From Betaproteobacteria bacterium (lineage in GTDB: Bacteria > Pseudomonadota > Gammaproteobacteria > Burkholderiales > JACQAP01), in NCBI GenBank assembly GCA_025351455.1, contig JANXVW010000084.1, forward strand, positions 1-49,253: a stretch of DNA of 49,253 nt, written 5' to 3'. The translations under genes and the position numbers were made by a program. Positions within the stretch are counted from its first letter, which is position 1; each line of letters opens with the position of its first letter. This document shows positions 1-49,253 of the stretch, piece by piece. Below the pieces are notes generated by a model, which had not been told where the DNA came from, made no database searches, and saw only the letters and a program-made list of their open reading frames with translations.

Positions 1-1
1 C

Positions 2-664
2 GGCGAATTCGTCGATGCGAATCCCCGGGCCGAAGTGCCGACGCTGATAGACGGCGATTTCCGCGTGTTCGATTCCACAGTGATACTCGAATATATCGAG
101 GAGAAATGGCCGGCGCCGGCGCTGTTGCCGAAGGCGCCGGCGGAGCGGGCGCGCGTTCGCATGGTCGAGGACGTCATGGACACGCAGTACGAGCAGAACA
201 ACTGGGGAACGTTCGAGGTCCTGCGCTACAAGCGCGCGAGCGGACCCCTCGCTGACAAGCTGCTGGCCTATGGCCGGAAAAATATCGAGCAATTGCAGGC
301 CTGGCTCGACCGGTCCCTGGGCGATCGGCCCTGGTTCAACGGCGATGCATTCGGCTGGGGCGATCTCGTGGTGATTCCTTACCTGAATCGCTCCGCCGGC
401 TACGGTTACCTGCCGCCTCAGGGCTCGAAGTTGGCCGCCTGGTTCGAACGCGTGAACCAGCGCGCCAGCGTTGCGAAAGTGAAGTCACAGATGCAGGCGG
501 CCCTCGATAAGATGCCCGACCTCGCCAAGATGCTGGAAAGTGGTCAGGTCGTGCGCCAGTATCGCGACCATCGTCTGGAATGGATGATCGCTGCCGGCGG
601 CTTGCCAGTCGTGGTCGAAGGCATCGAGAAAGGAACCATCCGGTTCAGTCGCAATCCCCGGTAA
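2..664 (+). CDS. glutathione S-transferase family protein (5' end outside window)
   Basis: The reading frame is open from base 2, so the start codon lies left of the window. The visible 220 residues begin inside the thioredoxin-like N-terminal domain: the segment around [20 protein letters not shown] has the cis-proline (VP) and the D-S-T-V-I glutathione-contact turn typical of the family. The helical C-terminal domain follows, with a [18 protein letters not shown] stretch matching the GST N-capping/hydrophobic staple region. Family members conjugate glutathione to electrophiles or act as isomerases; the substrate cannot be read here. It ends 22 nt before the thiolase gene and is probably co-transcribed with it. 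The far C-terminus (about 40 residues after the helical domain) is longer than in many GSTs. Confidence 0.9.
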
Positions 665-686
665 GGAGCAGGACAGGGAGTCTGCC

Positions 687-1859
687 ATGAGCGAAGCAGT
701 GATTGTCGATGCGGTGCGCACGCCGTTCGGGCGGCGCGGCGGGGCATTGCGCGAATACAGGCCGGATGCTCTGCTGGCGCATGTTCTGGATGGTCTGCTC
801 GATCGCACGGGCGTCGATGCACGCAAGATCGAGGACGTGATCGACGGCACCGTGACGCTGGCCGGCGAGCAGGGGGCAAACCCGGCGCGATTGGCGGTGT
901 TGCTGTCGAAGCTGCCGGTGGACGTGCCGGGCGTCTCGCTGAACCGGATGTGCGGTTCGGGCCAGCAGGCCGTGCATTTCGCAGCCCAGGCGGTATCCGC
1001 CGGGGACATGGACTATGTCATCGGTTGCGGCGTCGAAAGCATGAGCCGCGTGCCCATGTTCCTCGACATCGGACTGGGCGGTCCGGTCAACGGTTTCGAG
1101 AAGCTCGATCCCGAATTGTTCAAACGCCACGAATTGATTCATCAGGGCGAGAGCGCCGAGCGCATCGCCGACAAGTGGGGACTATCGCGGCAGGACGTCG
1201 ACGATTTTGCCAAAGAAAGCCACCGCCGCGCGGCGCTCGCGCAACACGCCGGCTGGAACCGGGAACTGATTCCGGTGACGGGCGTGGCGCCCGATGGCGG
1301 GCCGTTGCGACTGGAGCGTGACGAAGGCGTTCGCGCGCAGATCGACGAAGCCAAGATGGCTTCCTTGAAACCCGCGTTTCGTCCCGAGGGCAAAGGCGTG
1401 GTGACGGCGGCGAATTCAAGCCAGCTTTCCGACGGCGCTTCCGCGGTGCTCGTGGCGAGCGCGCACGCCGCACGCGCCGACGGCCTGCGGGTAAAAGCAC
1501 GTTTTCGCTCGCGCGTTGCGGTTGGCTCCGATCCGACCATGCAACTGACCGGTGTCATTCCCGCCACGCGGCTTGCGCTGGCCAAGGCCGGATTGACGAT
1601 CGGGGACCTGGACTGGATCGAGATCAACGAGGCCTTCGCATCGGTCGTGTTGTCCTGGGCCAAAGAACTCAAGCCCGACATGGCGAAGGTCAATCCCTGG
1701 GGCGGTGCAATCGCCCACGGCCATCCCCTGGGCGCCACCGGCGCAGGCCTCATGGCGAAAATGCTGACGGGCCTGGAGGCCACTGGCGGCACGCTCGGCC
1801 TGCAGGTCATGTGCATCGGCCACGGGCAAGCCACGGCGACGGTGATCGAACGCATCTGA
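687..1859 (+). CDS. acetyl-CoA acetyltransferase / thiolase
   Basis: A 390-residue thiolase, the usual length for the family. The nucleophilic Cys is about residue 89 ([11 protein letters not shown]), the second catalytic pair is His346 in [11 protein letters not shown] and Cys376 in MCIGHGQA. The enzyme should catalyse reversible thiolysis of a 3-ketoacyl-CoA or condensation of acetyl-CoA in the cytoplasm. An AGGGAG ribosome site sits 6 nt before the ATG. It follows a GST and precedes a membrane-anchored HEXXH protein by 10 nt, so a short operon is likely. Chain-length preference (acetoacetyl-CoA versus longer beta-oxidation substrates) cannot be decided from sequence; no FadB-like partner is nearby. 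Confidence 0.93.
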
Positions 1860-1869
1860 ATTTGAAGCG

Positions 1870-2637
1870 ATGGCCAAGTCGATTCGCATCGCGCTGCTGT
1901 TGTTCGTGCTGGCAACTGTGGCGGTGGGCGCATGGCAGAAGCGAAGCCTGATTCAGTCGTGGGAGCGTACGCTCGATGTCGTCGTATATCCCATCAATGG
2001 GGACGGCCGCGATGCCACGGCAACCTATATGAGCTCGTTATCGTCGCAAGCGTTCGCGTCAATCGGGGAGTTCATGCGCAACGAGGCGCAGCGGCACGGC
2101 GTCGCGCTTGCCAACCCTGTGAGCGTGAAGCTGGGGCCAGCGGTGGTTTCTGCGCCGCCGCCGGCACCCGTTGGCGGCAATATTCTCGAAATCATTCTCT
2201 GGAGCCTTCGATTGCGCTTCTGGGCCTGGCGCAATGACGGCTATGCCGGCCCGAAACCCGACGTGCGCGTATTCGCGGTGTACTTCGATCCCGCCGCCAG
2301 GCAACGAGTGGAACATTCGATCGGGTTGAAGGAGGGGCGCATCGGCATTGCCAACCTGTTCGCAGCGATGCACATGTCGGAAGAGAACAACGTCATCGTC
2401 GCGCACGAAATCCTGCATACGTTCGGCGCCACGGACAAGTACGACCCCGCGACCGCGCAACCGCACTATCCCGAAGGTTACGCGGATCCCGGACAAACCC
2501 CGTTGTATCCGCAGCAGTTCGCTGAGATCATGGGCGGGCGCATCCCGCTTTCGCAGGCGCAGTCGGAGACACCACGCTCACTGAATTTCGCGATAGTCGG
2601 CGACAGGACAGCCGCCGAAATTCACTGGCGGCGCTGA
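1870..2637 (+). CDS. membrane-anchored protein with HEXXH zinc-protease motif, function unknown
   Basis: A 255-residue protein with one N-terminal hydrophobic segment (about residues 5-22) that would serve as signal anchor, placing the rest in the periplasm. Residues 179-183 read HEILH followed by TFGATDKYD, the arrangement of zinc-metalloprotease active sites (HEXXH plus downstream G and acidic residue). The surrounding text (NNVIVAHEILHTFGATDKYD, then a C-terminal EIMGGRIPL segment, akin to a Met-turn-like region) supports a metzincin-like or related fold, but I do not recognise a named family. It begins 10 nt after the thiolase stop. Peptidase activity is an inference from the motif alone. 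Confidence 0.75.
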   Translation: MAKSIRIALLLFVLATVAVGAWQKRSLIQSWERTLDVVVYPINGDGRDATATYMSSLSSQAFASIGEFMRNEAQRHGVALANPVSVKLGPAVVSAPPPAPVGGNILEIILWSLRLRFWAWRNDGYAGPKPDVRVFAVYFDPAARQRVEHSIGLKEGRIGIANLFAAMHMSEENNVIVAHEILHTFGATDKYDPATAQPHYPEGYADPGQTPLYPQQFAEIMGGRIPLSQAQSETPRSLNFAIVGDRTAAEIHWRR

Positions 2638-2725
2638 GGTCGGCGCAGGCTCGCCGATAAAACTCTTGTTGGCGCGCCATGGCGGGGGAACCTATCATAG
2701 CGGCTCATTTCCCCCTCCCGAGATC

Positions 2726-4429
2726 ATGGCCGACAACAACGAAAAAAGCGGCATCCGCCGCAACCTCACCAACTACGGCGACCCCGAGTTTGCCGCCTAC
2801 CTGAGACGCTCCTTTGCCCGCTCGATGGGCTACTCCAAGGAGATGCTGAGCCGGCCGATCGTCGGCATTGCGCAATCGGCGAGCGGATTCAACAATTGCC
2901 ATCGCTACGTCCCGGAATTGGTGGAGGCGGTCAAACGCGGGGTGCTCGGGTCCGGCGGACTGCCGGTCGATTTTCCGACCATCTCGCTCGGAGAGGTGTT
3001 CCTGAGTCCGACCAGTCTGATGTTTCGCAACCTCATGGCAATGGACGTCGAGGAAATGGTGCGCGCGCAACCCATGGATGCGGTCGTGCTGATCGGCGGC
3101 TGCGACAAGACGGTGCCGGCGCAACTGATGGGGGCAATCTCGGCCGACGTGCCGGCCATCCAGCTGGTGACTGGTCCGATGATGGCCATGCCATTCCGCG
3201 GCGAGCGGCTCGGTGCCTGTACCGACTGCCGGCGCTTCTGGGGAAAGTATCGCGCGGGCGAAGTCACCGACGAGGGCATCGACGAAATCGAAGGCAATCT
3301 CGCGACCACGGCGGGCACCTGTGCCGTCATGGGGACGGCCAGCACCATGGCGTGCGTCGCCGAAGCGCTGGGCATGAGCCTGCCGGACAGCGCCGCCATT
3401 CCCGCGGTGCATGCAGACCGCATTCGCGCGGCGGAAGCTACCGGCGTGTGCGCGATGAACATGATCCGGAACAAGCGGCCGCGCCCATCGGAAATCGTCA
3501 CCGAAAAATCAATCGAAAACGCGTTGCGCGTCCTGCTGGCAATAGGCGGATCGACCAACGCCATCATCCACCTTACGGCCATCGCCGGGCGCGCGGGGGT
3601 ACGCATTTCGCTCGAACACCTGAACCGGCTCTCGGACGAAACGCCGGTATTGATCGATCTCAAGCCGACCGGCAGCCACTACATGCAGGACTTTCACGCG
3701 GCCGGCGGGATGAGCGCCTTGCTGCTCGAGTTGAAGGACTTGCTGCATCTGGATTGCATGACGGTGACGGGAGAAAAACTGGCTGAGCGGCTCGCACGGC
3801 CTGTTCCATTCGTCGATCGCGGCGTCATCCGTCCCAGGTCCGAGCCGATTTCGCCGGTGGGCGGCCTCGTTGCGTTGTTCGGCAGCCTCGCGCCAGGCGG
3901 GGCAATCCTGAAACGCGCCGCCGCCGATAGCAGCCTGTTCGAAAAAGAGGGCAGGGCCGTCGTATTCGAATCGCTGGAAGATTTGTCGGCGCGCATTGAT
4001 TTGCCCGACCTCGACGTCACCAAAGATGATTTTCTGGTGCTGAAAAATGCCGGACCGCGCAGCCCGTCAGGCATGCCCGAGGCAGGTTACCTGCCCATCC
4101 CGAAGAAGCTGGCGCAAAAAGGACTCAAGGACATGGTGCGAATTTCCGATGCCCGCATGAGCGGCACCGCGTTTGGCACCGTGATTCTTCACATTACGCC
4201 GGATGCCGCATCGGGCGGGCCCCTGGCACTGGTGAAAAGCGGCGATCGCATCCGCTTGTCCGTGAAGGACAGGAAGCTGGATTTGCTGGTCAGCGAACAG
4301 GAAATGAACCGGCGTCGCCAGGACTTCAGGCAGGCACCGCTGCCGCCCAGAGGCTATGCGAGGCTCTACAACCAGCACATCCTTCAGGCCGACGGCGGTT
4401 GCGACTTCGACTTTCTGCGCGGTGGCTAA
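2726..4429 (+). CDS. IlvD/Edd family dehydratase (sugar-acid or dihydroxy-acid type)
   Basis: Fe-S dehydratase removing water from a 2,3-dihydroxy acid or aldonic acid. I start it at the ATG at 2726 (567 residues, normal for the family). An in-frame codon 60 nt upstream only adds a non-family leader. Three cysteines fit cluster ligands: about 58 (NNCHRY), 126 (GGCDKTVP) and 199 (TAGTCAVMGTAS). The block around LGEVFLSPTSLMFRNLMAMD and MDAVVLIGGCDKTVPAQLMG resembles the pentonate/aldonate dehydratase branch more than biosynthetic IlvD. No isoleucine/valine genes are adjacent, which supports a catabolic role (inference). Its 3' end overlaps by 4 nt the end of the convergent EAL gene. Confidence 0.9.
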   Translation: MADNNEKSGIRRNLTNYGDPEFAAYLRRSFARSMGYSKEMLSRPIVGIAQSASGFNNCHRYVPELVEAVKRGVLGSGGLPVDFPTISLGEVFLSPTSLMFRNLMAMDVEEMVRAQPMDAVVLIGGCDKTVPAQLMGAISADVPAIQLVTGPMMAMPFRGERLGACTDCRRFWGKYRAGEVTDEGIDEIEGNLATTAGTCAVMGTASTMACVAEALGMSLPDSAAIPAVHADRIRAAEATGVCAMNMIRNKRPRPSEIVTEKSIENALRVLLAIGGSTNAIIHLTAIAGRAGVRISLEHLNRLSDETPVLIDLKPTGSHYMQDFHAAGGMSALLLELKDLLHLDCMTVTGEKLAERLARPVPFVDRGVIRPRSEPISPVGGLVALFGSLAPGGAILKRAAADSSLFEKEGRAVVFESLEDLSARIDLPDLDVTKDDFLVLKNAGPRSPSGMPEAGYLPIPKKLAQKGLKDMVRISDARMSGTAFGTVILHITPDAASGGPLALVKSGDRIRLSVKDRKLDLLVSEQEMNRRRQDFRQAPLPPRGYARLYNQHILQADGGCDFDFLRGG

Positions 4430-7029
4430 CGGCGGGTCAGCATTTTTAGAATTTCTTCTTCGGGTAACGGACGGCTGATCAGATAACCCTGAATCTGGTG
4501 ACAGCCCAGTGTGCGCAGCAGGTCGCACTGCGGCTGGGTTTCCACTCCTTCGGCGATGGTCGTCAATCCGAGCGACTGTGCCATCGAAATAATCGCTGAC
4601 GCGATTTCGACGTCATCCCGACGCTCTGTGATGGTGCTGATAAAGGAGCGGTCTATTTTCAGCGCGTCGATCGGCAGTCGCGCCAGATAACTCAACGAGG
4701 AATAGCCGGTCCCGAAATCATCCATGGCGATTTTGGCGCCCGCATCGCGCAGCGCGCGCAGGATCTCGGTGCTGCGTTCGATGTCCTGCATCACCATGCT
4801 TTCGGTGATTTCGATGTCGATGCCGATCTCCGGCCCATAGTCGTGGAAGAGTTGGCGGACAAAATCCACGAAATCGCGTTGCCGTAACTGGATCGGCGAG
4901 ACGTTGACCGCAATGGGTTTGGCGTCCACCCCGGCTGCCTTCCATTTTCGGTACACGCGCGCCGCTTCGATCAGCGCCCATTTGCCCACTTCCAGGATCA
5001 TTCCGGTTTCCTCCAGAACGGGAATGAATTGCGCTGGCGGCACCAGTCCGTTGTCCGGATCGTGCCAGCGCAGCAGCGCCTCCAGTCCTTCGATCCGGCC
5101 GGTCGCGAGGCTGACCTTGGGCTGGTAGTGCAGCACAAAGCGGTGTTCCTCCAGCGCCTGGCGCAATTTGTTTTCCAGGGCGAGGCGTTGCGCGACGTCG
5201 GCGTTGAGTTTGGGGGTGTAGTACACGGCGGCTTCGCCCGCCTGTTTTGCCCGCGCCAGCGCCGCCTCGGCGTTTCGCATCAACGTTTCGGGATCGCTGC
5301 CGTCGTCCGGGAAAATGGCAATGCCGCAGCGGGCCGCCACCCGCAAGTCGCGCCCGTCGATCGTGAACGGGCTCAGCAGCAGCGCCTGGCGCTTTTCCTC
5401 GATCAGGCGCGAAGCGTGGATTTCGTCGCTCACGTTGGGCAACACGATGGCGAAACTGTTCATGCCCACACGGCCTATGCGCTCGCTGTCGTGTGTCTCG
5501 CGCAGGCGGTCGGCGAGCGCCTTGAGCAGGCTGTCTCCGGCCCCGCGACCCATGGATTCGTTGATGATGCGGAATCGTTCGATATCCAGAATCATCAACG
5601 CCAATTTTCGGTTGTTTCTCTGGGCCTCGTGCAAAAACTGCTGCAGACGTTCCAGCAACAGCGTGCGGTTGGCTATGCCGGAAATGGAGTCGTAATAGGA
5701 AAGGTAGTCGATGCGATCCTGCCTTTCCATGTGCTCGAGCGCGATCGAGGCATCGGCTGACAGATCCGCTAGCAGTTTGATCTGATCCTCGTTGAAGAAG
5801 TCTTCTTCCGCGGCGAAAAGCACACCGACCGCCGCCACCCGTGTCCCGGACATGAAGGGCAGTGCTGCTGCGGCACGATATCCGCGTCGTAACGCGTGCT
5901 CCTGCCAGGCGGGCGGGGTCGTGGAATGGGCGATGTCATTGATGATTTGTTGCGCTTCCCGGCGCACTGCGATCGCGGCCAGGGTGTCCTGCGCCGGCGA
6001 CCGCGGCGCAATCGATAAATCGAGCAGGTCGAGGAATCCGTCGACCGCGCCATGAGAGGCCACGGGGCGGATAGAGGTGGCCTTTTCATCGACCAGGCCG
6101 GCCCACGCCATGCGCATTGCGCCGACGTCCACCGCAATCCTGCAAAATTCCTGCAGCAATTCTTCGCGTTGGCGCAGCCGGATGATGGCGGAAGAAAAGT
6201 GTCCCAGCACATCGCGAATGCGCGACAGCCGGACCAGCCTTTGCTCTTGCAGCACGCGTTGCGTTACATCGCGATCGGCCCCGCGGAAACCGGTCAGCGC
6301 ACCGTTTTCGCTGAATAACGGCATGCCGTTGCTCTCCAGCCATCTGATGCTGCCGTCCCTGTGGCGAGCCTTGATCATGACCCCGCGCCAACCCGATTTC
6401 TGGGCTGCGCGTAATTGCATCGCCTGCCGCTGTATTTCGCCTTCTTTTTCGTCGAGCATGTCGAAACAGCTAAGCCCGAGCATGGCAGCCGGTTGGTAGC
6501 CCAGGATACGGACCAGTGCGGGATTGTTGTAAGTCATGCGAAATTGCAGATCGCACTCCCAGACGCGCTCCTCCGTGGTCTCGACGATGCCGCGAAAGCG
6601 TTCCTCGCTGATTCTGAGCGCTTGTTCCATCTGCTTCCTTGCGCGCCTTTCCCCGGCTTCCGAAATGGCGCGCCGTACCGCGGAAGGAAATCGGGTGAGA
6701 TTCGTCTTGAGGACATAATCCGTGGCGCCACTGCGCAGTGCCGCCACCGCGTTTTCCTCGCCGATGGTGCCGGAGACAAAGATGAAAGGAATATCCGGCC
6801 GCATCTCGCGCGCAATGGCCAATGCCGCCATGCCGCTGAAGCGAGGCAGTGAAAAGTCGGACAGGACGATATCCGGCTCGAAACTAGCCAGTTCGCGCCG
6901 AAAATCGGATTCCGTTTCGACGATCCTCACGTCGAAAACCAGGCCACCGCGCCGCAACTCGCGCAACTCGAGTTCGGCGTCGGAGGCCAGATCCTCCACC
7001 AGCAGAATGTGCAGGCTATGGTCGGTCAC
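4426..7029 (-). CDS. REC-PAS-GAF-GGDEF-EAL c-di-GMP phosphodiesterase (degenerate GGDEF)
   Basis: An 867-residue multidomain regulator. Residues 1-120 form a receiver domain with acidic pair ED at 12-13 and phospho-acceptor Asp58 (VLSDFSLP). A PAS domain follows (about 145-260), a GAF domain (about 285-430), a GGDEF domain (about 440-605) and an EAL domain (about 615-860). The GGDEF signature is replaced by GMNSF near 522-526, so cyclase activity is unlikely. The EAL domain keeps EALLRW (650), the NVSP motif, ITES, DDFGTGYSS (770-778) and KIDRSF, consistent with active c-di-GMP hydrolysis. It lies 44 nt downstream of a single-domain response regulator and is the last gene of the minus-strand signalling island. 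Its N-terminal receiver is likely fed by the CHASE3 kinase upstream (inference). Confidence 0.93.
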   Translation of the reverse strand: MTDHSLHILLVEDLASDAELELRELRRGGLVFDVRIVETESDFRRELASFEPDIVLSDFSLPRFSGMAALAIAREMRPDIPFIFVSGTIGEENAVAALRSGATDYVLKTNLTRFPSAVRRAISEAGERRARKQMEQALRISEERFRGIVETTEERVWECDLQFRMTYNNPALVRILGYQPAAMLGLSCFDMLDEKEGEIQRQAMQLRAAQKSGWRGVMIKARHRDGSIRWLESNGMPLFSENGALTGFRGADRDVTQRVLQEQRLVRLSRIRDVLGHFSSAIIRLRQREELLQEFCRIAVDVGAMRMAWAGLVDEKATSIRPVASHGAVDGFLDLLDLSIAPRSPAQDTLAAIAVRREAQQIINDIAHSTTPPAWQEHALRRGYRAAAALPFMSGTRVAAVGVLFAAEEDFFNEDQIKLLADLSADASIALEHMERQDRIDYLSYYDSISGIANRTLLLERLQQFLHEAQRNNRKLALMILDIERFRIINESMGRGAGDSLLKALADRLRETHDSERIGRVGMNSFAIVLPNVSDEIHASRLIEEKRQALLLSPFTIDGRDLRVAARCGIAIFPDDGSDPETLMRNAEAALARAKQAGEAAVYYTPKLNADVAQRLALENKLRQALEEHRFVLHYQPKVSLATGRIEGLEALLRWHDPDNGLVPPAQFIPVLEETGMILEVGKWALIEAARVYRKWKAAGVDAKPIAVNVSPIQLRQRDFVDFVRQLFHDYGPEIGIDIEITESMVMQDIERSTEILRALRDAGAKIAMDDFGTGYSSLSYLARLPIDALKIDRSFISTITERRDDVEIASAIISMAQSLGLTTIAEGVETQPQCDLLRTLGCHQIQGYLISRPLPEEEILKMLTRR

Positions 7030-7073
7030 GAATCCGGGGTCCGCCTGTCATTGGAATGGTCATCGCTCGTCCG

Positions 7074-7523
7074 TCAACTGGTCTGCGGTACCTTGTTGAC
7101 CAGCGCCCAGTACAGGCCCACCTGAGAAACCATTTCAACAAACTTGTCGAAATCGACGGGTTTGACGATATAGCTGTTTACGCCTAGCTGATAGCTTTCG
7201 ACGATGTCGCGTTCTTCGGAGGACGACGTCAGCATGACCACCGGCACTGTCCTGGTTTTGGCGTCCGCCTTCAAAGCGCGCAATACGCCTATGCCGTCGA
7301 TCTTGGGGAGCTTCAGGTCGAGGAGGATTAACTTCGGCGCGCTACTGACTGCCCTTTTCTCGTACTGACCCCGGCAGAACATGAAGTCCAGCGCCTCGAC
7401 CCCGTCCTTGAGCCAGACCAGATTGTTCGACAGGTTTTTTTTGTTCAGTGCCCGCATGGCCAACTCTGCATCCGTTGGATTGTCCTCCACCAGCAGAATT
7501 TCCACGTTCTCAAACCCGGTCAT
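7074..7523 (-). CDS. single-domain response regulator (Rcp1/CheY-like)
   Basis: A 149-residue stand-alone receiver. The ATG at 7523 is preceded by GGAGGGCAAG, a strong ribosome site, so longer upstream readings are discarded. Acidic pocket [12 protein letters not shown], phospho-acceptor Asp in [13 protein letters not shown], the Thr in [12 protein letters not shown] and the Lys in [11 protein letters not shown] are all present. The LKLPKIDG pattern is that of phytochrome-type (Rcp1-like) regulators that pair with PAS-rich kinases. Its start overlaps the end of the CHASE3 kinase by 14 nt, so the two are translationally coupled and almost certainly partners. Output must be by protein contact or phosphotransfer, since there is no effector domain. 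Confidence 0.93.
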
Positions 7524-9681
7524 CTTGCCCTCCTCCGGGCAGAGAGAAAAAGAACGTTGCACCTTTGTCGAGTTCGGCTTCGGCCCAGACCCGGCCGCCG
7601 TGACGCATAACCAGCCGATGCACGATGGCAAGGCCGACCCCGGTCCCGGGAAACTCATCGAGCCTGTGCAGGCGCTGAAACACACCGAAGAGTTTGTCGT
7701 AATAGCGCATGTCAAAACCGACGCCGTTATCCTTCACGAAAAATGTCACGTGGTCATTCGTGCCTTTTGCGGCCAGACCGCCCACTTCGATGCGCGGCGT
7801 TTTCCTGGTCGAACTGTACTTGATCGCATTCGACAGCAAGTTGATCCAGACTTGCTTGAGCAGAGCCGGATCGGCCCTGGCCGCGGGAAGGTCGCGAATC
7901 ACGACTGAGGAGGCATCGATCCCGGGTGCCGCGGCCCGGAGGCTGTCCAGCGCCCCGAGCGCCAGTGATTTCATGTCCACGCGTTCCGTGGATAGAGGCT
8001 GGCGGCCCAGTCGCGAAAAGGCGAGCAAGTCGTCGATCAGCACACCCATTCGCTGACTGTTGTCGCGGATGACTTTCAGTACACGCCGCCCCTCATCGTC
8101 AACCCGGGAGCCGTAGTCTTCCTCGAATATCTTGCTGAAACCGTCGATTGCGCGCAGCGGGGCACGCAAATCATGGGAAACGGAATAGCTGAAGCTTTCC
8201 AGTTCCTTGTTGGCTGCTTCGAGTTGATTTGCCCGGATCTCCAGATGGGCATTGAGTGTCCGGATCGACTCTTCGGCCCGCTTCTGCTCGGTAATGTCAT
8301 CCGAGATGCCCAGCAGATATTGCGGCCGGCCCTCGCTGTCACGCAGGCCTATCTTGCGCGTGCGCAGTATGAGGTTGCCGGTGGCGGCGGTGAGTTTTTC
8401 TTCCGCGATTTCCACCATCGCGTCTTGCGCCAGCACCTCCCGGTCCTTGGCGACGAACTGATCCGCCTGTTCCTTGGGAAACAACTCATGGTCGGTCTTG
8501 CCGATAAGGTCCTCGCGTGACATGCCGAGCAGCTTTTCCTCCGCCTTGTTTATCCTGGCGAACCTCAGCGTCTGCGCCTCCTTGACGAAGATCATGCTCG
8601 GGATGTTTTCGACCACCGCGTCGAGAAAGGCATTGGCCTGCTTGAACTGGAATTCCACCTGCTTCAACGCAGTGGTATCGAACATTGTCGTGCGGCTCAT
8701 CACATAGTTGCCGTGTTCGTCGTGCAGGGCAACGGCATTGACGGCTACCGGGAACGTGCTGCCGTCCTTACGCACCATGGTGTACTCGAGGTCCGCAGTC
8801 TTGCCGTCCCGTATGAGCTTGGGAAAGTTGTCCATCACGGTTTGCCTGCACTCCGGCGCCACGATGTCGATGAATTTCAGTTTGCCGATGACCTCGTCGC
8901 GATCGTATCCGAGCCAGGCCAACTCGGTGTCGTTCATGCGCACGAAGGTCCCGTCCCGGTCGACGGAGTGGTAGCCGCAGGGCGCGCCGTTGTACAGGCT
9001 CGCGGTCTGCGTTGCCGCCGCCTGCGCCGCTTTTTCGGCGATGGCACGCTGGCCTATTTCCCTGCGCAGGAGGGCAAAGGCGATGATCAGCATCGTCATG
9101 CTGGTCAGCGTGCCCACGAAGATGATCGCAGAGGCCACCCTCGAACTGCGTCGCGATTCCTCTGCGCGCTGGACCAGGAGGTCTTCTTCCCTCACCCGCA
9201 TCCGGCTTACCAGGCCACGTATCTTGTCCATCGTCTGCTTGCTCTCGCCGATGTGCCGTCGCGCCGGTTCGGAAATGAGCACCGGCGTGCTGCCGGCCAT
9301 CTTCAGAAAGACGGCCGCCTGCTGCAGGCGATATTCGACCAGTTTCTCGAGGTCGCGGATGCGTTGCTGCTGTTCCTCGTTATCGGAAGTAAGCTGCTTG
9401 AGTCGGCGCATGCGGGCCGGGATGCTGGCCAGTCCATCGGTGTAAGGGACGAGGAAGATTTCCTGGCGTGAAATGAGATAGCCGCGGACGCCCGTTTCCA
9501 CATCCTTGAGGTCGGAGAGCACTGCTTCGGTCTCGCGCAGCACGCTTTGCGTGTGTTCGACCCACCCCGCCCTTTCCACAAAACCCTGCAGGCTGACATA
9601 AGAGACGGCCGACATGCCGGCCACGATGGCCAGCGCCGCGCAAAAGCCGATGACCGGCACAGGGTGGTTAGCCGAGTTCAT
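7510..9681 (-). CDS. CHASE3-PAS-PAS sensor histidine kinase
   Basis: From the chosen ATG at 9681 this is a 723-residue membrane kinase. Two transmembrane helices (about 8-30 and 184-206) bracket a periplasmic CHASE3 sensor ([15 protein letters not shown] region). Two cytoplasmic PAS domains follow (about 229-339 and 349-464), then HisKA with phospho-acceptor His503 ([18 protein letters not shown]) and HATPase_c with [17 protein letters not shown] and GTGVGLAI boxes. The [11 protein letters not shown] form is that of phytochrome-like kinases. An upstream in-frame codon at 9849 adds a Pro/Ala-rich leader without membrane or sensor character, so 9681 is preferred. It overlaps the downstream single-domain regulator. 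Confidence 0.92.
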
Positions 9682-10010
9682 GCGGACATGGAAAGGGTGT
9701 GGAGCGGCTCTGGCAGGTTGTGCCGGCACGAGCTGAGTGCGGCATGGGATCGCGGCGCGTGCGGAGATGTCGATTGGGGGCATCCTTGTCCGTGGACCTG
9801 GGGTTGCCGAAGCGAGTCCGAAGGCAAGGGCTTGCGGGCTGAATGTCACTTATGCGCGGGTGTATGGACTCTGACCCCGCTTTTAGTCTTGTGTGTGCCA
9901 TCGACAGGCAGCATTGGTGAATACACCGTACTGTGCAATCGGTGTTCCGCTGACAATCGTGTCCGGTTTTGTCCTACAAGGCCCTTCTGCCCTGGCTCGG
10001 GGCCATTACT
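9682..10010. other. 329-bp intergenic region upstream of the CHASE3 kinase
   Basis: No convincing gene is present. It separates the HisKA_3/NarL pair from the CHASE3 kinase set, and should contain the promoter of the latter on minus. At 9867-9878 the plus strand reads GACTCTGACCCC, whose complement GGGGTCAGAGTC I recall as a dispersed intergenic motif in proteobacteria; that is recollection and not proof. No hairpin with a T-run was identified after the NarL-type regulator. Confidence 0.5.
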
Positions 10011-10643
10011 TCAATAGATCAGATTGTTGGTGACTGCGTAGTAGGTCAATTCGGCGTTATGGCGCAAGTGCAGCTTTTGCAGGACGCGGCTGCGGTAGGT
10101 ACTCACCGTTTTTACGCTCAGGGAAAGGTCCCTGGCGATGTCGCCAACGGATTTTCCAGAGGCGATCAGGCGCATGACTTCGAATTCGCGATCGGAAAGC
10201 GTCTCGTGGACGGACTGAACCGGGTTGCGATTCCAGTCCTGGGCGATGCATTCGGCAACTTCCGGGGTGATGTACCGCCTGCCGGACGTGACCCTGCGCA
10301 CGGCCTCCAGCAACTGATCCGGCGCGCTCTCCTTGGTCAGGTAGCCTGCGCCCCCGGCGCGCAGCACGCGCAGCGCATATTGATCCACCGGATACATGCT
10401 CAGCACCAGCACGGGAAGCGCGGGGCGCGCTTTCTTGATGGCCTTGAGTACTTCGAGCCCGCTGCGGTCCGGCAGGCTGATGTCCAGCATGACGATGTCC
10501 CATTCCTGGGATGTAACCAGTTGCAGCGCTTCGGCGCCATTTGCCGCTTCTCCGACCTCGATCTGCTGGGGGGGGTCGGAGAGAATCCGGCGCAGGCCGG
10601 CGCGCGTGATGGTGTGGTCGTCGACAATCAGGGCTCTGGTCAT
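10011..10643 (-). CDS. NarL/FixJ-type response regulator
   Basis: A 210-residue transcription factor: an N-terminal receiver (residues 1-120; acidic pair in IVDDHTITR, phospho-acceptor Asp in VMLDISLPDRSG, conserved Lys in YLTKESAP) and a C-terminal LuxR-type helix-turn-helix (ETLSDREFEVMRLIASGKS, then SVKTVSTYRSRVLQKL). It starts one nucleotide after the stop codon of the HisKA_3 kinase, so the two form an obvious two-component pair. Phosphorylation is expected to drive dimerisation and DNA binding; target promoters are unknown. Confidence 0.95.
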   Translation of the reverse strand: MTRALIVDDHTITRAGLRRILSDPPQQIEVGEAANGAEALQLVTSQEWDIVMLDISLPDRSGLEVLKAIKKARPALPVLVLSMYPVDQYALRVLRAGGAGYLTKESAPDQLLEAVRRVTSGRRYITPEVAECIAQDWNRNPVQSVHETLSDREFEVMRLIASGKSVGDIARDLSLSVKTVSTYRSRVLQKLHLRHNAELTYYAVTNNLIY

Positions 10644-10644
10644 T

Positions 10645-12252
10645 TCATACCGCCTCGTGATCGTGGCGGGTGCGTTTGCGGACCTTGAAGCGCGCCGGGA
10701 ATTTCACCAGCACGCTGGTCCCGCCGCCTTCTGCCTGTTCGAATTTGACTTCGCCGCCAAAAGTCCGCGCCCGTTCACGCATGCCCTGCAGGCCGCAGGC
10801 GTTCGGCTCCATGATCTTACCCGGTGGCAGGCCGACGCCATTGTCGCTGATCTTGACCACGATGCCGCTGCGCTCGGTCCGCAAGTCCACCCGGACCCGG
10901 GTTGCCTGCGCATGGCGCGCAACATTCGTCAGCGCTTCCTGGAAAATGCGGAAGACGGCTGTTTGTGCATCATTCTCGAGGACGATGCCTGCGGGCGCCG
11001 GATCGATCTGGCAGGGGATGCTGAAATTAAGTTCGAATTCCTGTAACTGCCACTGCAACGCCGGCCACAGGCCGAGATGGTCGAGGATGCTCGGCCTGAG
11101 TTCCGTGGCGATGCGCTTTACCGTCTGGATGGCGGAATCGACCAATTCCACCGCCTCGGCAAGCTTGTCCGCGCGCGGCAGTTGCCCGTCCGTGAGAGTT
11201 TTCGCAAACCAGTGCAAGTCCATTTTGGCCGCGGTCAGCGTGGCGCCGAGTTCATCATGGATTTCCCTGGCGACGGCGGCACGCTCGGATTCGCGTGCGG
11301 ACTGCAGGTGCGCCGACAGCTTGCGCAGCTTTTCGCGCGACGCACGCAGGGCCTTCTCCACGTGCTTGCGTTCCTCGATTTCCTCGCGCAACGCCGTATT
11401 TGCGGTCAGCAGATCCTGCGTGCGGAGCCGCACGGCCTCGGCCAGCCGAATCTGGGATTGTTCCAGCACGGCGCGCGCCTCCTTCTGGTCATGGATGTCG
11501 GTGGTCGTGCCGACCCAGCGCAGGATATTGCCCTGATCGTTCCGCACGGGTATGCCGCGCGCCAGATGCCAGCGGTATTCCCCTGCAAAACTGGCGCGCA
11601 ATCGCATTTCGGTCTCGTAGAGTTCGCCGGTTTCGATGCTGTGCGACCATCGCTTCATGGTGCCGGGCAAGTCGTCGGGATGCACGAACTGCTGCCAGCT
11701 CCACCCTTCTATTTCGTGGGTTTGCAGGGATAAATAGTCGAGCGTGCGCCGATTCACGTAATCGATGTAGCCGTCGGGCCGCGCAGTCCAGGCTAGGTTG
11801 GGGGTGGTTTCGAACAATTGATGGAAGTAGTCGCGTTCGGCCCGCAGGCGCTGATGCGCCGCGTCCGCCTGCGCGCGTTGCAACTGATTGCGCTGCAGCG
11901 CCTTGCGCTCGGCGATATCACGCAGAATCACATGCGCCGCCGCGCATCCGCGATAATCGAACAACGTCGCGACGGATTCGACGTCCATTACCCGGCCGTC
12001 CGCGCGAATCATTGTCAATTCCAGGGGCGCAAGCGGTTCTCCGGCAAGCAATCTTTGCAGCCTGCCTTGCGCTATCGGGATCGAATCGGGATGGATAAAA
12101 TCGTATACGCGCCGTCCGATCAGATTTTCCGGGGACTCGAAGCCGAACAACCGGGCGGTCGCGCGGTTGGCAAAGACGAAACAGCCGTCGCACCAGACAT
12201 AGATGGCGTCCTGGGACAGCTCTACGACATCGCGGTACCAGTGCTCATTCAC
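10645..12252 (-). CDS. PAS-PAS HisKA_3 sensor histidine kinase (soluble)
   Basis: About 535 residues from the GTG at 12252, which has AGAGG just upstream. A GTG at 12288 is also in frame but lies exactly in the loop of a perfect 10-bp hairpin, which makes it a poor start. Two PAS domains (VVELSQDAIYVWCDGCFV and LFETTPNLAWTARPDGYI regions), a PAC segment, a coiled coil, then HisKA_3 with phospho-acceptor His in AVAREIHDELGATLTAAK, and a HATPase_c with DNGVGLP. No membrane segment is visible, so it is a cytoplasmic NarX/DegS-class kinase. Gap to its partner regulator is 1 nt. The upstream neighbour is a diguanylate cyclase. Confidence 0.92.
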   Translation of the reverse strand: MNEHWYRDVVELSQDAIYVWCDGCFVFANRATARLFGFESPENLIGRRVYDFIHPDSIPIAQGRLQRLLAGEPLAPLELTMIRADGRVMDVESVATLFDYRGCAAAHVILRDIAERKALQRNQLQRAQADAAHQRLRAERDYFHQLFETTPNLAWTARPDGYIDYVNRRTLDYLSLQTHEIEGWSWQQFVHPDDLPGTMKRWSHSIETGELYETEMRLRASFAGEYRWHLARGIPVRNDQGNILRWVGTTTDIHDQKEARAVLEQSQIRLAEAVRLRTQDLLTANTALREEIEERKHVEKALRASREKLRKLSAHLQSARESERAAVAREIHDELGATLTAAKMDLHWFAKTLTDGQLPRADKLAEAVELVDSAIQTVKRIATELRPSILDHLGLWPALQWQLQEFELNFSIPCQIDPAPAGIVLENDAQTAVFRIFQEALTNVARHAQATRVRVDLRTERSGIVVKISDNGVGLPPGKIMEPNACGLQGMRERARTFGGEVKFEQAEGGGTSVLVKFPARFKVRKRTRHDHEAV

Positions 12253-12275
12253 CCTTGACCTCTTTTCGACGCGTC

Positions 12276-12298
12276 CCGTTGCCGCCACGCGGCAACGG
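12276..12298 (-). promoter_or_regulatory. perfect 10-bp hairpin between the cyclase and HisKA_3 kinase genes
   Basis: CCGTTGCCGC and GCGGCAACGG form a perfect inverted repeat around a 3-nt loop. It starts 12 nt after the end of the cyclase gene. No T-run follows on the minus strand, so it is not a textbook terminator. It could be a processing site, an attenuator or a transcript-stabilising stem that lowers or sets expression of the kinase pair relative to the cyclase. Confidence 0.7.
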
Positions 12299-12309
12299 AA
12301 TCGGCGAGG

Positions 12310-13833
12310 TCAGGATTTCATCGATTCGTCATAAAAACGATAGGTATTCCTGCCTGCCTGTTTGGCATGATACATCGCCTTGTCGGCAATGCGGATCAAG
12401 GTGCTGGCATCCGTCGCATGATCGGGGAAGATGCTGATGCCCAGGCTGGGCGAGATGCGCAGCTTTTCGCCGGATATGAAGAAATCCTCGTCCAACGCAT
12501 GTAACAGCTTCTCGGCAATCGTGGTGGCATCTTCGGTATGACGCAATTCCGGCAGCACCATGACGAACTCGTCGCCTCCCAGCCGGGAGACCGTATCCAC
12601 TTCCCGCAGTGCGTTGCGGATGCGCTCCGCCACCTGCTGCAGCAGCATGTCGCCGACATGATGGCCAAGGTTGTCGTTGATTTTCTTGAAGTGGTCGAGA
12701 TCCATGAATATGACCGAGGTTTTGGAATGGTTGCGCTGCGAAATTGCCAGTGCCTGTTCCAGGCGGTCCATCAACAATATGCGGTTTGGCAGATTGGTCA
12801 GTGAATCGAAGTGCGCCATGCGCCGGATCTGCTCTTCCATGTTCCGTCGCGTCGTGATGTCGATGAAGGCGCCGACCGCGCCGTAGACCTTGCCACCGGC
12901 ATCGCGCAGCGGCGCGGCGTTGCCGATCAGGTGGCGGATGCTGCCATCGTCGAAAACGACATCCTGTTCGAAATCGCGCACTTCGATGCCGCGGAAGGTC
13001 GACATCTGCACCGGCAATTCATGCGCTTCCAGCGCGCGGCCGTTGCGGAACATGCGGAAGTGCACTGGCTTTCCATTTTCTGCGTCCGCTTCCGTGACCG
13101 CCAGATTGCTGCCCTGGGGCAGGCGCAGCAGGTCGTAGGCCATGCGGTTGCCGGTGATGGATTTGCATTCCGGATCGTTGGCGATGCATACCGCCGCCGG
13201 CACGGCATCGAGCACGATCCTCAGTTCCGCCGCGCGCTGGCGTTGTTTGCGCTCGCTCTCCATGAGCGCGCGCTCCATGCGTTTGCGCTCGGTGATGTCG
13301 CTGACGACCACGGACAGGCGCACGACCTTGTCGCCCTCGACTACCGGGGAAAAGCTCACCGCCACATCCACGAACTTGCCGTCCTTGTGTTGCCAGACCG
13401 TCTCGCGGTTCAGCGTGGCCTTGCCTTCGATCACATGGCTCATGATCTTGGCGTCTTCGTTTTTCAGGAATTCCGGAATCAGGCAGGCGCGGCTGTTGCC
13501 GACCATTTCCGCGGCACTGTAACCGAAGATGCGCTCCGCGCCCCGGTTCCAGGTCAGCAGCACGCCGTTCGAGGTTTCGCTGACAATTCCGGCGTCGGCG
13601 GATTCCACCAGGGCCGCAAGCAGTTGCGGATGGCTGAATAACTCCGGACGGCCCGCGCGCTTCGCCTGCTGCGCGGTAAAGGCGGACTCGAGCTTCGATG
13701 GCTGCTCGCTGTCGACGGATTGCAGCTGCTGGCGCACGCGCTTTTCAGCCAGCGATGCCTGCAGCGCGCGAACGACCTCGATCAACTCCGGACTGAGGTC
13801 GGAGTAATCCCTGGCGAAGTCCTTATCGGGCAC
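12310..13833 (-). CDS. PAS-PAS-GGDEF diguanylate cyclase
   Basis: The GTG at 13833 has AGGGAGG 6 nt upstream, giving 507 residues; longer readings are not supported by a ribosome site. Two PAS domains (the first with LLTWNRGAERIFGYSAAEM, the second around IVLDAVPAAVCIAND) precede a GGDEF domain (roughly 330-500). The active-site GGDEF is intact in SRLGGDEFVMVLPEL, and REVD lies five residues before it, the RXXD inhibitory I-site for product feedback. It should make c-di-GMP from two GTP under PAS-sensed control. It is the first gene of the minus-strand signalling island, which ends with an EAL phosphodiesterase, so synthesis and degradation genes bracket two kinase systems. Confidence 0.94.
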   Translation of the reverse strand: MPDKDFARDYSDLSPELIEVVRALQASLAEKRVRQQLQSVDSEQPSKLESAFTAQQAKRAGRPELFSHPQLLAALVESADAGIVSETSNGVLLTWNRGAERIFGYSAAEMVGNSRACLIPEFLKNEDAKIMSHVIEGKATLNRETVWQHKDGKFVDVAVSFSPVVEGDKVVRLSVVVSDITERKRMERALMESERKQRQRAAELRIVLDAVPAAVCIANDPECKSITGNRMAYDLLRLPQGSNLAVTEADAENGKPVHFRMFRNGRALEAHELPVQMSTFRGIEVRDFEQDVVFDDGSIRHLIGNAAPLRDAGGKVYGAVGAFIDITTRRNMEEQIRRMAHFDSLTNLPNRILLMDRLEQALAISQRNHSKTSVIFMDLDHFKKINDNLGHHVGDMLLQQVAERIRNALREVDTVSRLGGDEFVMVLPELRHTEDATTIAEKLLHALDEDFFISGEKLRISPSLGISIFPDHATDASTLIRIADKAMYHAKQAGRNTYRFYDESMKS

Positions 13834-14017
13834 GTCGGCCTCCCTGGATAGCCGGCTGCTTTGGTTTGTGGACAATTTGGGACCGTAAAGCTTGTAGGTT
13901 TTATGTCCGGAAATTGAGCCACGAATCGATGGCTGCCGCAAGCCACCGCGCCAGCCTTGGCGTTCAGGGCTGCCCGACTGGATAGGGCATTTTTTCCCGC
14001 CTACATTTTAGGCATCA

Positions 14018-14146
14018 TCATGCCGCCGGATCGTCGCGCAATACGACATGGGTATTGCGCCCAGACTGTTTTGCGTGATACGCGGCTTGGTGGGCACGCC
14101 GGGCCAGTGTTTCTCCGTCGCGACCATGGTCGGGGAAAATGTTCTC
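14018..14146 (-). pseudogene. relic of a GGDEF-domain gene (3' end only)
   Basis: Reading the minus strand from about 14146 to the TGA at 14018-14020 gives NIFPDHGRDGETLARRAH then YHAKQSGRNTHVV, the C-terminal signature of a GGDEF domain (compare IFPDHATDASTLIRIADK and YHAKQAGRNTYRF in the intact cyclase just downstream). In-frame stops lie immediately upstream and the catalytic part is missing. It is about 40 codons of a lost cyclase, divergent from the neighbour, so it is an old paralogue and not a recent copy. Confidence 0.85.
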
Positions 14147-14255
14147 GCGTCAGCAACTGGGCACGCCCTATGGCGGGTGGGTGGCGTTCCCGCCGCTTTA
14201 CCAGCGCATCGTCAAGGAACAGCCGGACCTTCCGGACTACACGGGGCGGCTGGAA
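14139..14255 (+). pseudogene. possible coding relic of unknown family
   Basis: The plus strand from 14139 reads as a protein-like segment (QLGTPYGGWVAFPPLYQ then EQPDLPDYTGRLE) before running into the protease terminator. The composition is far more protein-like than a chance frame, but there is no ribosome site, and the tail is terminator sequence. I do not recognise the family. It abuts the GGDEF relic, so this stretch looks like a junction of two gene fragments. Confidence 0.35.
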
Positions 14256-14260
14256 AAAAG

Positions 14261-14296
14261 AAAAGGGCGTGCCGCAATTCGCAGCACGCCCTTTTT
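14261..14296 (-). terminator. intrinsic terminator of the DegP-like gene
   Basis: AAAAGGGCGTGC (14261-14272) pairs with GCACGCCCTTTT (14284-14295), a 12-bp stem around an 11-nt loop. On the minus strand it is followed by TTTTCTTTTTTCC, a strong U-tract. It lies 20 nt past the protease stop codon. The plus-strand side also ends in T5, so it may work in both directions. Confidence 0.9.
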
Positions 14297-14315
14297 ACCG
14301 GAAGCGTTACCCGCC

Positions 14316-15791
14316 CTAGCCGACTTGCACCGGCACGTACATCCGGTTCGCGTCACGCTGGATCAGCAGCGCAACCGTCTTGTCGGTTTTCTTCATCAGG
14401 CTCTTCAGCTGTTCGATCGATTTCAACGGCGTATCGTTGAACGCCAGGATCACGTCCCCGGCCTGAATGCCGGCACGGGCCGCCGCGCCGGAAACGTTCT
14501 GAACCACCAGTCCGCCATCTGTCTTGAGCTGCGCGCGCTCTTCGGAGTTCAGTTCGCGCAACGTCAGTCCGAGCTTGGCGGATGTCTGCGGATCGCCCGC
14601 GCTGTTGGCCGCGACTTTTTGCGGTTCCAGCAGTTCGGCTACCTTGACGTCGATGTCGCGGCTCTTGCCTTCGCGCCATACCTGCAGGCGGGCATTGTTG
14701 CCCGGCCTGGTCGCCGCAATCGCGCCGGCCAGTTCGGAGAGCTGGTTGATCTCCTTGCCGTTGACGCCGAGCACCACGTCGCCGGACTTCAACCCGGCCT
14801 TCTCCGCGGGACTGCCCGGTTCCACGCCGCTGATCAATGCCCCCTGCGGCTTAGGCAGGCCGAATGAATTGGCCAGTGCCTGATTCACGTCCTGGATCTG
14901 CACCCCGATGCGGCCGCGCGTGACCTTGCCGTTTTTCACCAGGTCATCCTTGACCTGGACCGCGACGTCGATCGGAATCGCGAACGACAGGCCCATGAAT
15001 CCGCCCGTGCGGCTGAAGATCTGCGAATTCACGCCGACCACTTCGCCGTCCATGTTGAACAGCGGGCCGCCGGAATTGCCCGGATTGACCGCGACGTCCG
15101 TCTGGATGAAAGGCACATAATTTTCGTCCGGCAGCGCACGCGCTTTCGCACTGACGATGCCCGAGGTAATGGTGTTCTCGAAGCCGAACGGCGAACCGAT
15201 GGCCGCGACCCACTCGCCGACCTTCAGCTCGCTGGCGTGGCCGATCCTGACCACGGGAAGATTTTTGGCCTCGATCTTCAGGACCGCGATGTCGGTGCGC
15301 TTGTCCACGCCGAGCACCTTCGCTTCGAACTCGCGGCGGTCGGTCAGCTTGACCGTGATCTCGGTGGCCTCCGCCACGACGTGCGCATTGGTCAGGATGA
15401 TGCCGTCTGCGCTGATGATGAAGCCCGAGCCGAGTCCGCGCTGGATTTCAGGTTCCGCCTGGGGCCCTTGTCCCTGCGGACCCTGCTGGCCGAAGCGGCG
15501 CAGGAATTCCTGCAGCGGGTCTTCCTGGGCATTGCCCGGGCCGGGGCCCTGGGCGGCGGCCCGCGTGCTGCGCGAAACGCTGACGTTTACCACGGCAGGG
15601 CCGTTCTCCTCGACGATGCGTGTGAAGTCGGGCAGATGTTGCGATGCGGCCTTGCCGGCGGGCTGCGCGCTGGTTTGGGGAGCCGCGTTTGCCGTCGTAT
15701 GACCCGGCAGCGCGAATGCATAGTAAACGCCGAACACCGCGGGAATGACCGCGGCGACCAGCATTTTTCTTGCTGTCAATCTGGAAAACAT
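14316..15791 (-). CDS. Do-family periplasmic serine protease (DegP/MucD-like)
   Basis: A 491-residue HtrA protease. An N-terminal hydrophobic segment (about 9-28) exports it to the periplasm. The trypsin-like domain has the triad His137 (TNAHVV), Asp167 (RTDIAVLK) and Ser240 (NPGNSGGPLF). Two PDZ domains follow (IGVQIQDVNQALANSFGL region from about 297 and GLTLRELNSEERAQ from about 402). It degrades or chaperones misfolded envelope proteins. AGGAGA lies 9 nt before the ATG and a strong terminator follows. The Gln/Gly/Pro-rich insert at about 81-115 corresponds to the variable LA loop. MucD-like enzymes usually sit with rpoE/mucAB, which are absent here. Confidence 0.95.
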   Translation of the reverse strand: MFSRLTARKMLVAAVIPAVFGVYYAFALPGHTTANAAPQTSAQPAGKAASQHLPDFTRIVEENGPAVVNVSVSRSTRAAAQGPGPGNAQEDPLQEFLRRFGQQGPQGQGPQAEPEIQRGLGSGFIISADGIILTNAHVVAEATEITVKLTDRREFEAKVLGVDKRTDIAVLKIEAKNLPVVRIGHASELKVGEWVAAIGSPFGFENTITSGIVSAKARALPDENYVPFIQTDVAVNPGNSGGPLFNMDGEVVGVNSQIFSRTGGFMGLSFAIPIDVAVQVKDDLVKNGKVTRGRIGVQIQDVNQALANSFGLPKPQGALISGVEPGSPAEKAGLKSGDVVLGVNGKEINQLSELAGAIAATRPGNNARLQVWREGKSRDIDVKVAELLEPQKVAANSAGDPQTSAKLGLTLRELNSEERAQLKTDGGLVVQNVSGAAARAGIQAGDVILAFNDTPLKSIEQLKSLMKKTDKTVALLIQRDANRMYVPVQVG

Positions 15792-16182
15792 TATGTCGGT
15801 CTCCTGGAATGCAAAGCGGGCAGGTTGCCCGCGATGAATGAAGAATGCTTACCGGGATTCAGACATTGTCTCCGGCGCTGAGTTCACCGGGGTTCGCGGG
15901 CATCGGCACCTTTTTTGCCCCCTCCGCCTCCTGAATAAATCGCGCACTAACGCATCAGCGCCGTCATGGGTGTCACGGCCTGGTGGAATGCGCATCCCAA
16001 GTTCCTATCCATGGTGAAAAACCATGCGGGCACAGGACTTACGGATGCATGCCGGCAGAAGGGTAATATGCCAGGGTCCCATCCCAGGAGTTGCCTGGCC
16101 GCGGGGACGAGCGAAACGCGGGAGGCGACACCATTGCGGCCGGCGTTCCACTCTTCAGCGAAATCAGGAAGAAGGAGCAAGC
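15792..16182. other. 391-bp divergent promoter region between protease and mscL
   Basis: No gene is supported. It must carry the promoters for both divergent genes. A small stem CATGGT/ACCATG with a GAAAA loop lies at 16010-16026, in a stretch (about 15985-16045) that looks structured but that I could not match to a known RNA family. No tandem repeat was found here. Confidence 0.5.
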
Positions 16183-16602
16183 ATGAGCATAATGAGCGAG
16201 TTCAAGGAGTTCGCCGTCAAGGGCAGTGTCGTCGACCTGGCGGTGGGGGTTATCATCGGTGGTGCCTTCGGCAAGATCGTGGATTCATTCGTCAACGACC
16301 TGATCATGCCGCTGCTGGGCAAAGTCACGGGAGGGCTGGATTTCGGCAACTATTACTTTGCGTTGAATGGCCAGCCGGCCGGGTTGCCGCTGGCGGAGGC
16401 ACGCAAGGCGGGCGCCGTGTTCGCCTATGGCAATTTCATCACCGTGCTGATTTACTTCATCATCCTGGCTTTCATCATCTTCCTGATGATCAAGCAGATA
16501 AACCGGCTCAAGAAGGAATCTCCGGCTGCGCCCGCCACGCCGCCGCCCACGCCCGAAGACGTGCTGCTGCTGCGCCAGATCCGCGACAGCCTGAAGAAGT
16601 AG
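16183..16602 (+). CDS. mscL: large-conductance mechanosensitive channel MscL
   Basis: A 139-residue channel protein of normal length. The N-terminal amphipathic helix ([11 protein letters not shown]) leads into TM1 ([18 protein letters not shown]), a periplasmic loop, TM2 ([20 protein letters not shown]) and a cytoplasmic helix ending [16 protein letters not shown]. It opens under membrane tension to release osmolytes in hypo-osmotic shock. AAGGAG lies 6 nt before the ATG at 16183. It is monocistronic, diverging from the protease and converging with a hydrolase gene across a short hairpin. Confidence 0.97.
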
Positions 16603-16611
16603 GCGGGAAAA

Positions 16612-16639
16612 CCGGCGGCCGGGCCGCCGGAATTTATTT
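16612..16639. terminator. bidirectional terminator between mscL and the hydrolase gene
   Basis: CCGGCGGC (16612-16619) and GCCGCCGG (16623-16630) form a GC stem with a 3-nt loop, followed on plus by AATTTATTT. On minus the stem is followed by TTTTCCC. The position between two convergent genes fits a shared terminator, though both T-tracts are imperfect. Confidence 0.7.
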
Positions 16640-17737
16640 CGCGGGGAAGGACTGTGTTTCGGCGAAGCCGAGTTCGCGCTTGATGGCGGTGTTGTCCACG
16701 GGCCGGATGCCCGCCTTGTCCAGCCGCCATTTGTGCATGTACTGGCCGGGTTTGAGCAATTTCACGCCCGACTTTGCCAGGTAGTCTTCGTCCGCCGCAT
16801 CGGAAAAAGGCCAGGGCATACCGGCTTCGAAAGGCTGCCATAACCCATCCCAATGGATCGGGATATGGGCTTTGGGCTTGATCACCGGCACCACAAGTTG
16901 CGCGACCGCCATGCCGCCGGTGCCGATCCAGAGATCGACGGAATCCAGCCCGGCATCGCGCATCGCCTTCTTGAGATTTTCAATCGGCGCCCCGTAGTCG
17001 ACGCTGTCGATCACGATCGGCACATGCAAGTCCACCGCGCTGGCCGAGTTCTGGTAGAACCAGCTGAAGCGGCCCTGTGGCCCGTCGACCGTGAACAAAA
17101 AGCCGCGGTTGCCGCCGCCGTTCGGAAAATCCTCCGCGACGCCGGCCTTCAGGCCGCCTGTCGCAGGGTCCTGGCGCGGGATGTCGTCGAGCTCGACCGG
17201 ATCGTGCTGCTCCCAGTTCTTGGCCGGGTCCCCGCTGTGGTTCCAGCGCACCACGCGCAGGGTCACGCCATCGGCGATTTCTATTTTCTCGAGGCCGTAA
17301 ACCGGCCTGCAGCGCTCAGCGGGCAGGTTCTCCGCCATGACTTCATAGCAGGTCGTTTGCGAACCGATGATCGGCGCACCGGTCAGCCGCGACCACGTCG
17401 CCGTATCGAAAGAGTGATCCCAGTGGCTGTGGCCGGTGAGCAGCAGATTGACCTTGTCGGGACCGCCGATGGCGTCCAGCACGCGCGACACGGCCGCAAC
17501 ATCCGGCTTCCACGGCTTGCTGGTATACGCATAGCCCCCGCCGCCGCCGTGGAACTGGCTCTCGGGAATGCGCGTGATGTAGCCGTCGGTCAGCACGCCG
17601 AACGATCCCATCTGGTAGTGGATGTTCGCGATCGACATCCAGGTGATGTCGACATGGTCGGGGCCTGCCGCTTCCGCCGGTTGCACAAGCGCCGTCGTTG
17701 CCAGTACGACTATCGCCGCTGCTAGTTTTCTTTTCAT
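16634..17737 (-). CDS. exported metallo-beta-lactamase-fold hydrolase
   Basis: The ATG at 17737 has GGGAGG 5 nt upstream; the 367-residue product starts with a signal peptide (MKRKLAAAIVVLATTALVQPAEA). Residues 103-108 read HSHWDH, the zinc-binding signature of the metallo-beta-lactamase fold (HXHXDH). Further candidate ligands are in the VPIVIDSVDYG and IPIHWDGLW segments. It is therefore probably a periplasmic metallohydrolase; the substrate (lactam, lactone, phosphoester or other) is unknown. A 37-nt inverted repeat with CACGAAG units lies in its upstream region. Confidence 0.87.
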   Translation of the reverse strand: MKRKLAAAIVVLATTALVQPAEAAGPDHVDITWMSIANIHYQMGSFGVLTDGYITRIPESQFHGGGGGYAYTSKPWKPDVAAVSRVLDAIGGPDKVNLLLTGHSHWDHSFDTATWSRLTGAPIIGSQTTCYEVMAENLPAERCRPVYGLEKIEIADGVTLRVVRWNHSGDPAKNWEQHDPVELDDIPRQDPATGGLKAGVAEDFPNGGGNRGFLFTVDGPQGRFSWFYQNSASAVDLHVPIVIDSVDYGAPIENLKKAMRDAGLDSVDLWIGTGGMAVAQLVVPVIKPKAHIPIHWDGLWQPFEAGMPWPFSDAADEDYLAKSGVKLLKPGQYMHKWRLDKAGIRPVDNTAIKRELGFAETQSFPAK

Positions 17738-17762
17738 GCGCCTCCCAAAGATCAAAGTCTGA

Positions 17763-17938
17763 CCACGAAGGCACGAAGGACACGAAGAAACACGAAGAAA
17801 ACCGAAAGCACTAATTAGTCGGGGAAGATGTGTTCTGACGCCGTGGCGACGCATCGACGCAGGTTACAGCTACCTCACTTCCTTGGTCTGGCCCTTTGCC
17901 CTTCTTCGTGTTTCTTCGTGACCTTCGTGCCTTCGTGG
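17763..17938. repeat. inverted pair of CACGAAG tandem repeats
   Basis: Left arm 17763-17799 and right arm 17902-17938 match as inverted repeats at 36 of 37 positions, with a 102-nt spacer. Each arm is itself a string of CACGAAG-type units (CCACGAAGGCACGAAGG and so on). It sits between the hydrolase gene and the NlpC/P60 gene. Confidence 0.93.
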
Positions 17939-17959
17939 TGAGATGTATGTTTTAGAGGT

Positions 17960-18430
17960 TTATACCCGCCGGGCTTCGACGAAGTGTTTTTTCCAGAACT
18001 CCGCATCGATGCTGTCGGTGCGCACCTTGCCGCCGCTCGACGGCGCGTGGATGAAGCGGCGCTTGCCGAGGTACATGCCGACATGCGAGGTTTTCTTGCC
18101 CTCCTGGTCGAAGAACAGCAGGTCGCCTTCGCGCATGCTGTGCACCGAGACCAGCATCGACATGCGCCGCTGCGACTGCGTGTCACGCGGCAGGGAAATG
18201 CCGGCGCGGCCGTAGCTGTATTTCACCAGGCCGCTGCAATCGAAACCCTGCGGCGTGTCGCCGGCGTATTTGTATGGCTTGCCGAGCATTTCCTTGGCGT
18301 AGTCGATGGCTTTGGCCGCGGTTTCGTTGCTGGCGCGCACGGTCGTCGGCTCGGGAACTTGTGGCGAACCGGAGCAGGCTGCCAGCGCTGCCACCATGCC
18401 CGGCAAGACCGCCAGCCATAGCCGCTTCAT
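17960..18430 (-). CDS. NlpC/P60 family cell-wall endopeptidase lipoprotein
   Basis: A 156-residue lipoprotein: signal peptide with lipobox LAAC (about 16-19), then the NlpC/P60 papain-like domain. Catalytic Cys is in GFDCSGLVKYSY, the first His in TSHVGMYLG and the third polar residue is His in RFIHAPSSGG. It should cleave peptidoglycan stem peptides from the membrane periplasmic face. Its ATG overlaps the M20 peptidase stop (ATGA), so the two are translationally coupled. The pairing of a peptidase and a wall hydrolase suggests peptide recycling, but that is inference. Confidence 0.95.
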   Translation of the reverse strand: MKRLWLAVLPGMVAALAACSGSPQVPEPTTVRASNETAAKAIDYAKEMLGKPYKYAGDTPQGFDCSGLVKYSYGRAGISLPRDTQSQRRMSMLVSVHSMREGDLLFFDQEGKKTSHVGMYLGKRRFIHAPSSGGKVRTDSIDAEFWKKHFVEARRV

Positions 18431-19725
18431 CGGGATTTCTCCACGCCGCACCAGCGCGCCATGAACAAGGCCAGCACCTGCGCCACCCGCAAGGTGCTTT
18501 CGATCGACACGGATTCGTCGATGCCATGGATGTTCTGCGCTTCCGGGCCATAGCAGGTGGCGGGAATGCTGCCGTACAGGTTGAAAGAGCGGGCGTCGGT
18601 GGTCGCCGAACTGGCGAACCATTCGGCTTCGCTGTGCATGACCTGCGCGTGGGCCGCCGAGAGAGTGGTCAACAACGACTCCGTGCCTTCGAGCACGAAA
18701 CCTTCCGCCTGGAATCCGGCATAACGCACGCGGTGCGTGATGCCGGCGAGGGCGGGATCGCGCTTCAGGGTTTCGCCAAGGCACGTTTCTATTGCGGCAC
18801 GCGCACGCGCGGCGGAAACGCCGGGATAGAAGCCGCAGCGCAGGCCCATGACGCAACGCGTGGGCACCGATGAAGCCCACTCGCCGCCGTCGATCGTGCC
18901 TAGATTGAACCGGATCGGATGATCGAGGTGGGCGAAGGCGGGATGCCGATTGCCCGGCTCGTTCCATTGTGATTCCAGCGTCTGCAGTCCGTGCCACAGT
19001 GCGAACGCCGCTTCGATTGCGTTGATGCCTTGCGCCGCGTTGAGCACATGGGCGGGCTTGCCGAACACTTCCACCGACAGCCACATCACGCCCACCTGGG
19101 CTTTCAGGATGCTGTGTCCGAACGGCTCTGGAATGATCGCCGCGTCCGCCTTGTAGCCGCGGTGCAGGCAGGCCAGTGCGCCGTTTCCAGTGCATTCCTC
19201 TTCGACGACGGACTGCATGATTACCGGTGCGCGGGGCTGCAATCCCAGCGATTGCAATGCGCGAAATGCCGTCACGTAAGCGGCGATGCCGGCCTTCATG
19301 TCGCCGCTGCCGCGGCCGTACAACCGGCCGTCGCGCACGACCGGATCGAACGGCGGGCGCGACCACAGTTCCTCCGCGCCGATTGGCACGACGTCGATAT
19401 GGCCGTTCAGGATCAGGGATTTTCCCGCGGGTTTCGCCGGACGATGGATGCCGACGACGTTGTCGTGCCGTTCCCACTGTCCGACCGAAGGCGAATAGCC
19501 GGGCAGATCCTTCAGGTCGGCATCGCGCACTTCGAAGCGCTCGGTCGCCAGGCCCATGCCGCGGAAAAGTCCTTCGAGGAAAGCCTGCGCGCCCGCCTCA
19601 TCTCCGTTTAGCGATGGAAAACGCACCAGCGTCATGGCCAGGTCGACCATGTCGCGCTGCAGGTTTTCGACTGCGGCGAGGATGTCGGATTCGAGGGCGG
19701 GATCGCAGGATTCGGGAGCGTTCAC
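18427..19725 (-). CDS. M20 family peptidase/deacylase (ArgE/DapE-like)
   Basis: A 432-residue metallo-amidohydrolase. Metal ligands and catalytic Asp are in LILNGHIDVVP and GRGSGDMKAG; the catalytic Glu-Glu is in VVEEECTGNGAL. It removes an acyl or amino-acyl group (acetylornithine deacetylase/succinyl-diaminopimelate desuccinylase class) in the cytoplasm. It is not next to arginine or lysine biosynthesis genes, so the assignment stays at family level. The start is a GTG with no clear ribosome site. It is divergent from the HTH/nucleotidyltransferase pair and overlaps the NlpC/P60 gene by 4 nt. Confidence 0.9.
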   Translation of the reverse strand: MNAPESCDPALESDILAAVENLQRDMVDLAMTLVRFPSLNGDEAGAQAFLEGLFRGMGLATERFEVRDADLKDLPGYSPSVGQWERHDNVVGIHRPAKPAGKSLILNGHIDVVPIGAEELWSRPPFDPVVRDGRLYGRGSGDMKAGIAAYVTAFRALQSLGLQPRAPVIMQSVVEEECTGNGALACLHRGYKADAAIIPEPFGHSILKAQVGVMWLSVEVFGKPAHVLNAAQGINAIEAAFALWHGLQTLESQWNEPGNRHPAFAHLDHPIRFNLGTIDGGEWASSVPTRCVMGLRCGFYPGVSAARARAAIETCLGETLKRDPALAGITHRVRYAGFQAEGFVLEGTESLLTTLSAAHAQVMHSEAEWFASSATTDARSFNLYGSIPATCYGPEAQNIHGIDESVSIESTLRVAQVLALFMARWCGVEKSR

Positions 19726-19903
19726 GTTGCTGACTTATCGAATAAGAAGCAAGTCGAAAGGATAGCAGAAGGGCGACCTCGGAATTCTCGCCATAGGGCG
19801 ACCCAACAGAGGCCGATGAGAAAACGAACGGCGCGTGCCTTTCATCTCGCACCTCTCTATTTCTCCTGGTCGGCGGCCACTGCATTTTGAGGTCGAAGCG
19901 GTG

Positions 19904-19934
19904 TATTGACTTTAAAGTCAATAAGCGGTATTTT
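19904..19934 (+). promoter_or_regulatory. sigma-70 promoter with overlapping 20-bp palindromic operator
   Basis: TATTGACTTTAAAGTCAATA (19904-19923) is a perfect palindrome. It contains a -35 element TTGACT (19906-19911); 17 nt downstream is TATTTT (19929-19934), a good -10. The expected transcript starts near 19941, 14 nt before the HTH gene. The placement strongly suggests repression by the HTH protein encoded directly downstream. Confidence 0.85.
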
Positions 19935-19954
19935 TTATTGGCGCGAAAATCGAT

Positions 19955-20500
19955 ATGAAAACCGACTTGCCTGTTTTGCTTAAATCAATGGAAGCCGCAG
20001 CAGCCGCCCGCAACTGGTCGGATGGCGAGTGGGCGGCCAGGGCGGGTGTGCGTCCTGAAACCTTGAGCAGGTTGCGCAATCGCAGCGACTGCGTCCTGTC
20101 GACACTGGAAGCGCTCGCACATACGGTGGGGTTGAGGCTGTTCGTTGGCCCGAATCCTGGCGCAAAGGCGTCTGCCTCAAAGTCTGGTGCGGCAGAACTT
20201 CCTCGCATGCCTGCGAGTTATGGACGAGAGGAGGAACAGAAACTTCTCGACTTGTGTTCGGAGCCCGAAGCGGATCTCGGCCGCTGGCGCTCCGCCGGTC
20301 CGTCCTTCTTCATGGGCGGGCTAGCCGTCATGCTGGCAAGCGCGCGCGGATACGATCGGGCCCGCTATCTCGAACTGGCCGAGTTGCTTCACGCAGGAAT
20401 CACCACGCCGGAGGTGTTCTCCGCATGGCTCGCGCAGTCACCCGTGCGTCCGTCGCGTTTCCTGCCGATGCTGGAGAAGTGGCGTGCCAAAGCTGCCTAA
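19955..20500 (+). CDS. HTH-domain regulator, likely antitoxin of a nucleotidyltransferase module
   Basis: A 181-residue protein. The N-terminus (about 1-70) has a helix-turn-helix: SDGEWAARAGVRPETLSRLR followed by STLEALAHTVGLRLFVG, the pattern of Xre-type domains. The C-terminal half (LLDLCSEPEADLGRWRSAGP onward, SWFMGGLAVMLAS-like) is alpha-helical and occurs, to my knowledge, in proteins paired with DUF6036 nucleotidyltransferases. Its 3' end overlaps the nucleotidyltransferase gene by 17 nt. A perfect 20-bp palindrome overlaps its promoter, consistent with autoregulation. The antitoxin role is inferred from arrangement. Confidence 0.8.
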   Translation: MKTDLPVLLKSMEAAAAARNWSDGEWAARAGVRPETLSRLRNRSDCVLSTLEALAHTVGLRLFVGPNPGAKASASKSGAAELPRMPASYGREEEQKLLDLCSEPEADLGRWRSAGPSFFMGGLAVMLASARGYDRARYLELAELLHAGITTPEVFSAWLAQSPVRPSRFLPMLEKWRAKAA

Positions 20501-21086
20501 TCCAGCGGTCGGAACGCACTTCCTCGAAGCGTTCAAGACGATGGTGGGCCGCATCGAGGAATCTGTCAGCGCATCCGGAAACAAGAAGCTGGAGTTACCG
20601 GTGCTGATGTATGTTGCTGGCGGCGTTGCTTCGCATTTCTACACGGCAGCGCGAAGGACCGATGATGTCGATGCGACGTTCTCCCACCGGATGCTGTTAC
20701 CGGAGAATCTTGAAATCTCCTATCGCGATACAGACGGCAAGGCCCGCCTGCTTTATTTCGACCGCCAGTACAACGATGCCTTCGGGCTTTTGCATGAGGA
20801 TGCGTACAAAGACTCGATGCTGTTGAAACTTGGCGGCATCGATCCCAAAGTCGTCGAAGTCAGGCTGCTGTCGCCTGTTGATCTCGCCGTTTCCCAGCTT
20901 GCCCGGTTTGCCGAACACGACCAGGAGGACATCAAGGCGCTCGCCGCGGAAGGGTTGTTGAACTCGAAGGATCTGAAAAAGCGCGCCGAGGAAGCGCTAA
21001 AGCATTACATGGGCAATCCCGGTCCGATAAAAGCATCGATCACGCTGGCCTGCAAGATGATCGGCAGGAGTCAGCTTCGACAATGA
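20484..21086 (+). CDS. DUF6036/AbiEii-like nucleotidyltransferase, putative toxin
   Basis: A 200-residue nucleotidyltransferase-fold protein. The GG motif in YVAGGVASHFYTAARRT is followed by DDVDATF, giving the DXD metal-binding pair of the family. Downstream, LRLLSPVDLAVSQLARF and the DIKALAAEGLL segment match the helical tail of DUF6036/AbiEii-type enzymes. Such enzymes act as toxins in type IV-like toxin-antitoxin or abortive infection systems by modifying tRNA or proteins; the target here is unknown. It is coupled to the HTH gene by a 17-nt overlap and faces a RelE/ParE module. Confidence 0.8.
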   Translation: MPKLPNPAVGTHFLEAFKTMVGRIEESVSASGNKKLELPVLMYVAGGVASHFYTAARRTDDVDATFSHRMLLPENLEISYRDTDGKARLLYFDRQYNDAFGLLHEDAYKDSMLLKLGGIDPKVVEVRLLSPVDLAVSQLARFAEHDQEDIKALAAEGLLNSKDLKKRAEEALKHYMGNPGPIKASITLACKMIGRSQLRQ

Positions 21087-21096
21087 TCGGGCGGCG

Positions 21097-21143
21097 CCCG
21101 CTATTGGATCTTGCCGGTGCCGGAACGGGGAAGGCGTAAAAGT
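21097..21143 (-). pseudogene. fragment of an acyl-CoA ligase 3' end
   Basis: On the minus strand this encodes LPRSGTGKIQ followed by a stop, matching DALPRSGTGKIQW near the C-terminus of the acyl-CoA ligase that ends at 21931. TGGATCTTGCCGGTGCCGGA occurs identically at 21105 and 21980, in the same orientation, with weaker similarity on both sides. The two copies flank the RelE/ParE module. Confidence 0.75.
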
Positions 21144-21145
21144 CC

Positions 21146-21450
21146 TCACTGGTAATCTTCCTCGCGTTGATGCCGACCCGCGAGGATGTTCACTTTACCG
21201 TCGGGCTCAATTTCAAATAAGGCTAGGTATCCCCCCCGGAGCGAAAAGGGACAAGGAGTTCTCTGAGGAACGAATTGTCAGCCCGCGCCTTTCGGCATGA
21301 GAACAGCGAGAAACGAAGTAATTCAATTGCCCCTTTGATTGCCTCCAGGGCGTGGTCTGCCGCTGTTACGTCCTTCTCCAGCAGGAAGTCATAGAGCCGC
21401 AGCAGATCGTCTTCCGCCTCCGGCGTGAAGCGGACCTTGTAGCGATTCAC
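21146..21450 (-). pseudogene. RelE/ParE-type toxin, frameshifted in a G7 run
   Basis: The ATG at 21450 starts a RelE/ParE toxin (YKVRFTPEAEDDLLRLYDFL, then SCRKARADNSFLRELLVPFRSGG). At a run of seven G (minus strand, 21231-21237) the frame breaks and ends at 21223. Shifting frame there recovers the missing C-terminus, YLALFEIEPDGKVNILAGRH then QREEDYQ and a stop at 21146. That completed protein is a normal RelE/ParE. So this is either an inactivated toxin, a slippage-controlled gene or a sequencing error in the homopolymer. It follows the antitoxin stop by 4 nt. Confidence 0.85.
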
Positions 21451-21454
21451 TGAA

Positions 21455-21724
21455 TCAGGCCGCTCGTTGCTTCGCCTTGATTAACTTTCGCGCGAGCTTC
21501 CCGATCACGTTGTCAGCGGGGGCGTATTTTCCGGTTTTTTTCGCTCGCGCGGCGTTCGACAGACCTCGAGCAATGAAGGCTTGTCTGGATTTGCGGTACT
21601 CGATGCTCCGGGTCAGCGCATCCAGTACGAAACCGGAGAGAGTTTCACCCTGTTCAAGAACCTCTTCGGCTTGCTTGCGAAGCTCAGGAGACACGCGAAG
21701 CGATCGGATGAAGGTGGTTTTCAT
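21455..21724 (-). CDS. ribbon-helix-helix-type antitoxin (YlcI/YnfO-like)
   Basis: Started at the ATG at 21724, an 89-residue basic protein. The N-terminal TFIRSLRVSPELRKQAEEVL and GETLSGFVLDALTRSIEYR pattern matches a small ribbon-helix-helix DNA-binding domain (beta strand plus two helices). The tail (FIARGLSNAARAKKTGKYAP) would bind the toxin. It precedes the RelE/ParE gene by 4 nt, the usual antitoxin-first order. Expected to repress its own promoter and neutralise the toxin. Confidence 0.83.
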   Translation of the reverse strand: MKTTFIRSLRVSPELRKQAEEVLEQGETLSGFVLDALTRSIEYRKSRQAFIARGLSNAARAKKTGKYAPADNVIGKLARKLIKAKQRAA

Positions 21725-21930
21725 GGATGCCCCAGTCTGCATTGCAAATGCGATGCATTGTTTTTTTTGAGTCGCGCGATAGCCGCGAAACCTTGCGCTG
21801 CAATGGTATCTCGACGGCGGCCGCTTACTGTAATGCGTCGTTAGGACTTGCGAACCGCAGGTGTAAAAAGGGAATGTCACTCAAGTCATGGAACCTGTTC
21901 CTATCCGCGATCGCGAGCGTTCTCCGTCGT

Positions 21931-23601
21931 TCAAGGTTTTGCCACGCCTTCCCACTCCTTCTCCTGCAAGGTCCGCCACTGGATCTTGCCGGTGCCGGAG
22001 CGGGGGAGCGCGTCGGTGAAGTCGACGAGGCGCGGCACCTTGTAGGCTGCCATGTGCAGGCGGGACCACTCCATGATGTCCTCGGCGCTGACCTGTCCCT
22101 TGCGCTCGTCCTTCAAAACCACCACGGCCTTGACGGTTTCACCGCGGCGGGCGTCGGGCACCGAGATGATGGTGACTTCCTTGATGTCGGGATGCTTGTA
22201 GAGCGTGGCCTCGACTTCAGCAGGCCAGACCTTGTATCCGGAGGCGTTGATCATGCGCTTCAAGCGATCGGCGATGTAGTAGTAGCCGTCTTCGTCATGG
22301 CGGCCGAGATCGCCGGTGCGCATGAATTTCTTGCCGCCGATATCGATGAATACCGTTTCATTGGCATCCGGCCGTTGCCAGTAGCCGAGCATGACCTGCG
22401 GGCCGTGCACCACGATTTCGCCCTGTTCGTTCGGGCCGAGTACGGCCAGGGTCTCCGGGTCGATCACCAGCGATTCGGTATCGAAGGTCGGAAAGCCCAG
22501 GCATTGCTTGCGCGCCTTGTGCGCAGGATTCATGTGCGTCTGCGAAATGGTTTCTGTCATTCCGTAGGCTTCCATGTATTCGATTCCGCAGAGCTCGAAC
22601 AGCTTTTGCGCCACCGCCTCGGGCATTGATGCGCCGCCACCGAAAATATTGGTCAGCGACGACAGGTCGCGGCCCGCGGTCGCCGGATGGGCCAGCAGGT
22701 CCACCACCATGGTAGGCACGTTGGCCCAGTGCGTGCAGCCGTAACGTTCGATCATGTAACCCGCAGCGTCGGCGTTCCAGCGCGGCAGGATCGCAATCGT
22801 GGCACCCGCATACAACGGCGCATTCATGCTGTGCTGCATGCCGGTCACGTGGAAAAACGGCGCCGTTCCCAACGCAACGGAGTCCGCGCTGAACCCTTCC
22901 CAGACCGCCGCTCCAACGAGCGAATGCATCATGGTGCGGTGGGTATGCATGCATCCCTTGGACTTTCCGGTCGTGCCGGACGTGTAAAGGATGGAGGCGA
23001 GGTCGTCCGGTTGTGCGGCGGCCGACAGCGGCTTGTAGCCGGCGGCGAGCGCATCTGCCCAGGACACTGCGCCCGGATCGATAACGGCCTCGCGCGGCGC
23101 CCGCACGAATTCCGGGATGTCGAGCGTTGTCTGGTCGGTCAGATAGTCAGAATAGGTTGCAACGATGGCATGCTTGGCCTGCTTGCCCAGCAGCGGTTTG
23201 ATCTGCGGATACAGGTCCTGCGCGATCAGCGCGATGGACGCGCCCGCGTCATCGAAATAATGCACCAGTTCGTCGGTCACATGCATCGGGCTGACCGGCA
23301 GCACGGCGGCGTCGGCGCGCAGGATCGCGTAGTAGGCGATGATGAACTGCGGCGAATTCTGCATCTGCAGGATCACGCGATCGCCTTTGCGCACGCCGCA
23401 TCGGTTTTGCAGGAATCCCGCCATCACATCGACCTGGCGATGCAGTTCGCGATACGACAGCTTGCTGTCGTAGAAAATGACCGCGGGCTTGTCGGGATAG
23501 CGCTGGCTGGACACTTCCAGGTTGAAATGCAGCGTCGTGGACGGAACGGAGAGATGCCGCGGAAGGTGCTTGGGCCAGTGCTTGAAATGCTTCGGTTCCA
23601 T
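21931..23601 (-). CDS. AMP-dependent acyl-CoA ligase, copy 1
   Basis: A 556-residue ANL-superfamily enzyme: it adenylates a carboxylate and transfers it to CoA. The P-loop is SILYTSGTTGKSKGCMHTHR; the A5 region EAYGMTETISQTHMNP, the A7 motif RTGDLGRHDEDGYYYI and the A10 lysine in LPRSGTGKIQWR are intact. The ATG at 23601 (MEPKHFKHWP) is chosen because it aligns with the MEPDHYRFWP start of the paralogue. It begins 8 nt after that gene's stop, so both are in one operon. The two proteins are clearly tandem paralogues. They diverge from a Liv-type ABC transporter, suggesting the transporter brings in their carboxylate substrate. Confidence 0.94.
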   Translation of the reverse strand: MEPKHFKHWPKHLPRHLSVPSTTLHFNLEVSSQRYPDKPAVIFYDSKLSYRELHRQVDVMAGFLQNRCGVRKGDRVILQMQNSPQFIIAYYAILRADAAVLPVSPMHVTDELVHYFDDAGASIALIAQDLYPQIKPLLGKQAKHAIVATYSDYLTDQTTLDIPEFVRAPREAVIDPGAVSWADALAAGYKPLSAAAQPDDLASILYTSGTTGKSKGCMHTHRTMMHSLVGAAVWEGFSADSVALGTAPFFHVTGMQHSMNAPLYAGATIAILPRWNADAAGYMIERYGCTHWANVPTMVVDLLAHPATAGRDLSSLTNIFGGGASMPEAVAQKLFELCGIEYMEAYGMTETISQTHMNPAHKARKQCLGFPTFDTESLVIDPETLAVLGPNEQGEIVVHGPQVMLGYWQRPDANETVFIDIGGKKFMRTGDLGRHDEDGYYYIADRLKRMINASGYKVWPAEVEATLYKHPDIKEVTIISVPDARRGETVKAVVVLKDERKGQVSAEDIMEWSRLHMAAYKVPRLVDFTDALPRSGTGKIQWRTLQEKEWEGVAKP

Positions 23602-23609
23602 TGCTTTTT

Positions 23610-25277
23610 TCAGGTTGAAATCTTTTTGTTCTCGGCTTCCTGCAGCAAGCGCCACTGTACCTTGCCGGTGGCCGACTTCGGCAGGGCTTCCACGAACTCG
23701 ATCACACGGGGTACTTTGTAGGCGGCCATTTTATTCCGCGACCAGGCGATGATGTCGTCCGCGGCGACCTTGCCGCGGCTTGCTTCCTTGAGCACAACGA
23801 CCGCTTTCACGGTCTCGCCCCGCCGCGCATCCTGGGTGCCGATCACGCAGGCTTCGCGCACATCGGCATGATGATAGAGCATGGCTTCGACTTCAGCCGG
23901 CCAGACCTTGTAGCCGGATGCGTTGATCATGCGTTTCAACCGGTCGACGATGAAGAAGTAGCCATCCTCGTCGCGATAGCCGAGGTCGCCCGTGCGAAAA
24001 AATGATTTACCGTCGATCTCGATGAATGACGCGGCCGTGGCTTCGGGCTTCTTCCAGTAGCCGAGAAAGATTTGCGGTCCACGCGAAACGATTTCCCCCG
24101 TTTCCCGTACGCCGAGCACGGTCAGGGTGTCGGGGTTGACGACCAGCGATTCCGTCGCGCAGATCGGGATGCCCAGGCATTGTTTCTTTGCGCGTTGCGG
24201 CGGATTGATGTGTGTGGGCGCGATGGTTTCCGAGAGCCCGTATCCTTCGATGTAGGTAAGCCCGGTCAGGTCGTGCAGCCTTTGCGCAACGGCTTCGGGC
24301 ATGGCGGCGCCTCCGCCGCCGATGTGTTTCATGCTGGAAATGTCGTAACTGGCCAGGTTCGGGTTCGACAGGAAGTCGATTGCCATGGTGGCGATGTTGG
24401 TCCAGCCCTCGATCTTGTGGCGCTGAATCAGTGCGCCGGCCGTATCGCGATCCCAGCGCGTCATCAGGACAATGGTCCCGCCAAAGTAAATCGGCTGGTT
24501 CATGCTGCATTGCATGCCGGTCACGTGGAACAGCGGCATCGAGCAGAGGATGACGGAATCAGGTTGCATGTCCACCCACGCGCCGCCCGCGACCGTCGTA
24601 CTCATGACCGTGCGGTGCGTATGGATGCAGCCCTTCGGCTTGCCGGTTGTGCCGGAGGTGTAGGGCATCACGCACAAGTCGTCCGGGCCGGCCAGTTGCA
24701 CGCCAGGCCGGAGATTTTCGGCGAGCGCGTCCAGCCACTGCGTCACGCCGGGTTCGTGCAATGGAAGGCGCGGCGCGGCCACGACTTCCGGGATTTTGAG
24801 ATCGGTCGGTTCCGTCTGGTAGTCGGAGTACGCGGCGACGATGATGTGCCGCAGTCCGTCTTCCAGCAGCGGACGCACCAGGCCAAGTAATTCCTGTCCG
24901 GTGATCGTGACCGTGGCGTCGCTGTCGGAGACGTAGTGACGCAATTCCTCGGTCAGGTTCATCGGATTGACCGGCACCACCATCGCGTCGGCACGCAGGA
25001 TCGCGTAGAACGCGATCATGAACTGCGGGCTGTTCTGCATGAACAGCAGGACCCGATCGCCGCGCTTCACGCCAGCGCGCTGTTGCAGGAAACCGGCCAG
25101 CGCATCGACTTCCTGCCTGAATCGCGCATAGCTTAGCGGCGTGTCGTAATAATTCACCGCGGTTTTTTCGGGATACCGCGCGGCAGTCGCCGCGAGATTG
25201 CCGTACAGGCTGGTTTCCGGCAGGGCCATTTCATGCGGCAGGCCTGGCGGCCAGAATCGATAGTGGTCGGGTTCCAT
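23610..25277 (-). CDS. AMP-dependent acyl-CoA ligase, copy 2
   Basis: A 555-residue ANL enzyme, tandem paralogue of the downstream gene with the same organisation: P-loop CVMPYTSGTTGKPKGCIHTH, A5 EGYGLSETIAPTHINP, A7 RTGDLGYRDEDGYFFI, A10 lysine in LPKSATGKVQW. The closest family types are medium/long-chain fatty-acid or aromatic-acid CoA ligases; the substrate is not readable. It is the first gene of the minus-strand pair and starts 263 nt from the divergent livG. Retaining two intact but diverged copies suggests different substrate ranges, or a heteromeric or sequential use. Confidence 0.94.
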   Translation of the reverse strand: MEPDHYRFWPPGLPHEMALPETSLYGNLAATAARYPEKTAVNYYDTPLSYARFRQEVDALAGFLQQRAGVKRGDRVLLFMQNSPQFMIAFYAILRADAMVVPVNPMNLTEELRHYVSDSDATVTITGQELLGLVRPLLEDGLRHIIVAAYSDYQTEPTDLKIPEVVAAPRLPLHEPGVTQWLDALAENLRPGVQLAGPDDLCVMPYTSGTTGKPKGCIHTHRTVMSTTVAGGAWVDMQPDSVILCSMPLFHVTGMQCSMNQPIYFGGTIVLMTRWDRDTAGALIQRHKIEGWTNIATMAIDFLSNPNLASYDISSMKHIGGGGAAMPEAVAQRLHDLTGLTYIEGYGLSETIAPTHINPPQRAKKQCLGIPICATESLVVNPDTLTVLGVRETGEIVSRGPQIFLGYWKKPEATAASFIEIDGKSFFRTGDLGYRDEDGYFFIVDRLKRMINASGYKVWPAEVEAMLYHHADVREACVIGTQDARRGETVKAVVVLKEASRGKVAADDIIAWSRNKMAAYKVPRVIEFVEALPKSATGKVQWRLLQEAENKKIST

Positions 25278-25540
25278 CTTTGGCTAGGGGCGGTCCCGTT
25301 TTCCGGTTCTTTTTTCGTTGGTGGGCGGGCCGCAGGTGTAGCGACCGCGCCGCAGGTGAACTGTCGCGTAAAAACGAATGTTGGCGACCTCGCAGCCGAA
25401 GGTCAATGTCGATTGCGCTTCATGCGATGTTGCATTGCGCTGCAGCGTGAAGCGGGCAGTGGGAAGCTTTACCGGGCCGATCCATCTGTGCCAGTATCGG
25501 CTGCGCATTTCGGTCCCGCGCATCCCATACGGGAGGGCTG

Positions 25541-26368
25541 GTGGCAAGCACCGCAGTCGAACAGGTATCGGACGGCGTCGCGCCGCCAGCCGGCGCTCGC
25601 GACCAGCCCTTGTTGCGCGTCTCGAATCTGACCGTGCGCTTCGGTGGCATCGTCGCGCTCGACGACGTGTCCTTCGACGTCATGCCCGGCCAGATCGCAG
25701 GCGTGATCGGACCCAACGGCGCCGGCAAGACCACGCTGTTCAATTGCCTGTCCCGGCTCTATCCGTTCCAGGGCGGCAGCATCCAGTGCAACGGGCGCTC
25801 CCTGCTCGAAGTGCCGCGCCACCGTATCGCCGAACTCGGCATCGGCCGCACTTTCCAGAATCTTGCGCTGTTCCGCAGCATGAGCGTATTCGACAACATC
25901 CTGGTCGGCGCGCATAGCCGCAGCCGCGGGGGCTTTTTCGCCAACGCAGTGCGCCTGCCAGTGGTGGCGCGCGAAGAGGCGCGGGTATCCAGCCACGCGC
26001 GCGATCTTCTCGATCTGCTGGACCTGCACGAGGTTGCGCATCTTCCAGTGGCGGACCTGCCGTTCGGTACGCAGAAACGCGTGGAGCTTGGCCGCGCACT
26101 GGCCGGGCGGCCGCATTTGCTGCTGCTCGACGAACCGGCGTGCGGGCTGAACCACGAAGAAGTCGGATTGCTTTCAACCCTGATCCGGCGCATCCGCGAC
26201 CAGCTCAGCGCGACTATTTTGCTGGTGGAGCACCACATGGGCCTGGTCATGCCGCTTTCCGACAAGGTGGTGGCCCTCGATTTCGGCCGCAAGCTCGCGG
26301 AAGGCATCCCCGCGGACGTGCAACGCAATCCCGAAGTCATTCGCGCCTATCTCGGAAAGGCGAACTGA
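25541..26368 (+). CDS. livG: branched-chain-type ABC transporter ATP-binding protein LivG
   Basis: A 275-residue ATPase starting at a GTG preceded by GGGAGG. Walker A GPNGAGKTTLFNC, a Q-loop region FQNLALFRSMS, the signature segment PFGTQKRVELGRAL (LivG-type variant of LSGGQ), Walker B LLLLDEPACGLN and the H-loop VEHHM are present. It is one of the two ATPases powering a HAAT-family importer for branched amino acids, amides or small carboxylates. The next gene starts within its stop codon (TGATG). Confidence 0.95.
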   Translation: MASTAVEQVSDGVAPPAGARDQPLLRVSNLTVRFGGIVALDDVSFDVMPGQIAGVIGPNGAGKTTLFNCLSRLYPFQGGSIQCNGRSLLEVPRHRIAELGIGRTFQNLALFRSMSVFDNILVGAHSRSRGGFFANAVRLPVVAREEARVSSHARDLLDLLDLHEVAHLPVADLPFGTQKRVELGRALAGRPHLLLLDEPACGLNHEEVGLLSTLIRRIRDQLSATILLVEHHMGLVMPLSDKVVALDFGRKLAEGIPADVQRNPEVIRAYLGKAN

Positions 26369-27078
26369 TGGCATTGCTGGAAGTTGCGGACTTGTTCGCC
26401 GGTTACAGCGCGGAAAACGTATTGCGCGGCGTGAGCTTTTCCGTCGAGCGCGGCGGCATCACCGCAATTCTGGGCGCCAACGGCGCCGGCAAGACCACTC
26501 TGTTGCGCGCGATCAGCGGCCTGCTCAGACGACGCGGGTCGATCCGTTTCGATGACCAGGCGATCGAGAGAACGACCACGGAGGATATCGCGCGCCTCGG
26601 CGTTGGGCATGTGCCCGAAGGCAGAGGCACGTTTCTCGATCTCACCACCGAGGAAAACCTGCGTATCGGCGCTTACACGCGCAACGACCGGCGCGCAGTG
26701 GCGCTGGACCTGGAACGCATGTTCACGTATTTCCCGCGGCTCAAGGAGCGCCGGCGCCAGCAGGCCGGCACGCTTTCCGGTGGCGAACAGCAGATGCTGG
26801 CGGTTTCGCGCGCGTTGATGTTGCGGCCGCGTTTGCTGTTGCTCGATGAGCCCTCGTTCGGACTGGCGCCGTTGGTGGTGCAGGACATCTTTCGCATCAT
26901 GCGCGGCATCAACGCCGACGAAGGGGTCAGCGTCTTGCTGGTCGAGCAAAACGCGGCACTCGCGCTGGAATTGGCCGATCGCGCCTATGTGCTGGAGACA
27001 GGGCAGGTCGTCATCTCCGGATCCGCGGCGGATGTGCGCTCCAACGAAAGCGTGCGCCGCGCTTATCTGGGTTTCTGA
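26368..27078 (+). CDS. livF: branched-chain-type ABC transporter ATP-binding protein LivF
   Basis: A 236-residue ATPase, the partner of LivG. Walker A GANGAGKTTLLRA, signature LSGGEQQMLAVSRAL, Walker B LLLLDEPSFGLAP, H-loop LLVEQN. Its ATG shares one base with the LivG stop. LivF-type proteins lack the extra insertion of LivG, as here. The operon continues with the permeases after an 18-nt gap. Confidence 0.95.
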   Translation: MALLEVADLFAGYSAENVLRGVSFSVERGGITAILGANGAGKTTLLRAISGLLRRRGSIRFDDQAIERTTTEDIARLGVGHVPEGRGTFLDLTTEENLRIGAYTRNDRRAVALDLERMFTYFPRLKERRRQQAGTLSGGEQQMLAVSRALMLRPRLLLLDEPSFGLAPLVVQDIFRIMRGINADEGVSVLLVEQNAALALELADRAYVLETGQVVISGSAADVRSNESVRRAYLGF

Positions 27079-27096
27079 AAGGCTGACTGGAGATCC

Positions 27097-27969
27097 ATGG
27101 AGGCGTTCCTGCATCAGGTATTTTCGGGGCTGGCGACTGGCGGAATCTATGCCAGCCTGGCGCTTGCGCTGGTGATGATCTACCAGTCGACCAATCACAT
27201 CAATTTCGCGCAAGGCGAGATGGCGATGTTCTCCACTTACCTGGCTTGGAGCATGATTGACGCCGGCCTGGCCTACTGGTGGGCCTTCCTGCTGACGGTG
27301 GCGATTTCGTTCATTACCGGTGTCGTCATTGAACGCATCATCATTCGCCCGGTGGAGCGGGCGCCGGTGCTGTCCGTCGTCACCGTGTTCGTCGCGTTGC
27401 TGGTCATTTTCAACAGTGTGGCGGGGTGGATTTTTACCTACACCATCAAGACGTTTCCCAGTCCGTTTCCAGAGCAGCCCTTGTTCGGCAACCGTTACAT
27501 CTCGTCGCACGAGCTGGGCGCCATCGGCATCACGCTTGGCGTTCTGGTCGTGCTTTATCTGTTCTTTCGCTTCACGCCGCTCGGGTTGGCCATGCGAGCC
27601 GCGGCACAGAATGCGACGTCGAGCCGGCTCTCCGGTATTCGCGTCGGCTGGATGCTGGCGCTGGGATGGGGCCTCGCCGCGGCGGTAGGTGCGGTGGCGG
27701 GCATGTTGATTGCGCCGATCGTCTACCTGGATCCGAACATGATGTCGGGGGTCCTCTTGTACGCCTTCGCGGCGGCCCTCGTCGGCGGAATCGACAGTCC
27801 TTTCGGTGCCGTACTCGGTGGTTTCCTGGTTGGTGTGCTCGAGAACCTGATCGGCGCTTATGTCGTCGGGACGGAATTGAAGCTGACGGTGGCGCTGGTA
27901 TTGATCATCGGCGTGCTGGTGTTCAAGCCGACCGGATTGTTCGGCAGAGTGTTTGTCTCTCGCGTGTAG
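27097..27969 (+). CDS. livH: branched-chain-type ABC transporter permease LivH
   Basis: A 290-residue inner-membrane permease with the family start FLHQVFSGLATGGIYASLAL and several hydrophobic spans. The GLAMRAAAQNATSSRLSGI stretch is the cytoplasmic coupling loop for the ATPase (EAA-like). GGAG lies 5 nt before the ATG. It ends in the VLIIGVLVFKPTGLFGR terminus usual for LivH. Confidence 0.94.
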   Translation: MEAFLHQVFSGLATGGIYASLALALVMIYQSTNHINFAQGEMAMFSTYLAWSMIDAGLAYWWAFLLTVAISFITGVVIERIIIRPVERAPVLSVVTVFVALLVIFNSVAGWIFTYTIKTFPSPFPEQPLFGNRYISSHELGAIGITLGVLVVLYLFFRFTPLGLAMRAAAQNATSSRLSGIRVGWMLALGWGLAAAVGAVAGMLIAPIVYLDPNMMSGVLLYAFAAALVGGIDSPFGAVLGGFLVGVLENLIGAYVVGTELKLTVALVLIIGVLVFKPTGLFGRVFVSRV

Positions 27970-27981
27970 CGCAGGGGGGCC

Positions 27982-28133
27982 GGTGATTGGGCGATTGGGC
28001 GATTGGGCGATTGAGTGAAGGGAAGGGGGCATCCTCTTTTTTTTATTTACGCAAGAAAACTACGAAGCGAAAACCAAACACAATTCATGTTCAATCGCCA
28101 AATCGCCAAATCGCCAAATCGCCAAATCGCCGG
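27982..28133. repeat. inverted tandem-repeat element GATTGGGC / AATCGCCA, overlapping livM
   Basis: Left arm (27982-28014) is about four copies of GATTGGGC; right arm (28091-28133) is about five copies of AATCGCCA on the plus strand, i.e. GATTTGGC inverted. Both arms begin with CCGG at the outer end and finish with GATTGA at the inner end. The right arm lies inside the livM coding sequence, encoding an N-R-Q-I-A-K-S-P repeat. Confidence 0.9.
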
Positions 28134-29118
28134 CCTCGCGGTCTTGCTTGCACTCGCCATAGCGCTGCCCTTCCTGGTCAGCAATTACCGGGTGTTCCAG
28201 CTCAACATGGTGCTGGTCTACGCTATCGTGCTGCTGGGACTGAACATACTGACCGGATTCAACGGCCAGATCTCGCTTGGACACGGTGCTTTCTATGCGA
28301 TCGGCGCCTATGTCGCCGCGATCCTGATGGACCATTTCGGTTGGCCGTACTGGACGACGCTGCCGGCGGCAGGCGTCGTGTGTTTCGCGTTCGGCTTTCT
28401 GTTCGGCCTGCCGGCGCTGCGGCTGCGCGGCCACTACCTGGCGCTCGCCACGTTCGCCCTGGCTGTCGCGATGCCCCAGTTGCTGAAGTACAAGCACGTC
28501 GAACAATGGACAGGCGGCGTGCAGGGCATCGTGATCGTGAAGCCCGATGCGCCGTTCGGCCTGAAGATCACGCCCGACCAATGGCTCTACCTGTTCACGC
28601 TGGCGATCCTGGTCGTCATGTTCGTCGTCGGCTGGAATCTTTTGCGCGGCCGCACCGGACGCGCCATCGTGGCGATTCGCGACCACCCGATGGCGGCGGA
28701 GGCGATGGGCGTGAACATCGCGTTGTACAAGACCCTCACGTTCGGGGTCAGCGCGCTTTACACCGGCGTGGCGGGAGCACTCGGCGCGATTGTCGTCCAG
28801 TTCGTGGCCCCCGACAGTTTCACCGCCGGCCTGTCGATCAATTTCCTGGTGGGCATCGTCATCGGCGGCGTGGGCTCCATTTCCGGTGCGTTCTACGGCG
28901 CGCTGTTCATCCAGTTTGTGCCCAATTTCGCCGACCAGATTTCCAAAGCGGCACCCTGGGCGATTTATGGCGTGTTTTTGCTTGCTTTCGTTTATCTGAT
29001 GCCGGGCGGGGTGGCGGGCTTCGTGCGGCTCGCGTGGTTGCGGATTCGGGGCGTGCGCACCCGGGCGAATGCTCGATCCGCATTGAGTGAAATGACTGAA
29101 CCGAGGAGGACACCATGA
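28087..29118 (+). CDS. livM: branched-chain-type ABC transporter permease LivM
   Basis: A permease with multiple hydrophobic spans; LNILTGFNGQISLGHGAFYA is the LivM family signature and AIRDHPMAAEAMGVNIALYK the coupling loop. I start it at the ATG at 28087 (343 residues), though no good ribosome site is visible and a GTG at 28015 is also in frame. With this start the first 15 codons after ATG are the AATCGCCA repeat, so the N-terminal tail is repeat-derived and the ancestral start was probably overwritten. It ends in a 4-nt ATGA overlap with the binding-protein gene. Confidence 0.9.
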   Translation: MFNRQIAKSPNRQIAGLAVLLALAIALPFLVSNYRVFQLNMVLVYAIVLLGLNILTGFNGQISLGHGAFYAIGAYVAAILMDHFGWPYWTTLPAAGVVCFAFGFLFGLPALRLRGHYLALATFALAVAMPQLLKYKHVEQWTGGVQGIVIVKPDAPFGLKITPDQWLYLFTLAILVVMFVVGWNLLRGRTGRAIVAIRDHPMAAEAMGVNIALYKTLTFGVSALYTGVAGALGAIVVQFVAPDSFTAGLSINFLVGIVIGGVGSISGAFYGALFIQFVPNFADQISKAAPWAIYGVFLLAFVYLMPGGVAGFVRLAWLRIRGVRTRANARSALSEMTEPRRTP

Positions 29119-30317
29119 AAAGGAAACTGCTGGCAGGGTTGGGATTGATGGCCTGCGTTTTGGCATCGAGCGCGGCGGCGGAAAAAAAATACGACCCCGG
29201 CGCGACGGACACCGAGATCAAGATTGGACACACCAATCCCTATAGCGGGCCGGCATCCGCCTACGGCACTATCGGGCGTTCGGAGGCCGCTTACTTCAAG
29301 ATGATCAACGAGCAGGGCGGAATAAACGGCCGCAAGATTGTGTTCATCAGTCTTGATGACGGCTACAGCCCGCCCCGCACCGTGGAACAGGTGCGCAAGC
29401 TGGTCGAGGAAGAACAGGTGCTGCTGTTGTTCCAAAGCCTCGGCACACCGAGCAATACCGCGATTCACAAGTATATGAACGCCAAAAAGGTGCCCCAGTT
29501 GTTTGTGTCAACGGGCGCGACCAAATGGGGAGATCCGCAGAACTTCCCCTGGACCATGGGCTGGCAGCCAAACTACCAGACCGAAGCGCACCTTTACGCC
29601 AAATATCTACTCCAGAAAAAACCCGCTGCCAAGATCGCGGTGTTGTACCAGAACGACGATTACGGCAAGGATTATCTCAAAGGCCTGCGCGACGGCCTGG
29701 GTAGCCAGGCGGACAGTCTGATCGTCAGCGCGGTCAGCTATGAAGTAACCGACCCCACGGTGGATTCCCAGATCGTCACCTTGCAAGGATCTGGAGCGGA
29801 CGCCCTGTTCATTTTCGCGACGCCGAAATTCGCAGCCCAGGCCATTCGAAAGACCTATGACGTGGGCTGGAAGCCAATGATGTTCCTCAACAACGTATCG
29901 AGTTCGGTGGCGAGTGTCCTCCAGCCAGCCGGGCTGGAAAAATCCATAGGATTGGTGACCGCCCTTTATTTCAAGGACCCAACCGATCCCCAATGGGCGA
30001 ACGATCCGGCAATGAAAGAGTGGCAGGGAATGATGAAAAAGTACTACCCGGACGGGAACCTGAGTGACGGTTTCAACGTGTTCGGATACCTGGCGGCGCA
30101 GACTCTGGTCCAGGTGCTCAAACAATGTGGCGATGAGCTCACGCGTGAGAACGTCATGCGCCAGGCCGCCAACCTCAAGAACCTGGCGCTGCCAATGTTG
30201 TTGCCGGGAATCAAGATCAATACCAGCCCCACGGATTTCTATCCGGTCGACCAGATCCAGCTTGCCCGATTCGATGGCAGACGCTGGGTATTGTTCGGGG
30301 AAGTGCTCGGCAAGTAA
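29115..30317 (+). CDS. ABC transporter periplasmic binding protein (LivK-like), copy 1
   Basis: A 400-residue secreted binding protein with signal peptide (LLAGLGLMACVLASSAAA) and the LivK/peripla_BP_6 fold: EIKIGHTNPYSGPASAYG at the start of the mature domain and INEQGGINGRKIVFISLDD. GAGGAGGA precedes the ATG, which overlaps the livM stop. It is the ligand-binding subunit of the transporter. The G-x-S-A-Y-G class binds amides, urea-like compounds or aromatic acids as well as branched amino acids; the ligand is not decidable here. Confidence 0.94.
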   Translation: MKRKLLAGLGLMACVLASSAAAEKKYDPGATDTEIKIGHTNPYSGPASAYGTIGRSEAAYFKMINEQGGINGRKIVFISLDDGYSPPRTVEQVRKLVEEEQVLLLFQSLGTPSNTAIHKYMNAKKVPQLFVSTGATKWGDPQNFPWTMGWQPNYQTEAHLYAKYLLQKKPAAKIAVLYQNDDYGKDYLKGLRDGLGSQADSLIVSAVSYEVTDPTVDSQIVTLQGSGADALFIFATPKFAAQAIRKTYDVGWKPMMFLNNVSSSVASVLQPAGLEKSIGLVTALYFKDPTDPQWANDPAMKEWQGMMKKYYPDGNLSDGFNVFGYLAAQTLVQVLKQCGDELTRENVMRQAANLKNLALPMLLPGIKINTSPTDFYPVDQIQLARFDGRRWVLFGEVLGK

Positions 30318-30419
30318 AACAATGCTGAGAGGCTCGCGGCGTTTGGGAGGACGCATGTTCCCAGCCGCCCGCGAATAATCACTACCGCCGGTGATAATCG
30401 CCCGGAAGGGGAAACCGTA

Positions 30420-31621
30420 TTGAAAAGAATTTTCGCATTTCTTGCGATGACGCTGGCCCTGGTGATTGCACAAACCGGCCATGCGGAAAAAAGCTACGGA
30501 CCGGGTGTGACCGACAGCGAGATCAAGATCGGCCAGACCATGCCTTACAGCGGTCCGCTGTCCGCATTCGGCACGATCGGCCGAGCCCAGGCCGCCTATT
30601 TCGAGATGATCAATGCCAGGGGCGGGGTCAACGGGCGCAAGATCAAGCTGCTTTCGCTCGACGACGGTTACAGTCCGCCCAAGACCATCGAGCAGACGCG
30701 CAAGCTGGTCGAATCCGATGAAGTCCTGCTGCTGTTCAGTTCCTTCGGCACGCCGCCGAATACGGCTGCAATGAAATACCTGAACGCGAAAAAAGTGCCG
30801 CAGCTCTTCATCGCCGCGACCGGCATGAAGTGGGGCGATCCGAAAAACTTTCCCTGGACGATGGCGTTCCTGCCCAGCCAGAAGACCGGCACCGCGGGCT
30901 ACGTCAGCCATCTGCTGAAGACCCGCCCGGACGCAAAAATCGGCGTGCTCTATCAGAACGATGACTTCGGCAAGGACTATCTCAAAGCGCTGCGCGATCA
31001 GTTGGGGAGCAAGGCTGCGTCGATGGTCATCGCGGAGGCATCGTATGAATCTACTGATCCGTCGGTCGATTCGCAGATCGCGACCCTGCAAGGATCCGGC
31101 GCAGACACGTTTTTCAGCTTCGCCTCGCCAAAGTTTGCCGCTCAGTCCATCCGCAAGGCCTACGATATCGGCTGGAAGCCGCTTTTTTTCATTCCTTACA
31201 GCGCGCAATCGGTTAATGCCGTGCTGCAGCCGGCCGGCCTCGACAAGTCGGTTGGCGTGATCTCCTCGGCCTATGTGAAGGATCCGACCGATCCGCAATG
31301 GAAGGGCGACGCGGCGACCAGGGAATGGCTGGCCTGGATGAAGAGCTATTATCCGGAAGGGGACTTGTCCGAGATCTACAATGTGTATGCGTATACCAAC
31401 GCGCAGTTGCTGATCCAGGTACTCAAGCAGTGCGGCGATGAACTCACGCGTGAGCACGTGATGAAGCAGGCGGCGAATCTGAAGAACTTCGAACTGCCCA
31501 TGCTGTTGCCGGCGTACGCATCAATACCAGCGCGACCGATTACGACCCGATCAAGCAGCTGCAACTCATGCGCTTCGACGGCAAGGAGTGGGTTCGCTTT
31601 GGCGAGGTGACTGGCCCCTGA
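30420..31621 (+). CDS. ABC transporter binding protein, copy 2, frameshifted near 3' end
   Basis: A paralogue of the preceding binding protein, starting at a TTG with GGAAGGGG upstream and a signal peptide (MTLALVIAQTGHA). As sequenced the frame runs to 31610 but its last 30 residues are not family-like (ARPITTRSSSCNSC). Restoring one G near 31511 gives LPGVRINTSATDYDPIKQL then MRFDGKEWVRFGEVTGP and a stop at 31621, aligning to the end of copy 1. A single-base deletion or a sequencing error is therefore likely. The last ~35 residues form part of the C-terminal lobe, so the mutant protein may be unstable. Confidence 0.9.
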
Positions 31622-31624
31622 CCA

Positions 31625-31684
31625 CTACAGGGCGGCGGCGCCTGCCCGGGCGACGATGCCGTCCGGGAACAGGTGCAGGGCGAG
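31625..31684 (-). pseudogene. 3' relic of a second GlcG/HbpS-like gene
   Basis: On the minus strand the sequence encodes LHLFPDGIVARAGAAAL followed by a stop. The intact gene at 33362-33760 ends MQSFQDGIVARAGAAAL and a stop. The proteins match at 14 of 17 positions but nearly every codon differs at its third base, so this is the remnant of a divergent paralogue and not a recent duplication. In-frame stop TAA lies immediately upstream, at the edge of the lower-GC block. Confidence 0.85.
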
Positions 31685-31804
31685 TTATCAGCAGGTCTAT
31701 CTAGTAATGCGGAATGAGGGATTTCAGGGAGTTACCGCGCCGGCTAGTCCAGAATTGATTGAGCCGCCTCCGAGTCCACAATAACCATTGCTCTGTCTTG
31801 CACT

Positions 31805-32686
31805 ATGATCGAACGAACATTGTTTGCCTATTTGAATATCGAGCATCCAATGGTCGCGTGGGAGGTTGCTATCGGAAGGCTAAAATCTTCCCGCAACCAT
31901 TCAAGCGAAAAATTCGGAATCTCAATGTGGGCGTTCTCAATGTTGCAACGCTACGCAGAGGGAAGAATGCCCGCCCGATTCATAAACGAATTGGTGTTGG
32001 AACAGAGACGGCTCGCTATCAATCCATTCTTGGTGTCGAGAATGCAGGGGCTTTACTTTTTCAAGTCTGAACACGACGCAATAGCGGCCCTGAATCGGTG
32101 GGGTCTGCCGCATAAAAAAAAGTACATTAGTGCGATCGATTTTTCTGCGTCCGCATTGACGGAATTGGACTCAGAATGGATTACTAACAATCTGCGAAGA
32201 AAAGCCGAAAAAGATGACTGGATGGATTCGTACTGGCGAGGCGAAATCGCCGGAGAAAATACACTGACCGAAGTATTGGCTATGGGCTCTGGATTTGTTC
32301 TGAACAAGGAGTTGCGCATAGAGTCATATAAGAAGATTTACGGAATGTGGCCCGACGCTTCCATATTGTTGGCGGCCGCCTGCTGTGGATTTTCTCAGTG
32401 TAATTTGAACGAGATTGCTTTAGTAAAGCCAGAACTACTTACGGTTGGAAATGCGGTTGAGGGGCGATTTTTTATATACATGACCGAGTTCGACAACAAT
32501 CAACACGCGATAATGGATGCCATCGAAGACTGCAAAAGGAATAACGAATGCCCACCGTATCGGGCGCCGGACAATGCTGAACACTTTTTTGCAGTGCCGG
32601 ACCTGCGTCACCTCGCCTTCCGATTCGAACATCCTGGGACGTTGACCGCATTTGAATCCGTTCATGATGCTTCGTATCAGAAGTAA
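31805..32686 (+). CDS. orphan protein of unknown function (lower-GC block)
   Basis: A 293-residue soluble protein with no signal or membrane segment and no family I recognise. Noticeable pieces: GLYFFKSEHDAIAALNRWGL, SYWRGEIAGENTLTEVLAMG and LLAAACCGFSQCNLNEIALV. An N-terminal region with FF-S-E-H-D-A and a central Y-W-x-G-E segment faintly recalls ADP-ribosyltransferase-like folds, but this is weak. No catalytic motif is confirmed. The local base composition is lower in GC than the flanks (about 38% GC at 32281-32340, versus 65% at 37981-38040). It precedes another orphan gene by about 100 nt. Real gene status is supported by length and codon composition. Confidence 0.6.
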   Translation: MIERTLFAYLNIEHPMVAWEVAIGRLKSSRNHSSEKFGISMWAFSMLQRYAEGRMPARFINELVLEQRRLAINPFLVSRMQGLYFFKSEHDAIAALNRWGLPHKKKYISAIDFSASALTELDSEWITNNLRRKAEKDDWMDSYWRGEIAGENTLTEVLAMGSGFVLNKELRIESYKKIYGMWPDASILLAAACCGFSQCNLNEIALVKPELLTVGNAVEGRFFIYMTEFDNNQHAIMDAIEDCKRNNECPPYRAPDNAEHFFAVPDLRHLAFRFEHPGTLTAFESVHDASYQK

Positions 32687-32790
32687 AAGTTTTGGGCGGT
32701 CTTCGCAATTCGACTGCCCGCCGATATCGAGTGGCGGAATATGACAGTTTGTTCATAGGATATTCAGCCGTCAAATTGGGGAGCCGCGCA

Positions 32791-33261
32791 ATGAGATTCA
32801 ATGGCACAACGGCTCATAGAACGGGGGGCTTGACTACAGAAGGGCACGCGCCAAGTGAAAGCCTAATTCAGAAATTGAATCCGCAACGCGAGGTGGGGAT
32901 TCTAAAGGCGACGGGATGGACTCAGTTGGCTACAGGCTCGTTGAATCTTGTGAGTGTGAAAGAACACGTACACACCGAACTTTTACGTGAACAGCCTGTT
33001 TATGAGGAACGGGGAACCGACATCAAGTACCCGACGGCGTCCGCAGGGATACCGCTCGCGCGCGTTTCCTATCGGTACTATAGTGGGCGAGTGGATTTCG
33101 GCAGCAAAAAAGAAAACGTTCTGGTGCGAATAGCAGAGGTGCCCGCCAGTAAAACCATCGTGGAACTGTTTTCGCAAGAGAAACTTCGCGTCAAACTAGG
33201 CATCGAAGTTGGCAAGGAAAAGGAAGTCGAAGTCGTTGTGTTTCATCGCAAGGAGAAATAG
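32791..33261 (+). CDS. orphan protein with riboflavin-kinase-like (DUF120) C-terminus
   Basis: A 156-residue protein from the ATG at 32791, which has GGGGAG 7 nt upstream; an in-frame start at 32692 overlaps the preceding gene's neighbourhood and has no ribosome site. The middle (GILKATGWTQLATGSLNLVS) and the end (TIVELFSQEKLRVKLGIEVG, then acidic VEVVVF) resemble archaeal-type CTP-dependent riboflavin kinases: a G-T/S-L-N-L strand followed by an E-L-x-S-x-x-x-L-R-x-x-L terminus. That resemblance is from memory and low confidence. Second gene of the lower-GC block. Confidence 0.55.
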   Translation: MRFNGTTAHRTGGLTTEGHAPSESLIQKLNPQREVGILKATGWTQLATGSLNLVSVKEHVHTELLREQPVYEERGTDIKYPTASAGIPLARVSYRYYSGRVDFGSKKENVLVRIAEVPASKTIVELFSQEKLRVKLGIEVGKEKEVEVVVFHRKEK

Positions 33262-33361
33262 AGCGCCCACTGTAGCTGCGGTGGACCGCATGCTTGGCGG
33301 TAAATGAAACGGGTACAACGACAACGGAATCCGCGAAGCCAGAACGTTCGTGCGAGAATCG

Positions 33362-33760
33362 TTAGAGCGCCGCTGCCCCCGCCCTCGCTACAATCCCATC
33401 CTGGAACGATTGCATTCCCGATACGCCGATCGCACCGACGAACTTTCCGTCCTTGACGAGCGGTACGCCGCCCTCGAGGGGGACGGCTCCAGGCAGGGCC
33501 ATCATGACGATACGGCCCTCGGCGACATTGTCTTCAATCGCTTTGGTGGGACGCTTGAGCAGGATCGCGGAGCGTCCTTTTTCCTCGGCGATCCTGCTGG
33601 AACCCTTCTGCGTTCCGTCGATGCGTTCCAGGTACATGAGGTGGCCGCCGTCGTCGAGGATGGCGATGACCATCGGCCAGCCGTTGCGGTCGGCCTCGGC
33701 GCGCGCCGCCGCGGCGATGCGCTTTGCGTCATCCAGGGCCAGGATCAATTGTTGAAGCAT
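33362..33760 (-). CDS. GlcG/HbpS family protein
   Basis: A 132-residue protein of the GlcG/HbpS (DUF336) family: AKRIAAAARAEADRNGWPMV, IAILDDGGHLMYLERIDG and GAIGVSGMQSFQDGIVARAG are typical. Members bind heme or cobalamin, or act as small companions in glycolate and diol metabolism operons. Its ATG lies 14 nt after the stop of the frame-corrected amidohydrolase, so the two are one operon. Function in this cluster is unknown. Confidence 0.92.
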   Translation of the reverse strand: MLQQLILALDDAKRIAAAARAEADRNGWPMVIAILDDGGHLMYLERIDGTQKGSSRIAEEKGRSAILLKRPTKAIEDNVAEGRIVMMALPGAVPLEGGVPLVKDGKFVGAIGVSGMQSFQDGIVARAGAAAL

Positions 33761-33774
33761 CGGTGCGTCTCCCG

Positions 33775-35027
33775 TCAGTGCACGGAATCGAAGAGATTCT
33801 TGTGGATGCGGCCGTCTTTCATGACGAGCTTGATGTTACCCGGGACCTGAAGCAGCCTGACATCGTCATGCGGCTCACCGGCGACCACCACAGGTCGGCC
33901 AGGAAACCTTCCGCTATTTCGCCCGCCCGGCCTTCCAGCATCATGGCCGCCGCGCCTGTCCTCGTCGCGGCGACCAGCGCTTGCGTATGGGAGTAACCAA
34001 AAAATTTGACGAAATGGCCGATATCGCGCGCGTTAGTACCATGCGGCGTCCATGGAAAACCGTAGTCTCCGCCCACCAGCACGCGCACGCCGCGCTTGCG
34101 CAACTCGGCAAATACACGCTTCGCGCATTCGAACTGGTGAACCACACCGGCCGCTTCGGCCTTTTCATAGGTGATGCCCCACTCCCCGGCCTCGTACATG
34201 AGGTTGTGCAGCAGCCCGATTGCGGGTGCTACGAATATGCGCTCGCGCGCCGCCTCCAGGAGGTCCAGACATTCCTCGTCGGCATATTCGCAGTGATAGA
34301 GGATGTCGATTTTGTGCCTGAGTGCGAGCTTGATCGAGGCCGCGGCCCGGACATGGGCAGCGACGCGCTTGCCGTGCGCATGCGCGGTTTGCGCCGCCGT
34401 GCGGATTTCCACCTCGTTCATGACATTCTGGTCGGAACGCGAGTTCGGGGTGGTCTGGTTTCCCGAGATATTCAGCTTGATTGTGTCGACGCCTTCGCGG
34501 ATCAGCATTCGGCATGTTTTCGCCATTTCGTCAACGCCGTCGACGATCATGGCGATCGATTCTCGATGGATATGCATCTGGCGCTCGTCACCGAGATTGC
34601 CGGTATTGGTCAGTTCGGGACCGGCGGCGAGCATGCGCGGTCCCGGGATGTGGCCGGCGTTGATTTCGTTGCGCACCACTACGTCAATGCGCGGTTTCGC
34701 CGACCCGCCGCTGACACAGGAGGTAAATCCGGCTTCCAGCACGACCCGCGCATGTTGCGTGGTGCGCAGGGTGTGTTCTTCGGGCGGCACGTCACCGGTG
34801 TCGGCGATGCTGGCCTTGTGCAGAAAGGGCAGGTGGGCGTGCCCGTCGACCAGGCCGGGAATCAATGTATGGTCGGCAATGTCGAAGGCAATGGCGGATT
34901 CCGGAAATCGTGTGCCCGGGGACTGGATACGACTTATGCGGTTGCCGGCGACCAGTACATCAGCCGCAAACGCAGGCCTGCCGCTGCCATCCCAGACCTT
35001 TCCACCCCGCAACAGAACCGCGTCCAT
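33775..35027 (-). CDS. metal-dependent amidohydrolase, frameshifted near 3' end
   Basis: Start at the ATG at 35027 with GGAGGG upstream (MDAVLLRGGKVWDGSGRPAF). The HXH metal motif is GLVDGHAHLPFLHK; further ligands are around VAAHVRAAASIKLAL and ILYHCEYADEE, and the last Asp region VLVGGDYGFPW. As sequenced the frame departs at about 33891 (ADLWWSPVS) and stops at 33819. Restoring one base gives ADLVVVAGEPHDDVRLLQVP then NIKLVMKDGRIHKNLF, a normal family ending, with a stop at 33775. So one base is missing, by decay or sequencing error. Imidazolonepropionase-like amidohydrolases hydrolyse cyclic amides, aryldialkyl esters or dipeptides; substrate unknown. Confidence 0.9.
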
Positions 35028-35117
35028 TGTCCCTCCGGAATTTTCGTCAGATGAAAATTGTAACGCCGACGGCATGAGTGAGGGGGATATCACGCGGCCC
35101 GGACACGAAGAAGCGCC

Positions 35118-35145
35118 ACCGGTGCGGGTTATACTGCGCACCGGT
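35118..35145 (+). promoter_or_regulatory. inverted repeat around TATACT, possible SDR promoter-operator
   Basis: ACCGGTGCG (35118-35126) and CGCACCGGT (35137-35145) are a perfect 9-bp inverted repeat. Between them is TATACT (35130-35135), a possible -10. A transcript from it would begin near 35142, about 31 nt before the SDR start. No clear -35 element is present, as expected for an activated or repressed promoter. Location is seen; function is inferred. Confidence 0.5.
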
Positions 35146-35172
35146 CGTAGAAAAAATGACGGAGGCACAATC

Positions 35173-35931
35173 ATGGAAGGCAAGTTCCTGCAGGGCAAAG
35201 TTGCGGTGGTCACGGGAGCCAGCCGGGGGCTGGGCAGGGCAATGGCCCTCGCGCTGGGAGAGTCTGGTGCGAGGCTGGCCCTGGTCGGCCGCAATCGCGA
35301 CAAGCTCGCGGAGACGCGCAAGCTCGCGGCGGAGATCGGCGCCGAAAGCGAATTATTCGTGACCGACGTGCGCGATGAAGCCCAGGTGGCCAAGCTTGAG
35401 AAAGATGTCATCGTGCGTTTCGGCGGAGCGCACATCCTCATCAACAATGCAGGCACCGCGATCCGCAAGAACGTCGCCGATTTTTCCCTCGACGAATGGA
35501 AGCTGGTGACGGACACCAACCTGACCGGCGTCTTCCTGGTTTCGCGCGCGTTCATTCCGCATATGAAAAAGGCGAAATGGGGACGCATCATCAATATGAC
35601 CTCCGTCATGGCGCACATCGGCAGCGCCGGCCGCGGGGCCTATTGCGCTTCCAAGGCGGGCTTACTCGGCCTGACCAAGTGCATGGCGCTGGAACTCGTG
35701 GGCGATGGCATCACGGTCGTGGCGATCAGCCCCGGCTTCTACGAGACCGATCTGACCGCGCCGTTGCGCGCCGATGCGCAGAAGAACGCCGCGCTGATGG
35801 CCGCGACACCGGCGGGCCGCTGGGGCCGCCCGGACGAGATCGGCTCCCTGGCCCGCTACATCTGCTCCGACGCAACCGCTTTCATGACCGGCACCGACAT
35901 CCTCATGGATGGCGGCTGGGTAGCGCAGTAG
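35173..35931 (+). CDS. short-chain dehydrogenase/reductase (SDR)
   Basis: A 252-residue classical SDR. The Rossmann motif is VTGASRGLGRAMA, the NAG motif INNAGTAIR, catalytic Ser in MTSVMAHIG and the YXXXK motif YCASK. The C-terminus GTDILMDGGW is typical. It should oxidise or reduce a hydroxy/keto group with NAD(P). ATG at 35173 with GGAGG upstream. It is divergent from the amidohydrolase and precedes the DadA-like gene, from which it is separated by a repeat element. Confidence 0.93.
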   Translation: MEGKFLQGKVAVVTGASRGLGRAMALALGESGARLALVGRNRDKLAETRKLAAEIGAESELFVTDVRDEAQVAKLEKDVIVRFGGAHILINNAGTAIRKNVADFSLDEWKLVTDTNLTGVFLVSRAFIPHMKKAKWGRIINMTSVMAHIGSAGRGAYCASKAGLLGLTKCMALELVGDGITVVAISPGFYETDLTAPLRADAQKNAALMAATPAGRWGRPDEIGSLARYICSDATAFMTGTDILMDGGWVAQ

Positions 35932-35941
35932 GCCCCCAAAG

Positions 35942-36034
35942 GCCGTGACTAACGTGACTGTCGTGACTCGTAAAAGCAGGAATCTGGAATTGCCTTTACG
36001 GCAGTCACGAGAGTCACGACAGTCACGCAGTCAC
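35942..36034. repeat. inverted GTGACT tandem-repeat element, copy A
   Basis: Left arm 35942-35973 contains three CGTGACT units; right arm 35996-36034 contains four AGTCACG units and ends one nt before the TCATT preceding the DadA gene. The arms fold back on each other with a roughly 22-nt loop. The left arm is identical at 31 of 32 positions to one 2.8 kb away at 38746. Confidence 0.9.
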
Positions 36035-36063
36035 GTCATTTGCATTTTTCCCGGAGAATGCAA

Positions 36064-37314
36064 ATGAAGATCGTCGTTCTCGGAGCGGGCGTGATAGGCG
36101 TGACGAGCGCCTGGTATCTGGCGAAGGACGGGCACGACGTCACGGTGCTCGACCGTCAGCCGACGGCCGGCCTGGAAACGAGTTTCGCCAACGGCGGGCA
36201 GATTTCGGTCAGCCACGCCGAACCATGGGCGAATCCGGAAGCGCCGGGAAAAATCTATAAATGGCTGGGCCGGGAAGATGCGCCGCTGCTCTTCCGCTTG
36301 CGGGCGGATCCGCGCCAGTGGGCCTGGGGTTTGCGCTTCCTGATCGAATGCCTTCCCGAAAGGACGCGGCGCAACACGCTGACCATCCTGCGCCTCGGGC
36401 TCTACAGCCGCGACATGTTGAAATCGTTGCGCCGCGAAACCGGCGTGCAGTACGACCATCTCGAGAAAGGCATTCTGCAGTTGCATACCGACGCGCGCGA
36501 ATTCGAAGCCGCCCATGCGCGCGTCGAGTTGCTGCGCAGTCACGGCTGCGAGATGCACATCAAAAACGTGCCGGAATGCATGGAGCTCGAACCCGCTCTG
36601 CGGACGACACGGATCGGCCTGATCGGCGGAACCTATGCCCCCGACGACGAATCGGGCGACGCGCACCAGTTCACCGGCAATCTAGCCGAGTTGTGCCGGG
36701 CACAGGGTGTGCAATTCGGCTACGAGCATGCAATCGAAGCGCTGAGCATGGACGGCGATACGGTCGCGGGCGCCATCGTGCGCGATCCGGAAGGCAGGCG
36801 CGAAGTTGTCAAGGCCGACGCATTCGTCGTGGCGCTGGGCAGCTACAGTCCCTTCCTGCTGTCACCGGTCGGCATCCGCGTGCCGGTCTATCCGGTCAAG
36901 GGGTATTCGGTCACCGTACCGCTGACTCGCCCGGACGCGGCGCCCACGATGTGCCTGAGCGATGAAAACGCCAAGGTGGCGATTTCCCGGCTGGGCAACC
37001 GGCTGCGCGCGGCCGGTACGGCGGAGCTGACCGGCTATGACACCTCTTTGAATGAAGCCCGCTGCGATGCGATCCTGTCTAGGATCGAGCAATTATTCCC
37101 CGGCGCCGGGGACTATGCGGCCGCCTCTCGCTGGGCGGGCCTGCGCCCGGCGACGCCCAGCAATGTCCCCCTGATCGGACACACCCGCTATCGCAATTTG
37201 TACCTGAATACCGGGCACGGCACCCTGGGCTGGACGCTCGCTTGCGGGTCGGGCCAGGCCCTCGCCGATGTAATCGGCGGCCGCCCGCCGAAAGTGGAAT
37301 TCCCCTTTCGCTGA
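36064..37314 (+). CDS. D-amino acid dehydrogenase / FAD-dependent amine oxidase (DadA-like)
   Basis: A 416-residue flavoprotein. The FAD-binding GXGXXG is VLGAGVIGVTSAWYLA, followed by Asp-Arg at the ribose-binding turn (VLDRQPTAGLETS). FANGGQISVSHAEPWANP and LNTGHGTLGWTLACGSG at the C-terminus are DadA hallmarks. It oxidises a D-amino acid or related imino substrate to a keto acid, passing electrons to the respiratory chain. GGAG is 8 nt before the ATG at 36064; an ATG two codons earlier is less well placed. Confidence 0.93.
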   Translation: MKIVVLGAGVIGVTSAWYLAKDGHDVTVLDRQPTAGLETSFANGGQISVSHAEPWANPEAPGKIYKWLGREDAPLLFRLRADPRQWAWGLRFLIECLPERTRRNTLTILRLGLYSRDMLKSLRRETGVQYDHLEKGILQLHTDAREFEAAHARVELLRSHGCEMHIKNVPECMELEPALRTTRIGLIGGTYAPDDESGDAHQFTGNLAELCRAQGVQFGYEHAIEALSMDGDTVAGAIVRDPEGRREVVKADAFVVALGSYSPFLLSPVGIRVPVYPVKGYSVTVPLTRPDAAPTMCLSDENAKVAISRLGNRLRAAGTAELTGYDTSLNEARCDAILSRIEQLFPGAGDYAAASRWAGLRPATPSNVPLIGHTRYRNLYLNTGHGTLGWTLACGSGQALADVIGGRPPKVEFPFR

Positions 37315-37323
37315 CGGGTCTTA

Positions 37324-37342
37324 CGTCAAGCATTGTTTGACG
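37324..37342 (+). promoter_or_regulatory. 6-bp inverted repeat between dadA-like and hisD-like genes
   Basis: CGTCAA (37324-37329) and TTGACG (37337-37342) form an inverted repeat with a 7-nt loop, about 115 nt upstream of the HisD-like start. It could be a regulator site; no terminator T-run follows. Short palindromes of this size do arise by chance. Confidence 0.35.
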
Positions 37343-37455
37343 CTGACCGCGCGCTGCTTGCAGAATAGCGGCTCTCTTTGGCCGGCTGGCCCGCTGGCAA
37401 GGTGGGCCGGAACGGATTCAAGCCCCTGATCGTATCAACCCCTGGAATACACATC

Positions 37456-38742
37456 ATGGCCATTTTTCTGAAGACCGGCATTTCTGCCGAGCAGGACGCC
37501 GCGGACATTGCCAAGGTGCGCAAGACCGTCGAGGACATCCTCGCCGACATCGAGAAGCACGGCGACGCGGCGGTGCGCGAGTTGTCGAAGAAATTCGATA
37601 ACTGGTCGCCCGAGAATTTCCGCATGAGCAAGGGGGAGATCGAGGATTGCGTGCGCCAGTTGCCCAAACAAGTCGTCGATGACATCAAGTTCGCGCAGGA
37701 GCAGATCCGCAATTTCGCGCAGATCCAGCGCGACGCCTTGCGCGATGTTGAAGTCGAAACGCTGCCGGGGGTGGTGCTCGGGCACAAGAACATTCCTGTT
37801 AACAGTGTGGGCTGCTATGTGCCCGGCGGCAAATATCCGCTGGTCGCTTCGGCGCACATGAGCGTCGTCACGGCGCGGGTGGCCGGCGTAAAGCGCATCA
37901 TCTCGTGCGCGCCGCCTTACCAGGGAAAACCGCATCCGGCGATCGTCGCGGCGATGCATCTCGGCGGTGCCGACGAGATCTACACCATCGGCGGCGTACA
38001 GGCGATCGGCGCCATGGCGCTGGGCACGGCAACCATCAAACCGACCGATATGATCGCCGGCCCGGGCAATGCGTTCGTGGCGGAAGCCAAGCGCCAGCTG
38101 TCCGGCCGCGTTGGCATCGACCTGTTTGCCGGGCCGACGGAAACCCTGATCATCGCGGACGACAGTTGCGACGCGGAGATGTGCGCGACGGACCTGCTCG
38201 GTCAGGCCGAACACGGACCGAACTCGCCGGCCATCCTGTTGACGAACTCGCGCAAGCTCGCCGAGGACACCATCAAGGAAGTCGAACGGCAATTACAGAC
38301 CTTGTCGACCGCCGCAATTGCGGGGCAGGCCTGGAAGGATTATGGCCAGGTAATCCTGTGCAAGGACTATCCGGAAATGGTCAGGGAGGCCGACCGCATC
38401 GCCTCCGAGCATGTGCAGGTGATGACCAAGGAGCCGGACTACTTCCTGCGCAACATGACCAACTACGGCGCGCTGTTCCTCGGCCCGGAAACCAACGTGT
38501 CTTACGGCGACAAGGTCATCGGCACCAACCACACCTTGCCCACGCGCAAGGCGGCACGCTACACGGGCGGGTTGTGGGTCGGCAAGTTCATCAAGACCTG
38601 CACCTACCAGCGCGTGAAGCCCGAAGCCTCGGCAATGATCGGCGAATACTGCTCGCGCCTGTGCGCGGTCGAAGGCTTCGCCGGGCACAAGGCGCAGGCG
38701 GATTTGCGCATCAAGCGCTACGGGCGGCTGCGCGCCGCGTAA
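37456..38742 (+). CDS. HisD-family dehydrogenase (catabolic paralogue, HpsN-like)
   Basis: A 428-residue enzyme of the histidinol dehydrogenase family. The zinc ligands (Gln and His in [16 protein letters not shown], Asp in [14 protein letters not shown], His in [13 protein letters not shown]) and the Glu-His base pair (ASEHVQVM) are all kept, so it is an active NAD-dependent alcohol-to-acid dehydrogenase. [11 protein letters not shown] and the [18 protein letters not shown] stretch, and the absence of other his genes, point to the catabolic branch, which includes sulfopropanediol 3-dehydrogenase (HpsN). Substrate is not proven. It follows a DadA-like oxidase. Confidence 0.87.
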
Positions 38743-38745
38743 GAA

Positions 38746-38822
38746 GCCGTGACTACCGTGACTGTCGTGACTCGTAACAGCGGTACGGCGGTCACGCCGT
38801 CGCGATAGTCACCATAGTCACG
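38746..38822. repeat. inverted GTGACT tandem-repeat element, copy B
   Basis: Left arm 38746-38777 matches element A at 31 of 32 positions (single A/C change). Right arm 38791-38822 (GTCACG, AGTCACC, AGTCACG) is a looser inverted copy. It follows the HisD-like stop by 3 nt. Confidence 0.88.
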
Positions 38823-38909
38823 AATTCTCTTCGTGCTTCGACCACGCGTATGCCCATTGCCTGTGCGCTGCGGCCTTTTTCGCTCGTCGAACGCTTTTTC
38901 CCCTATTTG

Positions 38910-38940
38910 TAGCCAATCCGTAGCCCTTCACTCGCTAGCC
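38910..38940 (+). promoter_or_regulatory. TAGCC direct repeats upstream of the small-protein operon
   Basis: TAGCC occurs at 38910, 38921 and 38936. The first two are exactly 11 nt apart (TTGTAGCCAAT and CCGTAGCCCTT). SARP-family regulators bind direct repeats with this 11-nt period, and a BTAD/winged-helix regulator is encoded about 0.9 kb downstream. The start codon at 38959 is very close, so the promoter layout is not fully consistent. Inference only. Confidence 0.4.
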
Positions 38941-38958
38941 TGACTGTACGTCAGGGAG

Positions 38959-39165
38959 ATGGAGTGGATGGACGATCTGGCTGTCTACGTGGTCCGGATT
39001 TACCGGCGCGATGCCGCCGGGATGGCCGGCGTGGTGGAGTCGGTGGCGAGCGGTGAGCATTTGCCGTTCCATACGACCGAGCAACTATGGCACGCGCTCC
39101 ACAATCTGCCTTCTCCCCGGCGCACTCTTGTCGACGATAAACAACTCACAGGGGATCTGACATGA
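38959..39165 (+). CDS. small protein of unknown function (68 residues)
   Basis: A compact polypeptide, DDLAVYVVRIYRRDAAGMAG then VVESVASGEHLPFHTTEQLW, ending LTGDLT. The pattern V-R-I-Y-R-R-D, G-V-V-E-x-V and F-x-x-x-x-x-L-W is one I associate with small conserved proteobacterial proteins. GGGAG lies immediately upstream; a second ATG at 38968 is also possible. Its stop overlaps the start of the secreted protein (ATGA), which strengthens the call. It would be cytoplasmic. Confidence 0.65.
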   Translation: MEWMDDLAVYVVRIYRRDAAGMAGVVESVASGEHLPFHTTEQLWHALHNLPSPRRTLVDDKQLTGDLT

Positions 39166-39665
39166 AGCGCATTTTCGTTGTTGTCGCAACCTTGGGCGCA
39201 ATTCTCGGGGCGAGCGACACCATGGCGGGCAAAGTAAATATGCCCAGGGAAGGCAACTACGCCTTCGACTTCTGCCCGATCGGTCAGGCCAAGACATTCG
39301 CCAACGGTGACAAGCTCTTCCATATGCAGTACGACCTCAACGCCCTGTTACGGGCAAACTCGGCCGGCGGTGCCTTCGACCGCATGGGCGCGCGTTGTCT
39401 TGGGCTCTTCACCAACATCAACGGCAAGATGGCCGAGGTCGGCATGTGCGAGCTCACCGATCTGGACGGCGACAAGTGGTGGATGGATTACCGCGGCAAT
39501 CCGGAAGGTACTGGCGGTACCTACAACTCGGCAGCCGGAACGGGCAAGTACGACGGCATGGTGCTGCACGGCGAGTATCGCCTCGACAACAACTGGGGCA
39601 GCCCGTCAAAAGAAGTAGCGTTCCTGGGTTGCAACCCGAACAAGGGAACCTACAAACTGAAGTGA
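39162..39665 (+). CDS. secreted protein of unknown function
   Basis: A 167-residue protein with an N-terminal signal peptide (VVVATLGAILGASDTMA) and a mature domain with five cysteines (FCPIG, ARCLG, MCELTD, GCNPNK regions), likely forming disulfides in the periplasm. The WWMDYRGNPEGTGGTYN and YRLDNNWGSPSKEVAF segments look beta-rich. I do not recognise the family. Translation is coupled to the small protein upstream by the ATGA overlap. The next gene encodes a large regulator 118 nt downstream. Confidence 0.8.
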   Translation: MKRIFVVVATLGAILGASDTMAGKVNMPREGNYAFDFCPIGQAKTFANGDKLFHMQYDLNALLRANSAGGAFDRMGARCLGLFTNINGKMAEVGMCELTDLDGDKWWMDYRGNPEGTGGTYNSAAGTGKYDGMVLHGEYRLDNNWGSPSKEVAFLGCNPNKGTYKLK

Positions 39666-39762
39666 CGGTATCGCCGGCGCGATGCGGGGGCTTGAGTCCC
39701 GCACCGCGCTTGCGCATACTCTGCGATAGACGGTCGATATCCGTATCGGCCCGTGCGCCCAC

Positions 39763-39782
39763 GAGTCCGGAGGGGACTCCGG
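39763..39782 (+). promoter_or_regulatory. overlapping hairpins sequestering the BTAD gene ribosome site
   Basis: GAGTCC (39763-39768) pairs with GGACTC (39774-39779) and, alternatively, CCGGAG (39767-39772) pairs with CTCCGG (39777-39782). The Shine-Dalgarno GGAGGGG (39769-39775) lies in the loop or stem of both, and the ATG follows at 39784. The two stems exclude each other. This could make translation of the regulator conditional. Confidence 0.55.
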
Positions 39783-39783
39783 G

Positions 39784-42700
39784 ATGAGCAAGAAAGCTTC
39801 TCTTGCAAAAATCAGCCGGCCACGTTTGTTCGGCGTGGTGCCGCGGGAGCGGCTGTTTGCCCTGCTGGACGATAATCGCGGCCGGCCTTTGATCTGGATC
39901 TCCGGTCCCCCCGGTGCGGGCAAGACCGCGCTGGTCGCGAGTTATCTCGAAGATCGCGGATTGCCGACCGTGTGGTATCAAGTCGATGCCGGAGACGCCG
40001 ACCCGGCGACGCTGTTCCACTATCTTTCGCTGGCTGCGGAGTCGATCGCCGAACCCGGTTCCATTCCTCTCCCCAGATTTGCTCCCGAGCATTTGTCCGA
40101 TTTGCCGGACTTCGCCCGCCTTTTCTTCCGCGCGTTTTTTGCTTTACGAGCGGAGCGGTTAATCATGGTTCTCGACAACTACCAGGAGGTGCCTGAAGAC
40201 GCTTTCTTTCACGAAGTCGTGCGACACGCCATTGCCGAAGTGCCGCTCGAGTGTTCGGTCATTGCAATCAGTCGCGTGCAAGCGCCACGCGCCTTCGTGC
40301 AACTCGCCGGGCAAGGTGCGGTGGCGGAAGTCGGGTGGGACCGGCTGCAACTCACGCTCGATGAAGTGCGAGGCATTGCCGCAAAACGAAGCGTTACCGA
40401 CGACTGGTTGCTCAAGGCGCTGCACCAGCAATCCCAGGGATGGGCGGCCGGAATCACGCTCATGCTGGAGCGGCTTGGACATTTCGACGGCAAGTCTCAC
40501 GAACTTCCCACCGAAACCCGTGAATCTGTATTCAACTATTTCGCCAGTCTCATTTTCGATCAGGCGTCCGAGGTTTCGCGACAAATTCTGCTGTCGATTG
40601 CATTCCTTCCGCGAGTAACACCTTCCTTCGCCATAGAGCTGAGCGGTTTCGCAGAGGCGCCAGCTTTACTTGAAGATCTCTATCGACGCCGGATGTTTAC
40701 TGACCGAAGGCCTGGCGTCGAACCAACGTATCAGTTTCACGCGCTATTTCTTGCATTCCTCAGGGCCAGAGTACGTGACGCGCTTGGAACAGAAGAACTC
40801 GATCGGCTGCTCGCGCGCTCCGCAACTGTGCTGGAAAGTACCGGAGAATTCGATGCGGCGATGGATCTCTGGCTGGAAGCAAAGAACTGGCCGAGAGCTA
40901 CGCAATTAATTCTGAAAGATGCCCGCCGGCTGCTCAATATTGGACGCCGCCAGACGTTGATTCGCTGGGTGCAAGCATTGCCGCCCGAAATTCAGAACGA
41001 ACATACGTGGGTCGTCTACTGGATGGGCTTGGCACAAGTGCAAACGGAACCAGCACGTGGAGTCGAGGTTCTGCAGGGGGCTCTCCACCGCTTTCGGGCC
41101 TTGGCAGACGCACAAGGGGAGGTCCTTTGTTTGGCGGCACTCCTCAATGCCTCGTTCCTGGGCTTTTTGGATCTCGAAGCCATGAACCGCTGGCTGGATG
41201 AACTGCTAGGCAAGTTGGAGCGATCGCAGGAGATTTTGTCGTCCGAGGTAGAGCTAAGGGTTTGGGGAGTGCTCTGCTCGGCATTGTTCTGGATCAGTCC
41301 GTGGCACAAATGGACTGCGCACGCAGCGAAGCGGGTAGAAACGCTGTTGATTGGGAGCCGCGATACTTCGGCCGCGCTTGCGGCCGCAGCCAGTGCACTG
41401 GCCACGACTTCGATGAGCGGCGAATTCGAATGCGGCGACCGGATTGTATTGGAAACCGACCACCTGGTGGACAGTCCAGGAGCAAGTCCGTCGGACGCTA
41501 CATGGTGGTTGGTCCATGCGGGATTCTTGCGATTTTTCGAAGCACGGTATGAAGAGGCTCTGGCGTTCATGCATCGTGCATGTCAAATTGCTGATCGCAA
41601 TGGAATGCGAAGAACATTTGTAATGTGCATCTTTCACCGCTGCCCGATTGAGTTTCGTGTATTGGGATGGGCTGTCGCGAATGCCACTCTCAATGAGATG
41701 GAATCGATGATAACTGGGGCTCGTTACCCGATGGCAGAGGTGATGTTGCGCATTTTGCAGGCAAGGCGCGCTCACTATCGTGGACGTCCCGACGAAGCTG
41801 CGGATCTGGTCGAACAGACGCACGCGGCAACGCTCAAGATAGGCTCCCTTTATCAAGAAATGCTGTTTGGGTTGCTGGAGGCGGAAATATTATTGAATGC
41901 GGGTCGAATCGACAAAGCGCGGCCGTTGATTGCGCGAAGCAGGACTTTGATAGAGCAGACTGTCGTATTCGATTGCTGGCGGGCAGCGCTCATGTTCGTC
42001 GAGACGTGGCTGGCGCTAGCGGAAGGAAATCGGATCCTGATGTTGGAGCGGTTGAGGGGTTCGCTTTCTTTGGCACATCAAGGCAGACGCAAGCACTACC
42101 TGCGCCACTTCGAATGCGCGATGCCGCCATTGTTCAGGCTTGCGCTCGAAGAAAGAATTGAAGTAGATCTGGTGCAGGACATCATCCGCACGTTTCGCCT
42201 CAAGCCACCGAAGGACGCACCGGACATCTGGCCATGGCCGGTGCGTATCACTACGCTGGGTCGGTTTGAGGCTCAGATCAATGGAGAGAAGCTTGAGTTC
42301 TCACGGAAGGTGCCGCGCAAAACTTTGATGTTGCTGAAGGCGATTGTGGCCCTTGGGGGACGCGATGTGCCCGAGCAGGCGCTGTGCGATACGCTTTGGG
42401 GAGACGAAGAGGGGGACGCGGCGCGCAACGCACTATCGATCACCGTATCGCGTTTGCGCAAGCTGCTTGGGTCGAATGAATGCGTTATTCAACAAGGCGG
42501 GAAGGTGTCGCTTGACCCGGAAATGTGCTGGGTGGATGCATGGGTGTTCGAGGCGCGCATTGCCCAAACGGGATTCGATATTCGGCAGGTCCTGGCGCTC
42601 TACGGCGGCGCATTTCTGCCAGAGGACGCGGATGAATCATGGAGCGTCCCGGCTCGGGAGCGGCTTCGCGGCAAGTTTATCCACGCATTGTCCGCACGAG

Positions 42701-43044
42701 CGGTCGAACTGGAGTCACAAGCAGACTTGCCGACGGCGTTGCAATGTTATCTGCGCGGCATCGATGCCGATCCGATCGTGGAGTCGTTTCACCAGGGACT
42801 GATGCGCTGTTACGAGATACAGGGCAAGCGTAGCGAAGCTTTGAGTGCCTACCGCAGTCTCAAGCATACGCTGTCGGTACTGCTCGGGGTGCCGCCGTCG
42901 GAAACCACGCAGAAACTTTTTCAGGACATGCTGCAACGCCAGTCAGAAACCGGGGCGCTGGCCGGACCGGACAGTGAGATTCGCTCCGCATCGAAAGTGA
43001 AAAGGGGAGGCGTGGCCAGATTGCCGCTGCGACGTGTGCGCTGA
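39784..43044 (+). CDS. AAA ATPase, winged-helix and BTAD (SARP-like) transcriptional regulator
   Basis: A 1086-residue regulator of MalT/SARP architecture. Residues 41-48 are a Walker A (GPPGAGKT); Walker B is RLIMVLDNYQE. A long helical-repeat middle (about 350-800) follows, then an OmpR-type winged-helix domain (about 819-915; LGRFEAQINGEKLEF, NALSITVSRLRKLLGS) and a BTAD domain (about 938-1055; LYGGAFLPEDADESWSVPAR, CYEIQGKRSEALSAYRSLKH). It should bind ATP, respond to a signal through the repeat region and activate genes through direct-repeat sites. It is orphaned from any obvious biosynthetic cluster; the small-protein/secreted-protein pair just upstream is the nearest candidate target. 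GC drops in its middle third. Confidence 0.92.
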   Translation: MSKKASLAKISRPRLFGVVPRERLFALLDDNRGRPLIWISGPPGAGKTALVASYLEDRGLPTVWYQVDAGDADPATLFHYLSLAAESIAEPGSIPLPRFAPEHLSDLPDFARLFFRAFFALRAERLIMVLDNYQEVPEDAFFHEVVRHAIAEVPLECSVIAISRVQAPRAFVQLAGQGAVAEVGWDRLQLTLDEVRGIAAKRSVTDDWLLKALHQQSQGWAAGITLMLERLGHFDGKSHELPTETRESVFNYFASLIFDQASEVSRQILLSIAFLPRVTPSFAIELSGFAEAPALLEDLYRRRMFTDRRPGVEPTYQFHALFLAFLRARVRDALGTEELDRLLARSATVLESTGEFDAAMDLWLEAKNWPRATQLILKDARRLLNIGRRQTLIRWVQALPPEIQNEHTWVVYWMGLAQVQTEPARGVEVLQGALHRFRALADAQGEVLCLAALLNASFLGFLDLEAMNRWLDELLGKLERSQEILSSEVELRVWGVLCSALFWISPWHKWTAHAAKRVETLLIGSRDTSAALAAAASALATTSMSGEFECGDRIVLETDHLVDSPGASPSDATWWLVHAGFLRFFEARYEEALAFMHRACQIADRNGMRRTFVMCIFHRCPIEFRVLGWAVANATLNEMESMITGARYPMAEVMLRILQARRAHYRGRPDEAADLVEQTHAATLKIGSLYQEMLFGLLEAEILLNAGRIDKARPLIARSRTLIEQTVVFDCWRAALMFVETWLALAEGNRILMLERLRGSLSLAHQGRRKHYLRHFECAMPPLFRLALEERIEVDLVQDIIRTFRLKPPKDAPDIWPWPVRITTLGRFEAQINGEKLEFSRKVPRKTLMLLKAIVALGGRDVPEQALCDTLWGDEEGDAARNALSITVSRLRKLLGSNECVIQQGGKVSLDPEMCWVDAWVFEARIAQTGFDIRQVLALYGGAFLPEDADESWSVPARERLRGKFIHALSARAVELESQADLPTALQCYLRGIDADPIVESFHQGLMRCYEIQGKRSEALSAYRSLKHTLSVLLGVPPSETTQKLFQDMLQRQSETGALAGPDSEIRSASKVKRGGVARLPLRRVR

Positions 43045-43097
43045 CTCGCGGTGGATTCCTGGTCGCTCTCCCCGCCTCTGTGGTTCAATACCGCCTC

Positions 43098-43241
43098 ATG
43101 AATTCCCATGGCTTGCATAGGCGCCCCGCGATCGTCACCGGCGACCCCGGCACGAGCGGTGCCGTCCTGGCCGCCACGGGCCGCCTAAATTATTTGATCG
43201 GCCGCATCGTCGACGTCGACGGCGGCCAGCCGTTTGCCTGA
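43098..43241 (+). pseudogene. short-chain dehydrogenase relic or small ORF
   Basis: The ATG at 43098 opens a 47-residue frame: RRPAIVTGDPGTSGAV recalls an SDR N-terminal TGXXXGXG segment, and NYLIGRIVDVDGGQPFA recalls the SDR C-terminal GQ-x-x-x-VDGG end. That would be a gene with its middle deleted. It ends 10 nt before sufU, so it may be translated as a leader peptide. The SDR origin is a pattern match, not a firm identification. Confidence 0.4.
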
Positions 43242-43251
43242 AGGACTGCTC

Positions 43252-43701
43252 GTGCCGGAAACCAAAAGCCTCTACAGCGAAGTAATCCTCGACCACATCA
43301 AGAACGCGCGCAATTTCCACGAGCTGCCGGACGCCAACCTCAAGTCCCACGGCATCAATCCGCTGTGCGGCGATACCTTCGACGTTTACGTCAAGGTCGA
43401 AAGGGACCGTGTCGTCGACGCGGCATTCCAGTGCGAATGTTGCGGCATATCGATGGCCTCCGCGTCGATCATGACGGAAACGGTGAAGGGCAAGACGGTG
43501 CAGGAGGCGAGGGCGTTGTACCGGAGTTTCGAAAGGATGCTGCGCGACCCGGGTTCTGCCTCGGGTTTGCGCGCGGATGCCGGCCAGATGCCGATGCTGG
43601 AATTGATCCGTGAATTTCCCTCGCGGGTCAATTGTGCGCTCCTGGGCTGGCACACGCTGGATGCCGCTTTCGACGGACGCGAGAGCACCACGCTCGATTG
43701 A
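43252..43701 (+). CDS. sufU: SufU/IscU-type iron-sulfur scaffold
   Basis: A 149-residue scaffold starting at the GTG at 43252 with AAGGA 6 nt upstream. Ligand cysteines: NPLCGDTF, CGISMASAS (with the extra CEC before it) and RVNCALLGWHTL. The GISMAS and N-C-A-x-L-x-W patterns are those of SufU, which takes persulfide sulfur from SufS and helps build Fe-S clusters. No SufS or SufB is adjacent, so here it may support the Fe-S dehydratases or other clusters in trans. The C-E-C-C run is unusual and could affect metal binding. Confidence 0.85.
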   Translation: MPETKSLYSEVILDHIKNARNFHELPDANLKSHGINPLCGDTFDVYVKVERDRVVDAAFQCECCGISMASASIMTETVKGKTVQEARALYRSFERMLRDPGSASGLRADAGQMPMLELIREFPSRVNCALLGWHTLDAAFDGRESTTLD

Positions 43702-43735
43702 CGGGGCGTGTTTTACAGCCTGACGTAAGTCCGTG

Positions 43736-44347
43736 TCAGAGGTCGCTCTTGTAACGTCCGGCGACGGCCCGGTCGAACTCCGGGATCGACTCCGGGGTAA
43801 TCCCGCCGCTCTCGGCAATCTCCTGCCCGAAGGAGATGCTGATTTTTTCGGGCCAGGTCTGCGGATTCCACAGATCGCTGCGCAGGAAAGCTTTGGCGCA
43901 ATGGAAATAGCATTCGGTGACGCGCACGCGGATGACCAGCAGCGCCTTGTTGCCGCGCGCCGGCACTTTTGCGCAAAGGTCTGCATCGTCGAGCAGTTCC
44001 GCTTGCCCCTGCACCCGCAAAGTCTCGCAGGTGCCGGGGACCAGGAATACCAATCCGATGGCGGGATTGCTGAGGATGTTGCTTAGCGAAAAAATCAGCT
44101 TGTTGCCCTTGCGCTCGGGAATCAGCAAGGTGCGGTTGCCTTCGACATGCACGAATCCGGCGGGGTCGCCTTTCGGCGATACGGTCGCATTCCCGTCAGC
44201 ATCCGCGGTGGACAGCATGAGCATCGGCGACTTGCGGATGAAGCCGATGGCGCGCGCATTCAGTTCGCGATGGATCTTGTGCGGCACCATCTCGCTCGGA
44301 TGGCCGATCAGCTTGCGCAACACTTCGACGGACTCGATCCTTCCCAT
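43736..44347 (-). CDS. pyridoxamine 5'-phosphate oxidase-like FMN-binding protein
   Basis: A 203-residue split-barrel flavin-binding protein: HRELNARAIGFIRKSPMLML, STADADGNATVSPKGDPAGF and NPAIGLVFLVPGTCETLRVQ match the MSMEG_1061-type PPOX-like family. Members bind FMN or F420 and act on unknown small molecules. It sits on the minus strand between a small lipoprotein and the SufU gene and is not clearly part of either neighbouring pathway. Confidence 0.87.
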   Translation of the reverse strand: MGRIESVEVLRKLIGHPSEMVPHKIHRELNARAIGFIRKSPMLMLSTADADGNATVSPKGDPAGFVHVEGNRTLLIPERKGNKLIFSLSNILSNPAIGLVFLVPGTCETLRVQGQAELLDDADLCAKVPARGNKALLVIRVRVTECYFHCAKAFLRSDLWNPQTWPEKISISFGQEIAESGGITPESIPEFDRAVAGRYKSDL

Positions 44348-44360
44348 GAGAACTCCCGAA

Positions 44361-44603
44361 CTATTTGCTTTGCGTTTCCGCTTCCTTGTCGCGGTCCTGC
44401 TTTTGCTGCTCCAGGCTCTTTCCCAGATCCGCCGCCCGGTTCATGGTGCGCGCGCCTTCCTGGATGGTTCCGGATGGCAGGGCTTCGACGTTCTTTACCG
44501 GGTGCGCGTCGGGCGCGCTTGACTGGGGCGTCGGCGGCTTGGCCTTGTCGCACGCAGACAGCAGCGCGACGGCGAAAACTATTGCAGCTATTGAGCGCAT
44601 CAT
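44361..44603 (-). CDS. small lipoprotein of unknown function
   Basis: An 80-residue lipoprotein, MMRSIAAIVFAVALLSACDK: a signal peptide ending in lipobox LSAC. The mature chain is short, Pro-rich then charged and coiled-coil-like (ADLGKSLEQQKQDRDKEA). A start 21 nt upstream would lie in the heptad repeat and is disfavoured. It ends 13 nt before the PPOX-like gene; the two are probably co-transcribed. Confidence 0.8.
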   Translation of the reverse strand: MMRSIAAIVFAVALLSACDKAKPPTPQSSAPDAHPVKNVEALPSGTIQEGARTMNRAADLGKSLEQQKQDRDKEAETQSK

Positions 44604-44610
44604 GATTTTT

Positions 44611-44644
44611 TCACCATTCACCATTCACCAATCACCAATCACCG
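44611..44644. repeat. heptad tandem repeat TCACCAT/TCACCAA
   Basis: TCACCAT twice, TCACCAA twice, then TCACC: about 4.7 copies of a 7-nt unit in the gap between the lipoprotein and the dehydrogenase gene. No inverted partner was found within several hundred bases. Confidence 0.93.
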
Positions 44645-44646
44645 TT

Positions 44647-46170
44647 TCATTTCATCGTCGGCATGACGAACTCGGCGCCCTTGCGGATGCCGGTCGGCCA
44701 GCGCGTCGTGATCGTCTTCAGGTGGGAATAGAAGCGCACGCCCTCGGGACCGTAAGCATAGTGATCGCCGAACAGCGAACGCTTCCAGCCGCCGAAGCTG
44801 TGGAAAGCCATGGGCACCGGGATAGGCACGTTGATGCCAACCATGCCGATCTGCACGCGCAGGGCGAATTCGCGCGCGCAATCGCCGTCGCGCGTGAACA
44901 GCGATACGCCGTTGCCGAACTCGTGCTTGTTGACCAGGTCCACCGCCGTTTCGAAATCCGGCACGCGCGTGACCGCCAGAACCGGGCCGAAGACTTCTTC
45001 CTTGTAAATGGTCATGTCCGGTTTGACGTGGTCGAACAGGCAGCCGCCGAGGAAGAACCCGTCCTCGTGTCCCTTGACCTTGTGGCCGCGGCCATCGACG
45101 ACCAGCTTTGCGCCTTCCTTGACGCCGAGATCCACGTAACCGCGCACCTTGTCGAGGTGCTGCTTCGTGACCAGCGGACCCATTTCCGCGGTCTCACTGG
45201 TACCGGTGTCGATTTTCAGGGTCTTGGCGCGTTCCGAAAGTTTCTCGACCAGCTTGTCGGCGATATTACCCACGGCCACCGCAACCGAGATCGCCATGCA
45301 GCGCTCGCCCGCGGAACCATAAGCCGCACCGATCAGCGCGTCCACGGCTTGATCGAGGTCGGCATCGGGCATCACGACCAGATGATTCTTCGCGCCGCCA
45401 AGCGCCTGAACGCGTTTGCCACTCGCCGTGCCGGTGCGATAAATGTATTCTGCAATCGGCGTCGAGCCGACAAAGCTGATCGCCGAGATCCGTGAATCAT
45501 GCAGCAATGCATCGACCGCGACCTTGTCGCCGTGCACCACGGTGAACACGCCGTCGGGCAATCCAGCTTCCTTCAGCAGTTTTGCGAGATACAGGCTCGC
45601 CGACGGATCGCGCTCGGACGGCTTGAGGATGAAGGTATTGCCACAGGCGATCGCGATCGGGAACATCCACATCGGCACCATGACCGGGAAATTGAACGGG
45701 GTGATGCCGGCGCAGACGCCGAGCGCCTGGCGTACCGAGTAGCTGTCCACACCGGTGCCGACTTGCTCGGTGTACTCGCCCTTGAGCAGATGCGGAATGC
45801 CGCAGGCGAACTCAACGACTTCGATGCCCCGGGTGACTTCGCCTTTTGCATCGGACAGAACCTTGCCGTGTTCGCTGGTAATGATCGCGGCGAGCTTATC
45901 GGCATGGGCATCCAGCAATTCCTTGAACTTGAACATGACGCGCGCGCGACGCAGCGGCGGGGTGGCCGCCCATGCAGGAAACGCTTTCTGCGCCGCTTCG
46001 ACGGCGGCGGAGACTTCAGCTTCGGAAGCGAACGGCACGCGGGCTTTAACACGGCCCAGCGCCGGATTGTAGACGTCGCCGTGGCGCCCGCTTTTTCCCG
46101 CGACTTCGGCCCCACCGACGAAGTGGTGGATTTCCTCCAGGACGGACGCCTGGTTCAATGGTTTGTTCAT
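44647..46170 (-). CDS. mmsA: CoA-acylating methylmalonate/malonate-semialdehyde dehydrogenase
   Basis: A 507-residue aldehyde dehydrogenase of the MmsA branch. The catalytic Cys is in [14 protein letters not shown], with [19 protein letters not shown] and the oxyanion Asn region [13 protein letters not shown], both typical of MmsA. It converts malonate or methylmalonate semialdehyde, with NAD and CoA, to acetyl-CoA or propionyl-CoA. AGGAG lies 8 nt upstream of the ATG. With the aminotransferase and M81 protein it fits beta-alanine or beta-aminoisobutyrate breakdown (inference from the pair). Confidence 0.93.
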
Positions 46171-46209
46171 ATTGATGTTCTCCTCTCGAGGCCTGAATTC
46201 AAAATCGTT

Positions 46210-46356
46210 TCACCGCAAAGACGCAAAGAACGCAATGGAAAAACCTGCCAGTGAAAATCGCGGGCTGAGGGATAGTCTGCAGTTGGTGACGCGGTACGCA
46301 GCTATCACCATTGACCCGAGTTGCCATTCTTCGCGCTCTTTGCGTCTTTGCGGTGA
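46210..46356. repeat. inverted CACCGCAAAGACGCAAAG element, copy 1
   Basis: Arm 46210-46233 and inverted arm 46333-46356 match at 23 of 24 positions, separated by about 100 nt. It lies between the dehydrogenase and M81 genes and shares a 20-nt core with copy 2. Confidence 0.93.
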
Positions 46357-46368
46357 TATCGTGGAATA

Positions 46369-47874
46369 CTAGGCCGCCACCTGGCGGCCGTTGGCGAAAT
46401 TTTCGTCGAGCGGGTAGATCGGTCGCCGCAGTTTGCGGTAGTCGAACTCGGTCCAGTCCGAGGACGAGACGCCGGGCGCATCGCAATACACCATGCCTTT
46501 CGCGATCGGGAGGAATACCGGCCGGAAGTACATGCGTGATTTCAGCAGCAGATATCGCTGGCGAGTCGGATCGATGCCCACACTTTCATACACGCCGCGG
46601 TCCCACGGTTCCTGGTTGCGCTCGGAGATGACGACCAACGCGGTGCCGGTATCGAATACCACGGTCCGGCCCATGAAGCAGCGCATGCCGGTGAATTGCG
46701 GGCCAGTAATGGTGTATTCGCCGTCGGTGATATTGCGGACCACCCCGGTCAGCGTCAAGGGCTCCCCCTTGCGCCGGATCGAGGGCATGTCCATCTTGCC
46801 GCCGACCGGCAGCGTGACTTTTGCGCCGATGCCGGCTTCGATCAGTTTCGCGACGGCTTCGGGATCGCGGATCGGTGCTACTGCGATGCTAGTCAGGCCC
46901 TGGCGCAATGCCTCGCGCAGCACGTACATCGTGTCCTGCGTCGAACCGGACGCGCAGTTGTCGGCGTGGTCAAGCAGGAGTATCGGTCCGCCAGATTGTT
47001 CGCCCATGCGCTTCGCCTGCGCGATCGCCTGTTCCAGCGGTTGCCCGCGGTAAATGAAATCTTCCTTATGCATCCAGGCAACGTCCAACATCCGATTGCA
47101 CGCACTCGTGGCCGCAGCCTTGTTTGCGTCCGCTACGGTGACCGCGCTGATGCCGGCATCGTGGATATCGGCCATCTGGAATCCGCCGAATGCGGTGGCG
47201 GCCAGCAGCCCCTGGCGCTGCGCTTCACGCGCGGCTTCGACAAAAGCCTTCATGCCGCCTTCGGCGGTGTTCTGGCGCAATGTCTGTGCGAGGATCGGCG
47301 CGTTACCCCAGGCCATGACCGGCTTGACCTCGCCTTTCATCATGCGCATCAGGATCGCGCCGGCAAGCTCTCCGGATTCGTATTGGTCGATGTGCGGATA
47401 GGTTTTGTACCCGGTGATGATGTCGCAGTTCTTTACCATGCGGGCAGTCACGTTGGCGTGCAAATCGAGCGATACCGCAATCGGCGTGCGTGGTGCGATG
47501 GCGCGGATTTTCTCGAGCAGCGTGCCCTCGCCATCGTCGGTGCGATCCGCAACGACCATGGCGCCGTGCAGGTCGAGGAGCACGGCATCGCAACCCTTTG
47601 CGACGTCATTGCATATGGCGTCACAAATGCGGTCGTAGGCATTGCCGTCCACCGGACCGCTCGGGTTCGCCCAGGCGGCGACCGGAGTGGCCACTTCCGC
47701 GCCCACTTTCTCGGCAAGGTCCATGAACGCCGCCATCGCCATGCCTTTGCCCTTCATCGCATCGAATGCATCGCGGCCGAGGTACGGGCCTTTCGGCCCG
47801 AACTCCTCCCACGGTGTCGGCACCGGCGAGAAGGTGTTGGTCTCGTGCTGCATCTGGGCAATGACGAATTTCAT
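46369..47874 (-). CDS. M81 family metallopeptidase (MlrC-like)
   Basis: A 501-residue protein from the ATG at 47874 (GGAGAAAT upstream); longer readings would translate the adjacent repeat. The family start MKFVIAQMQHETNTFSPVPT, the ISLDLHANVTARMVKNCDII-like motif, SVSLDLHANVTAR with metal-binding His, and LLLDHADNCASGSTQD are all present. Family members include MlrC, which opens linearised microcystin, but most act on unknown peptides or amides. In this operon it may deal with an amide or amino-acyl intermediate. Flanked on both sides by the same inverted repeat element. Confidence 0.9.
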   Translation of the reverse strand: MKFVIAQMQHETNTFSPVPTPWEEFGPKGPYLGRDAFDAMKGKGMAMAAFMDLAEKVGAEVATPVAAWANPSGPVDGNAYDRICDAICNDVAKGCDAVLLDLHGAMVVADRTDDGEGTLLEKIRAIAPRTPIAVSLDLHANVTARMVKNCDIITGYKTYPHIDQYESGELAGAILMRMMKGEVKPVMAWGNAPILAQTLRQNTAEGGMKAFVEAAREAQRQGLLAATAFGGFQMADIHDAGISAVTVADANKAAATSACNRMLDVAWMHKEDFIYRGQPLEQAIAQAKRMGEQSGGPILLLDHADNCASGSTQDTMYVLREALRQGLTSIAVAPIRDPEAVAKLIEAGIGAKVTLPVGGKMDMPSIRRKGEPLTLTGVVRNITDGEYTITGPQFTGMRCFMGRTVVFDTGTALVVISERNQEPWDRGVYESVGIDPTRQRYLLLKSRMYFRPVFLPIAKGMVYCDAPGVSSSDWTEFDYRKLRRPIYPLDENFANGRQVAA

Positions 47875-47892
47875 ATTTCTCCAAGGCCGATT

Positions 47893-48026
47893 CACCGCAA
47901 AGACGCAAAGAATGCCGAACGAGAAATTCACGAGATGAATTGCGGACATTCCTCGTAAATGCTGCGCTCGCGGGTTCTCTGTCTAGTTGTTGTTTTTCCT
48001 TTGCGTTTCTTTGCGTCTTTGCGGTG
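47893..48026. repeat. inverted CACCGCAAAGACGCAAAG element, copy 2
   Basis: Arm 47893-47912 is CACCGCAAAGACGCAAAGAA; its perfect complement lies at 48007-48026. The gap is 94 nt. It separates the M81 gene from the aminotransferase gene. Confidence 0.95.
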
Positions 48027-48035
48027 GAATGCTGA

Positions 48036-49253
48036 TTAAGGAAGCGTCTTGAGCACGTCGCGGACGGTATCGAAGAGCTGGTCGATCTGCGCTTTTTCGA
48101 TGATGAACGGCGGCGACATGGCGATGGTGTCGCCGGTCGTGCGGATCAGGACGTTCTTGTTGTAGGCACGCAGGAAAGCTTCGAAGGCGCGCGCACCGGG
48201 CTTGTCGAGCATGGATTGCAGTTCGATGCCGACCACCAGGCCGATCGTGCGGATGTCGATGACGTGCGGTGAACCTTTGAGCGAATGCGCCTGCTCTTCC
48301 CAGTACGGGGCCAGCTCGGCTACGCGCTCGAACAGTTTTTCGTCCCGGAACAAATCGAGGGAAGCGCACGCGGCTGCCGCGGCCAGGGGATGGCCCGAAT
48401 AGGTGTAGCCGTGGAAAAACTCAATGGCTGTTTCCGGTCCGCCCTTTTCCATGAATGTGTCGTAGATGCCTTGCTTGACCACTACGCCGCCCATGGGTAC
48501 GGCGGCGTTGGTCAGCGCTTTTGCGCAGGTCATCATGTCCGGCGTGACGCCGAACGTTTGTGCCGCGAACGCCTTGCCGGTCCGGCCGAAGCCGGTGATG
48601 ACCTCATCGAATATCAGCAGGATGCCGTACTTGTCGCAGAGGCTGCGCAGTCTTTGCAGGTAGCCCTTTGGCGGCAATAGCACGCCGGTCGAACCCGCGA
48701 CCGGCTCGACGATGACCGCAGCAATGTTGGACGCGTCGTGCAGTTGCACCAGGCGTTCCAGGTCGTCGGCCAGTTCGGCGCCGTGTTCCGGTAATCCGCG
48801 CGAAAAGGAATTGCGCGCCGGGTCGTGCGTGTGGCGCATATGGTCGACCGAGCCTAGCATGTTGCCGAAGGTTTTGCGGTTGCCGACCATGCCGCCGACC
48901 GAGATGCCGCCAAAGCCTACGCCGTGATAGCCGCGTTCTCGACCGATCAGGATGCGCCGCGTGCCTTCGCCGCGGATGCGGTGGTAGGCGAGCGCGATTT
49001 TCAACGCGGTATCGACGGCCTCGGATCCGGAGTTGGTAAAGAACACCCGGTTCATGCCCTGCGGCGTAATCGAGGCCAGTTTTTCCGCTGCCTGGAATGC
49101 GACAGGGTGATGCATCTGGAAGCCTGTCGCGTAATCCATGGTCTCGGCCTGCTGCTTGATTGCATCCACGATCGGGCGGCGGCAGTGGCCGGCATTGACC
49201 GCCCACAGGCCGGCGATGCCGTCGAGCACTTTGCGGCCGTCCTGGGTCTGGTA
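48036..49253 (-). CDS. class III omega-aminotransferase (5' end outside window)
   Basis: The open frame continues through the right edge, so the first residues are missing. The visible ~405 residues include FFTNSGSEAVDTALKIA, the cofactor-binding Asp in LLIFDEVITGFGRTG and the PLP-binding Lys in TCAKALTNAAVPMG, plus HGYTYSGHPLAAAA. It should transfer an amino group from an omega-amino acid such as beta-alanine to pyruvate, giving malonate semialdehyde for the dehydrogenase two genes downstream. It is the first gene of this minus-strand set, before the repeat element. Confidence 0.93.
   Translation of the reverse strand, partial: YQTQDGRKVLDGIAGLWAVNAGHCRRPIVDAIKQQAETMDYATGFQMHHPVAFQAAEKLASITPQGMNRVFFTNSGSEAVDTALKIALAYHRIRGEGTRRILIGRERGYHGVGFGGISVGGMVGNRKTFGNMLGSVDHMRHTHDPARNSFSRGLPEHGAELADDLERLVQLHDASNIAAVIVEPVAGSTGVLLPPKGYLQRLRSLCDKYGILLIFDEVITGFGRTGKAFAAQTFGVTPDMMTCAKALTNAAVPMGGVVVKQGIYDTFMEKGGPETAIEFFHGYTYSGHPLAAAAACASLDLFRDEKLFERVAELAPYWEEQAHSLKGSPHVIDIRTIGLVVGIELQSMLDKPGARAFEAFLRAYNKNVLIRTTGDTIAMSPPFIIEKAQIDQLFDTVRDVLKTLP

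What the first reader, a model, noticed from the sequence alone, without database searches (positions are those of the whole stretch)
31685..33340. Lower-GC block with two orphan genes inside a transport/catabolic cluster
GC is visibly lower than the flanks, and the two plus-strand genes have no neighbours of related function. The second looks like a CTP-dependent (DUF120) riboflavin kinase, an archaeal-type enzyme that is unexpected in such a genome; the first is unrecognised. A pair of this kind could be a transferred defence or metabolic module.
Basis: partly seen in the sequence, partly recalled or inferred. Interest (0 to 1): 0.6.

Follow-up and report, generated by a model that had tools for sequence, protein, structure and literature searches.

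The report
Mobile two-gene cassette with ADP-ribosyltransferase
A small foreign DNA cassette has inserted into the end of a bacterial gene and rebuilt that end with different codons; it carries a gene that looks like a phage-type ADP-ribosyltransferase and a distant relative of an archaeal riboflavin kinase, possibly as part of virus-bacterium conflict.

Summary
In detail: 31685-33340 is the lowest-GC stretch of its size (49.3% vs 60.5%), and two of three same-genus relatives have an empty site. The insert (~31666-33403) lies in the 3' end of an HbpS-like gene. The native last 12 codons and stop remain on the left; on the right the gene is completed by a copy in which all 13 codons differ synonymously: 3'-end restoration by an integrated element, without an integrase. 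ORF1 is an ADP-ribosyltransferase-fold protein of the DUF2441/BC2332 group whose relatives were found mostly on viral contigs and plasmids, the collections I mainly searched. ORF2 is a very remote DUF120/riboflavin-kinase relative, below curated cut-offs and lacking two motifs; the genome has a normal flavokinase. DUF120-like genes lie in defence-type islands in one other genome. The pair is not conserved: 0 of 8 ORF1-homologue loci. Best reading: mobile cargo, an NAD-using conflict effector plus a nucleotide-binding barrel that may act with it. Function and partnership are inferred.

The parts
31666..33403 (.). Inserted foreign segment (~1737 bp), bounds at the GGAAC shared by both junctions
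   Evidence: Empty site in G251 and G340; junction positions
31625..31665 (-). Left remnant: native last 12 codons and stop of the HbpS-like gene, cut off from the gene
   Evidence: 9 of 13 codons identical to G340; encodes DGIVARAGAAAL*
31805..32686 (+). ORF1, 293 aa, ADP-ribosyltransferase-fold protein of the DUF2441/BC2332 group
   Evidence: Model pLDDT 78.6, pTM 0.77; 2AUA Z 9.6; profile match to 2AUA E 8.6e-8
32778..32783 (+). Shine-Dalgarno-like GGGGAG before ATG 32791
   Evidence: Sequence
32791..33261 (+). ORF2, 156 aa (alternative TTG start 32692, 189 aa), remote DUF120/CTP-dependent riboflavin-kinase-like protein
   Evidence: 14.8 bits, 0 of 10000 shuffles, no unrelated frame as high; columns G13, G18, G49, N52, E125, L136, G141 invariant in the 7-row alignment A5
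33362..33402 (-). Replacement 3' end of the HbpS-like gene: 12 codons and stop, each synonymously different from the left remnant
33362..33760 (-). HbpS-like (PF03928) target gene, reading frame intact
   Evidence: 116.8 bits, cut-off 25

Best explanation
The block is a small integrated element, or the remnant of a larger one, that recombined into the 3' end of an HbpS-like gene and supplied a replacement 3' end so that the host gene stayed whole (shown by comparison with empty sites; the recombinase is inferred and must have acted in trans or been lost). Its cargo is ORF1, an ADP-ribosyltransferase-fold protein of the DUF2441/BC2332 group (fold and homology shown), which most likely binds NAD+ and transfers ADP-ribose to a target in the same cell during phage-host or element-host conflict (inferred). 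ORF2 is a remote relative of the DUF120 riboflavin-kinase barrel (shown statistically by sequence, fold not shown) that has probably lost kinase activity and works as a nucleotide-binding partner or regulator of ORF1 (inferred, weak).
For: Insertion: flanks joined in two of three same-genus relatives; all 13 terminal codons synonymously replaced; against G340 the last 13 codons are 3 identical/9 synonymous versus 73/41 in the rest of the gene, p 0.012, against G251 p 0.032, and no such contrast between G340 and G251 (p 1.0). ORF1: six-sequence AlphaFold2 model pLDDT 78.6, pTM 0.77; 2AUA/BC2332 Z 9.6, rmsd 3.5, 153 aligned, then MbcT, APE0204/Tpt1, diphtheria toxin catalytic domain and DarT at Z 4.1-2.4; 2AUA by sequence profile E 8.6e-8; a 2AUA segment is DUF2441 at 162 bits; DUF2441 is listed in Pfam's ART clan (PMC7955679, passage seen). 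Glu156, invariant in 7 of 7, lies at the start of strand 155-165. Context: phage structural genes in L025, L026, L043; PADLOC matches to PDC-M38A/B, ApeA and PDC-M62A/B within about 2 kb of three homologues. ORF2; three DUF120-like genes of G284 in defence-type islands.
Against: No integrase in the block and no long identical att core (36 of 53 positions match between the two ends). ORF1 is below the DUF2441 cut-off (13.4 vs 25 bits), and no invariant His or Arg was seen in its first strand. Matches to enzymes of known activity are at Z 4.1 or less. The pair is not conserved: 0 of 8 ORF1-homologue loci carry a DUF120-like gene. Neither protein matches PADLOC. No sigma-70-like promoter was found in the block. 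HHalign gives ORF2-DUF120 probabilities of 0.7-10.4% only. The context of ORF1's homologues is biased by the collections searched. The DUF120-like genes in islands come from one genome and two of the three are near-identical.
Confidence: 0.5

Rival explanations
1. Two unrelated cargo genes: ORF1 is a stand-alone ART effector (or phage lysogenic-conversion or counter-defence enzyme) and ORF2 merely rides next to it.
For: ORF1 homologues occur without a DUF120-like gene at 8 of 8 distinct loci, and 8 DUF120-like loci have no ORF1 homologue; there is a 104-nt gap between the genes. AcrIF11 is a precedent for a phage- and plasmid-encoded ART that acts on CRISPR (PMC12421852, start of abstract seen).
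Against: Same orientation, adjacent, in an element with no other recognised gene; both have relatives in conflict contexts.
Confidence: 0.4
2. Toxin-antitoxin pair: ORF1 is a growth-arresting ART and ORF2 its antitoxin.
For: MbcT (of MbcT-MbcA) and DarT are among the structural matches; [quoted passage not shown] one G284 DUF120-like gene directly follows a SIR2-like fragment.
Against: None of the eight other ORF1-homologue loci has this partner; the presumed toxin gene comes first and the genes do not overlap.
Confidence: 0.2
3. Metabolic module: ORF2 is a working CTP-dependent riboflavin kinase.
For: GSLN and E...KLR blocks kept in order; canonical bacterial copies beside UbiX/UbiD-type genes exist.
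Against: Not over any DUF120 cut-off; SGxGEG and DGD replaced; host has a normal flavokinase domain (142 bits); ORF1 is not a flavin gene.
Confidence: 0.06
4. Assembly artefact: foreign DNA wrongly joined into this contig.
For: Low GC; assembly in 353 contigs with 3.4% contamination; both flanking genes carry frame breaks near their ends.
Against: Both junctions fall at the corresponding place of one gene and keep its reading frame and peptide, with the native remnant on the other side; a random join would not do this.
Confidence: 0.04

Closest known systems
BC2332 (PDB 2AUA), DUF2441 family, Pfam ART clan
   Same: Profile match E 8.6e-8 and fold Z 9.6 over 153 residues; shared E..VR..FP..PSRL, Y..G and E...G blocks
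   Different: ORF1 is longer (293 aa; the 2AUA chain has 224), is below the DUF2441 cut-off, and its residues after ~171 are outside the match; the depositors call 2AUA a hypothetical protein
phrog_5663 (phage proteins of unknown function)
   Same: ORF1 E 8e-4 and homologue L027 E 2.3e-12
   Different: Weak for ORF1; PHROGs gives no function
MbcT and DarT toxins (ART fold; for MbcT recalled)
   Same: Same fold at low Z (6fkg 4.1; 7omy 2.4)
   Different: No sequence match found; no recognisable MbcA-, DarG- or macrodomain-type partner in the block
CTP-dependent riboflavin kinase MJ0056 / DUF120 (PF01982)
   Same: G-S/T-x-N and E...LR blocks in order; 14.8 bits to a broad profile
   Different: Below cut-off, lacks SGxGEG and DGD, HHalign probability at most 10.4%
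   Same: Single-domain ~140-150 aa DUF120-like genes in mobile/defence-type DNA
   Different: 17-22% identity to ORF2; neighbours are restriction genes, a SIR2-like fragment and toxin-antitoxin genes, not DUF2441-like
SGI1-type elements in the 3' end of trmE
   Same: Integration at the 3' end of a protein gene (PMC8409611, start of abstract seen)
   Different: Target is HbpS-like; 1.7 kb with no recognised integrase or transfer gene

Membership tests
DUF2441 (PF10386) | Score over Pfam's curated cut-off | tested here: not met
   ORF1 13.4 bits, cut-off 25; homologue L003 passes with 32.3 bits, five others tested do not
DUF2441 (PF10386) | Homology to a member shown by profile | tested here: met
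   A4 profile to 2AUA E 8.6e-8; 2AUA segment is DUF2441 at 162 bits
ADP-ribosyltransferase superfamily | ART fold | tested here: met
   2AUA Z 9.6; MbcT, APE0204/Tpt1, diphtheria toxin and DarT chains at Z 4.1-2.4; only the 2AUA match is strong
ADP-ribosyltransferase superfamily | Catalytic Glu at the front edge of the late strand | tested here: met
   Glu156 invariant in 7 of 7 aligned, at start of strand 155-165; equivalence of the strand assumed, not superposed
ADP-ribosyltransferase superfamily | His or Arg in the first strand | tested here: inconclusive
   No invariant His/Arg in strand 2-9; active site not mapped
ADP-ribosyltransferase superfamily | NAD+-dependent activity | not testable with these tools
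   Needs biochemistry
DUF120 / CTP-dependent riboflavin kinase (PF01982) | Score over Pfam's curated cut-off | tested here: not met
   No match at E 10
DUF120 / CTP-dependent riboflavin kinase (PF01982) | G-T/S-x-N and E...LR blocks in order | tested here: met
   Alignments
DUF120 / CTP-dependent riboflavin kinase (PF01982) | N-terminal SGxGEG and C-terminal DGD blocks | tested here: not met
   Alignment; their role in catalysis is recalled, not looked up
DUF120 / CTP-dependent riboflavin kinase (PF01982) | RibK barrel fold | tested here: inconclusive
   Single-sequence model pLDDT 41; Foldseek list uninformative
Toxin-antitoxin module | Conserved adjacency of the two genes | tested here: not met
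   0 of 8 distinct ORF1-homologue loci
Known anti-phage systems (PADLOC 2.0.0) | Match of either protein to a defence model | tested here: not met
   0 families at E 10
Site-specific integrative element | Empty site in relatives and restored target 3' end | tested here: met
Site-specific integrative element | Own integrase | tested here: not met
   Neither ORF1 nor ORF2 matches an integrase; the overlapping frames of 88-111 aa in the segment were not scanned

The most novel reading that the evidence does not exclude
A minimal non-autonomous mobile cassette (1.7 kb, no integrase) rebuilds its target gene end with a fully synonymously recoded copy, which would keep the host gene working while making the junction a poor template for recombination back to the empty site, and it carries a two-gene NAD/nucleotide conflict system in which a DUF120-like barrel, stripped of kinase motifs, senses a nucleotide and controls an ADP-ribosyltransferase. 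DUF120-like barrels would then be a recurrent, unrecognised component of bacterial defence islands beside NAD-using enzymes.
Probability: 0.15. Interest if true: 0.8.

Novelty: new variant of a known kind. Interest (0 to 1): 0.5.

Why it matters
If ORF1 is an active ART it adds the DUF2441/BC2332 group, which has a solved structure but is deposited as a hypothetical protein, to the NAD-using enzymes of phage-host conflict. If DUF120-like barrels are part of such systems, a fold known from archaeal flavin metabolism has a second career in bacterial mobile DNA. The junction, with 13 of 13 codons synonymously replaced, is a clear case of protein-level restoration of a target gene by a very small element that has no recognised recombinase of its own.

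Tried and rejected
ORF2 homologues by single-sequence search: none in plasmids, phages, viral contigs; no confident one in 229 class, 120 order and 398 phylum genomes (overlapping samples; the few hits at E 0.005-0.05 and at most 18.5 bits were taken as chance and not followed up). ORF1 by single sequence: none in phages; own genome only among 229 class genomes. DUF120 models for G284's gene: no relative in viral contigs or plasmids.

Fold of ORF2: the single-sequence model (pLDDT 41) is not usable; its Foldseek list (50 of 55 matches shown, none at E 0.001 or better) showed no riboflavin kinase, which says nothing either way.

ORF2-DUF120 link, results against: HHalign probabilities were only 0.7-10.4% over all profiles tried. 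Local pairwise scores to MJ0056 and Ta1064 were reached by 51 and 25 of 1000 shuffles. With an 8-sequence profile 18 of the 4009 shuffles reported (5000 made) scored as high as ORF2's 4.4 bits. With 13 sequences 0 of 10000 shuffles, but one unrelated frame (L053, 12.9 bits, HicB-like by eye) exceeded ORF2's 11.8. With 15 sequences: 14.8 bits, 0 of 10000; of 592 background frames 13 reach it, namely 12 DUF120-type frames and ORF2 itself. With the six divergent sequences: 14.3 bits, 0 of 10000, same kind of list. With nine canonical sequences only 6.1 bits, 16 of 10000 shuffles and L053 above it. With the three polysaccharide-type sequences 5.3 bits, 21 of 10000 and one unrelated frame (L007) above it. 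The background frames come from my own loci, and the profiles were enlarged after the first looks, so these are not independent tests.

Pantoea: the ORF1 homologue lies near an annotated heme-binding gene, which suggested the same insertion site; no repeat of that gene's end was found in the 35 kb taken and its C-terminus differs, so this was dropped. A scan of viral contigs for the HbpS-like 3' end gave nothing, and the block's DNA has no match in plasmids. ORF1 residues after ~171-195 were barely tested by the structure search. The viral structure library had no match at E 0.001 or better (50 of 284 matches shown); the two best by probability (A0A4D6AQJ3; Gordonia phage JuJu A0A516KR81) were not followed. 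The phage homologue L027 has no match in E. coli genomes at blastn sensitivity or in phage records by tblastn.

Papers: 'DUF2441' 2 papers; 'DUF120' with 'riboflavin kinase' 0; 'CTP-dependent riboflavin kinase' 2; 'CTP-dependent riboflavin' with 'defense island' 0; 'DUF120' 15, of which 10 were listed and none is about riboflavin kinase by title (the term also matches longer DUF numbers); of 106 papers on integration sites and islands 10 were listed, none holding 'HbpS-like'. I found no report of DUF120-like genes in defence islands in these searches only; most subscription papers are not held.

Full report
Observation. The block 31685-33340 has GC 0.493 in a window of 0.605 and is the lowest stretch of its length. 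It holds two plus-strand ORFs: ORF1 31805-32686 (293 aa), and ORF2, best read from ATG 32791 to 33261 (156 aa) because of GGGGAG 7 nt upstream. Third-position GC is 0.54 in both, against 0.72-0.84 in the seven flanking genes measured. The flanks are a branched-chain amino-acid-type transport cluster (two BPD_transp_2 permeases and two Peripla_BP_6 proteins) on the left, and an HbpS-like gene, an amidohydrolase, a short-chain dehydrogenase, a DAO-family oxidoreductase and a histidinol-dehydrogenase gene on the right. The assembly is 353 contigs, 98.8% complete, 3.4% contaminated.

Insertion. All three other genomes of the genus held match the left flank. In G251 and G340 the right flank follows directly, with the two flank matches overlapping by 36 and 47 bases; in G297 no right-flank match lies beside the left one. 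The overlap is the 3' end of the HbpS-like gene. In the window that end exists twice. The left copy (31625-31665, minus strand) reads GAC GGC ATC GTC GCC CGG GCA GGC GCC GCC GCC CTG TAG and has 9 of 13 codons in common with G340. The right copy, which completes the intact gene, reads GAT GGG ATT GTA GCG AGG GCG GGG GCA GCG GCG CTC TAA. The two encode the same DGIVARAGAAAL* and share not one of 13 codons. The right copy's last 13 codons are also unlike the rest of its gene when compared with relatives: against G340, 3 identical/9 synonymous versus 73/41 (Fisher p 0.012); against G251, 2/10 versus 49/47 (p 0.032); G340 against G251 shows no contrast (p 1.0). If codons were redrawn from the usage of eight neighbouring genes, no identity in 13 would have a chance of 4e-4; with even synonymous usage 0.015. 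Both were computed after seeing the pattern. Outside the shared GGAAC (31666 and 33403) the two ends differ, and over 53 positions 36 match. This is the anatomy of an element that recombined into the 3' end of a protein gene and brought a replacement end. No integrase was recognised, so the recombinase acted in trans or was lost (inference).

ORF1. Pfam gives only a sub-threshold DUF2441 match (13.4 bits, cut-off 25). A plasmid homologue passes the DUF2441 cut-off (L003, 32.3 bits). Homologues came from two plasmids, one Castellaniella MAG contig (39% identity), four distinct viral contigs and a more distant Acinetobacter plasmid protein found with L027 (122 bits to the family profile). A profile of seven matches BC2332 (2AUA) at E 8.6e-8, and the matched 2AUA segment is DUF2441 at 162 bits. 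The ORF1 model (pLDDT 78.6, pTM 0.77, six sequences) has 2AUA as its best solved match (Foldseek E 0.01; VIA Z 9.6, rmsd 3.5, 153 aligned), followed by MbcT 4.1, APE0204 3.5, Tpt1 3.2, diphtheria toxin catalytic domain 3.0 and DarT 2.4. By themselves the low Z values would be weak, but apart from two rows (7mwr 2.8, 4nkb 2.1) the listed proteins are ART-fold (for MbcT and APE0204 from recall), and Pfam's ART clan includes DUF2441 (PMC7955679, two passages seen). Glu156 is invariant in the family and begins strand 155-165, which fits the ART glutamate at the front edge of a late strand as that paper describes it (passages seen). No invariant His or Arg was seen in the first strand, so catalysis is plausible, not shown.

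Context of ORF1 homologues. L026 has phage tail, baseplate and connector genes, L043 terminase and portal-type genes, L025 a portal fragment; in L043 the gene lies between the terminase subunits. L027 carries UmuDC-like frames by eye, and the one frame tested there had no PHROG match. PADLOC models match near L025 (PDC-M38A/B), L026 (ApeA, E 1.7e-9) and the Pantoea plasmid (PDC-M62A/B). The Legionella and Acinetobacter plasmid copies have annotated RelE-type toxin neighbours, the former also an annotated type I-F cas1 2.5 kb away. The Castellaniella copy has no such neighbour by eye. Seven of eight distinct loci are plasmid or viral, but those are the collections mainly searched; the one genome-contig scan returned a single relative.

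ORF2. No hit in Pfam, NCBIfam, PADLOC or solved structures beyond chance. DUF120 itself is absent from the genome at E 10, and the genome has a normal flavokinase domain (142 bits). Searching DUF120 over 250 genomes of the order gave four genomes with a match at E 0.01: one over the cut-off (G310, whose neighbouring frames include UbiX/UbiD-like ones by eye) and sub-threshold proteins in G284 (three), G267 and G804, the last probably false (HicB-like by eye). The G284 proteins match the riboflavin-kinase profile in HHalign at 94% and miss Pfam's cut-off (20.4-23.7 vs 25 bits). Searches with a seven-row alignment including ORF2 gave one further genome of 379 in the order (G851, E 8.6e-6, inside a long protein) and one of 378 in the phylum (G468, which passes Pfam's cut-off at 28.9 bits). 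Against a profile of all 15 sequences, not including ORF2, ORF2 scores 14.8 bits; 0 of 10000 shuffles and no unrelated frame of 592 reach it. Narrower profiles and HHalign give much less (see Tried and rejected). Shared blocks are G-S-L-N and E...KLR in order; SGxGEG and DGD are missing. I take ORF2 as a true but very distant DUF120 relative that is unlikely to be a riboflavin kinase.

Context of DUF120-like genes. All three G284 genes sit in defence-type DNA: one in an island with Eco57I/IIG-type methylase and T5orf172-ResIII genes, ArdC and a tyrosine integrase; one near an EcoRI-type methylase, a GmrSD/HNH restriction gene, TumE and (by eye) HigBA-like genes; one next to a SIR2-like fragment, an ArdC-like frame (by eye, from similarity to the first) and a DUF4011 helicase matching PDC-S37/Hhe. 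They are one genome and two are near-identical, so they count as one or two events. The other five bacterial DUF120-like loci seen (Azoarcus and G310 with UbiX/UbiD-type genes; G267, G468, G851) did not look like defence islands by annotation or by eye, but were not scanned with PADLOC: 3 of 8 bacterial loci outside the window, all from G284.

Pairing. A profile including ORF2 found no DUF120-like gene at eight distinct ORF1-homologue loci, and the ORF1 profile found no homologue at eight DUF120-like loci (stretches of 3-35 kb). The pair is therefore specific to this element as far as seen.

Verdict. A transferred cassette is shown. ORF1 as an ART-fold mobile-element protein is well supported. 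ORF2 as a remote DUF120 relative is moderately supported. A joint defence function is a hypothesis. Interest 0.5.

Noticed in passing
window 31440-31630: The second periplasmic-binding-protein gene, just left of the block, changes reading frame near its C-terminus relative to the same-genus homologue in G251.
   Followed up: partly
window 33770-34000: The amidohydrolase gene right of the block also changes frame near its C-terminus compared with G251 and G340; with the first case this may point to assembly indels here or to two decayed gene ends.
   Followed up: partly
window 29115-31607: Two tandem Peripla_BP_6 paralogues, about 68% identical in DNA, with further tandem copies in G251 and G340.
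   Followed up: no
L044 3017-5976; L050: Canonical bacterial DUF120 genes beside UbiD, UbiX and NUDIX genes (Azoarcus) or UbiX/UbiD-like frames (G310, by eye), suggesting a role in prenylated-FMN supply.
   Followed up: no
L069 around 7290-7650; L068 8261-8815; L060 1022-2890: A divergent DUF120-like group; by eye one is fused in a long protein with LmbE-like and methyltransferase-like parts and one lies among glycosyltransferase-like genes.
   Followed up: partly
L051 1489-2388: A DUF120-like gene directly after a SIR2-like fragment, next to a resolvase-like frame.
   Followed up: partly
L043 7989-8921: ORF1 homologue between small and large terminase genes of a phage or prophage contig.
   Followed up: partly
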